Source of the DNA: Lachnospiraceae bacterium Zagget2
GTDB lineage: Bacteria > Bacillota > Clostridia > Lachnospirales > Lachnospiraceae
Assembly: GCA_001941045.1 (NCBI GenBank)
Contig: MSHD01000041.1
Span: forward strand, 1 to 40,680
Reading direction: 5' to 3'
DNA: 40,680 nucleotides
Shown here: piece by piece, positions 1-40,680 of the stretch
Layout of the letters: each line of letters opens with the position of its first letter
Numbering within the stretch: the stretch's first letter is position 1
The notes under the pieces: generated by a model
What the model saw: the letters and a program-made list of their open reading frames with translations, nothing else
What the model was told of the DNA's origin: nothing
Database searches by the model: none
Program-made: the position numbers and the translations under genes

Positions 1-46
1 TTGTTCATAATTTTTGTGAGAACTGCACAAACCGGGACACCCACGC

Positions 47-72
47 AAAAAAAGGGGCGGTTGCCCGCCCCC
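47..72 (-). terminator. Intrinsic terminator of the tctCBA-SDR operon
   Basis: Read on the minus strand, a perfect 7-bp GC stem (GGGGCGG / CCGCCCC, loop GCAA) is followed directly by seven T residues. It starts about 10 nt after the stop codon of the SDR gene at 83-865, so it closes the leftward catabolic operon. Confidence 0.93.
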
Positions 73-82
73 GTAACCTTCC

Positions 83-865
83 TCACGGACCATCCGGCCC
101 TTCCGGCAGGCCACACTTGCTCCAGCCTGCGTCGACGAACAGCGTCTGTCCCGTGACTCCGCTCGCCTCCTGGGATGCCAGGAATACGACCGAACTGCCA
201 ATCTCTTCAACATCAAGGAAACGCTTCATCGGAATCACCTGCATGATGTTGTCCGGATTGATGTTGCCCTCCTCGATGCCCTTCTTTACCATGTCGGTCA
301 GAACGTAGCCCGGCGCCACCGCATTGATGCGGATGCCGAAGCGTCCCCACTCAACGCCGAAGGTCGCGACAAGGCCGTTCACTGCTGCCTTGGAAATATT
401 GTAAGGCGAACGCTTGGACGTAAAGCATGCGGAATTTCCGGAAGAAATGCACACAATGCTTCCGCCGCCCTGCTCCTTCATGTAGCGCGCCGCCACACGG
501 GAGCACAGGTAGTAAGCCCGCAGATTCAGATTCATCACGAAATCAAGCTTCTCAATCGGGAAATCCGTCGCCCATTCACGGATCTGCACGCCGGCATTGT
601 TGACAAGAACGTCGATCCGGCCGTACTTCTTTGCCACGTAAGACATCATCGCCTCGATCTCATCGTTCTCGCACAGATTGATCTTGTAGGCTTCCGTGCT
701 GCATCCATAGGCCTTCAGCTCCTCCGCCGTCGTCTTCGCAGCTTCCTCGTTAATATCCGCGATGATCAGCTTTGCGCCTTCCTTCGCGAAGCAGGTGGCG
801 ATGCCCTTTCCGATACCCTGGGCAGCGCCTGTGACGATCGTCACTTTATCTTTGATACCACGCAT
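83..865 (-). CDS. SDR family NAD(P)-dependent oxidoreductase
   Basis: A classical short-chain dehydrogenase/reductase of 260 aa, the usual length for the family. The N-terminal Rossmann motif TGAAQGIG (residues 12-19), NNAG (89-92), serines near 141-142 and the catalytic pair Y155-x3-K159 are all present. Asp37 at the end of beta-strand 2 favours NAD(H) over NADP(H). The start at 865 has a GGAGGAG site upstream. It is the last gene after tctA and before a strong terminator, so it probably oxidises or reduces a hydroxy/keto group of the substrate imported by the TctCBA system. Relatives include FabG- and KduD-like enzymes, and the exact substrate cannot be read from sequence. Confidence 0.9.
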   Translation of the reverse strand: MRGIKDKVTIVTGAAQGIGKGIATCFAKEGAKLIIADINEEAAKTTAEELKAYGCSTEAYKINLCENDEIEAMMSYVAKKYGRIDVLVNNAGVQIREWATDFPIEKLDFVMNLNLRAYYLCSRVAARYMKEQGGGSIVCISSGNSACFTSKRSPYNISKAAVNGLVATFGVEWGRFGIRINAVAPGYVLTDMVKKGIEEGNINPDNIMQVIPMKRFLDVEEIGSSVVFLASQEASGVTGQTLFVDAGWSKCGLPEGPDGP

Positions 866-945
866 GTCTGAAAACTCCTCCTTTCATCATAAAACAGGGG
901 CGCGAAAACATGTCCGGGCCCCTGTAAATATACAATTATGCTTCT

Positions 946-2469
946 TTATTCAGAGGCCTGCTGAGCTTCTTTTCCAGCCTTCAGCTGCGCCCTCGTCTCC
1001 CTCACCGTCTTTCTTGCACCGGATATGAAGGTATAGAGAACGACCACGATCAGGATATCGCCCATCCAGCGGGACAGCAGCGGAATAACAGATCCGCCGC
1101 CCTGCGTGAGCGCCATACGGAAGCTCTCGTCAGCCGTGCCGCCGAGGATCAGGCCCAGCGTCACAGGAGCCAGCGGGATACCGAACTTCCTGAGCAGGAA
1201 TCCGATCAGGCCGAAGACCAGCATCAGCTTGATATCGAAGATCGTCGAACGGGAAGCGTAAGCGCCCGCCACCGTCAGCGCTACGATGATCGGCATCAGG
1301 ATCTTCCGGTTCATCTGCAGGATGAAGACCATCGGCTTCACCAGGACGAAGGCCAGCACCAGCATCACGAGAGCCGCAAAGATGATCGTGATACCGACGA
1401 TATACATGAAGTTCGGCGAATTGAAGGTCAGCATCGGTCCCGGCTGGATGCCGTGCAGGTTCAGCGCCGCGAGGAACATGGCCGCCTGCGTGGAACCCGG
1501 GATAGCCAGGGTCAGCATCGGGATCATGGCGCCGGCGATACACGCGTTGTTCGCGGTCTCCGAGCAGGACAGTCCCTCAAAACTGCCTTTGCCAAACTTT
1601 TCTTTGTGTTTGCTGCTGCTCTTACCAACCGAGTAGGACAGCCAGGCCGCAATATCCTCACCGGCTCCGGGGATCGCGCCGATACCGCAGCCAATCAGGG
1701 TGGAACGGGGAACCGGCTTCATGATCTCCTTGAATTCTTCCTTATCCGGGAAAATCGAACCCATTGAGCGGTTGATCTCGACCGGCGTCTTATCCTGCAG
1801 CACCGTCAGCACCTCGGCGATACCGAACATACCGATCAGAGCCGGGATCAGCGTGACACCGCTGGTCAGTCCATCGACAAAGATAAATCTCTGGCCATTG
1901 TAAATCGAGTCCACACCGATCATCGCGCAGAAGAAGCCGAGGAAACCGCCGATCCAGCCCTTGAGCGGTGTGCTGTCCACGGACAGGTTGCCGCAGATCA
2001 TGATGCCGAACAGCGCGAGCAGGAAGAGCTCCCACTTACCAAACCTCAGGGCGATGCTCGAAATGAACGGGGTCGCGATCATCATGATGATACAGGAGAC
2101 AATCGTGCCGCTGCAGGACGCAACCACACCGCCGAACAGCGCCTTGCCGCCCTTGCCCTGCTGCGCCAGCGGATAGCCGTCCAGAGCAGTCGCCGCCGCG
2201 TTCGGCGTACCGGGAATATTCAGCATGATCGCGGAAAACAGACCGCCGGAAACCGCTCCGACATAGCAGCCGAGCATGAAGCCGACCGCGGCGTTCTGTG
2301 AAAGGCCATATGTAAAGTTAATCAGAAGAGCCAGCGCCATCGTGCCCGTCAGACCCGGAATCGCGCCGACGACCAGCCCCAGCAGCACCGCGAGTGCGAT
2401 CAGCAGGAAATTCCCGTCACCGAACACCGGGGCGAAGGCTGATAAGAAATATCCAAATTGTTCTGCCAT
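946..2469 (-). CDS. tctA: Tripartite tricarboxylate transporter, large permease subunit TctA
   Basis: A very hydrophobic 507-aa protein with the TctA-family glycine/proline-rich motifs GAIPGLTGTMALALL (about 36-50) and a second, IPGAGEDIAAWLS, in the middle. Both are typical of the large permease subunit that moves a carboxylate across the cytoplasmic membrane with a cation gradient. About ten to twelve membrane segments are visible. It follows tctB by 18 nt and the binding protein tctC lies upstream, so all three components of a TTT system are present. Family substrates are citrate, tartrate and other carboxylates. The neighbouring tartronate semialdehyde reductase and transketolase point to a sugar acid or short hydroxy acid, but that is inference. 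Confidence 0.95.
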   Translation of the reverse strand: MAEQFGYFLSAFAPVFGDGNFLLIALAVLLGLVVGAIPGLTGTMALALLINFTYGLSQNAAVGFMLGCYVGAVSGGLFSAIMLNIPGTPNAAATALDGYPLAQQGKGGKALFGGVVASCSGTIVSCIIMMIATPFISSIALRFGKWELFLLALFGIMICGNLSVDSTPLKGWIGGFLGFFCAMIGVDSIYNGQRFIFVDGLTSGVTLIPALIGMFGIAEVLTVLQDKTPVEINRSMGSIFPDKEEFKEIMKPVPRSTLIGCGIGAIPGAGEDIAAWLSYSVGKSSSKHKEKFGKGSFEGLSCSETANNACIAGAMIPMLTLAIPGSTQAAMFLAALNLHGIQPGPMLTFNSPNFMYIVGITIIFAALVMLVLAFVLVKPMVFILQMNRKILMPIIVALTVAGAYASRSTIFDIKLMLVFGLIGFLLRKFGIPLAPVTLGLILGGTADESFRMALTQGGGSVIPLLSRWMGDILIVVVLYTFISGARKTVRETRAQLKAGKEAQQASE

Positions 2470-2487
2470 ATCTTTATCCTCCTTCTA

Positions 2488-3021
2488 TCAGGGCATCGTG
2501 ATGCCAAGGCCGATCTTCATACCATAGTAGATCGCAATTGCAGCTACCACAGAGATGATCACAGCCATCACGGGTCCCGGAATAATCCAGCACTTTTTGC
2601 AGGCTCCCAGATACATATAGTTCACGAAAATGTAGATAGCAGTCGCCGCGATGAACGGAAGCCATCCGATCAGAACATACATATAGATGACCATCATCAC
2701 AACCAGCACCACGACGCGAACCGTTTCATCACTTTTGATGAACGCCAGAATCGTACTGCCGTTCATGATCTCCTGTAAGCGCTTCACACCGCCGCAGCGA
2801 ATGCCGACATACAGAAGCACAATTCCAAGCAGAAGCAGCACACAACCAACGATCAACGGGAAGAATCCTGCGCCATCGATGAACGAAGTATTGTACTTCA
2901 GCCCGAGCGAAGTAACAATGATATAAATGCTGAAAATGATGAGCGCAATACTGAACGCCACGTCTTTTGCAGCCATGTTTCTATCTTTTTGCTCCAACGC
3001 CATACCCTCTCTTTCTCTCAT
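2488..3021 (-). CDS. tctB: Tripartite tricarboxylate transporter, small permease subunit TctB
   Basis: A 177-aa protein with four predicted membrane helices, the size and layout of the small TctB permease partner. It lies between tctC and tctA as in other TTT operons. The start is uncertain. The first ATG (3021) has no convincing ribosome site. An in-frame ATG at 3003 follows a GAGAGGG stretch at very short spacing. A third ATG at 2976 would give an N-terminus like that of typical TctB proteins. A large stem-loop lies between tctC and this gene and may lower its expression relative to tctC. Confidence 0.88.
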   Translation of the reverse strand: MREREGMALEQKDRNMAAKDVAFSIALIIFSIYIIVTSLGLKYNTSFIDGAGFFPLIVGCVLLLLGIVLLYVGIRCGGVKRLQEIMNGSTILAFIKSDETVRVVVLVVMMVIYMYVLIGWLPFIAATAIYIFVNYMYLGACKKCWIIPGPVMAVIISVVAAIAIYYGMKIGLGITMP

Positions 3022-3031
3022 TCAGCAAAAC

Positions 3032-3070
3032 GAGGGACGCCGCAGACGTCTTACGCCTGTGACGCCCCTC
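3032..3070 (-). other. Long stem-loop between tctC and tctB
   Basis: On the minus strand GAGGGGCGTC pairs with GGCGTCCCTC and an inner CAGGCGT pairs with ACGTCTG, giving about 17 base pairs around an AAG loop with one internal mismatch. It is followed by only GTTTTG, a weak U-tract. Such structures after a binding-protein gene commonly stabilise its mRNA or cause partial termination, so that binding protein exceeds permease. Confidence 0.65.
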
Positions 3071-3113
3071 TGATTTTCAGGTTTCTATGTAGGTAAACCC
3101 CTTCAAAGGATGC

Positions 3114-4268
3114 TTACTCGATCGTCGCCTTCAGGGTCTCCCAGTCGTACTCTTCCAGCGTCGGGATACCAGCGTCCGCCGGGTTGCCGTCCGCAAGGCC
3201 TGCGTTGTAGATCGTCCACGCATAACCGGATACGGAGTAGGAAAGGAACTGGTCAGCTTCCTCACCGGTCAGGCCGATGATATTGAAGCCCTTGGACTCT
3301 GCGAACTCAACCACTTCATCCGTCTGGATCGCATACTCAAAAGCCTCGGTCAGAGCGTCTACGATCTCTTCCGGCGTGTCACGCGGAACCATGATCGGCC
3401 AGGTCTCATTCAGGTTCGGAACATCATCCGTGCCCTCGACAAGAGTCGTGATAGACGGAGTCGTGACACCAGCCTGCTCGAACTCGAACTCATCCGCGCA
3501 GGTAACAGCGATCGGAACGACCTGACCCGCCTGGATGTAGTCGATAACGGAAGACAGGGAACCGGCACCAATCTGCACATCGCCCGCGATAACCGCGACC
3601 GCAACGTCAGAGCAGCTGCCGAACAGGGAATACTCCGGAGAATCTACACCAGCTGCTGCGCAGATCGCTTCCCACTGCGTGTGCGGGCCATTGCCAAGAG
3701 CGCCGATACCGAAGTTGTGGTCTGCCATGTAATCAAATACGCCCTCAATATCCGTGATCCCCGAGCTCGTGCTCGCGAAGATCACCGCCGGACCGGAATA
3801 CGGATGGAAGGAAATCCAGTCCTGCCAGTTCGAATCCGAATACCCATACACCGAGAAGGATGAGAATCCGCCGGTACCGGTTGCGAACAGATTGTAACCA
3901 TTGTGCTCCTCACCAAGAACGTAATCGCAGGCCACGGAAGAGTTCGCACCCTCCATGTTCGAGCAGTTGATGTTCTCACCAAGATACTCAGCCATCGCAG
4001 CTACGACCGGGCGAACCGCGGTATCCGTGCCGCCGCCTGCTGCATATCCGATGTACACGGTCGGCGTGCCATCCGGCCAAACCGTGTCACCCGTGTAGGT
4101 GCCGGACGCGCTGTCATCGGAAGACTCCTCAGCAGCCTCCTCGGTGTCATCAGAGGACTCCTCGGTCGTCGTCTCAGTGCTGGAGCTGGAGCTCGAGCCG
4201 CAACCAGCGATGGTCGCCGCCGCGAACGTCAGCGCCAGGGTCAGTGCAAGTAACTTTTTCATTTTCAT
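3114..4268 (-). CDS. tctC: TTT substrate-binding lipoprotein TctC (Bug family)
   Basis: A 384-aa extracytoplasmic solute-binding protein of the Bug/TctC family. The N-terminus is a lipoprotein signal peptide (KKLLALTLALTFAAATIAGC) with the lipobox cysteine at about residue 23, followed by a long Ser/Thr/Asp/Glu linker (about 24-58) that would tether the domain to the membrane outer face. The mature domain contains the Bug-type stretch TVYIGYAAGGGTDTAVRPV, which in the family contacts a substrate carboxylate. The gene has its own tandem promoters (4305-4389) and an AGGAGGT ribosome site, and it is separated from tctB by a strong stem-loop. High expression of the binding protein is therefore likely. 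Confidence 0.93.
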   Translation of the reverse strand: MKMKKLLALTLALTFAAATIAGCGSSSSSSTETTTEESSDDTEEAAEESSDDSASGTYTGDTVWPDGTPTVYIGYAAGGGTDTAVRPVVAAMAEYLGENINCSNMEGANSSVACDYVLGEEHNGYNLFATGTGGFSSFSVYGYSDSNWQDWISFHPYSGPAVIFASTSSGITDIEGVFDYMADHNFGIGALGNGPHTQWEAICAAAGVDSPEYSLFGSCSDVAVAVIAGDVQIGAGSLSSVIDYIQAGQVVPIAVTCADEFEFEQAGVTTPSITTLVEGTDDVPNLNETWPIMVPRDTPEEIVDALTEAFEYAIQTDEVVEFAESKGFNIIGLTGEEADQFLSYSVSGYAWTIYNAGLADGNPADAGIPTLEEYDWETLKATIE

Positions 4269-4304
4269 TTGACTTTACCTCCTGTTTTCGACGGCTTAAC
4301 ACGG

Positions 4305-4334
4305 ATTGTACTGTCATTTTTGCCAATCCGTCAA
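4305..4334 (-). promoter_or_regulatory. Second (proximal) promoter of tctC
   Basis: On the minus strand TTGACG (4334-4329) and TACAAT (4310-4305) are separated by 18 nt. It lies about 40 nt upstream of the tctC start and downstream of a better promoter, so tctC may be transcribed from tandem sites. Confidence 0.55.
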
Positions 4335-4360
4335 TCGATCTGCCGCCATCTCGCCACATA

Positions 4361-4389
4361 ATTATCCTACATTATGCGGCTTATGTCAA
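4361..4389 (-). promoter_or_regulatory. Strong sigma-A-type promoter of tctCBA-SDR
   Basis: On the minus strand a perfect TTGACA (4389-4384) and GATAAT (4366-4361) are separated by exactly 17 nt. About 45 nt further upstream is an inverted repeat TGATTTAATCA (near 4435-4445) that could bind a regulator. It does not resemble the GntR operator found at 8061-8078. Confidence 0.82.
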
Positions 4390-4464
4390 TCTTTTTTTGT
4401 TCATGTTGTCCGGAAAAATCTGTCTCAAAAATTTGATTAAATCAGAATTTATATGACATTCATA

Positions 4465-4493
4465 CCGGTCTGCGCATACGCTGCGCAGACCGG
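4465..4493 (-). other. Perfect 12-bp stem-loop between garR and tctC
   Basis: CCGGTCTGCGCA pairs perfectly with TGCGCAGACCGG around a 5-nt loop, about 15 nt after the garR stop codon. It lacks a U-tract on either strand, so it is either a Rho-independent terminator of poor quality or an mRNA 3'-end stabiliser. It separates the GntR-regulated metabolic genes from the transporter operon, which has its own promoter. Confidence 0.65.
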
Positions 4494-4508
4494 AAAACAA
4501 ATCTCAGA

Positions 4509-5399
4509 TTAACGACGCACTTCCGTGCCGGTGATGTTCTCATAGAACTTCAGGATCGCACTATGATCGCTCGAGCCCTCGCCGTTATTGTGCAGCCACT
4601 GCAGCATCTCCTGCACAGCGGAGGTCAGCAGCATCGGCGTGCCAAGGCCATGGCCGGTGTCAAGCGCATTGTTCAGATCCTTGATGTGAAGGTCGATACG
4701 GAAGCCCGGCTTGAAGTTGCCGTCCATCATCATCGGAACCTTCGCATCCATAACAGTGGATCCCGCAAGACCGCCGCGAATCGCCTCGAAGACCTTCTCC
4801 GGATCTACGCCCGCCATCGTGGAGAGCGAATATGCCTCCGCGCAGGCCGCGATGTTCACAGCAACGATGATCTGGTTCGCAAGCTTGACCGTGTTGCCGG
4901 CGCCGTTTACGTCGCCGCAGTGTACAACAGAAGCGCCCATCACGTTCAGGAGCTCGTTGTACTTGTCAAACATAGCCTTCGGGCCGCCGCACATGATCGA
5001 GAGCGTGCCATCGATCGCCTTCGGCTCTCCGCCGGATACCGGAGCGTCCATCATGTTGATGCCCTGCTTTGCGCAGTCCTCAGCAATCTTCTTGGACTCA
5101 AGCGGAGCGATAGAGCTCATGTCGATGATGTCAAGGCCTTCCTTCGCGCCTTCCGCGATGCCGCCCTTATCAAAGACAGCCGCGCGTACGTTCGGGGAGT
5201 TCGGAACCATCGTGATAACGACATCGCTCTTGGAAGCTACATCCGCGTTGCTCGTACCTCTTACAGCGCCGCAGGATACCACATCGTCCAGAGCCGCCGC
5301 TGCATAAAGATCATACGCAGTCACTTCATAGCCAGCCTTCAGAAGATTCTTGCACATGGGTCTGCCCATGATGCCAAGTCCAATAAATCCTACTTTCAT
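4509..5399 (-). CDS. garR: 2-hydroxy-3-oxopropionate (tartronate semialdehyde) reductase
   Basis: A 296-aa beta-hydroxyacid dehydrogenase that reduces tartronate semialdehyde to D-glycerate with NAD(P)H. The N-terminal Rossmann motif GFIGLGIMGRPM (4-15), the substrate-binding block DAPVSGGEPKAIDGTLS near 118-134, and the catalytic Lys in GAGNTVKLANQ near 170 are present. Long stretches (IDMSSIAPL, RGGLAGSTV, GFRIDLHIKDL) match E. coli GarR as I recall it, which separates it from 3-hydroxyisobutyrate dehydrogenases. The start at 5399 has a GGAGGT site. It is the last gene of the SDR-transketolase operon, so a product of that pathway probably enters glycolysis as glycerate. Sulfolactaldehyde reductases are distant relatives and are less likely given these motifs. 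Confidence 0.9.
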   Translation of the reverse strand: MKVGFIGLGIMGRPMCKNLLKAGYEVTAYDLYAAAALDDVVSCGAVRGTSNADVASKSDVVITMVPNSPNVRAAVFDKGGIAEGAKEGLDIIDMSSIAPLESKKIAEDCAKQGINMMDAPVSGGEPKAIDGTLSIMCGGPKAMFDKYNELLNVMGASVVHCGDVNGAGNTVKLANQIIVAVNIAACAEAYSLSTMAGVDPEKVFEAIRGGLAGSTVMDAKVPMMMDGNFKPGFRIDLHIKDLNNALDTGHGLGTPMLLTSAVQEMLQWLHNNGEGSSDHSAILKFYENITGTEVRR

Positions 5400-5449
5400 T
5401 TTACCTTACCTCCTAGAATATTTTGTTTTGAAGCCCTTCAGAGCCTTCT

Positions 5450-6376
5450 TTACAGATTATAAATTAATTCTACCGCGCTTGCAATATGTTCCGTGGTCAG
5501 TCCGAGGTACTCCAGGATATCCGCATAAGAGTGCGCGGACGATCCGAAGATATCGTTCACACCTACGAACTCGATCGGCTTGCACTCCTTGCAGAGAGCC
5601 TCTGCAATCGCTCCGCCGAGACCGCCGATCACGCTGTGCTCCTCAGCCGTCACAACGCCCTTGCAGCCCTTCGCAAGCTCGCAGACCATCTCTTTGTTGA
5701 GCGGCTTGATCGTGCTGACGTTTACAACCTTTACGGAAATCTTGCCGGCGAGCTTCTCAGCCGCCTCGAGAGCCTTGCCTACCATGATGCCGCAGGCAAA
5801 TACGACAACGTCGGTACCATCTCTTAAGACCTTCGGATCCAGCGTGAACTCTGCGCCTTCCTCGGTCACGTTCTCATAATCGTTACGATTCAGGCGGATG
5901 TACATCGGGCCCTCATGGGAAGCCATGTACTTCGTCACCTCAACCGCCTCGTTCGAGTCAGCCGGAACAAAGACAGACATGTTCGGAATCACGCGCATAT
6001 AAGCGATATCGTCGATCGACTGATGCGTCGCGCCATCCGCGAAATCTGACGCGCCCGCGGAGGAACCGCAGATCTTCACGTTCAGTTTGCCGATCGCCAC
6101 GCTCTGACGGATCTGATCGTAAGCACGTCCTGCGGAAAACACCGCGAACGAGTTCGTGAACGGGATCTTGCCGACTCTCGACAGGCCGCCCGCTACGGAG
6201 GTCATGTCCGCCTCAGCGATACCCATCTCAACATGCTGCTCCGGAAGCGCCAGCTCTGTCAACTTGCCCATCGTGGAACCGCACAGGTCAGCGTCAAGCA
6301 CTACAATGTTTCTGTTTTCCTTTGCCAGGGCGACCAGAGTCTCGCCATAAGCTTTTCTTTGACTGGTATAAGCCAT
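5450..6376 (-). CDS. Transketolase, C-terminal subunit
   Basis: A 308-aa protein matching the pyrimidine-binding and C-terminal domains of transketolase. The block EMGIAEADMTSVAGGLSRVG (about 52-71) contains the Glu that activates the thiamine diphosphate ring. The C-terminal domain carries EEHSVIGGLGGAIAE. The N-terminal half is encoded by the preceding gene, 15 nt away, so the two subunits form one split transketolase, as often seen in clostridial and archaeal sugar operons. It would transfer a two-carbon ketol unit between sugar phosphates or from hydroxypyruvate. The operon context suggests a dedicated catabolic transketolase rather than the housekeeping one. Confidence 0.92.
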   Translation of the reverse strand: MAYTSQRKAYGETLVALAKENRNIVVLDADLCGSTMGKLTELALPEQHVEMGIAEADMTSVAGGLSRVGKIPFTNSFAVFSAGRAYDQIRQSVAIGKLNVKICGSSAGASDFADGATHQSIDDIAYMRVIPNMSVFVPADSNEAVEVTKYMASHEGPMYIRLNRNDYENVTEEGAEFTLDPKVLRDGTDVVVFACGIMVGKALEAAEKLAGKISVKVVNVSTIKPLNKEMVCELAKGCKGVVTAEEHSVIGGLGGAIAEALCKECKPIEFVGVNDIFGSSAHSYADILEYLGLTTEHIASAVELIYNL

Positions 6377-6391
6377 TCTGATTTCCCTCCT

Positions 6392-7213
6392 TTATGAAAG
6401 CTCCGCAAGAGCCTGCTCGTACTGCTCTTTCGTGAGCGCCGCGTTGTGGAATCCAACCTGATTTTCAGCGAAGCTGACGCCCTTGCCCTTTACGGTATGG
6501 GCGATGATCGCGGTGGGCTTGCCCTTGTACTCATCTGCGTCGTCAAGCGCCTTCACGATCTCTTCCATGTTATGTCCATCGATCTCAATGACGTTCCAGC
6601 CGAAAGCCGCCCACTTCTCAGCAAGGTTGCCGCTGTCCAGGCGATCCTTGATCTTGCCCATAGCCTGAAGGCCGTTGTTGTCGATGATCGCGCACAGATT
6701 GTCCATCTTCTTTGCGCCCGCAGCCATCGCTGCCTCCCAGATCTGTCCCTCATTCTGCTCGCCGTCGCCGACCAGAACGTAGACATTGTTCGGCTTGTCA
6801 TCCATCTTCAGACCGATCGCCATGCCAAGTCCAAGGCTCAGGCCCTGTCCGAGGGAACCTGTGCCGGCCTCAATACCGGGCGTTCCAAGATGCGGATGTC
6901 CCTGCAGATAGAATCCGACATCCTTGCAGTGCTGCAGATCCTCCACCGGGAAGAAGCCTGCCTCTGCCAGTGCGGAATACTGAAGAATCGCGACATGACC
7001 CTTCGAAAGAAGGAAATAATCGCGTCCTTCCCAATCCGGGTTCTTCGGATCGTATTTCATCTTATAGAAATACAATGCCGCGACCAGATCTGCGCTCGAG
7101 CAGCTCCCGCCTACATGACCGGCCACTCCCACGCCGATACACTTCATGCAGTCTTTTCTCAGAAGCTTAGCCTTCGCCTCCAGAGATTCCAGAAGTTCCT
7201 TTGAATAACTCAT
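6392..7213 (-). CDS. Transketolase, N-terminal (TPP-binding) subunit
   Basis: A 273-aa protein corresponding to the thiamine-diphosphate pyrophosphate-binding half of transketolase. Visible motifs are HVGGSCSSADLVAALYF (about 32-48), SKGHVAILQYSALAE, the family turn GTGSLGQGLSLGLGMA, and the TPP-Mg motif VGDGEQNEGQIWEA followed by IIDNNGLQ. It is complete for this subunit and needs the partner gene immediately downstream for activity. The upstream SDR gene ends 39 nt before it, so SDR, both transketolase subunits and garR form one transcript from the GntR-controlled promoter at 8043-8071. Confidence 0.93.
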   Translation of the reverse strand: MSYSKELLESLEAKAKLLRKDCMKCIGVGVAGHVGGSCSSADLVAALYFYKMKYDPKNPDWEGRDYFLLSKGHVAILQYSALAEAGFFPVEDLQHCKDVGFYLQGHPHLGTPGIEAGTGSLGQGLSLGLGMAIGLKMDDKPNNVYVLVGDGEQNEGQIWEAAMAAGAKKMDNLCAIIDNNGLQAMGKIKDRLDSGNLAEKWAAFGWNVIEIDGHNMEEIVKALDDADEYKGKPTAIIAHTVKGKGVSFAENQVGFHNAALTKEQYEQALAELS

Positions 7214-7252
7214 AGTGTCCTCCTTTATAATAATATTATAAACACTTCCATC

Positions 7253-8011
7253 TTAGTAGCAGGTCACACCGCCGTCCACTGCCAGCGAAAGACCGTTGAT
7301 AAAGCTGGCCTCCTCACTCGCCAGGTACAGCACTGCGTTCGCCACATCATCCGCCGTGCAGAGTCTGCCGAGCGGCACCTCACCCAGGCGCTCCGCCGCG
7401 AAAGCCGGATCTTTGAGCTTCTCGCTGATGAGTGGAGTATTAACCGTGCTCGGATGAATCGAATTGCAGCGGATATTGTCCTTCGCATAGCGGGACGCAA
7501 TCGCCTTCGTCAGCATCGTAACCGCACCCTTCGTCGCCGTATAAGCTTCGGGCGTATACTTGTGCCCAACCAGACCGCAGACCGAGGATGTATTGATGAT
7601 GCTTCCGCCGCCCTGCGCGCGCATCTGAGGAATCGCATACTTGATACCCAGGAAAACGCCGCCCGTGTTGATCTTCATCATCGTCATCCACTCGTCGATG
7701 CTCATCTCTTCAACCGGCTTACGGATATTGATACCCGCGTTGTTGATGAGAACGTCCACCTTACCGGTCTCCGCCACAGCTGCCTGAATGGCCTTCTGCC
7801 AATCTTCTTCGCTCGTGATGTCGGACGGCTGGAAATAAGCCTTTCCGCCTGCCGCCTCGATGTCCGCAATCAGAGCTTTCGCTGCCTCTTCCGCCTGCGG
7901 AAGATCCAGGATAAAGATGGTCGCTCCATTCGCTGCCAGCAGCTTTGCCATCGCGCCGCCAAGTCCGCCGGCTCCGCCGGTGATGAGAATCGTCTTGCCC
8001 TTCACATTCAT
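7253..8011 (-). CDS. SDR family oxidoreductase, first gene of the GntR-controlled operon
   Basis: A 252-aa classical short-chain dehydrogenase with TGGAGGLG (11-18), Asp36 after beta-strand 2 (NAD preference), N90-N-A-G, Ser142/143 and the catalytic Y157-x3-K161. I chose the ATG at 8011 over the longer frame beginning at 8071. It has an AAAGGGG ribosome site at good spacing and begins exactly at the family start (VKGKTILITGG), and the longer frame would run back through the promoter -10. It heads the operon with split transketolase and garR. It probably oxidises the entry substrate to a keto sugar or keto acid, but its substrate is unknown. Confidence 0.9.
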   Translation of the reverse strand: MNVKGKTILITGGAGGLGGAMAKLLAANGATIFILDLPQAEEAAKALIADIEAAGGKAYFQPSDITSEEDWQKAIQAAVAETGKVDVLINNAGINIRKPVEEMSIDEWMTMMKINTGGVFLGIKYAIPQMRAQGGGSIINTSSVCGLVGHKYTPEAYTATKGAVTMLTKAIASRYAKDNIRCNSIHPSTVNTPLISEKLKDPAFAAERLGEVPLGRLCTADDVANAVLYLASEEASFINGLSLAVDGGVTCY

Positions 8012-8042
8012 GGAAATTATCCCCTTTCTTTTATTTGGCTGT

Positions 8043-8071
8043 ATTGTATCACGAAAGAACTTGTTAGTCAA
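8043..8071 (-). promoter_or_regulatory. Promoter of the SDR-transketolase-garR operon
   Basis: On the minus strand TTGACT (8071-8066) and TACAAT (8048-8043) are separated by 17 nt. The -35 hexamer lies inside the perfect palindrome at 8061-8078, so binding there would block RNA polymerase. Confidence 0.85.
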
Positions 8072-8078
8072 CTAACAA
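8061..8078. promoter_or_regulatory. GntR/FadR-type operator over the -35 box
   Basis: TTGTTAGTCAACTAACAA is a perfect 8-bp inverted repeat with a 2-nt centre, the size and GT...AC pattern of FadR-subfamily operators. It overlaps the -35 box of the SDR operon and lies about 25 nt after the end of the regulator gene. A second, imperfect copy sits at the regulator's own promoter. Confidence 0.85.
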
Positions 8079-8101
8079 CATGTAATTTTATCTAATTTTT
8101 T

Positions 8102-8785
8102 TTAAATATTTTTGTATTTTTCGATATTTAATTCAATATGGCGCTGCATCATATCGCGTGCGCGCCCCCCATCCTGCGCCGCAATCGCATTTACCACCTC
8201 AGCGTGGTAGTAGGAACCGTCCTCCGGCCCCACCAGCGCCACGAGCTTTTCCATCGCAGGAAGCAGTACATCCTCCAGGATCTCGTAGGTGCGGGTCATC
8301 AGCGCATTCTTCGTGATCAGCGCGACCTGCTTGTGAAACGCGAAGTCCTCATGGGCCAGTCCGAGAAGATCTTCCTTCAGCGTCTCCATTTTCGCAAGCC
8401 GTGCTCTCAGATCCGCGATATCCTCCTCCGTCGCGCGGCGCGCCGCGATGTAAGCTGCGCCCGGCTCGATCATCAGCCGATACCACTGCACTTCCGCAAT
8501 ATCGTCCATCAGATAAGCCGTCGGGATCAGGGTATTGAGGCAGTTCCCAATATCCTGCTCCCGGACAAAGGAGCCCTCGCCCCTTCGGGTCTCAATGAGC
8601 CCCAATGCAGCCAGTCTTTGCAGAGCATTGCGCAGTGTGACACGGCTGACGCCGAACATCTCCGAAAGCTCGTGTTCAGACGGGATCTTTTCCCCCGGCT
8701 TCCATTCTCCGCTTATGAGCATATCTTTCATCTGCTCAAAGATCTGGTCGTTAATATTATTTTTTTTGACTGGCTGAATTGGCAT
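8102..8785 (-). CDS. GntR family transcriptional regulator, FadR subfamily (FCD domain)
   Basis: A 227-aa repressor-type protein. The N-terminal winged helix-turn-helix is clear (GEKIPSEHELSEMFGVSRVT and ALGLIETRRGEGSFV). The C-terminal all-helical FCD domain shows the acidic/His pattern of metal- and ligand-binding FadR relatives (EDFAFHKQVA and a late HAEVVNAI). I chose the ATG at 8785, with AGGAG 10 nt upstream, over a TTG at 8806. FCD ligands are usually carboxylic or sugar acids, which fits the GarR/TctCBA neighbourhood. Similar operators lie before this gene and before the downstream SDR operon, indicating autoregulation and local control. Confidence 0.93.
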   Translation of the reverse strand: MPIQPVKKNNINDQIFEQMKDMLISGEWKPGEKIPSEHELSEMFGVSRVTLRNALQRLAALGLIETRRGEGSFVREQDIGNCLNTLIPTAYLMDDIAEVQWYRLMIEPGAAYIAARRATEEDIADLRARLAKMETLKEDLLGLAHEDFAFHKQVALITKNALMTRTYEILEDVLLPAMEKLVALVGPEDGSYYHAEVVNAIAAQDGGRARDMMQRHIELNIEKYKNI

Positions 8786-8824
8786 AATCCTCTGACTCCT
8801 GAACAATATATATTAGATATACTG

Positions 8825-8853
8825 ATTATACCTGTTTTCCGTATACTTGTCCA
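8825..8853 (-). promoter_or_regulatory. Promoter of the GntR regulator gene
   Basis: On the minus strand TGGACA (8853-8848) and a perfect TATAAT (8830-8825) are separated by 17 nt, about 40 nt upstream of the chosen start. Confidence 0.82.
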
Positions 8854-8855
8854 GA

Positions 8856-8873
8856 TGTTGGTCAACTATACAA
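8856..8873. promoter_or_regulatory. Second GntR operator-like site, upstream of the gntR -35
   Basis: The sequence read on the minus strand, GTTGTATAGTTGACCAAC, shares the core TAGTTGAC(C/T)AACA with the perfect palindrome at 8061-8078, with one extra base in one arm. It abuts the regulator's -35 box, as expected for autoregulation. Confidence 0.65.
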
Positions 8874-8888
8874 CTTTGCGTCCCGGCA

Positions 8889-10340
8889 TCAGGCATTGTA
8901 AGTACTGGCTGAGGTGTTGCCGCCGTGACCGGTCCAGTTCGTGTGGAACACCTGTCCTCTGGGCTGGTCCACGCGCTCGTAGGTGTGCGCGCCGAAGTAG
9001 TCACGCTGCGCCTGCAAAAGGTTCGCCGGCAGCCGGTCTGTCGTGTAGCCATCAAAATAGGAAAGCGCGGAGCTGATCGCCGGCATCGGAACGCCGATCT
9101 GTGCCGCGAAAGCGACTACATCGCGCCATGCCGGAACCAGGGACTCGATGGTCTCCGCAAAGTAATCGTCCAGCAGCAGGTTCTGAAGCTCCGGATTCTT
9201 GTCATAGGCCTCCTTGATCTTGCCAAGGAAGACGCTGCGGATGATACAGCCGCCGCGCCACATCAGCGCGATGCCGCCGTAATTCAGATTCCAGCCGTAG
9301 GTCTTCGCCGCCGTGCGCATCAGCGTGTAGCCCTGCGCATAGGAAATAATCTTACTGGCATACAGCGCGCGGCGCAGCTTTTCGAGCATTTCGTCGCGGT
9401 CGCCGGTGAAAGCCGGGATCCTGTGCGGATAGCGCTTTGACGCCTCCACACGCTCGTCCTTCATCGCGGAAAGGCAGCGCGCAAACACGGCCTCGCCGAT
9501 CAGCGTCAGCGGCACGCCCTCGTCGAGCGCGGCGATGCCGGTCCACTTGCCGGTTCCCTTCTGTCCGGCCGTGTCCAGGATCTTGTCTACCACAGCCTCG
9601 CCGTTCTCATCTTTATAGCCGAGAATATCTCTCGTGATCTCGATCAGATAGCTGTCGAGCTCCGTCTTATTCCAGTCTGTGAAGACCTGATGCATCTCCT
9701 CGTTCGTCATGCCGAGACCATCCCGCATCAGCTGGTAAACCTCGCAGATCAGCTGCATATCGCCGTACTCGATTCCGTTATGTACCATCTTCACGAAATG
9801 TCCGGCGCCGTTCTCTCCCACCCAGTCACAGCAGGGGGAGCCGTCCTCCACCTTCGCGCAGATCGCCTGGAAAATGGGCTTTACATACGGCCAGGCCGCC
9901 GGGCTGCCGCCGGGCATCATGCTCGGTCCCTTCAGCGCGCCTTCCTCTCCGCCGGAAACGCCGGTGCCCACATAGAGAAGGCCCTTGCTCTCTACATATT
10001 CCGTGCGGCGAATCGTATCCGGGAAATGGGAATTGCCGCCGTCGATAATAATATCGCCCGGCTCCATCACCGGCAGAAGCTGCTCGATCATACTGTCGAC
10101 CGCCTCGCCCGCCTTCACCATCATGAAGACCTTTCTCGGTTTCTCCAGGCTGTCCGCCAGCTCCTGCAGCGAATGGCAGCCGATGATATTCTTCCCGGCC
10201 GCCCGTCCGGAGACAAACGCGTCCACTTTCGAGGTCGTACGGTTATACACGGCGACCGTGAAGCCCTTTGACTCCATGTTCATAACCAGATTTTCTCCCA
10301 TGACGGCAAGGCCGATCAGGCCGATATCTCCTTTTTTCAT
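8889..10340 (-). CDS. gnd: 6-phosphogluconate dehydrogenase, decarboxylating
   Basis: A 483-aa enzyme that oxidatively decarboxylates 6-phosphogluconate to ribulose 5-phosphate. The N-terminal Rossmann motif GLIGLAVMGENLVMNM is intact and is followed by YNRTTSKVD, the family's NADP-binding region. GVSGGEEGALKGPSMMPGG is the substrate-binding signature, and the catalytic HFVKMVHNGIEYGDMQ block follows. The C-terminus RGQVFHTNWTGHGG is typical of full-length enzymes. I chose the ATG at 10340, with AGGAGG upstream, because the longer frame would overlap the kinase gene. It lies 13 nt after that kinase and probably shares its transcript. No clear terminator separates it from the gntR promoter. 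Confidence 0.96.
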   Translation of the reverse strand: MKKGDIGLIGLAVMGENLVMNMESKGFTVAVYNRTTSKVDAFVSGRAAGKNIIGCHSLQELADSLEKPRKVFMMVKAGEAVDSMIEQLLPVMEPGDIIIDGGNSHFPDTIRRTEYVESKGLLYVGTGVSGGEEGALKGPSMMPGGSPAAWPYVKPIFQAICAKVEDGSPCCDWVGENGAGHFVKMVHNGIEYGDMQLICEVYQLMRDGLGMTNEEMHQVFTDWNKTELDSYLIEITRDILGYKDENGEAVVDKILDTAGQKGTGKWTGIAALDEGVPLTLIGEAVFARCLSAMKDERVEASKRYPHRIPAFTGDRDEMLEKLRRALYASKIISYAQGYTLMRTAAKTYGWNLNYGGIALMWRGGCIIRSVFLGKIKEAYDKNPELQNLLLDDYFAETIESLVPAWRDVVAFAAQIGVPMPAISSALSYFDGYTTDRLPANLLQAQRDYFGAHTYERVDQPRGQVFHTNWTGHGGNTSASTYNA

Positions 10341-10353
10341 ACGCTCTTTCCTC

Positions 10354-11433
10354 CTATCTCTGCACGCGTGCATTTCCCGCGTAAATATCCCACACCTGCT
10401 TTTCATCCGCCGGCTCCGCATAGTCATTCAGGCTCGTCGTCGCAAGCACACCGGTCGCCCAGCCAAAATGCAGGCAATCCTCAGCGGAAAATCCGGAAAT
10501 AATGCCATAGAGCAGGCCGCCGGTGAATCCGTCGCCGCCGCCGATGCGGTCCATGATCGGAATCGGACGCGGCTCCTCCACATACCAGCCTCCGTCCGCG
10601 AGCAGGACGGCTCCCCACAGATGCTCATTCGCGGAGACCACCTGGCGAAGCGTGGTCGCGAAGGCCTTTGTATTCAGATATTTCTCCTGCGCCTTCAGGA
10701 TCATCGTATGGAAGCTCTCGACCTTGGATGCCAGGTCCTTTCCTCCGGCTTCGGGTCCTGTGAAGCCAAGGCAGAGCTGGAAGTCTTCCTCATTTCCGAT
10801 CAGGACATCCGACACGGACGCGAGCTCATGGAAAGCTGCCGCCAGCTCCTCCTCACGGCCTTTCCAGAAGGTCGCGCGGTAATTCAGGTCAAAGGACACC
10901 AGCGTTCCATGTGCCTTCGCGGCTTTCGCCATCTCAAGGCAGCAGCGGGTCGTCTCCGGACTCATCGCCGCGATCAGGCCGCTCAAATGCAGGATCCCGA
11001 CGCCCTCCTCACCGAAAATGCGCTCCAGATCATAATCAGAAGCATCCAGCGTGCGGCCCACCTCGCCGGCGCGGTCGTTCCAGACGCGCGGCGCGCGCAG
11101 ACCAAAGCCGGAATCCGCGATATTGATCTGATGACGGTATCCCCAGGGGCCGCCCTGCGGAACCGACGGGCCTTCAAAGGCGATGTTTCTGGCACGCAGC
11201 TGAGACTGAATAAATGCCGAAACCGGGCTGCCCTCGACAAACTTCGTCAGGGCAAGACAGGGCTTGCCGAGCGAGGAAGACACGTTCAGCACATTCGTCT
11301 CCGCGCTGGTCGATCTCATATAGAAACGGTCACTGTTCTGCACCGCCATCCGGTCCTCCGGAATCAGCCTCACACCCATACTGGTCGGGCAGGCAATCGC
11401 ATACTTGTAATTTTCTCTTACAGGAACATTCAT
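10354..11433 (-). CDS. PfkB family sugar kinase (2-keto-3-deoxygluconate kinase-like)
   Basis: A 359-aa ribokinase/PfkB-fold kinase. The C-terminal anion-hole motif RIGGGDGFTGGLLYG carries the catalytic Asp, and the LIGNEEDFQLCLGF segment is the family's central signature. The N-terminal part (NVSSSLGKPCLALTKFVEGSP) is the substrate lid region. Length and motifs fit KdgK-type 2-dehydro-3-deoxygluconokinases, but fructokinase-type specificity cannot be excluded. It has a GGAGGATG-type ribosome site and its own promoter at 11480-11508. It is followed by 6-phosphogluconate dehydrogenase, so the pair probably serves hexonate use. No copy of the GntR operator is visible upstream. Confidence 0.85.
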   Translation of the reverse strand: MNVPVRENYKYAIACPTSMGVRLIPEDRMAVQNSDRFYMRSTSAETNVLNVSSSLGKPCLALTKFVEGSPVSAFIQSQLRARNIAFEGPSVPQGGPWGYRHQINIADSGFGLRAPRVWNDRAGEVGRTLDASDYDLERIFGEEGVGILHLSGLIAAMSPETTRCCLEMAKAAKAHGTLVSFDLNYRATFWKGREEELAAAFHELASVSDVLIGNEEDFQLCLGFTGPEAGGKDLASKVESFHTMILKAQEKYLNTKAFATTLRQVVSANEHLWGAVLLADGGWYVEEPRPIPIMDRIGGGDGFTGGLLYGIISGFSAEDCLHFGWATGVLATTSLNDYAEPADEKQVWDIYAGNARVQR

Positions 11434-11479
11434 GGAAACATCCTCCTTTGAAATACATAAATTAAGAACTGCTTTGTCA

Positions 11480-11508
11480 ATTTTACCACACAGGTCGGGC
11501 TATCTCAA
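11480..11508 (-). promoter_or_regulatory. Promoter of the sugar kinase-gnd pair
   Basis: On the minus strand TTGAGA (11508-11503) and TAAAAT (11485-11480) are separated by 17 nt, about 45 nt upstream of the kinase start. It is divergent from the carboxypeptidase promoter. Confidence 0.7.
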
Positions 11509-11557
11509 GCAAAACTTGTCTACTTTTCTGCTGTTTGTGAACTTTTCCGCCGTACCC

Positions 11558-11586
11558 TTGCACGGCACCTGAAAATCCATTATACT
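11558..11586 (+). promoter_or_regulatory. Promoter of the D-alanyl-D-alanine carboxypeptidase gene
   Basis: TTGCAC (11558-11563) and TATACT (11581-11586) are separated by 17 nt. A GGAGG ribosome site follows at 11596 and the ATG at 11608, giving a very short leader. Confidence 0.75.
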
Positions 11587-11607
11587 TAAGAAGTTGGAGG
11601 AAACGTT

Positions 11608-13116
11608 ATGTCACGTTTATATAGATATGCAGCAAAATTTATGACCCTGGCGCTCATTCTGAGCATGGTCTGCGCACTGCCTGTCAGCGCGACCGCCGAC
11701 ACCGAAGACGAAGTCCAGGCACGATACAATAAAACAATCGAATCCGACTCCTGGGAGAACTGGCCTGCCGGGCCGCAGGTCTACGCGGAATCCGCCATCG
11801 TGATGGAGGCTTCCACCGGCGTGATTCTCTATGCAAAATCCATCGACGAACAGCACTACCCTGCCAGCATTACAAAAATTATGACTGTCCTGCTCGCTCT
11901 TGAGAATCTGGAGCTCGACGAGGAGGTCACCTTCTCACACACCGCGGTCTACACGGTCGAGGCGGGGAGCAGCAGTATCGCACGCGACGAAGGAGAAATT
12001 CTGACGGTGGAGGAATGCCTCTACGCGATCATGCTGGAATCTGCAAATGAGTGCGCAAACGCGATCGCCGAGCAGGTCTCCGGCTCCATCGATGCGTTTG
12101 TGGATCTTATGAACGAACGCGCCGCGGAGCTCGGCTGCACCGGCACGCACTTTACAAACGCAAACGGACTGCCTGACGAAGAGCACTACACGACCTCACA
12201 CGACATGGCGCTGATCACACAGGAGGCTATCAAGTACGAGGAGTTTCGCAAGATCAGCGGAACCGCGCGCTATACACTGCGGGCGACGAACAAAAAAGAG
12301 GAAGAGCTTGTAATGAACAACCATCATTACATGATCTCCGGCAATGTTTCGACCAGTTATCTGGACGACACCGTCTTTGCGGGAAAGACCGGTTATACGG
12401 TTGCCGCCCAGAACACGCTCGTCACCTGCGCCACCCGAAACGGCATGGATCTGATCGTCGTCACGATGCAGACACAGGGGACCAGCGAGACCGGCGTCCC
12501 GGTCTACACCGATACGGCGAATCTGCTCGATTATGCCACAGAAAATTTTCAGAAGGTAAATATTTCAGAGAACGAGACGAACTTCACGATTGGACAGAGT
12601 GATCTTTTTGACACCGGCGCGTCCATCTTCGGAACTTCTTCACCGATTATCGAGATGGATTCGGAGGGCTATGCCGTTCTCCCGGTCACCGTGTCCCTTT
12701 CCGATGCGGACGCAAGCCTTACCTTCCTCGAAGACCAGGAAGACGACGTGATCGCGACTCTGAGCTACACCTATGCAAACCAGACCGTAGGCTCCACTGA
12801 ACTCTATCTGACGGGAAGCAGCCTGCAGGAGTTTGCATTCGGCAGTCTGAGTGCGGATGAAGCGACAGAATCCGGGGCCGATACTACACAGCGGCTGATC
12901 CGCATTGATCTGCGTATCGTGGGACTCATAGCCGCCATTCTGCTGTTCCTGCTGATCCTGATTCTGCTGCTGCGAAAAATCAAAAAGGAATACAGTATAA
13001 GCTTCCGCTTTTTCTCAAAATGGAAGCAGAAGAGACAGGAACGACGCCAGTTCGGAAATCCGGGCCGACGCCGCTACAAAAGCCGGAAGCGTAAAAACCG
13101 GCGCCTTTTCAAATAG
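11608..13116 (+). CDS. D-alanyl-D-alanine carboxypeptidase (peptidase S11, penicillin-binding protein)
   Basis: A 502-aa low-molecular-weight penicillin-binding protein that trims the terminal D-Ala from peptidoglycan pentapeptides. An N-terminal signal peptide (about 1-30, ending VSATA) exports it. The three S11 active-site motifs are all intact: S87-I-T-K90, S145-A-N147 and K260-T-G262. A PBP5-type C-terminal domain follows. A membrane helix near 435-457 and a very basic cytoplasmic tail end the protein, so it is anchored by a true TM rather than an amphipathic helix. That tail is unusual compared with DacA/DacF. The gene is monocistronic, divergent from the sugar kinase and convergent with ktrA. 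Confidence 0.95.
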   Translation: MSRLYRYAAKFMTLALILSMVCALPVSATADTEDEVQARYNKTIESDSWENWPAGPQVYAESAIVMEASTGVILYAKSIDEQHYPASITKIMTVLLALENLELDEEVTFSHTAVYTVEAGSSSIARDEGEILTVEECLYAIMLESANECANAIAEQVSGSIDAFVDLMNERAAELGCTGTHFTNANGLPDEEHYTTSHDMALITQEAIKYEEFRKISGTARYTLRATNKKEEELVMNNHHYMISGNVSTSYLDDTVFAGKTGYTVAAQNTLVTCATRNGMDLIVVTMQTQGTSETGVPVYTDTANLLDYATENFQKVNISENETNFTIGQSDLFDTGASIFGTSSPIIEMDSEGYAVLPVTVSLSDADASLTFLEDQEDDVIATLSYTYANQTVGSTELYLTGSSLQEFAFGSLSADEATESGADTTQRLIRIDLRIVGLIAAILLFLLILILLLRKIKKEYSISFRFFSKWKQKRQERRQFGNPGRRRYKSRKRKNRRLFK

Positions 13117-13120
13117 CTCC

Positions 13121-13777
13121 TCACAGTTTGCGGAGCAGATTTTCCATTGTCTCCTCATTTGTCAGCACCATGAGATGGTCATCACTCCCGATCACGGTCT
13201 GCGGTCCCGGCATGAATTCTGTGCCGCCTGCGGCGTGTATCACTGCGACGATATAGACATCATATCTCGTCCGGATATCGGAATCAAGAATACTCCTGCC
13301 AAGCCATTCCGGCAGCGGCGTGATTTCATAGACCGAGTAACCATCCTTCAGATCGACATAGTCGAACACATGCTCACTGTTGTACTTCACCGCCGCGCGC
13401 TTTGCCGAATCCCGGTTTGGATGGATGACCTCGTCAGCGCCGATCTTCAGCAGAAACTTCACATGTGCGTCATTGGCCGCCTGGCTGACCACATACTGCG
13501 CGCCAAGCTCTTTCAGAAGACTCGTAACCTCAAGGTTTCTCTGAAAATCATGGCTGATACACACGAAACAGACATCGAAATTCCCGACGCCTATCTTTTT
13601 CAGCACGCTCTCACGCGTACAGTCCGCGATCAGACTGCTCGTCGCTATGTCGAGCAGATCCTCCAGCGCCCGCTCATCCCTGTCAACAATCATAATTTCA
13701 TTCTTCATCTTCGCCAGGTCGCGACAGAGATAACTCCCGAAATCGCCCAGCCCGATGATCAAAAATGACTTCTTCAT
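13121..13777 (-). CDS. ktrA: Potassium uptake regulator KtrA/TrkA family (RCK)
   Basis: A 218-aa cytoplasmic gating subunit with one TrkA-N Rossmann domain (G9-L-G-D-F-G14, acidic V31-D32 after beta-2) and a TrkA-C domain (about 135-218). This is the one-unit size of KtrA/KtrC rather than the duplicated proteobacterial TrkA. In the family, an octameric ring binds ATP/ADP or NAD(H) and opens the KtrB channel. The gene lies 18 nt downstream of the membrane subunit gene, so the two form a K+ uptake operon. Its end is 4 nt from the end of the convergent carboxypeptidase gene, with no terminator visible between them. Confidence 0.92.
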   Translation of the reverse strand: MKKSFLIIGLGDFGSYLCRDLAKMKNEIMIVDRDERALEDLLDIATSSLIADCTRESVLKKIGVGNFDVCFVCISHDFQRNLEVTSLLKELGAQYVVSQAANDAHVKFLLKIGADEVIHPNRDSAKRAAVKYNSEHVFDYVDLKDGYSVYEITPLPEWLGRSILDSDIRTRYDVYIVAVIHAAGGTEFMPGPQTVIGSDDHLMVLTNEETMENLLRKL

Positions 13778-13795
13778 GCATTCCCCTCCTCTGAC

Positions 13796-15157
13796 TTAAC
13801 CCACAACGATATCTTCCTCCGGGTAACGAATCTCACCCGTATGTCTTCGCTCCGTGAAGGACATGGCAAAGGACAGACTGCCAACCCTCCCGAGAAACAT
13901 CAATATCATGATCGTGATCCGCGACAGGGCGTTCAGCTCACGCGTCAGACCGGTCGACATACCCACCGTGCCGATCGCGGAGAATGCCTCCAGCAGAACG
14001 TCTGCGAGCGGCAAATCCTGTCCGGTCAGCAGCACCATAACCGCGAAGAGCGCGAGTGAAAAATTGATAAAGATCACAACGCTTGCGCGTTTTACATCGT
14101 CCTCCTCCAGCCTGCGCCGGAACACTGCGCAGTCCCTTTCATGGAGGAGGTAGGCCCTGATATGAAGCAGGACCACGACCAGCGTTGTCGTCTTGATACC
14201 GCCGGCTGTGGAGCCGGGGCTCCCGCCGACGAACATAAGCAGCATCGTCAGCACCTTACCCGCACTCGACATCGCCGCCAGATCAATGGTATTAAAACCA
14301 GCTGTGCGGGGCGTGACCGCCGCGAAGAAGGCCGCGAGAAACCGCTCTCCTGCTCCCATATCCGCGAACAGGCCATTTCTTTCCGTCAGCAGAAACAGCA
14401 GCGTGCCTCCCACAAGCAGCGCCGCCGTCGCCGTCAGGACAATCTTTGTCTGCAGCCGGTAGCGCCGCCAGTGCCAGCGGTTGAGCAGAAGATCCTCCCA
14501 CACGAGAAAGCCGATGCCCCCGATGATGATCAGCGCACTCAGCACAAACACGACGAACGGATCGCCGGCATAAGCGGTAAAGGATGAATAAGCCTCCTGA
14601 GCGCCCATCAGGTCAAAGCCCGCATTGCAGAACGCAGAGACTGCATGAAAAATACCATAATAAATGCCGCGCAGGAGTCCAAACTCCGGCGCGAAGCGGA
14701 GCGCGAGCAGCGCCGCGCCGATCCCCTCAAAGCACAGCGTTCCTATAATAATCCTGTGCACAAGCTTCACCGTTCCACGAAGCTGCAGGGTGTTGAGGCT
14801 CTCGTGAATCAGTTCCCGCCCTTTCAGGCCTATCCTTCTTCCCAGCGCCATCATGGCAAAGGAACCGATCGTAATAAACCCAAGCCCGCCGATCTGAATC
14901 TGCACGAGCAGAACCAGCTGCCCGAACAGCGTCCAGTGCGTCCAGGTGTCATAAACAACAAGCCCCGTCACACAGGTCGCCGATACCGAGGTAAAAAGAG
15001 CGCCCAGAAACGAAGTCTCCTCCCCCGTTCTGGACGCAAAAGGCAGCATCAGAAGCAGCGCGCCGGCCAGAATAATACCCAGAAAACCGAGCATAATCAT
15101 CATCGTCCTGGAGAGACGAACGCCGGAAAACGCGATGGAACTTCTGTCATTTTTCAT
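13796..15157 (-). CDS. ktrB: TrkH/KtrB family potassium uptake protein
   Basis: A 453-aa membrane protein of the superfamily of K+ transporters, built from four M1-P-M2 repeats. Pore-loop segments with the single filter glycine are visible, for example SATCVTGLVV, HAVSAFCNAGFDL and TPRTAGFNTIDL. MFVGGSPGSTAGGIKTTT is the gating-loop region of TrkH/KtrB proteins. KtrB uses Na+ or H+ to drive or stimulate K+ entry and requires KtrA, encoded directly downstream. The ribosome site is AAAGGAGG. A moderate promoter lies at 15187-15215, and transcription may also enter from the small ORF upstream. Confidence 0.94.
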   Translation of the reverse strand: MKNDRSSIAFSGVRLSRTMMIMLGFLGIILAGALLLMLPFASRTGEETSFLGALFTSVSATCVTGLVVYDTWTHWTLFGQLVLLVQIQIGGLGFITIGSFAMMALGRRIGLKGRELIHESLNTLQLRGTVKLVHRIIIGTLCFEGIGAALLALRFAPEFGLLRGIYYGIFHAVSAFCNAGFDLMGAQEAYSSFTAYAGDPFVVFVLSALIIIGGIGFLVWEDLLLNRWHWRRYRLQTKIVLTATAALLVGGTLLFLLTERNGLFADMGAGERFLAAFFAAVTPRTAGFNTIDLAAMSSAGKVLTMLLMFVGGSPGSTAGGIKTTTLVVVLLHIRAYLLHERDCAVFRRRLEEDDVKRASVVIFINFSLALFAVMVLLTGQDLPLADVLLEAFSAIGTVGMSTGLTRELNALSRITIMILMFLGRVGSLSFAMSFTERRHTGEIRYPEEDIVVG

Positions 15158-15186
15158 CTGATCCGTGCCCTCCTTTTTCTGAAATC

Positions 15187-15215
15187 AGAGTAACACAGGA
15201 AGGCGGATAATTCAA
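15187..15215 (-). promoter_or_regulatory. Probable promoter of ktrBA
   Basis: On the minus strand TTGAAT (15215-15210) and TACTCT (15192-15187) are separated by 17 nt, about 30 nt upstream of the ktrB start. It matches the consensus only partly. Confidence 0.5.
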
Positions 15216-15236
15216 GCTTTTAGAATACGGCTTCCG

Positions 15237-15377
15237 TCACTTCTCCTCCACCATAAGAATGCTCTTCATTTTCTCGCCGGCCGCCTTCTGCAGACATTCA
15301 CTCATCAGGTTCATCCCGTAGATGAATATGGCCAGCCCTCCTAATAGTCCGAATATGATTTCGGTTATATCGTTCAA
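15237..15377 (-). CDS. 46-aa membrane microprotein resembling the N-terminus of Na/Pi cotransporters
   Basis: A short frame starts with TTG (15377) behind a GGGAG site about 9 nt away and ends in TGA at 15237. No ATG lies upstream before the next in-frame stop. The product contains one glycine-rich hydrophobic helix and the block GGLAIFIYGMNLMSECLQKA (residues 13-32). That block strongly resembles the first helix and following loop (GLALFLYGMN.M...L) of NptA/YjbB-type Na+/phosphate cotransporters, which are normally over 300 aa. The frame stops where the full-length family would continue. It may be a true small protein or a degraded 5' fragment; the intact frame and ribosome site favour expression. 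Pho-box-like repeats lie upstream. Confidence 0.6.
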   Translation of the reverse strand: MNDITEIIFGLLGGLAIFIYGMNLMSECLQKAAGEKMKSILMVEEK

Positions 15378-15447
15378 CCTTCTTATCTCCCTTCTTTTGT
15401 CAGAAGCTTTTCCACCTTATACTCACGATCAGATCGTACACTCCTCA

Positions 15448-15490
15448 TGTAAAATCTATCTGCCCCGCCGTGTAAAATCTGTGTAAAATT
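15448..15490. repeat. Three direct repeats TGTAAAATCT (Pho-box-like)
   Basis: TGTAAAATCT occurs at 15448-15457 and 15471-15480, and TGTAAAATT at 15482-15490. Read toward the small Na/Pi-like ORF these are TTTTACA units spaced 11 and 23 nt, one and two helical turns. That is the direct-repeat geometry of Firmicute PhoP boxes (TTAACA-like hexamers every 11 nt). The plus-strand promoter of the cation exporter lies just beyond them. Confidence 0.6.
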
Positions 15491-15515
15491 ATTCAGCAAT
15501 TCAAGATTTTAGGTC

Positions 15516-15544
15516 TTGACAATCCGGCGGCAATCGCATACTAT
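15516..15544 (+). promoter_or_regulatory. Promoter of the NiCo riboswitch-CDF transcript
   Basis: A perfect TTGACA (15516-15521) and TACTAT (15539-15544) are separated by 17 nt. Transcription would start near 15551, about 35 nt before the aptamer. Confidence 0.82.
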
Positions 15545-15583
15545 ACAGAGAACACAACAATTTGCACTGCAATCATCTACAGT

Positions 15584-15667
15584 ACAAACTGATCAGGCAT
15601 CAGGCCATTCCTGAGTGCCGGGCTCGCGTAAGGGCAGCAGGTAAGCGACATCTGCGGGACAGTAGTA
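15584..15667 (+). ncRNA. NiCo (czcD) riboswitch aptamer
   Basis: The conserved NiCo blocks are present in order: ACTGATCAGGCA (15588-15599), GCCGGGC (15617-15623), GGGCAGCAG (15632-15640) and CTGCGGGACAGT (15652-15663). The hairpin GGCATCAGG / CCTGAGTGCC forms the second helix. The arrangement follows the crystallised NiCo aptamer as I remember it. It sits between a good promoter and a cation diffusion facilitator gene, the usual partner. Members bind Co2+ and Ni2+ cooperatively, and Fe2+ sensing has also been reported for this class. Confidence 0.88.
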
Positions 15668-15702
15668 AAGTAGGACTTACTATCGTTTCCAGGTGTCTTT
15701 TT
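15647..15702 (+). terminator. Expression-platform terminator of the NiCo riboswitch
   Basis: GACATCT (15647-15653) pairs with AGGTGTC (15691-15697), GGGA (15656-15659) with TTCC (15687-15690), and TAGTAA (15663-15668) with TTACTA (15677-15682). Five T residues follow at 15698-15702. The 5' arm uses bases of the last aptamer helix and the conserved GGGACAG strand, so aptamer and terminator exclude each other: metal binding should allow readthrough into the exporter. Confidence 0.75.
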
Positions 15703-15753
15703 ATACCCTGACATATGGAAACCCGGGCAAAAGGAATGGAGGATTTTTCGATT

Positions 15754-16653
15754 ATGAAAGAAGAAAAGAAACTGATGGCCAGAGTCTCGACAATCGGCAT
15801 CGCGGGCAATGTACTGCTGTCCGCATTCAAACTGATCGCCGGTTTGCTGGGAAATTCCGGAGCCATGATCTCCGACGCGGTACACTCGCTCTCGGATGTC
15901 CTGGCAACCTTCATTGCGCTGATCGGCGTAAAACTCTCAAAACGCGAAAAAGACGCGGACCACCCCTATGGACACGACCGCTTCGAATGTGTCGCCTCGG
16001 AAATTCTGGCGGTGATTCTCTTTGTGACGGGTCTCGGGATCGGTAAGACCGGGCTGGACACGATCTTTGCCGGAAATTATGATTCACTTGCAATCCCCGG
16101 CCTGCTCCCGCTCATTGCCGCGGTCGTCTCCATCGTCTCAAAGGAGGCCATGTTCCGCTACACAAGAGCCTGCGCGCGAAAGCTGAATTCCTCTGCATTT
16201 ATGGCCGACGCCTGGCATCACCGCTCCGACGCCTTCTCCTCGATCGGTTCGCTGATCGGTATCGCGGGCGCGCGCGCCGGTATGCCGGTTCTCGACGCAG
16301 TAGCGAGCGTCGTCATCTGCGTTTTCATTTTAAAGACAGCTGTGGATATTTTCCGGGATGCGATCCGGAAGATGACGGACTGCGCCTGCGATGAGAATTA
16401 CACGGAGGCCGTCCGGGAATTTATTAAAAAACAGGACGGCGTCAGGGACATCGACCTTCTGCAGACCAGAATGTTCGGCGAAAAAGTCTATATTGATGTG
16501 GAGATCGCCGTGGACGGCACGCTCCCGCTGCAACGCGCACATGCGATCTCCGAGGACGTGCACGACGGGCTGGAGTGCAGTTTTGACAACATCAAGCACG
16601 TCATGATTCATGTCAATCCCTACGAACCGAAAGCTGCCCAGAATACCCCTTGA
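15754..16653 (+). CDS. Cation diffusion facilitator transporter (probable Ni2+/Co2+/Fe2+ exporter)
   Basis: A 299-aa CDF-family exporter with about six membrane helices and a C-terminal cytoplasmic domain of about 85 aa (from VREFIKKQDGVRDIDLL to HVMIHVNPYEP). The transport-site motifs are SDAVHSLSD in helix 2 and ADAWHHRSDAF in helix 5, and a hydrophilic DHPYGHDRFE segment lies in the first cytoplasmic loop. I chose the ATG at 15754, which follows GGAGG, over in-frame ATGs at 15715 and 15736 with poor sites. CDF proteins exchange divalent metal for protons. Control by a NiCo riboswitch (15584-15702) makes nickel, cobalt or iron the likely substrate. Confidence 0.93.
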   Translation: MKEEKKLMARVSTIGIAGNVLLSAFKLIAGLLGNSGAMISDAVHSLSDVLATFIALIGVKLSKREKDADHPYGHDRFECVASEILAVILFVTGLGIGKTGLDTIFAGNYDSLAIPGLLPLIAAVVSIVSKEAMFRYTRACARKLNSSAFMADAWHHRSDAFSSIGSLIGIAGARAGMPVLDAVASVVICVFILKTAVDIFRDAIRKMTDCACDENYTEAVREFIKKQDGVRDIDLLQTRMFGEKVYIDVEIAVDGTLPLQRAHAISEDVHDGLECSFDNIKHVMIHVNPYEPKAAQNTP

Positions 16654-16660
16654 GCAGCCT

Positions 16661-17251
16661 TCAGCCCGACATCCTCCGCATCAGCCTGCAGAAGACCACC
16701 CCGACCGCTGTGCTCACCGCGGTCGCGACGATCGCCGGGCCGACGACAGCCGCCGGATTCACACTCCCGTACTGACTTCGGTAGGCAATGACATTGACCG
16801 GAATCAACTGCAGCGACGAAATATTCAGGACCAGGAAGGTGCACATCTCGCTGCTCGCTGTTCCGCCCGGAACCGTCCGGCGTTCTGCCTCCAGCCTCTT
16901 TAACTGCTCCATCGCCTTCAAGCCTTCCCCCGTCGCAGCCCAGCCAAGACCCAGCACATTCGCGATACAGTTCAACGCAATGTGCTCCATCGCCGGATGG
17001 TCTTCCGGAATATCCGGGAAGAGCCAGCGCAGCGCCGGCCGCACAGCTTTCGTCAGACGGCCGACCAGCCCCGACGCCGTCCCGATCTGCATCAGCCCCA
17101 TCCAGAAAGAAAGGATCCCGAGCATCGTGATACAAAGCGTCACCGCCTCCTTCGAGGAGTCAAGCGCCGCCTGCGTCACCTCAGGAATTGTTCCATGAAG
17201 GGCTCCATATGCCACTGCGATCAGCATCATCCCCGCCCAAAGTACATTCAT
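16661..17251 (-). CDS. spmA: Spore maturation protein A (nucleoside recognition/Gate domain)
   Basis: A 196-aa integral membrane protein with the SpmA pattern: an N-terminal WAGMMLIAVAYGALHG helix, EVTQAALDSSKEAVTL, GLMQIGTASGLVGRL, the amphipathic HPAMEHIALNCIANVLGLGWAATG core and STAVGVVFCRLM at the end. In Bacillus, SpmA acts with SpmB in spore core dehydration. SpmB normally follows directly, but here the next gene is the convergent CDF exporter and no spmB is present. The start at 17251 agrees with family alignment from memory. Its ribosome site GGGAG lies in the 3' arm of a terminator-like hairpin, which could restrict translation or transcription. Confidence 0.88.
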   Translation of the reverse strand: MNVLWAGMMLIAVAYGALHGTIPEVTQAALDSSKEAVTLCITMLGILSFWMGLMQIGTASGLVGRLTKAVRPALRWLFPDIPEDHPAMEHIALNCIANVLGLGWAATGEGLKAMEQLKRLEAERRTVPGGTASSEMCTFLVLNISSLQLIPVNVIAYRSQYGSVNPAAVVGPAIVATAVSTAVGVVFCRLMRRMSG

Positions 17252-17297
17252 AAAAAAGAACTCCCATAAAAATGTATCTGTACATTCTACGGGAGTT
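17252..17297 (-). terminator. Terminator-like hairpin overlapping the spmA ribosome site
   Basis: On the minus strand AACTCCC (17297-17291) pairs with GGGAGTT (17265-17259). The inner GTAGAATGTA and TACATTTTTAT arms pair with one bulge, and CTTTTTT follows. The U-tract touches the spmA ATG and the 3' arm holds its ribosome site GGGAG. It can end the long upstream operon and also sequester the spmA start. Confidence 0.75.
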
Positions 17298-17306
17298 TCC
17301 TGTCTT

Positions 17307-17990
17307 TCATGTCTTTTCCTTTATCTTCAGCAGATCCACAACCGTCAGCCGGTCATCTGCCACGCGGAATTTCACATCATATCCGGCAAAGGACAGGCCA
17401 TAAATTCGCTCCGGGTCCATCACATAGGCGGGGCGCGGATCCTGCGCGAGCACGCCGACCACCGCGTCTCTCTTTTCCTCCGGGTAGCGCTCCAGGAGCT
17501 CCCGCGGGAAATCCACCTTCAGTGCATGCTCCCGCGTCCTTCCTGTATAACCCTCTGACGCCTCGGGGTGGCAGTCGCAGAGTGGAATATAGGGCTTGAT
17601 ATCATAAATCGGTGTGCCGTCCGCCATATCCACGCCATCCACCAGGAGCTGTGGGCCGTCCTTTTCATCCATGCGAATCTCCAGCAGACGCACCGATGAA
17701 AGTCCGATATCATTCGGCCGATAGGGCGAGCGCGTGGCAAAAACACCCACATGCGTCTTTCCTCCGAGCCGCGGAGGTCTCACAGTCGCCGTCCACTTCT
17801 CCCGCTCTGTCTGTGAAAATTTCCACAGAAGCCAGATGTGGGAAAACTGCTCCAGTCCGCGCAGCGCATCGGGATTGCGGTACGCCGGTTCAAAGACAAG
17901 CCGTCCCGTCAGTCCCTCCACAAGGCCGCTCTGCCGCGGAATCCCGAATTTCTCCGGAAAGTCAGTATATATTTTTGCAATCTCCTTCAT
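17307..17990 (-). CDS. trmO: tRNA (N6-threonylcarbamoyladenosine(37)-N6)-methyltransferase TrmO
   Basis: A 227-aa TsaA/YaeB-family protein that methylates t6A37 in tRNA-Thr with S-adenosylmethionine, using a beta-barrel fold rather than a Rossmann fold. The family hallmarks are present: KFGIPRQSGLVEG near residues 14-26, FSHIWLLWKF near 49-58, RPPRLGGKTHVGVFATRSPYRPNDIGLSSVRL in the centre, and DIKPYIPLCD. The C-terminal barrel extension after about 150 matches the longer bacterial form. It follows the N6-adenine-type methyltransferase gene by 50 nt in the same transcript. It is probably ordinary housekeeping for decoding accuracy. Confidence 0.93.
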   Translation of the reverse strand: MKEIAKIYTDFPEKFGIPRQSGLVEGLTGRLVFEPAYRNPDALRGLEQFSHIWLLWKFSQTEREKWTATVRPPRLGGKTHVGVFATRSPYRPNDIGLSSVRLLEIRMDEKDGPQLLVDGVDMADGTPIYDIKPYIPLCDCHPEASEGYTGRTREHALKVDFPRELLERYPEEKRDAVVGVLAQDPRPAYVMDPERIYGLSFAGYDVKFRVADDRLTVVDLLKIKEKT

Positions 17991-18040
17991 ACTCTGCCCT
18001 CAGCCATACGGGAATTCCAGTCTCTTGAATCCCCTGCGTC

Positions 18041-18799
18041 CTAGCCACGGTTTCCCGGCCGCTCCTTCCCGTAAATCTCATAGATTTCGTCCGTATATTT
18101 CCCCTGCTCCCGGTAGACGATCAGCGGCTTCTCCACGGTAAGCCCCGCTCTGCCCCCGTCCAAAGCCTCGATCAGCACCATGTTGGGCTCTTTGTCAATA
18201 AACGGATAGACCAGCCGCATCCGCTTCGGCTCCAGTCGGTGCGCGCTCAAAGTCGTCATGATCTGCGCGAGGCGGAAAGGCCTGTGCACCAGATAAAAGC
18301 GTCCGCCCGGCTTCAAAAGCCGCGCGGCCTGTGCGACTACATCCTCCAGCGTACAGAGTATCTCATGCCTCGCGATCGCAAGCGGCCCGTCCCCATTCAG
18401 AAGGCCATGCTCCGCGATCATATAGGGAGGATTGGATACCACGACCTGACAACATGCCGCCCCGAAGATGCGATCCGCCTCACGGATATCGCCATCTACA
18501 ATCTGAATACGCTCTTCCAGGTCATTCAGCCGCACGCTGCGCCTCGCCATATCCGCGCTTTCTCCCTGAATCTCCAGTCCGGTAAACTCCGCTCCCTCCG
18601 TCCGCGCTGCCAGCAGGATCGGAATAATCCCGGTGCCGGTGCCGAGATCGATCACGCGCTCGCCGCGCCTCACCCGCGCGAAGCCGGAGAGCAAAACGGC
18701 GTCCATACCAAAACAGAACCGCCCCGGATCCTGTATGATCCGATAGCCGTTCCGCTGTAAATCGTCCAGGCGCTCGCCCGGTCTCAGTATTGTCTCCAT
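18041..18799 (-). CDS. TrmN6-like class I SAM-dependent methyltransferase
   Basis: A 252-aa methyltransferase of the tRNA1(Val) (adenine37-N6) / YabB family. The SAM-binding loop DLGTGTGI is at 51-58 and the catalytic N123-P-P-Y126 identifies an N6-adenine-type enzyme acting on RNA, DNA or protein glutamine. The N-terminal block RIIQDPGRFCFGMDAVLLSGF is the family signature. I chose the ATG at 18799 with GGAGG seven nt upstream; the longer frame to 18883 would run into the preceding gene. In Bacillus yabB lies in the same yaaT-yabA-yabB-yabC region as ricT and rsmI, so this is a dispersed version of a conserved cluster. Confidence 0.88.
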   Translation of the reverse strand: METILRPGERLDDLQRNGYRIIQDPGRFCFGMDAVLLSGFARVRRGERVIDLGTGTGIIPILLAARTEGAEFTGLEIQGESADMARRSVRLNDLEERIQIVDGDIREADRIFGAACCQVVVSNPPYMIAEHGLLNGDGPLAIARHEILCTLEDVVAQAARLLKPGGRFYLVHRPFRLAQIMTTLSAHRLEPKRMRLVYPFIDKEPNMVLIEALDGGRAGLTVEKPLIVYREQGKYTDEIYEIYGKERPGNRG

Positions 18800-18821
18800 C
18801 TTCACTCCTCCAGGCTTCCGC

Positions 18822-19610
18822 TCACGGGAGTATCCCTGTTTCCTCCAGGCAGGCAAAAGACTTCTGAAGGGCCTCATAGCCATCCATCTCGAGAAGCACC
18901 GACACCTCCTCGTCGCAGTCCTTCATAAGCTCCGCAAACGGTTTCCAGTCAATTCTACCTGAACCGAGGGGAAGATGCAAGTCATCCTTTAAATCATTAT
19001 CATTAATGTGAAAATGCCGTATCCACGGCTTCAGATTCCGGAACCAGCTCTGTGGCGGCTCGTCCTTCCCAAACACCGCCGCATGGGCATAGTCGAGGCA
19101 GATGCCAAAACGCGGCTCGCTCTCCATCGCCCTTCCGATGCGCGCCAGCTCCCCGCTGTCCCGCTCAAACATATTTTCCATATAGACGCAGAGCCCTGGA
19201 AACTCCCGCAGCACCTCCGACCAGAACTCGACATTCCGCGCGAGCCAGGAGTCCAGGTAAGCCTGTACTCTGAAATCGGGCAGAAGGGCCGCGTGAAAAA
19301 TCACGCCGCGGATTCCCAGTTCCTCCGCGACCTGCATGGACTGTCTCACCCGCTTCCTCGAATCCTCCCGGATCAGAGAATCGTCGCTGTGCACGGTAAT
19401 GTCGAGAAATGTCCCATGCAGCGTGTCCATCGACCGATCCCTTTTCAGATTTTTGTAGAAGGCAATCCTGTCCGCACACGCCATCTCATCGTCCAGCATA
19501 TTCGGATTCATAAAATCATTGTACTCAAATGCGGCGCCGCGCCGTTCCGACAGCTCCAATAGTCGGTCGATATCCCCTGTCTCCGGGATAATCTCAAAAA
19601 GCCTTCCCAT
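18822..19610 (-). CDS. Sugar phosphate isomerase/epimerase-like TIM barrel protein
   Basis: A 262-aa protein of the AP-endonuclease-2/xylose-isomerase-like TIM barrel superfamily. Candidate metal ligands at strand ends are visible: HGTFLDITVHS, GVIFHAALLP, CVYMENMFERDSGE, GICLDYAHAAVFG, IRHFHINDND and SVLLEMDGYE. These give the His/Glu/Asp set expected of a divalent-metal enzyme. Substrate is unknown; relatives isomerise sugars or inosose, or nick DNA. It follows the cyclic-nucleotide-binding gene by 17 nt and precedes the methyltransferase by 22 nt. The link to the signalling cassette upstream is positional only. Confidence 0.8.
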   Translation of the reverse strand: MGRLFEIIPETGDIDRLLELSERRGAAFEYNDFMNPNMLDDEMACADRIAFYKNLKRDRSMDTLHGTFLDITVHSDDSLIREDSRKRVRQSMQVAEELGIRGVIFHAALLPDFRVQAYLDSWLARNVEFWSEVLREFPGLCVYMENMFERDSGELARIGRAMESEPRFGICLDYAHAAVFGKDEPPQSWFRNLKPWIRHFHINDNDLKDDLHLPLGSGRIDWKPFAELMKDCDEEVSVLLEMDGYEALQKSFACLEETGILP

Positions 19611-19627
19611 TTCACATCAGATCCCGT

Positions 19628-20125
19628 CTAAATATTTTTCTCAATCTCGTCGACGAGCGCTGCATACACCTTCAGAAGATTGTCATTTTCCTTCCTGAGA
19701 TTTCTGCACAGGTTCGCGGAGATAAACCAGAGTACCTTGCAGCCGGCCATCGGATTCTTCTCGCAGTAATCATGGAATTTTTCCTGCGACATCCGCAGCG
19801 TATGACATTTCGTCAGCGCACGGACCGTCGCGGAACGCACATCCTGATCGATCAGCGCGATCTCGCCGAACACACAGCTCTCCGTATCCTCCAGCTTCGC
19901 GCACACATATTCCTCGCCGTACAGCGTCGTCTTCAGAATCTCGACCTGTCCCTCCAGAAGAATATACATGCAGTCGCCCTCGCTGCCTTCCTCGATGATG
20001 CGGCTCCCTTCCGGGAAGTCCTCCTCCTCCAGGATATCCAGAAACGCGCCGCGCTCTGTCTCCGGCAGCTCTGCCAGCATGGGAAAACGTCCCAGCCTTT
20101 CAATCAACATTTCTCTGTTCATCAC
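19628..20125 (-). CDS. Stand-alone cyclic-nucleotide-binding domain protein
   Basis: A 165-aa protein made of one cNMP-binding domain (about 10-130) and a C-terminal helix, with no DNA-binding domain, so it is not a Crp-type regulator. The phosphate-binding cassette FGEIALIDQDVRSATV retains the Gly-Glu that contacts ribose and the Arg that contacts the cyclic phosphate, which suggests real cAMP or cGMP binding. The start is GTG at 20125 or ATG at 20122; both overlap the stop codon of the ion-channel gene, so translation is coupled. An adenylate cyclase is encoded 4 kb upstream in the same transcript. Inference: a soluble cAMP-sensing subunit for that channel. Confidence 0.88.
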   Translation of the reverse strand: MMNREMLIERLGRFPMLAELPETERGAFLDILEEEDFPEGSRIIEEGSEGDCMYILLEGQVEILKTTLYGEEYVCAKLEDTESCVFGEIALIDQDVRSATVRALTKCHTLRMSQEKFHDYCEKNPMAGCKVLWFISANLCRNLRKENDNLLKVYAALVDEIEKNI

Positions 20126-21309
20126 ACCTCATCTCCTAACACAATTAAGCCCATTCTCGCCGTGATCACAAGATCGTCCGGTGGATTTAATACAGGTTTA
20201 TTTCTCTCAAGGGTCTTGATTTCCTGCAGCCTGGACACGATCTTCGAGTAATCGGTAGATTTCTGCGCGTCGGCCAGCACCGCGTGCTTCAGCTCCCGCT
20301 CGCCTCCCATATTGTCCAGGACGCCCATGGCCATAATATGTCCATGTTCTTTATAATAATCCGCTATCTCCCGGTATGTCTTTCCGACCCAGCGGTTTTC
20401 GATCGGAAATACCTGCACGCTGATCCCGTCCCCGTTGTCAAACAGGGCGGACAGCACTCTGGCCATCCCGCTGCCGCTCGTCGCGGTGGACAGAATATAG
20501 CGCGTATACTCCTCCGTGTAAATAACCTCGTCGCAGTGGTTTGTCTCCAGATAATGCTTATATTTTTTTGTCTGTACCTGCGCGCAGATGTGGATCTTCG
20601 GGTTCATACCCTTCAGCGCCAGCATCGCCGCAAATACACGGGAATCCACGAGCTCCGGACTCAGCCGGTCGTGATCATCCCCGAGAATCAGGGCGTTCGA
20701 CGCCCTCGCTGCATTCGCCTTCTGAAGCGTCTGCTCCTCTGAGAAATCGCCACGGACGTACTTGATCCCACGCAGATCCTCGTCCTCCAGCAGCGCACTC
20801 ATATCATCCTCGTCCCGGGAATTCACCAGTACCAGATCCTGAAAGCCCACGCCGTGGTTCTTCCGGACAATATCCTCCAGCAATGCCTTCAGATTATTCT
20901 TCCATCCGCAGATAATAATGTGATTTTTCATACTCTGCAATTTCCTGGTACCTCTCCTCGTCTTCATCCGATGATCGATCATCGTCGAAGAAACATAACC
21001 GGTGATCGCCGACACGCCAAACATTCCGATGAGCAGAATCACAATCCCGATCATCCTGCCCGACACCGTGATCGGGTAGCGCTCCGCGAAATCCGCCCCA
21101 AACAGCGTCGCCGTGTTCCAGAGAAGAATGTCGGAGAACTTCGCTCCCGCCGGGCCGCCATACTCGAAAAACCAGTAAGCCAGGCAGCACAGGGCATAGA
21201 GCAGGAGAATTCCGAGGATCGCCCTCAGCTGCGGTTGTTTAACCACGTATCGGAGGCGATCCTTACGCTTCCTGCGCTCTGTTTTCTGATCTGCCCTTTT
21301 CTCTGTCAT
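20122..21309 (-). CDS. Two-TM ion channel-like protein with RCK domains and non-canonical filter
   Basis: A 395-aa protein with a basic N-terminus, TM1 (about 30-48), a pore helix and loop (about 60-80), TM2 (about 85-105), then RCK/TrkA-N-type cytoplasmic domains starting with NHIIICGWKNN. The body is that of calcium- or nucleotide-gated K+ channels such as MthK. The pore, however, reads TATLFGADFAERYPIT where a K+ channel has TVGYGD-x2-P-x-T, so the selectivity filter is replaced. It may pass another ion or act as a sensor. Its ATG overlaps the fecR-like stop by 4 nt and its stop overlaps the cNMP-binding gene start, so all three are co-expressed. Confidence 0.85.
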   Translation of the reverse strand: MTEKRADQKTERRKRKDRLRYVVKQPQLRAILGILLLYALCCLAYWFFEYGGPAGAKFSDILLWNTATLFGADFAERYPITVSGRMIGIVILLIGMFGVSAITGYVSSTMIDHRMKTRRGTRKLQSMKNHIIICGWKNNLKALLEDIVRKNHGVGFQDLVLVNSRDEDDMSALLEDEDLRGIKYVRGDFSEEQTLQKANAARASNALILGDDHDRLSPELVDSRVFAAMLALKGMNPKIHICAQVQTKKYKHYLETNHCDEVIYTEEYTRYILSTATSGSGMARVLSALFDNGDGISVQVFPIENRWVGKTYREIADYYKEHGHIMAMGVLDNMGGERELKHAVLADAQKSTDYSKIVSRLQEIKTLERNKPVLNPPDDLVITARMGLIVLGDEV

Positions 21310-22583
21310 GAGTCAGAACCGGCGGAGCTTGTGTCTGTCCACGTCAGGGTTGTGTCCGCAGTAATCGCAGTGCTGAAATCAAATGCCGTCGAGCCACTGT
21401 ACCAGCTTCCGCTCGCAGTTGGCATCAGCACCGGTTCCGTGGCACAGCTCCCGCTCGTCACAGTCTGCGTACAGAAGGTTTCTCCATTATTATAAGTAAA
21501 AGTTACCGTGTAACTTGTTGTCGTCGTACTGCCGGAAGAACTGCTGCCCGACGAACTGTCTTCTGAACTGCTACTATCAGATGAACTGCTCGAAGAACTG
21601 CCTCCCGAGGTGTCGCTGTCTGAACTGCTGTCAGAGGACGCTTCCCCCGTGGAACTGTTATCTGCCGACGTCGTCTCATCGTCTGCCTCGACATCCTCGG
21701 CATCCGTCGAATTATTCTGTTGAGTTGTCGTCTTATTCTCTACTTTCGTGTCTGACTTATCCGTATTTCCGCCGGACTCTTCCTCTGCCTCCGGGGACGC
21801 CTCCACATCTGTATCCGCATCGTCCGCTTCCTTCAGCGCATCCAGAGCTTCCTGTATTTCCTCCCGGCTAAAGCACAGCTCCACATCATCCCGCTCCAGG
21901 CAGTCAAACAGAAACTCCAGCGCACAAACCGGGAAGCGCTCCAGCGTCGCCTCCTGAAGCTCGTTCGGAAAATATTCGGAAATCTCCTCATCCCCGTGAA
22001 CATTCACGCCTGAACCCTTAGGGATCTGCCACTCCAGGCTCTCATCCTCCACTGTGCCGTCCGGGAAGATCAGCCGCGAAGCGACCTCGCCATCCAGCAC
22101 CGTCACATAGGCATAGGAATGCTCATCCTCATACACAATCTCAACACGGAACACCGTACCGCGAACCGCCATCGTCGAGTTCGGTACCGTAACCTCGTAA
22201 CTGGATTCATCGTTCAGCTTATTCACCAGCTGATTGACGACAGCTCCCTCCTCCAGGTGAATCACCGTTTTGCTGTTCGCGCTCGTTCCCTCCGCTTCCA
22301 GCGTCAGGCGCGTCCCCGGTTCAAGCAGCACGTACTTGTCATTGTCCAGCATCAGAATGACACTGCTCTCCCCATCGACGAGCAGCTCGTCCCCGGACTC
22401 CAGCTGCATGTCGGCATAGGCGTCCAGCTCGCCCACGGATTCCCGCGTCACCGTGGCCGACCCCTCCACGGACAACACCTTGATCAGACGATAAGCATCC
22501 TCCTTCGTGAACTGTCCATATGCAATAAATGCCAGTAACAATACAGCGACCGCCGCGGCTCCCGTGATGATCCACTTTCTCAT
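21306..22583 (-). CDS. FecR-domain membrane-anchored protein with C-terminal Listeria-Bacteroides repeat
   Basis: A 425-aa protein with one N-terminal TM helix (about 5-25). An extracellular FecR domain follows (about 38-200), recognisable by VEGSATV, LESGDELLVDGESSVILML, GTRLTLE, GAVVNQLV and TMAVRGTVFRV. An acidic segment, a low-complexity Ser/Thr/Asp linker (about 270-355) and a final single InlB B-type repeat (YTVTFTYNNGETF...) complete it. Gram-negative FecR relays iron-siderophore signals; stand-alone FecR domains in Firmicutes have no assigned role. I chose the ATG at 22583 (AAAGGGG 10 nt upstream), and a GTG two codons earlier is possible. It follows the secreted repeat protein by 22 nt and overlaps the channel gene. 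Confidence 0.85.
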   Translation of the reverse strand: MRKWIITGAAAVAVLLLAFIAYGQFTKEDAYRLIKVLSVEGSATVTRESVGELDAYADMQLESGDELLVDGESSVILMLDNDKYVLLEPGTRLTLEAEGTSANSKTVIHLEEGAVVNQLVNKLNDESSYEVTVPNSTMAVRGTVFRVEIVYEDEHSYAYVTVLDGEVASRLIFPDGTVEDESLEWQIPKGSGVNVHGDEEISEYFPNELQEATLERFPVCALEFLFDCLERDDVELCFSREEIQEALDALKEADDADTDVEASPEAEEESGGNTDKSDTKVENKTTTQQNNSTDAEDVEADDETTSADNSSTGEASSDSSSDSDTSGGSSSSSSSDSSSSEDSSSGSSSSGSTTTTSYTVTFTYNNGETFCTQTVTSGSCATEPVLMPTASGSWYSGSTAFDFSTAITADTTLTWTDTSSAGSDS

Positions 22584-22605
22584 TCGCACTCTTCCCCTTT
22601 ATGTC

Positions 22606-24156
22606 TCAATTAAATACGTATTCACTATCTTCATTCACATAGAAGGATATTCCTGACGCGTAATTGCAGGAATCCTTCTTTACAGTAAGCGCTGTATCCA
22701 GCGTATAGGAATAACCATTCACCAGATAATAGCTGCCCGCCTCGGAAATATTTGTATAGGCGATTTTCCAGGTGGCTGTCAGCGACACGTCTTTCGACGG
22801 CATTGTGAACGTGACTTCCGGCTGATATAACGTACTGTCATACTCCCAGCCCGCAAACGTAAAGCCCTTCAACGTCGGGGCTGCCGGAGCTGTTACACTG
22901 TCTCCTTCCGCTACGCTTTCTGTCGTGCTGCCGCCTTCATAAGAAAAGCTGTAAAGCTTTTTCCAGACGCCGTACAGAGTAGAATAACTATCGCCTGTCT
23001 TCAGATCGTTCAGTGTGACCTGCGCATCCGCGCTGTATTCGGCCGTAGTCGCATCAGCGGACGTAGCCCAGCCCTTGAATACATAACCGCTGGCTGTCGG
23101 CGTGGGCAGGGAAAGAGCTGATGAAGCTGAACTCAGGGGGATCAGGCTGCTGCTTGTCAAACTGTTTTCACCAGGTTTATTTTCATTATAAGAAAAGGTT
23201 CCATATTGACAGGTATTAGAGCTTGTCAGCTCTACTGTATTATACTGCACATTGTTAATGCCATCATATTCAGTATACTGTGTTGTACTGCTGTCTGTGA
23301 TTAATTGATCAATACTGACAGCTTCCCCATTGGAGAAGAATGCATAACCATTTTCTGTCGTTTCCGGGTAGGACGAGCTATCCAAAAGGAGAAGCTTGCT
23401 CCTGCCTGTACCTATTGATTCCCCTCCAATTGTCAATGCATTACCTGTCTCGTTCACTACCTTGATCAGCTGTTTCGTATCAGACCTTTTCCAATAAGTT
23501 GTAAGCTCCAGACTTGTAGTACCTGACGTGATTCCGTAATCTGTATCTGTACTTAATTTATATTGTTTTGAATCTTCATCAAATTCATAATAAAAAGTAA
23601 AAGATGAATTCGTACCTGTTGCTGTGCTATCGTTATTGTCCTTCATAGACCAGCTGACCAGACTATAATCATCTTTACCTTCGGTAGAGATTGCATACGA
23701 TGCACATACAGACGGATATGGACTACCAGATGATATCTGTATAGCCAGGTTAGACGAACTGCCACCATCTACCGACATGCTGATATACGGTGCATACACA
23801 ACATACAAATTAGGATTGACAATTAAATCAAAAATTTCTCTCAAATGAAGTATCTGACCACTTCGAAATACATAATTATATGTATCATTGCTATAAAACC
23901 ACCCTACCACTGCATCATTGCTTGAAAAGGTTATTCCGCTCAGTTCCGTGCCATTTACATCATAATCGTGATCAATCGATGTAGTCTGTCCGTTATAGTG
24001 AAAATTAATAGTATATGTCGTCGTCCCCTCGGCCCGGCTCTCCATCCCCGTCCCGAGCAGCATAATCCCAACCGCCAACACCGCGGTCAGTACCAGTTTC
24101 GCCAACTTTTCAAGTCTCGCCTTCCTCGCCAACATAAATCGCTCCTTCTTGCTCAT
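22606..24156 (-). CDS. Secreted protein with InlB B-type (Listeria-Bacteroides) repeats
   Basis: A 516-aa exported protein. A basic N-terminus and hydrophobic stretch (about 19-41, LVLTAVLAVGIMLLGTGMES) form a signal peptide. Several beta-grasp InlB B-type repeats follow: one at the N-terminus (YTINFHYNGQTTSIDHDYDV), one ending VFKGWATSADA, and a clear one near the C-terminus (YSFSYEGG... to VSLTATWK). No sortase motif or cell-wall domain is seen, so retention is unclear. The central half is Ser/Thr/Asn/Tyr-rich and its DNA is visibly more AT-rich than neighbouring genes. It has its own promoter at 24194-24222 and is followed closely by the FecR-domain gene, which ends in the same repeat type. 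Confidence 0.85.
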   Translation of the reverse strand: MSKKERFMLARKARLEKLAKLVLTAVLAVGIMLLGTGMESRAEGTTTYTINFHYNGQTTSIDHDYDVNGTELSGITFSSNDAVVGWFYSNDTYNYVFRSGQILHLREIFDLIVNPNLYVVYAPYISMSVDGGSSSNLAIQISSGSPYPSVCASYAISTEGKDDYSLVSWSMKDNNDSTATGTNSSFTFYYEFDEDSKQYKLSTDTDYGITSGTTSLELTTYWKRSDTKQLIKVVNETGNALTIGGESIGTGRSKLLLLDSSSYPETTENGYAFFSNGEAVSIDQLITDSSTTQYTEYDGINNVQYNTVELTSSNTCQYGTFSYNENKPGENSLTSSSLIPLSSASSALSLPTPTASGYVFKGWATSADATTAEYSADAQVTLNDLKTGDSYSTLYGVWKKLYSFSYEGGSTTESVAEGDSVTAPAAPTLKGFTFAGWEYDSTLYQPEVTFTMPSKDVSLTATWKIAYTNISEAGSYYLVNGYSYTLDTALTVKKDSCNYASGISFYVNEDSEYVFN

Positions 24157-24193
24157 CCTTGAATCCCATATTTTAAATTCCCTTTACCAGCCT

Positions 24194-24222
24194 ATCTTAA
24201 TACCAGATTATTTTTTTCACAA
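24194..24222 (-). promoter_or_regulatory. Probable promoter before the repeat-protein gene
   Basis: On the minus strand TTGTGA (24222-24217) and TAAGAT (24199-24194) are separated by 17 nt, about 40 nt before the start at 24156. The region is AT-rich and contains repeated TTGTGA words and a short GTGAAAAATCAC inverted repeat just upstream that might be an operator. Confidence 0.5.
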
Positions 24223-24273
24223 GTGATTTTTCACAAAATTTGACAAAATAAAGCAAAATTTCCTGTTTTTCGC

Positions 24274-24293
24274 GCTGTAGCACCCGCTACAGC
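24274..24293. other. Stem-loop at the cyclase stop codon
   Basis: GCTGTAG and CTACAGC form a perfect 7-bp stem with a 6-nt loop spanning the stop codon of the adenylate cyclase gene. No U-tract follows on the minus strand, so it is at most a weak or partial transcription boundary before the repeat-protein promoter. Confidence 0.5.
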
Positions 24294-26092
24294 ACCTCGT
24301 CCACGCTGTACACCTGGATCTCGTGTGCCTTTCCCTTCAGGTGCATTCTGCCCATCTCTGTAACCTTCAGGCGGTCGTGCAGCGCTTTATAGACCTCCTC
24401 ACCGATCAGAATCTGGTCCTTTTTTGCTTTTCCTTCCAGACGGGACGCGGTATTCACAGTATCTCCAATGGCCGTGTAGTCCATCCGGAAGTCGCAGCCG
24501 ATATTGCCGACAATGGCTGAGCCGCAGTTGATGCCGATACCGACATTGACCTTCCTGCCGAAGCGCTCCAGCATCGATTTCTCCATATCCTTCGTGCCCT
24601 CCACGATATCCCGCGCCGTGCAGACCGCACGGTAAACATAGTCGTCGAGATCAAAGGGCGCGTTAAAGACAGCCATCGTCGCGTCGCCGATAAACTTGTC
24701 GAGCGTGCCGCCGTTGCGGAAAATCGCCTCCGTGGTCAGCGTCAGGTAGCGATTCAGAATCTCCACGACCTCCTCCGCCGGAAGCTCCTCCGACATTGGC
24801 GTGAAGCCTCGGATATCGACGAACAGCACCGCAATGTCACGCCGCTCCCCGCCGAGCACCGGGTTGAATTCGCCGCTGCGGGAGACCTCCTCCACGATCT
24901 GCGGCGCAACGTATTTCTTGAAAGCCTTCACAACTTCGCGGCGCTTTTTCAGCTCCATCAGGTAGTTCACGATCACGGACAGAATATAGACAGTGAGCAT
25001 AATGATCGGCAGACTGACCAGATGAATCACCCAGCCCTGCCGAAACAGCCAGGTCCCGAGCAGCAGCTCCACAATACAGATTGCAATTCCCAGTAGCGCT
25101 GCCGACAGCGGCCTCATTCTGCGGCACAGCATGCAGTAAAGCCCGACGACCAGCGCCATGAGAAACGCCGTCAACGCCGTGTTCACCGGTACCGCCGTCT
25201 TTCCCTCCATCAGTGCCTCTATAATATTGGCGTGAATCTCGACGCCGTACATCTGCTCGCTTTTCTGAATCGCCACATGGAAAGAGTCCTGCATCCCCGA
25301 CGCGTAGGCGCCTACCACCACGATACAGTCCTTGAAAATCCGCGGATCGACCGTCCCGTCCAGCACGTCGCAAAGCGACACCGATTCATAATCCCCGCTG
25401 TCACCCGAAAAAGCAAATTGAAACTTGTTATTCTGGTACAGCCTCGGCATCTGCGGCTCCTCGCCGATATATTCCATATAGGCGGCATAACTCTTATAGG
25501 CAAGACTGTAGATCGTCTCTTCCTCCGTTTCCACATAAGCAATCGCCTGGCGGATGTAACCGTCTTTGTCCTGCGTTGTATTTGCGAAGCCCTCTCCCAC
25601 AGCCTCCCGAAGCGCATCATAAGAGCGCTCGACCATATTTACATGGAGTTCATCCACATAATACTCTCCGCTGTCATCCGTGCCGACACTCCTGTCGTAA
25701 ACCAGATTTACAGCCGTAATTACATTTCCAGCCTCCGCGCAGGCCTCCGCGAAGCGGGTATCTCCCTCCTCGTCCATCTCGTTGATATACAGAATATCAA
25801 AGGCAATAACTGCCGGCTGGTTCTCCTCATCTGCGGACAGCGCCTCCACAAGCTGTGCAGGAATGTCCCGCGTCCAGGTATTGTACTGCCCCAGCGCCTC
25901 CAGAGAGCGCTCATCGATCTTGATAATCTTGATCCGGGAGTTTGTGACCTCCGCCCGCTGCCACATGAAATCGGTCAGCATCTTGTCAAGAGCAAACAGC
26001 GGCTGCAGCCAGCACAGCAAAAAAGTGATCAGCATAACAATCGCTATGCCGACCACATGCCTGTTCACTTTCCCGCGTATCCGTTCCCTCAT
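24287..26092 (-). CDS. CHASE2-domain membrane adenylate cyclase (class III)
   Basis: A 601-aa sensor cyclase. TM1 (about 12-33) precedes an extracellular CHASE2 domain (about 34-302), followed by three membrane helices (about 305-378) and a cytoplasmic class III catalytic domain (about 416-595). Catalytic residues are complete: metal-binding Asp426 (FVDIRGF) and Asp470 (KFIGDATMAVF), adenine-selecting Lys466 and Asp538 (MDYTAIGD), and transition-state Asn547 and Arg551 (NTASRLE). This predicts a functional homodimer making cAMP in response to an extracellular cue. Its ATG overlaps the rsmI stop codon by 4 nt. Downstream in the same direction lie a repeat protein, a FecR protein, an RCK channel and a cNMP-binding protein, the likely output. 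Confidence 0.94.
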   Translation of the reverse strand: MRERIRGKVNRHVVGIAIVMLITFLLCWLQPLFALDKMLTDFMWQRAEVTNSRIKIIKIDERSLEALGQYNTWTRDIPAQLVEALSADEENQPAVIAFDILYINEMDEEGDTRFAEACAEAGNVITAVNLVYDRSVGTDDSGEYYVDELHVNMVERSYDALREAVGEGFANTTQDKDGYIRQAIAYVETEEETIYSLAYKSYAAYMEYIGEEPQMPRLYQNNKFQFAFSGDSGDYESVSLCDVLDGTVDPRIFKDCIVVVGAYASGMQDSFHVAIQKSEQMYGVEIHANIIEALMEGKTAVPVNTALTAFLMALVVGLYCMLCRRMRPLSAALLGIAICIVELLLGTWLFRQGWVIHLVSLPIIMLTVYILSVIVNYLMELKKRREVVKAFKKYVAPQIVEEVSRSGEFNPVLGGERRDIAVLFVDIRGFTPMSEELPAEEVVEILNRYLTLTTEAIFRNGGTLDKFIGDATMAVFNAPFDLDDYVYRAVCTARDIVEGTKDMEKSMLERFGRKVNVGIGINCGSAIVGNIGCDFRMDYTAIGDTVNTASRLEGKAKKDQILIGEEVYKALHDRLKVTEMGRMHLKGKAHEIQVYSVDEVL

Positions 26093-26946
26093 CCCTCGTT
26101 CTCCAATAGCGCCTGATAAATATCTCTCTTCGACACGCCTCGATCCTTCGCAACCTGCCGCATCGCTTCCCTGCGATCCATGCCCTGCTCCTCATAGAAG
26201 CGCATGTGCTCCGCGAGCGGTCTCTCCCGCATGGCCTCCTGTCTTTCTTCCTGCATCTGCCGGCGGGAGCGCCCTTCCAGCACGAGCACATACTCGCCGC
26301 GCGGCTCATTCCCTTCATAATACAGAAGTGCCCCATCCAGCGTCGTCTGAAAGGCCGTCTCATGCTTTTTGGTAAGCTCCTTACAGAGCGTCAGTTTCCG
26401 GTCTCCCAGGATCTCCCGCAGTTCCGTCAGGGTTTTCACCAGTCTGTGCGGCGCCTCATACAGGATGATCGTCCGCGTCTCCTGCGCGAGCTCCTCCAGC
26501 ACCTCACGGCGCTCCTTCTTATCCGTCGGGAGAAAACCCTCAAAGCAGAAACGTCTCGTGGAAAGTCCGGACAGCGTAAGAGCCGTCACGCAGGCACAGG
26601 CTCCTGGCAGGGAAGTCACGCATACACCCGCCTCATGGCACATCCGCACCAGCTCCTCGCCGGGATCCGAGATCCCGGGAGTCCCCGCGTCCGTAATCAG
26701 CGCGATATTCTGTCCTTCCAGAAGCCGTTTTACCAGCAAACGGCCCTTCTCGATTTTATTATACTCATGATAGCTGGTCATCGGCGTATGGATGTCGAAA
26801 TGATTCAGCAATTTGATACTGTTTCGTGTATCCTCCGCCGCGATCAGATCCGCCTCCTTCAGCGTGCGCAGGACCCGGAAGCTCATGTCCTCGAGATTTC
26901 CGATCGGAGTCGCGCACAAGTACAGTGTCCCTGCCTTATCTGTCAT
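26089..26946 (-). CDS. rsmI: 16S rRNA (cytidine(1402)-2'-O)-methyltransferase RsmI
   Basis: A 285-aa tetrapyrrole-methylase-fold enzyme that 2'-O-methylates C1402 of 16S rRNA at the ribosomal P site. The family motifs ATPIGNLEDMS (12-22), IAAEDTRNS, ALITDAGTPGISDPGEELV, SLPGACACVTAL and FEGFLP are all present. The C-terminal helical domain ends with the ARM-like GVSKRDIYQALLEN. The ATG overlaps the ricT stop by 4 nt, and the order ricT-rsmI resembles B. subtilis yaaT...yabC. The cyclase gene is translationally coupled behind it. Confidence 0.96.
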   Translation of the reverse strand: MTDKAGTLYLCATPIGNLEDMSFRVLRTLKEADLIAAEDTRNSIKLLNHFDIHTPMTSYHEYNKIEKGRLLVKRLLEGQNIALITDAGTPGISDPGEELVRMCHEAGVCVTSLPGACACVTALTLSGLSTRRFCFEGFLPTDKKERREVLEELAQETRTIILYEAPHRLVKTLTELREILGDRKLTLCKELTKKHETAFQTTLDGALLYYEGNEPRGEYVLVLEGRSRRQMQEERQEAMRERPLAEHMRFYEEQGMDRREAMRQVAKDRGVSKRDIYQALLENEG

Positions 26947-28004
26947 ACGGTCTCACTTTTCTTATCATGTGGTTTCGCTTTCCCTCTGCGGCGCTCCTGG
27001 TTCGGCCTGCGGTCGCGGCGTTCCGCTTTTTCCTTCCGCTCCGACTTTTCCCGTCGATCCTGTTTCTGCGCACGATCCGCTTTGCCGCGGCGTTCCGGCT
27101 TCTCCTGACTGTCGGGCGCTTCCGTTTCCTTCAGATTCTTCTCTTCAGCAACCTTTTCTTTATTTCGGTTGCCCTTCTCCTTCTTGCGGCGCGGCCGGAA
27201 CTTCAGCTCGGCCACCGGGTACTCGCGAACTTCCTTCTCGTCTTTTTCCAGCGTCACAACAACTTTTACGGTCTGGCGCAGCACGTTGACGGAACTCACC
27301 TCTCCCTGGCTGCCGTCGGCGGCAGTCACATAATCACCAATGCCGGGCAGACGGCTGTTCAGATCCTCGTAAGTCTCCTGCTCGTACTTAAGGCAACACA
27401 TGAGCCTTCCGCAAACACCGGAAATCTTGGACGGATTCAGCGAAAGGTTCTGCTCCTTCGCCATCTTGATCGACACCGGAATAAAGTCTGACTGATGCGC
27501 ATAACAGCAGAGCGGCCTGCCGCAGATGCCGATCCCGCCAAGGATCTTCGTCTCATCGCGCACTCCGATCTGACGCAGCTCAATGCGTGTACGGAACACG
27601 CTCGCCAGATCCTTCACCAGCTCACGAAAATCAATCCGCCCGTCCGCCGTGAAATAGAACAGGATCTTATTGCCGTCAAAGGTGTACTCCACATCCACAA
27701 GCTTCATTTCAAGCTCATGTTTGTGAATCTTCTCCTGACAGATCTTATAAGCTTCTTTCTCCTTCGCACGATTCTCCTCAGCCAGTTTGTCGTCATGGGG
27801 CGTCGCCAGACGCAGCACCGGCTTCAACGGCTGAATCACGCGATCATCCTCGACTTCCTTTCTGCCGATCACCACTTCGCCGTACTCAAGCCCGCGCGCG
27901 GTTTCCACGATCACGTGATCTCCTCTTTGAATCTCCAGATCTCCCGGAGAAAAATAGTATACCTTTCCCGCGTGCCGGAAACGCACGCCCGTTATATTTG
28001 TCAT
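26943..28004 (-). CDS. ricT: PSP1-domain protein RicT (YaaT)
   Basis: A 353-aa homologue of B. subtilis YaaT/RicT, part of the RicAFT (Y-complex) that carries iron-sulfur clusters and promotes RNase Y-dependent mRNA maturation, sporulation and competence. The PSP1 core (about 1-260) contains GIGICGRPLCCYAHQ and KISGVCGRLMCCLKYE, the two Cys-rich motifs that supply cluster ligands. The C-terminus (about 268-353) is an unusually long Lys/Arg/Glu-rich tail, probably disordered and possibly RNA-binding. It lies one nucleotide after holB, the conserved Firmicute order. No ricA or ricF gene is in the window. Confidence 0.95.
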   Translation of the reverse strand: MTNITGVRFRHAGKVYYFSPGDLEIQRGDHVIVETARGLEYGEVVIGRKEVEDDRVIQPLKPVLRLATPHDDKLAEENRAKEKEAYKICQEKIHKHELEMKLVDVEYTFDGNKILFYFTADGRIDFRELVKDLASVFRTRIELRQIGVRDETKILGGIGICGRPLCCYAHQSDFIPVSIKMAKEQNLSLNPSKISGVCGRLMCCLKYEQETYEDLNSRLPGIGDYVTAADGSQGEVSSVNVLRQTVKVVVTLEKDEKEVREYPVAELKFRPRRKKEKGNRNKEKVAEEKNLKETEAPDSQEKPERRGKADRAQKQDRREKSERKEKAERRDRRPNQERRRGKAKPHDKKSETV

Positions 28005-28005
28005 C

Positions 28006-28995
28006 TCAGTTCTCCTTCATGGTGAGAAGCAGAAGCTCCATAACCATATCAAAATTTACATTCGCATTCAGCCGCTGCTTTGCCTTGTCGAGAGATTTCA
28101 GAATCAGCTCCAGTCCCTCATAGGAACTTTTCTGTGCCCGCTCGCGGATCGCGATCAGCTCCTGCCGGAAGATCAGACCGTCCGCGTCACGCGTCGCCTT
28201 GAACAGGAGCACATCCCGGTACCAGACCATCAGAATGTCGAGATAATCGTCAATCTCCATCTTATAAGTGCTGATTTTCCTCAGATCCTCGATCAGATCG
28301 TTCAGTTCCATCTCCCCGATATTTTTCACGAGATGGAGTGCGTGGTCGAGCATCTCCGTAAAACTGTCGGACAGCGCAAGCCTCCTGGCCTTACCCACAT
28401 TTCCTTGCGCAAAAGCGGTGCAGACTTCCGCCTGATAATCGGGAATCTCCAGCTGCTCCATCAGATAATGCCGGATACGCTCGTCCGGTACCGGTTTCAG
28501 ATCCAGCACCACACAGCGGGACAGGATCGTCGGCAGCAGCATGCCGGTATTTGTCGTGAGCAACAGGATCACCGCATAGGACGGGGGCTCCTCGATCGTC
28601 TTCAGCAAAGCGTTCTGCGCCTGCGGCGTCAGCTTCTCCGCCTCATCCACTATATAGATTTTGCAGGGACTGCTGTAGGGTCTGATCTGGATATCCCCGT
28701 TCAGCTGTCCGCGGATATCCTCCACGCTGATCGTCCCCTGCTTCTCATGCGTCACGCGGATGATATCCGGCTGATTCAGCGAGAGCGCCTGGCGGCAGGA
28801 GCGGCACTGCATACAGGGCTCCGTCCCGTGCGCTTCACACTGCAGCGTCTGCGCGAAGATTCCGGCCAGAAGCTTCTTGCCCGAGCCGCGCTCCCCGTTG
28901 ATAATATAGGCGTGGGAAACCTTATTCAGTTCTATTGCGCGCTTCATATGAGCGATTGTCTGCTCATGCCCGATCACATCTGCAAATCCGGCCAT
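28006..28995 (-). CDS. holB: DNA polymerase III delta' subunit
   Basis: A 329-aa clamp-loader AAA+ protein. The N-terminal GHEQTIAHMKRAI and SHAYIINGERGSGKK (Walker A, residues 34-41, with Lys instead of Ser/Thr at the final position) suggest reduced or absent ATP hydrolysis, as usual for delta'. A zinc-binding Cys cluster lies near 53-68 (C...C-x2-C-x2-C), followed by VDEAEKLTPQAQNALLKTIEEPP (Walker B region) and the SRC motif in TILSRCVVLD. The start at 28995 has a GGAGGT-type ribosome site. Its position before ricT is conserved across Firmicutes. Confidence 0.95.
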   Translation of the reverse strand: MAGFADVIGHEQTIAHMKRAIELNKVSHAYIINGERGSGKKLLAGIFAQTLQCEAHGTEPCMQCRSCRQALSLNQPDIIRVTHEKQGTISVEDIRGQLNGDIQIRPYSSPCKIYIVDEAEKLTPQAQNALLKTIEEPPSYAVILLLTTNTGMLLPTILSRCVVLDLKPVPDERIRHYLMEQLEIPDYQAEVCTAFAQGNVGKARRLALSDSFTEMLDHALHLVKNIGEMELNDLIEDLRKISTYKMEIDDYLDILMVWYRDVLLFKATRDADGLIFRQELIAIRERAQKSSYEGLELILKSLDKAKQRLNANVNFDMVMELLLLTMKEN

Positions 28996-29025
28996 TCTCT
29001 CACCTCCGCATTCGTTCTCATTGTA

Positions 29026-29619
29026 TCACACAGCAAGGCATTTTTGAATGAAAAGTTTTATCTCGCCAAGGCACTGCTCCAGATCCGCATTCTGAAAACG
29101 CGCGGTAATTCCCTCTTTTTCAAGCTTCTCCTCAGAAAAATCTTCCTGATCTGCCAGAAATCTGCGGCACATCTCCGCATAATGCGGCGTCGCCTGGCTC
29201 TTCTCCCGCGCGAGCGCACGGGCAAGCCGCTCCCCGTCATCCACCTCCACATAGATCGCCGTCATCCGTTCCGGCCCGAAATACTCCTTCATCGCATGCC
29301 AGGATTCCGGCGTCCCGATCAGCGCATAGGAAAAGCGATCCGTATCCAGCTCCTCATCACAGACTGTAAAATACTTCCAGATGCCATGCACCGTATTATA
29401 AGAACGCAGCTCCACAACGAGCCCCGCTGCCTGCAGACGCGCAAGCTCCGCCTCATCCACAAAATGATACTCGACCCCTTCTGTCTCCCCCTCGCGAATC
29501 GGACGGGTCGTGTAGGGGACGATGCGGCGCAGTCCGAGCTCTTCATCCGCCAGAAGCCTCTTATAAATCGTATCCTTTCCCGACGAGCTCTTCCCCATCA
29601 GACAGAAGATTTTTCCCAT
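29026..29619 (-). CDS. Guanylate kinase-like protein
   Basis: A 197-aa guanylate-kinase-fold protein, which phosphorylates GMP to GDP in canonical members. The Walker A loop reads GKSSSGKDT (9-17), with Asp where most kinases have Ser/Thr after the Lys. The GMP-binding block YTTRPIREGETEGVEYHFV is intact and is followed by ELRSYNTVHG. The lid region is more divergent, and the genome may carry another, housekeeping gmk. It occupies the position of thymidylate kinase (tmk) in the Bacillus decarboxylase-tmk-holB-yaaT arrangement. Its start overlaps the decarboxylase gene by 22 nt. Confidence 0.82.
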   Translation of the reverse strand: MGKIFCLMGKSSSGKDTIYKRLLADEELGLRRIVPYTTRPIREGETEGVEYHFVDEAELARLQAAGLVVELRSYNTVHGIWKYFTVCDEELDTDRFSYALIGTPESWHAMKEYFGPERMTAIYVEVDDGERLARALAREKSQATPHYAEMCRRFLADQEDFSEEKLEKEGITARFQNADLEQCLGEIKLFIQKCLAV

Positions 29620-31010
29620 ACACGCTCTCCCTTTATCACACGAAGCCTGCCGTTTTCTATACCGCGCAGCTCACATCCGGCCTGCGGCAGGACGGCAAGA
29701 CTCTCTAAAATCGCCTCGTTGATCTCCTCGCCCGGCGTCAACAGCGCGATTCCGGGCGGATACGGCACGACAAATCCGGCGCTGACCCTGCCGCGCGCCT
29801 CAGTAAACGAAACCCACTCCGCATCCGCATCAAAGGCCGTCTGCATGGAACAAAACCGACGCGGCTTCGGTAAGGCAGCCGGGACTGGATCCAGTTCCGT
29901 CATATCTGTGCACCCTGTTCCGGCGTCCATCCGTAAAAAAGCATCTCCGAGACGCCGCAGATCTTCCTCCCGGTCCGCGACCGAGGTCAGGGCGCACACA
30001 TAGGAAATACCCGCCATCTCCGCTTCGATACGATAGTCCTCCCGCAGCCGCCGGGCCAGCTCTTTTCCACGAAGTCCGGCGCGCGCCCCCGACACCAGGA
30101 TGCGCGAACGGTCCATGTCGGGAAATTCCAGGAGCTTCAGTTGCTTCATGCTTCTCAGATCCGTGCGAAGCCGCGTAAGCCGCTCACCGAAGCGATCAAA
30201 CTCTGCTCGGTTTTCACCGATCCAGGCGATACACTCGTCCATCCCCGCCATCAGCACATAGGACGGACTGCTCGTCTGGTACACCCGCAGGAAAAACCGT
30301 ATTTTCTCCCGATCGATAAGCGTTCCATTCAGGTGAATGAGCGCGGTCTGCGTAAGAGACGGCAGCGTCTTGTGCAGGCTCATCACGACCACATCTGCAC
30401 CGCAGCTCACGGCATCCCGCGGAAAGTAACCGGAAAACGGAAAATGCGCGCCGTGTGCCTCGTCCACGATCAGCGGAACCCCGTGCGCATGCGCCGCCCC
30501 CGCGATCGCCTCCACATCCGAAACGATCCCGTCGTAGGTCGGCGACGTGAGCAGCACCGCCCGGATATCCGGTCTCTCCCGCAGCGCTTTATCCACATCG
30601 CCGGCTAAAATCGACCCACTTATCCCCATTTCCGACGTGGATTGTGGATAAATATACTCCGTATTCAGGCCGCGGAGCAACGCAGCGTGGATAACTGACT
30701 GATGACAGTTCCGCGCCATCAGAATCGTCCCACCCGCCGGAACACAACCGGACACCGCCGCAAGAATACCCGCCGTACTGCCGTTCACCAGATAATGCGT
30801 CTCCTCCGAGCCATACAGCCGCGCCGCCCGCTGCTGTGCGTCCCTCAGAATCCCCTCTGCGTGGTGCAGGTCGTCGAAACCGTCGATCTCCGTGATGTCG
30901 ATGAAAAACGGATTCCCCAGATCCCCCATACGCCTCTTGTGTCCGGGCATGTGCATCGGAAGATGATTGGAATCCGCGTAATTTTCTAGTTTTTCCAGTA
31001 ACTCGCTCAT
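29598..31010 (-). CDS. Orn/Lys/Arg decarboxylase family PLP enzyme
   Basis: A 470-aa fold-type I PLP protein, the short form of the ornithine/lysine/arginine decarboxylase family (YaaO/SpeA-like), lacking the N-terminal wing domain of the inducible E. coli enzymes. It shows MPGHKRRMG (21-29), the PLP phosphate loop NGSTAG (76-81), D183-E-A-H-G contacting the ring, and the Schiff-base lysine K214 in SLHKTLPSLTQTA. The product would be cadaverine, putrescine or agmatine; which one is not decidable here. Its start overlaps the small transporter gene by 4 nt (ATGA) and its end overlaps the guanylate-kinase-like gene. Confidence 0.92.
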   Translation of the reverse strand: MSELLEKLENYADSNHLPMHMPGHKRRMGDLGNPFFIDITEIDGFDDLHHAEGILRDAQQRAARLYGSEETHYLVNGSTAGILAAVSGCVPAGGTILMARNCHQSVIHAALLRGLNTEYIYPQSTSEMGISGSILAGDVDKALRERPDIRAVLLTSPTYDGIVSDVEAIAGAAHAHGVPLIVDEAHGAHFPFSGYFPRDAVSCGADVVVMSLHKTLPSLTQTALIHLNGTLIDREKIRFFLRVYQTSSPSYVLMAGMDECIAWIGENRAEFDRFGERLTRLRTDLRSMKQLKLLEFPDMDRSRILVSGARAGLRGKELARRLREDYRIEAEMAGISYVCALTSVADREEDLRRLGDAFLRMDAGTGCTDMTELDPVPAALPKPRRFCSMQTAFDADAEWVSFTEARGRVSAGFVVPYPPGIALLTPGEEINEAILESLAVLPQAGCELRGIENGRLRVIKGERVWEKSSV

Positions 31011-31351
31011 AATGAAAATATGATAATTCCCAGGATGGTCACGGCGATCGAGATCAGTGCACGCCGGTTTGGGCGTTCCCCGAGGAAAAAGACCGCCAGA
31101 ATCGTCACCCAGATGATGCCGGTCGACTCGATCATCGGCGTCACCTTCAGCTCGATCCCCCGATAGGCAAACACATTGATGACCGTCGTCCCGAGCAGCA
31201 GCGCATAGCCCAGGATCACACGCCAGTTCAGAAATTTAAAAATGATATTTTTATGTTCCCTCTGCGCCGACTGCTTCAGCAATATCTGTGACACCGATGC
31301 CACGAACACCGCCAGAAAAGCCAGCACATAGCTAATGTTCATCCATTCCAT
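31007..31351 (-). CDS. Small DMT/EamA-type membrane protein, ArnE/ArnF-like subunit 2
   Basis: A 114-aa protein with four transmembrane helices, half the length of EamA transporters and similar to small multidrug resistance or ArnE/ArnF flippase subunits. The last helices carry VTPMIESTGIIWVTILAVFFLGERPNRR in two stretches, where the Glu in ...LGERP is a DMT hallmark. It overlaps the preceding, similarly sized paralogue by 20 nt, so the two probably form a heterodimer. Context of an ArnC-like glycosyltransferase, aminotransferase and GT-C-like protein favours a lipid-linked sugar flippase over drug efflux. Confidence 0.82.
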   Translation of the reverse strand: MEWMNISYVLAFLAVFVASVSQILLKQSAQREHKNIIFKFLNWRVILGYALLLGTTVINVFAYRGIELKVTPMIESTGIIWVTILAVFFLGERPNRRALISIAVTILGIIIFSL

Positions 31352-31691
31352 GCAGACTGATCCCCACGATAATAATGATGCTCCCGATCACATTGTTCCA
31401 TGTCACCTGCTCCTTAAAAAGGATAACCGACCAGATCAGGATCAGGATGTACAGAATCCCTTTTCGCAGATACGCCGTCGACAGCGGCACCAGCTCCAGG
31501 AGAAGCTGCCACATGATCGCAAACACACCGAGACAGGCGACCGCGACGAGATAGTAGAAAATGAATTCCCGCGAAAAGGTCTCAAAGGTGCCGGCATACT
31601 TGATGAAGACCGAACTCAGACTCTGAATCACCAGGGACAGCGCGAGCAGAACATAGATTTTCACACGGCTCCGGCCAGACTTCTCAGTCAT
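31332..31691 (-). CDS. Small DMT/EamA-type membrane protein, ArnE/ArnF-like subunit 1
   Basis: A 119-aa four-helix membrane protein related to the following gene and to SMR/DMT transporters (ELVPLSTAYLRKGILYI and VILFKEQVTWNNVIGSIIIIVGI resemble the EamA C-terminal helix pair). I chose the ATG at 31691, with GGAGG nine nt upstream and an 8-nt overlap with the glycosyltransferase gene. The longer frame from 31730 starts with an unlikely Arg-rich leader. Paired small DMT genes behind an undecaprenyl-phosphate glycosyltransferase are the arrangement of arnE-arnF. Confidence 0.82.
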   Translation of the reverse strand: MTEKSGRSRVKIYVLLALSLVIQSLSSVFIKYAGTFETFSREFIFYYLVAVACLGVFAIMWQLLLELVPLSTAYLRKGILYILILIWSVILFKEQVTWNNVIGSIIIIVGISLHGMDEH

Positions 31692-32637
31692 CTTTCGCTT
31701 CCTCCGTCTCCTCGATATTGAAAGTCTCACGAATCACGTACTGCGGCTCCTTATTCATGCTCAGGAACAGGCGTCCGACGTATTCCCCGATCATCCCGAG
31801 GAAGAGGAAGGTCAGGCCGAAGAAGAAGGTGATCGCGCACATCAGCGAGGGCCAGCCCATCGACAGCGTCGGATCCACCAGCTTCCGGATCACGATCGTA
31901 ATTGCAAAAATAATACCGACCGCGGCAAAGAAAAAGCCGGTGAAGGACGCCACGCGCAGCGGAATCACAGAGAATCCGATGATATCCGACCAGAGGCCGA
32001 TCAGCGATTTCAGCGTATAGTTCGACTCGCCCACCTCACGCTCAAAGTGCTGGATCGGTACGCTGGCAATATTTTTCGTGCAGCGCATGAAAAGCCCAAG
32101 GAGATAGGTGTAGGGGCCGGTATACTGCACCGCATAATCCCGCACAAAGCGCCGCACAATAAAGTAGCTGGACGTGCGTACATCCTTCGGCTTCTGAATC
32201 ATCGCATTAACGGTCAGATCGTTGAAGCGGCTGCCCAGATTTCGCAGAAAGCTGTGCTTTTTGTGTGGATAATATCCATAGACGAGGTCATAGCCCTGAT
32301 CGAAGGTCTCAAACATCGTTCCGAGCTGCGACGGGTGCGTCTGCCCGTCATCGTCCATCCCGATGATCACGTCGCCCTTCACAAAGCGCAGCGCGGCCAT
32401 CAGAGCGTTGTGCTGGCCCGAATTCTTCGCAAGGCTGACGACCTTCACATCCTGGTACTGCGCGGCCATCTCCTTCAGAACGGCCAGCGTCTTCCCGCCG
32501 TCCGGCGAACAGTCATTAACCAGAACGAACTCGACATCGCCCCGCCCGAGGCGCAGCATCTCCTCACGGGTCATCGAGACGACATGTTCAATTGTCTGAG
32601 CCGAATTATAACACGGTATAATTACTGAATATAACAT
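31684..32637 (-). CDS. Family 2 glycosyltransferase, ArnC/GtrB-like (polyprenyl-phosphate sugar synthase)
   Basis: A 317-aa GT-A enzyme with VIIPCYNSAQTI at the N-terminus, the acidic VNDCSPDGG motif, the metal-binding D95-D-D-G-Q and a C-terminal pair of membrane helices (about 233-255 and 268-291). This matches DPM1/ArnC/GtrB enzymes, which load a sugar from a nucleotide donor onto undecaprenyl phosphate at the inner membrane face. The conserved GQHNALMAAL block is typical of that subgroup. It overlaps the first small DMT gene by 8 nt and follows the ATP-grasp gene by 27 nt, inside the proposed amino-sugar cassette. Confidence 0.92.
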   Translation of the reverse strand: MLYSVIIPCYNSAQTIEHVVSMTREEMLRLGRGDVEFVLVNDCSPDGGKTLAVLKEMAAQYQDVKVVSLAKNSGQHNALMAALRFVKGDVIIGMDDDGQTHPSQLGTMFETFDQGYDLVYGYYPHKKHSFLRNLGSRFNDLTVNAMIQKPKDVRTSSYFIVRRFVRDYAVQYTGPYTYLLGLFMRCTKNIASVPIQHFEREVGESNYTLKSLIGLWSDIIGFSVIPLRVASFTGFFFAAVGIIFAITIVIRKLVDPTLSMGWPSLMCAITFFFGLTFLFLGMIGEYVGRLFLSMNKEPQYVIRETFNIEETEEAKDD

Positions 32638-32664
32638 ATTTCTCCTTATTGGCTGACCCCGCTT

Positions 32665-33765
32665 CTACAAAGTGGTAATGTAGTATCCGATCCGCGTCGA
32701 ACTGTCAGTGACGGAGCCGGCGTGAGACATGTCCATCTCACTGATACGATAAATTTCGTCCGGATGCGCAGCGGCATAGCGCTTCATTTCCTCGACATCG
32801 TCCTCCGTGAAGAGGAAGGTGATACGGGCCTGCCGGGGGGCTGACTTACGGACGAGCCGCGGCGCGCGGCCGCAGGCGACGTCGATCACCATTTCCATGA
32901 AGTCGTAACCGGTGGAGAGGGGAACGAGGTCAGAACCAATACAATCGCCACCCATGCGGGAGCCGATCTCGATCAGACGAATCTCACCGTCCGGCGTGAC
33001 CTTGAATTCGCCATGAGACGCGCCGTCCGTGATCTTCAGGGCGTCAAGCGCGGCAAACATAACCTCGTGAACCTTCGCAAGGACCGCATCGGAAAGGCCG
33101 CTCGGCTCGAGGTGGCCGGTCTCGATGAAGTGCGGCGCGCCGGTCGTAAATTTCTTCGTCACGGCAAGGTTTGTATGCTTTCCCTGATAGGAAATGGCCT
33201 CGTAGCTGTACTCATCGCCCTCGATGTATTCCTCCGCGATCGCCTGTTTCTCAAACGACTGCTTCACCGCATTCTCAATCGCGGCGGGAAGCTCTGCAAA
33301 ATCAATGATCTTTGTGATCGCGCGGCTGCCGGAGCGATCGGTCGGCTTCACGATAAGCGGAAGCCTCATCCTGTACAGCTCGTCCACCGCATGGTCGACG
33401 CGGCAGAAAGCGGGCACGGGAAGCCCTGCCTTCTGAAAAGCCCTGCGCATCGCGAATTTATTGGTGGAGAGCTCGATGCACTCCGGGCTGTTGCCCGGCA
33501 GTCCGAGCGCTGCAGCCACATGGCTTACCGTGATATTTGCAAGGTCCGAAGCGATCGTGGCGACCGCATCCGGCTGAATTTCCCGGCATTTTTTTATAAT
33601 CTCATCGATCTCGACGATACTGACCGGATAGAAGTGATCCGCCGTCCGCTCGCCGATGGAGCCGTCCTGCCAGGCGAAGACATGCGTCTCAAAGCCCATC
33701 TCCTTCGCCTTCCGGATCAGCTGATTCTGGAAATCATTCGCCCCGATGATCACGATCTTACGCAT
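32665..33765 (-). CDS. ATP-grasp domain ligase
   Basis: A 366-aa ATP-grasp enzyme of the carbamoyl-phosphate synthase/PurK type. The N-terminal Rossmann-like part (KIVIIGANDFQNQLIRKAKE) is followed by STNKFAMRRAFQKAGLPVPAF, LPLIVKPTDRSGSRAI (ATP-binding lysine), EEYIEGDEYSYEAIS and the metal-binding LIEIGSRMGGDCIG. Such enzymes join a carboxylate to an amine or thiol through an acyl phosphate. Its start overlaps the sugar aminotransferase stop by 8 nt, so a plausible but unproven role is to acylate the new amino sugar with an amino acid or other acid. Confidence 0.88.
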   Translation of the reverse strand: MRKIVIIGANDFQNQLIRKAKEMGFETHVFAWQDGSIGERTADHFYPVSIVEIDEIIKKCREIQPDAVATIASDLANITVSHVAAALGLPGNSPECIELSTNKFAMRRAFQKAGLPVPAFCRVDHAVDELYRMRLPLIVKPTDRSGSRAITKIIDFAELPAAIENAVKQSFEKQAIAEEYIEGDEYSYEAISYQGKHTNLAVTKKFTTGAPHFIETGHLEPSGLSDAVLAKVHEVMFAALDALKITDGASHGEFKVTPDGEIRLIEIGSRMGGDCIGSDLVPLSTGYDFMEMVIDVACGRAPRLVRKSAPRQARITFLFTEDDVEEMKRYAAAHPDEIYRISEMDMSHAGSVTDSSTRIGYYITTL

Positions 33766-34894
33766 AAAATTCCTCTATTGTCTCTGCAATGTAATGTACC
33801 TGCTCTTCCTTCAGTCCGTAATACATCGGAAGACGCAGGAGCCGCTCGCTCTCTTTCGTCGTATAGATGTCCTCCCCGCAGAGACGCCCGAAGCGCTGCC
33901 CCGCCGGCGCGCTGTGCAGCGGAATATAGTGGAAGACCGCCTGAATGTCATGCTCCTTCAGAAAACGGATCAGTGCACTGCGCTCCCCGATATCCTTCGC
34001 CTTTATATAAAACATGTGGGCATTATGGCTGCAGCCCTCCGGAATAAAGGGAAGCTCGATCTTTCCGGCCTTCGCAAGCGGCGTCAGAAGCTCGAGGTAG
34101 AGATTCCAGCTGTGCATGCGATCCTCGAAAATTTCATCCGCCATGTCGAGCTGCGCCAGCAGATAGGCCGCGTTCATATCTCCCGGAAGATAGGAGGAGC
34201 CCGCGTCTACCCAGGTATATTTATCGATCTGGCCACGGAAGAATTTCGCGCGATTCGTACCCTTCTCGCGGATGATCTCCGCCCGTTCGACGTTCTCCGG
34301 GTCACGGATCAGCAGCGCGCCGCCCTCGCCCATGCTGTAATTTTTCGTCTCATGGAAGGAATAGCAGCCATAATCGCCAATCGTGCCAAGTGCCTTCCCT
34401 TTGTAGGTACTCATGACTCCCTGCGCGGCGTCCTCAATCACATAGAGATGATACCTCTCTGCGATATCCATGATCGTATCCATCTCGCAGGACACCCCCG
34501 CGTAATGCACCGGGACGATCGCGCGCGTCCGCTCTGTGACCGCCGCCTCGATCTTCTTCTCATCGATATTCATCGTATCCGGACGGATATCGACAAAGAC
34601 CGGCACCGCGCCCCGCAGCACGAAGGCATCTGCAGTGGAAACAAAGGTATAAGAAGGCATGATCACCTCGTCGCCTTCCCGGATATCCGCAAGCAGCGCT
34701 GCCATCTCCGTGGCATGCGTGCAGGAAGTCGTCAGCAGCGCCTTCGCCGTCCCTGTCTTCTGTTCCAGCCACGCATTGCAGCGATGCGTGAAGGGGCCGT
34801 CTCCGCAGATCTTGTGGTTCAGCGCCACAGCCTCCTCCACATATTTCATCTCCGTCCCCACATAAGGAGGCACGTTAAAATCAATCATTTCCAA
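33758..34894 (-). CDS. DegT/DnrJ/EryC1 sugar aminotransferase, WecE (RffA)-like
   Basis: A 378-aa PLP-dependent sugar aminotransferase. E. coli WecE converts dTDP-4-keto-6-deoxyglucose to dTDP-4-amino-4,6-dideoxygalactose. Family motifs are TTSCTHATEMAALL (55-68), MPSYTFVSTADAF (79-91), the ring-contacting D155 in IEDAAQG and the Schiff-base lysine K184 in SFHETKNYSMGEGGAL. The length and the GDGPFTHRCNAWLE block favour WecE over ArnB-type enzymes. dTDP-glucose synthesis genes are not in the window. It follows the GT-C-like gene by 9 nt and overlaps the ATP-grasp gene. Confidence 0.9.
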   Translation of the reverse strand: MEMIDFNVPPYVGTEMKYVEEAVALNHKICGDGPFTHRCNAWLEQKTGTAKALLTTSCTHATEMAALLADIREGDEVIMPSYTFVSTADAFVLRGAVPVFVDIRPDTMNIDEKKIEAAVTERTRAIVPVHYAGVSCEMDTIMDIAERYHLYVIEDAAQGVMSTYKGKALGTIGDYGCYSFHETKNYSMGEGGALLIRDPENVERAEIIREKGTNRAKFFRGQIDKYTWVDAGSSYLPGDMNAAYLLAQLDMADEIFEDRMHSWNLYLELLTPLAKAGKIELPFIPEGCSHNAHMFYIKAKDIGERSALIRFLKEHDIQAVFHYIPLHSAPAGQRFGRLCGEDIYTTKESERLLRLPMYYGLKEEQVHYIAETIEEFYA

Positions 34895-34903
34895 TCCTTT
34901 CCG

Positions 34904-36586
34904 CTATCGCAGTTTCAGCACAAGCCCATGACGCATGGTCTGTACTCCATAACCCATGTCCAGAAATGTCTGCGCGAAGTCTGTATCCAAGATACTCTCA
35001 TCATACTCGTAACAGTAGATCACCGTCGGCAGCTTTTCCGGATGCAGCTCATAATAGATCGCTATCAGTTCATCCGTCTCCAGCGTCTCCCAGGTGGAAT
35101 AGGCTGCACACTCCGCATCCGTGTTCAGATACATCCATGGAGCAATATCGACGACAAACAGCTTATCCTCGCCCGTCAGCTCCAGTTCCTCCATATCCGC
35201 CAGCACCTCTTCGTAGAGAAGCGCATTTTCTTCCGTCGTATGGATCCCCTTCAGAGGCCCTTCCTCCAGCGTCTCCGTCAGATATTCGAGGTGCTCGTCT
35301 CCCCAGACATAGACGATCCTCTGGTAAATACACGCCGCGCACTGCACTGCGAGCAGCACCCAGAGAAGACTCTTTTTCCATCCATGCTCTTCACGCAGCG
35401 CGCCGCATAAAAGCAGCACAGAAGCTGCCGACGCAATCATGCAGGAGGCTGACACGGTCAGAATACCCGTATTTGTCGCAAAATGCGCGATCAGCGTGTA
35501 AAACAGCCCCGGCACGTACCAGCACCAGAAAAGCCTCCGGTCTCGCTCCCGCGTCACCAGATACGCGATAAAACCGGGAAAGGCCAGCGGGATCAGCATA
35601 TAATTGATGCCGACCATCTCCCAGAAAAATCCATAGTATATAATATACGGAATCGCCGTCAGTATTTCAAGAGAAATATACAGCCACGAAGGAATCCTTC
35701 TTTTTCTGTCAAGCAGAAACAGGATCACCAGAGCAGCAGTCACATAGACCTGCGCCGTATAGTAACGATGTATTCGAATGAAATACCGCCCCAGCTTCCA
35801 CCAGAAGGATTTCTGTCGTTCCGAATCCATCACAATATAGCTGAGACTCTCCAAAATCTCCGCGATACTTCCCCTCGAGAAGATGAACGCAAAGAACAGT
35901 ACACATATGGTAAATGCTCCAAGACCCATCCACACAAAACTTTTCAGGGAAAGAATCGGAGCCGGATTTTCTTTTTTACGTACGCAGTGAACCTTATCAC
36001 CCAGACAAATCACGCCATACAGGATAAAGAGCAGCACCGCATAAGGATTCGCCAACACTGCGCAGGCTGTAAAGATGCCGCACAGAAACGCGTGCCGCGG
36101 CCTCCACTCCTCCACACTGGCCAGCGTCACCAGAGTCACCAGCACAAAACCGAAGGCCAGCGTATTATAGGACAGGGCGTTAATATTGAACGGCGTCGTC
36201 ATAAAATAGAACAGCGCCGGAAAAATTCTGACCCAGCCAAAGCGCTTCATGCGGACATGGCAATATACCGCCACTACAGCCTGAAACACCAGATAGAATA
36301 TCCGGAAGATCAGGACAATCCCCTCATTAGAGCGGATAAAAAGCTGAGCGAAACAATACAGAGGATACGTAAGAAACGCAAACATCTGCACATTGTTCCA
36401 CTCATCAATCAGCATCGCGTCCCCCTGAAAAAAGCGGTAGACTGTGCTGATATAAAATATTTCGTCGTTCTTATTAAAACCGTATTGCTGACGGAAAGCA
36501 AACAGAACAAAAAGCAGGAGCAGGATTCCTGCAAATATCCACTGCTCCCGCTTCTTCAGCGTATTACTGAATTGCTTCAAGTGCAT
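34904..36586 (-). CDS. Polytopic membrane protein, GT-C glycosyltransferase-like
   Basis: A 560-aa protein with about ten to twelve membrane helices and a soluble C-terminal domain of about 110 aa (from WGDEHLEYLTETLEEG). After TM1, the first outside loop carries N40-D-E-I-F and D61-E-W, the acidic pattern of GT-C fold enzymes such as ArnT and PMT-type mannosyltransferases, which transfer sugars from polyprenyl-phosphate donors outside the membrane. No named family is recognised with certainty. I chose the ATG at 36586 with GGAG 10 nt upstream rather than the TTG at 36613. The start overlaps the cytidylate-kinase-like gene by 23 nt. Confidence 0.75.
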   Translation of the reverse strand: MHLKQFSNTLKKREQWIFAGILLLLFVLFAFRQQYGFNKNDEIFYISTVYRFFQGDAMLIDEWNNVQMFAFLTYPLYCFAQLFIRSNEGIVLIFRIFYLVFQAVVAVYCHVRMKRFGWVRIFPALFYFMTTPFNINALSYNTLAFGFVLVTLVTLASVEEWRPRHAFLCGIFTACAVLANPYAVLLFILYGVICLGDKVHCVRKKENPAPILSLKSFVWMGLGAFTICVLFFAFIFSRGSIAEILESLSYIVMDSERQKSFWWKLGRYFIRIHRYYTAQVYVTAALVILFLLDRKRRIPSWLYISLEILTAIPYIIYYGFFWEMVGINYMLIPLAFPGFIAYLVTRERDRRLFWCWYVPGLFYTLIAHFATNTGILTVSASCMIASAASVLLLCGALREEHGWKKSLLWVLLAVQCAACIYQRIVYVWGDEHLEYLTETLEEGPLKGIHTTEENALLYEEVLADMEELELTGEDKLFVVDIAPWMYLNTDAECAAYSTWETLETDELIAIYYELHPEKLPTVIYCYEYDESILDTDFAQTFLDMGYGVQTMRHGLVLKLR

Positions 36587-37178
36587 GCGCAATGATCTCC
36601 ACACAACCGTCAATGCCCAGCTCGCCGCTGTTCAGACTCAGATCATAATTAGCGGCCAGACCCCATTCCTGATCCGTATAGAATTTGTAATGATTATAGC
36701 GTGCCTTGTCCTTCTTTTTAATCGCGGACGGCGCATCAGCTTCTGTAATACCGAAATACGTAACCGCACGTGCGATTTTGCTCTTCTCATCCGCATGAAT
36801 AAATATATTCAGGCAGTCCTCACGCTCCCGAAGCACATAATCCGCACATCTGCCGACGATCACACACGGCCCTTTCTCCGCCAGATCCTTGATAATCCGG
36901 CTCTGTGTAAAATAAATTTCGTCCTGAAGCGACGCTCCGTTTCCGGAAAACACATGGTTGGCATAGGAAAGATTGCTCGCAATGTTAAACAGAAGGCTTC
37001 CGGTCATCCGCTCGCCCTTCTCCGCAATAAACTCCTCCGCGAAGCCACTCTCTTTGGCCACCATATCGATCAGCTCCTCGTCGTAACAGGGTACGCCGAG
37101 CTTATCCGCCAGCTTCTTGCCAATATACCTGCCGCCGCTTCCGTACTGTCTGCTGATCGTGACAATCTGTTTCTTCAT
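36564..37178 (-). CDS. Cytidylate kinase-like family protein
   Basis: A 204-aa P-loop protein of the cytidylate kinase-like family (AAA_26-type), common in Clostridia beside unrelated genes. ITISRQYGSGG-type Walker A is seen as VTISRQYGSGGRYIGKKLA (6-24), where the usual GK[ST] is replaced by GSGGR. VPCYDEELIDMVAKESG and CVIVGRCADYVLRER follow, and the C-terminus ends in a short helix. The substrate is unknown, and canonical CMP kinase activity is doubtful given the altered P-loop. It is the first gene of the long leftward run, with a promoter at 37209-37237 and a GGAGGG ribosome site. Confidence 0.88.
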   Translation of the reverse strand: MKKQIVTISRQYGSGGRYIGKKLADKLGVPCYDEELIDMVAKESGFAEEFIAEKGERMTGSLLFNIASNLSYANHVFSGNGASLQDEIYFTQSRIIKDLAEKGPCVIVGRCADYVLREREDCLNIFIHADEKSKIARAVTYFGITEADAPSAIKKKDKARYNHYKFYTDQEWGLAANYDLSLNSGELGIDGCVEIIAHALEAIQ

Positions 37179-37208
37179 GTAAATCCCTCCTTTTTCTAGG
37201 ATGGTTTT

Positions 37209-37237
37209 ATTTTACTCCTTTTTTGCGGATTTGTCAT
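37209..37237 (-). promoter_or_regulatory. Promoter of the long leftward operon
   Basis: On the minus strand ATGACA (37237-37232) and TAAAAT (37214-37209) are separated by 17 nt, just after the tRNA-operon terminator and about 30 nt before the first start codon. Confidence 0.78.
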
Positions 37238-37247
37238 CTATCACACC

Positions 37248-37282
37248 AAAAAAAGAAGAAACGCCTCCAAATCAGCGTTTCT
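37248..37282 (-). terminator. Intrinsic terminator of the rRNA-tRNA operon
   Basis: On the minus strand AGAAACGC (37282-37275) pairs with GCGTTTCT (37264-37257) around a 10-nt loop, followed by TCTTTTTTT. It lies 11 nt after tRNA-Phe, the last RNA gene. Confidence 0.92.
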
Positions 37283-37293
37283 CCAAAAAAAGA

Positions 37294-37366
<73 letters not shown>

Positions 37367-37369
37367 AGA

Positions 37370-37443
<74 letters not shown>

Positions 37444-37460
37444 CTATTAAATTTTTTAAG

Positions 37461-37542
37461 TGGATGGGGGTGGATTCGAACCACCGAAGCAAGTTGCAAC
37501 AGATTTACAGTCTGCCCCCTTTGGCCACTCGGGAACCCATCC
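37461..37542 (-). tRNA. tRNA-Tyr (GTA)
   Basis: An 82-nt class II tRNA with a long variable arm, acceptor GGATGGG/CCCATCC with discriminator A, anticodon loop CTGTAAA (GTA) and T-loop TTCGAAT. CCA is not encoded. Confidence 0.97.
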
Positions 37543-37547
37543 ATAAT

Positions 37548-37620
37548 TGGGACCTACAGGGCTCGAACCTGTGACCCCCTGCTTGTAAGGCAGGTGCTCT
37601 CCCAGCTGAGCTAAGATCCC
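37548..37620 (-). tRNA. tRNA-Val (TAC)
   Basis: A 73-nt cloverleaf with acceptor GGGATCT/AGGTCCC (one G-T pair), discriminator A, anticodon loop CTTACAA (TAC) and T-loop TTCGAGC. CCA is not encoded. Confidence 0.97.
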
Positions 37621-37645
37621 TTATTTATTCAAAATAAAAAAACAA

Positions 37646-37719
37646 CGACCCGGATGGGGTTCGAACCCACGACCTCCGCCGTGACAGGGCGGCGCTCTAA
37701 CCAGCTGAGCCACCAGGCC
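37646..37719 (-). tRNA. tRNA-Asp (GTC)
   Basis: A 74-nt cloverleaf with acceptor GGCCTGG/CCGGGTC, discriminator G (an Asp identity element), anticodon loop CTGTCAC (GTC) and T-loop TTCGAAC. CCA is not encoded. It is the first tRNA after 23S rRNA, about 80 nt away. Confidence 0.97.
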
Positions 37720-37799
37720 ATATAAGGCAACATACCTTCAAAACTGCATACAGTCTACTTCTCTCTCTCCGATTTAACCTCTTTAACCTCAACCTTCCT

Positions 37800-40680
<2,881 letters not shown>

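Follow-up and report, generated by a model that had tools for sequence, protein, structure and literature searches.

Do five consecutive genes that encode a CHASE2-class III cyclase, an InlB-type repeat protein, a FecR-domain protein, a two-transmembrane (2-TM) RCK channel and a cNMP-binding protein form one signalling device, or are they only neighbors? The genes lie in a 40,680-nucleotide stretch of DNA, here called the window (Table 1). A preliminary description made from the letters alone placed all five on the same strand, with the last three joined by 4-nt overlaps. Both points stand: the strand is the minus strand, and the overlaps are found at 21306-21309 (FecR/RCK) and 20122-20125 (RCK/cNMP). 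Pfam bears out the domains. The cyclase gene also shares 4 nt with rsmI (26089-26092). The gene order is the same in genomes G150, G162, and G163 (47-66% protein identity) and in G154 (55-100%), the repeat protein aligning with the first three mainly over its C-terminal ~175 residues. In G150 the FecR and RCK genes do not overlap and are separated by 6 nt. Judged by these sequence comparisons, the five-gene order is more than chance, and the possibility of chance neighbors is ruled out by the comparison with an empty site and by the spread of the RCK+cNMP pair. There is no Rfam match or notable repeat within the cassette. Promoter-like sites number 21 compared to 6.2 in shuffles, on both strands and mostly intragenic; one of them (24236-24207, minus) sits in the gap preceding the repeat gene.

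Table 1. Position of the cassette and of its parts in the window.
Feature	Coordinates	Strand	Basis
CHASE2-class III cyclase, 601 aa	24287..26092	minus	Pfam, hydropathy, residue alignment
InlB-type repeat protein, 516 aa; evolves fast, hydrophobic segment at the N terminus	22606..24156	minus	
FecR-domain protein with a membrane segment at the N terminus, a linker rich in Ser and, by eye, a repeat-like module at the C terminus	21306..22589	minus	
2-TM RCK channel, 395 aa; fold resembles MthK, TVGYG filter absent	20122..21309	minus	
RCK pore stretch, residues 58-79	21073..21138	minus	Sequence and alignment
GADFAE, RCK residues 71-76	21082-21099	minus	Lines up with TVGYGD in homologues from spirochaetes
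Predicted helical hairpin inserted in the RCK C-subdomain (residues 337-366), where the cNMP protein may dock	20212..20301	minus	
cNMP-binding protein, 165 aa; C-terminal tail conserved, cNMP_binding the sole Pfam domain	19628..20125	minus	
Xylose-isomerase-like TIM-barrel protein, sixth unit member	18822..19610	minus	
Present/absent block	18802..26091	.	Comparison with empty site of G158 (locus L252)

At the site adjoining rsmI, the 15 same-genus genomes in which rsmI was found carry either the cassette (six genomes) or trmN instead (nine), and no half-cassette was seen. On this evidence from genome comparison, the cassette is a removable all-or-none unit of six genes, TIM-barrel gene included. 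The RCK family is present in 6 of the 17 genomes of the genus, and the five-gene set was seen in this one genus only. Broad conservation of the five genes as one system is not supported. Outside this genus the parts are split between two modules, FecR with the CHASE2-cyclase in Lachnospiraceae, and RCK with cNMP mostly in spirochaetes. The cassette has perhaps been exchanged between species. Its dS is lower than that of the flanks for four of the six genes between G000 and G154 and mostly so between G150 and G162, and this does not hold between G150 and G163.

The cyclase matches CHASE2 (145.6 bits) and Guanylate_cyc (90.3 bits), both above the Pfam cut-off, with one hydropathy segment before CHASE2 and three after. 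Residues D426, D470, K466, D538, N547, and R551 do not vary between the window protein and three relatives aligned with it. We take these to be the metal, adenine, and transition-state residues, and their retention agrees with what had been claimed. The adenylate-type residues, K466 and D538 among them, suggest that cAMP would be the product. The FecR domain scores 33.7 bits, and the FecR and repeat proteins each have one N-terminal hydropathy segment. The repeat protein (Flg_new/InlB B-repeats, 60.1 bits) is the least conserved member of the cassette, with a dN/dS of 0.52 between G000 and G154. The FecR protein had been said to end in the same repeat type: a repeat-like module can be made out there by eye, but it has no Pfam match. 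The tie between FecR and the cyclase holds across 150 Lachnospiraceae genera, with FecR in 23 of the 30 that encode a class III cyclase and in 4 of the 120 others (p 4e-17, in a test that ignores kinship). Within the family, 24 of 38 FecR genes lie at most 8 kb from a cyclase. A FecR gene is nearby at 23 of 29 CHASE2-type loci and at 0 of 7 other cyclase loci, these being 33 of 35 cyclase matches (the window's and one weak match omitted) plus three same-genus loci. The paper listings searched, with few subscription journals covered, showed no description of CHASE2 or cAMP in Clostridia or Lachnospiraceae.

The other module is a pair, which forms the core of the unit. The cNMP gene lies directly downstream of RCK at 30 of 30 spirochaete loci (one partner frame being partial and one cut by a contig end) and at 45 of 51 further loci. 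All 82 RCK rows with a helical C-subdomain insert are adjoined by a cNMP gene, as against none of the 16 rows without it. This survey drew on the 83 spirochaete matches listed (81 loci), six Lachnospiraceae loci, L035, and ten Bacillota controls, the best 10 of 41 non-self matches. The count omits four rows (two genes cut by contig ends and two N-terminal halves of broken frames), includes four pairings set by hand and one insert that the pattern overlooked but that was recognized by eye, and takes near-identical rows (L168-L171; the window and L067) singly. The C-terminal tail type of the partner follows the insert type of RCK, a match that depends on a single deep split among genes inherited together. 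The constant pairing and the match between insert and partner tie the cNMP protein to the RCK channel, as the preliminary description had it, and the predicted hairpin is where the cNMP protein may dock. By sequence, this two-gene module is widespread, many spirochaetes included. No description of the pair was found among the papers listed (few subscription journals covered), and the part of PMC9043183 available names no channel in its spirochaete.

The cNMP protein itself (cNMP_binding, 72.4 bits) has no hydropathy segment and keeps the phosphate-binding cassette G-E...R-S-A-T, in line with the FGE...RSAT motif reported earlier. The G-E...R pocket is intact in 73 of the 78 partners with data. 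Among the partners, 79 were aligned; those of L136 and L196 are too partial, that of L067 is identical to the window's, and in that of L140 the pocket is out of view. Four near-identical partners (L168-L171) have lost the pocket residues, so not every partner would bind a nucleotide. A Crp/Fnr regulator was considered and rejected, the protein having just 165 aa and no other Pfam domain. Two other cNMP proteins of this genome (217 and 221 aa) resemble Crp/Fnr regulators by eye.

The RCK protein matches Slo-like_RCK (50.5 bits) and TrkA_N (40.4 bits), while its pore stays below threshold (Ion_trans_2, 16.1; cut-off 22.5). Its predicted structure, weak with 8 sequences (pLDDT 64) and redone with 77, aligns with MthK in Foldseek across 367 columns, with an E-value of 2e-18 and a TM score of 0.56 normalized to query length. 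Together with two hydropathy segments, this upholds the 2-TM RCK architecture. In an alignment of 90 rows with the pore in view, 16 are without GYGD, the window's included; the window's row has no TVGYG-type selectivity filter, and the first filter glycine aligns with Asp in it. A degenerate filter could mean a non-conducting pore. The family probably lost its K+ filter on two occasions, according to a tree that carries a long-branch warning where the Lachnospiraceae rows join and in which the group used for this reading was defined post hoc. The pore of this lineage is probably no longer K+-selective.

Might the protein have ceased to be a channel, and serve as a scaffold or receptor that holds or releases the cNMP protein to act elsewhere? 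The Lachnospiraceae filter residues would allow it, since they vary (GADFAE, GQDFAD, and a shortened form in G116) and none is canonical. However, the RCK and cNMP genes are under purifying selection, with an RCK dN/dS of 0.06-0.14 in four comparisons. GYGD is kept by the other 74 pore rows, most of which share the insert and the partner; a K+ channel is therefore the probable ancestral role. Conduction is possible for an RCK channel that has no TVGYG, as CASTOR shows (PMC6697748, in the part available). We consider the scaffold unlikely.

The two modules could also be independent, with FecR and the CHASE2-cyclase (plus the repeat protein) sharing an insertion site with RCK and cNMP, and the cNMP protein answering another ligand or global cAMP. 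Each module is indeed found alone: 30 of 150 Lachnospiraceae genera have a cyclase and 2 of 150 a full-length RCK relative, absent in 28 of the 30 cyclase-bearing ones, and G161 has the CHASE2-cyclase and FecR but not the pair. In G116 the cyclase and the pair are on different contigs. In favor of a link to cAMP, a class III cyclase is found in 74 of 75 RCK-bearing spirochaete genomes compared to 123 of 172 others (a test that ignores kinship). A cyclase lies near the spirochaete pair, however, at only 1 of 81 loci, 30 of which have ~1.5 kb of flank only; the messenger therefore need not come from a local cyclase. Against independence, both Lachnospiraceae genera with the pair also hold the CHASE2-cyclase and FecR, the site shows no half-cassette in 15 genomes, and the FecR and RCK genes overlap in the window, though not in G150. 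This makes independence rather improbable.

Among known systems, MthK-type 2-TM RCK channels, and the BK/Slo gating ring, share the 2-TM pore and RCK domain with the window's channel, but here there is a helical hairpin insert, a cNMP gene always adjoining in the rows seen, and a lost K+ filter. The plant channels CASTOR/POLLUX/DMI1 share the RCK domain, the soluble domain of CASTOR being matched by profile at E 4e-9, and we know of no cNMP partner for CASTOR. Bacterial CNBD channels (MloK1, SthK) likewise link a cyclic-nucleotide-binding domain to a cation pore, and the cNMP profile matches the MloK1 domain. Their CNBD is on the channel polypeptide, whereas in the window and the pairs seen the cNMP domain is on a separate protein and the channel carries the RCK domain. 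The CASTOR pore is also without TVGYG (PMC6697748, in the part available), but its filter sequence differs from that of the cassette channel. FecR beside a CHASE2-adenylate cyclase is already known from Campylobacterota (PMC9239204, in the part available); what differs in this genus is that the channel and cNMP protein follow. A Pfam scan of eight proteins from the cassette and its flanks found no phosphodiesterase or TPR gene like those of the Campylobacterota form. Pycsar shares a class III cyclase domain and a cNMP-domain protein with the cassette, which differs in its outside sensor, FecR, adenylate-type residues, and RCK channel. A Pycsar-type defence, with a cyclic nucleotide made on attack and the cNMP protein opening the channel to disrupt the cell, is very improbable: PADLOC models match (PycC, 92.6 bits; PycTIR, 42.8 bits, cNMP part) and the cassette has a patchy, all-or-none distribution and may have passed from one species to another, but the matches fall on shared domains, the CHASE2 sensor has a FecR partner, K466 and D538 are kept (in their presumed adenylate-type roles), no TIR domain is found by Pfam in the window proteins, and 80 of 81 spirochaete pair loci have no cyclase nearby.

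Taken from comparison, the constant pair, the insert-partner match, the conserved pocket, the filter change, the all-or-none cassette, and the FecR-cyclase association are consistent with an envelope-sensing cAMP cassette, the reading that we favor with some reserve. Outside the membrane, FecR and the repeat protein would act with CHASE2 in setting the activity of the adenylate cyclase. The cAMP made would then bind to the small cNMP protein, which would dock through its C-terminal tail on the family-specific helical hairpin of the RCK domain and open or close the pore. With cAMP binding, docking, and pore control all assigned to it, the cNMP protein would therefore be a detached ligand-binding subunit of the RCK channel, and its gating of the channel is our leading reading. 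Since the K+ signature is lost, the pore of this lineage probably passes other cations. More tentatively, and with distinctly less confidence, the full proposal is a ligand-gated cation channel made of parts, an RCK channel with a separate cyclic-nucleotide receptor docked on a dedicated hairpin. Its K+ filter would have been replaced independently in two lineages, and, coupled to the FecR/CHASE2 cyclase, the channel would convert an envelope cue to a signal carried by an ion other than K+, possibly Ca2+, in a Lachnospiraceae inhabitant of the gut.

In the cyclic-nucleotide-gated channels known to us, the receptor domain is on the pore protein. A channel with a detached receptor, retained in two phyla together with a candidate docking element to match, would if true be a new gating layout, and as a two-protein system RCK and cNMP could be mixed and measured. 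Because the K+ filter was apparently lost twice within a single RCK family, comparison can test how a K+ channel turns into a channel for another cation. If the reading is true, it would give bacteria a rapid, non-transcriptional cAMP output, in a family with a class III cyclase in 30 of the 150 genera searched.

The cassette occupies a single chromosomal site within its genus. In the window, rsmI is followed by the genes for the CHASE2-cyclase, the repeat protein, the FecR protein, the RCK channel, the cNMP protein and the TIM-barrel protein, with trmN last. Gene coordinates and a Pfam scan bear out the five minus-strand genes, and the claimed domains, where the preliminary description had placed them. 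The 4-nt overlaps described for the last three genes are present at the FecR/RCK and RCK/cNMP junctions, and another joins rsmI to the cyclase. CHASE2, class III cyclase and FecR each have one match in this genome, which also encodes two more cNMP proteins, Crp/Fnr-like by eye. The catalytic residues of the cyclase, to which we assign metal, adenine and transition-state roles, are indeed kept, being invariant across the window and three relatives in an alignment, and solved adenylate cyclases are the best matches to its profile.

The RCK family reaches at least 276 bits in 6 of the 17 genomes of the genus, whose other five RCK matches are pore-only and score at most 60 bits. Co-occurrence of the five families in other Lachnospiraceae had been proposed as a check. 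It is seen in four congeners (G154, G150, G162 and G163), where rsmI and trmN bracket the five genes and the TIM-barrel gene, arranged as in the window, but a full-length RCK relative is found in only 2 of 150 Lachnospiraceae genera (2 of 334 when more genera were sampled). In a fifth congener, G155, the two ends of the cassette lie on separate contigs. The site comparison covers the 15 genomes in which rsmI was located: its neighbor is the CHASE2-cyclase in six and trmN in nine, and no half-cassette was seen at these 15 sites. G158, a congener with an empty site, shares 98% DNA identity with the window on the rsmI flank and 88% on the trmN flank. It lacks the segment from 18802 to 26091; since this segment includes the TIM-barrel gene, that gene is part of the unit. 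In G154 (locus L254), the rsmI match adjoining the cassette has one stop codon.

Coordinates of the cassette, its surroundings and related genes (nucleotides, except for the RCK insert)
Feature	Sequence	Position	Remark
Five-gene cassette	window	19628-26092	minus strand
TIM-barrel gene	window	18822-19610	
Segment missing from G158	window	18802-26091	4 bases separate the two flank matches
TrkA- and TrkH-type K+ uptake genes	window	13121-15157	few kb downstream of cassette, outside present/absent block
NiCo riboswitch	window	15579-15664	65.1 bits; just upstream of cation-efflux gene
Cation-efflux gene	window	15715-16653	
RCK insert, two helices	window RCK protein	residues 337-349, 354-366	AlphaFold
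443-aa membrane-like protein gene (G150, G162)	L068; L069	12699-14030; 5541-6872	by eye; separates the cyclase and repeat-protein genes
cNMP-fusion gene	L235	6097-7275	domain-scanned
cNMP-fusion gene	L237	565-1743	by eye
cNMP-fusion genes	L237	5581-6723; 10151-11341	domain-scanned
cNMP-fusion gene	L241	6301-7431	domain-scanned
cNMP-fusion gene	L244	950-2314	domain-scanned

Between the window and G154, dS is 0.09-0.22 in the cyclase, RCK, cNMP and TIM-barrel genes, against 0.31-0.77 in the flanking holB, PSP1 and trmN. The lower values hint at exchange between species, but those of FecR (0.36) and of the repeat-protein gene (0.71) resemble the flanks, and no such difference between cassette and flanks exists between G150 and G163. 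The repeat protein is the fastest-changing member (dN/dS 0.52 for the window and G154, 0.13 for G150 and G162).

The RCK and cNMP genes form a pair that extends beyond the cassette. In G116, from another Lachnospiraceae genus, they adjoin, and a CHASE2-cyclase with FecR lies on a different contig. They also adjoin in two named matches, a Thalassospirochaeta and a Spirochaeta MAG, and 75 of 247 Spirochaetota genomes match the RCK at E <= 1e-30. Among the 83 spirochaete matches listed, in 81 loci, the cNMP gene is directly downstream in 30/30 and 45/51 loci of two sets; the six exceptions are two RCK genes cut by contig ends and four short RCK channels.

The window RCK is predicted to be a two-TM RCK subunit (AlphaFold, 77 sequences, pLDDT 81, pTM 0.62) whose best solved-structure match is MthK, with a helical hairpin inserted between two C-subdomain strands. 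With the insert of L208 read by eye and four pairings set by hand, 82 of the 98 RCK rows that show their C-terminus carry an insert, all 82 with a cNMP partner; the other 16 lack one, and none of them has a directly downstream cNMP gene. These 16 are ten Bacillota channels, in whose 10-11 kb loci no cNMP gene was found, four short spirochaete channels and the upstream member of each of two tandem pairs. At loci L187 and L189, which hold two tandem RCK genes, only the downstream copy adjoining the cNMP gene has the insert.

Inserts fall into two types: partner tails of type A end, for example, in LFSALVEEI, and those of type B in LKLTTALSIALSK or slight variations of it. A stringent pattern for the A tail recovers 47 of the 63 type A partners and none of the 11 of type B; by eye, the 16 missed are 15 near variants and one cut protein (L140), and six rows left unassigned by the pattern are type B. 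A match between insert and tail types is no more than suggested by these sequences, because it represents one split of co-inherited genes. In 73 of the 78 partners with data, the nucleotide pocket retains its G-E...R motif. The five deviants are four near-identical paired proteins (L168-L171) and one other; since G-K...H replaces G-E...R in those four, they may be unable to bind cyclic nucleotide.

In the pore, GYGD is missing from 16 of the 90 RCK rows with the pore in view: six from Lachnospiraceae, where the filter stretch reads GADFAE in the window and GQDFAD in three others, and ten from one spirochaete clade. Paired channels of this clade occur at L173, L176, L177, L182, L184, L187, L189 and L190. 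The K+ filter was probably lost twice, because the best tree grouping all 16 rows is rejected (AU test, p = 0.0012). CASTOR, an RCK channel with the filter AD(S/A)GNHA, is reported to be Ca2+-selective, its activity being abolished by D265N (PMC6697748), and a bacterial channel whose filter is rich in proline is reported to be a non-selective cation channel (PMC5052707).

On the sensor side, class III cyclase occurs in 30, FecR in 27 and both in 23 of 150 Lachnospiraceae genera (p = 4e-17); 24 of the 38 FecR genes have a cyclase at most 8 kb away, and 21 of the 35 cyclases have a FecR gene at that distance or less. Across 36 fetched loci, a same-strand FecR-like protein accompanies 23 of 29 CHASE2-type cyclases vs. 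none of seven others, although some of the FecR scores are low and, at three of the six cyclases that lack such a protein, the locus includes little flanking sequence. Pfam FecR is found in 25 of 27 proteins (26 FecR-like proteins of cyclase loci and that of the window). FecR near CHASE2 cyclases was previously reported from Campylobacterota (PMC9239204). Four of the 29 CHASE2-type loci (L235, L237, L241 and L244) also encode cNMP proteins; the scanned fusions carry a SpoIIE-type phosphatase in L235, L237 and L244, and DUF2225 in L237 and L241. Because such fusions are close to FecR/CHASE2-cyclase genes in other Lachnospiraceae, the outputs of these loci could be exchangeable, as this arrangement hints.

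The pair tends to occur in cyclase-bearing genomes, without need of a linked cyclase. Among 15 chosen genomes, class III cyclase is found in 8/8 with the pair (in five, it is the cassette's own) vs. 1/7 without. In the spirochaete phylum it occurs in 74 of 75 RCK-bearing genomes vs. 123 of 172 others (p = 6e-8, kinship ignored), yet just one of the 81 loci of the phylum has a cyclase close to the pair. The best account of the cassette is cAMP signalling with, as its output, an RCK channel that has a putative detached cNMP-binding subunit, the RCK-cNMP complex and cAMP as its ligand being putative parts of this reading.
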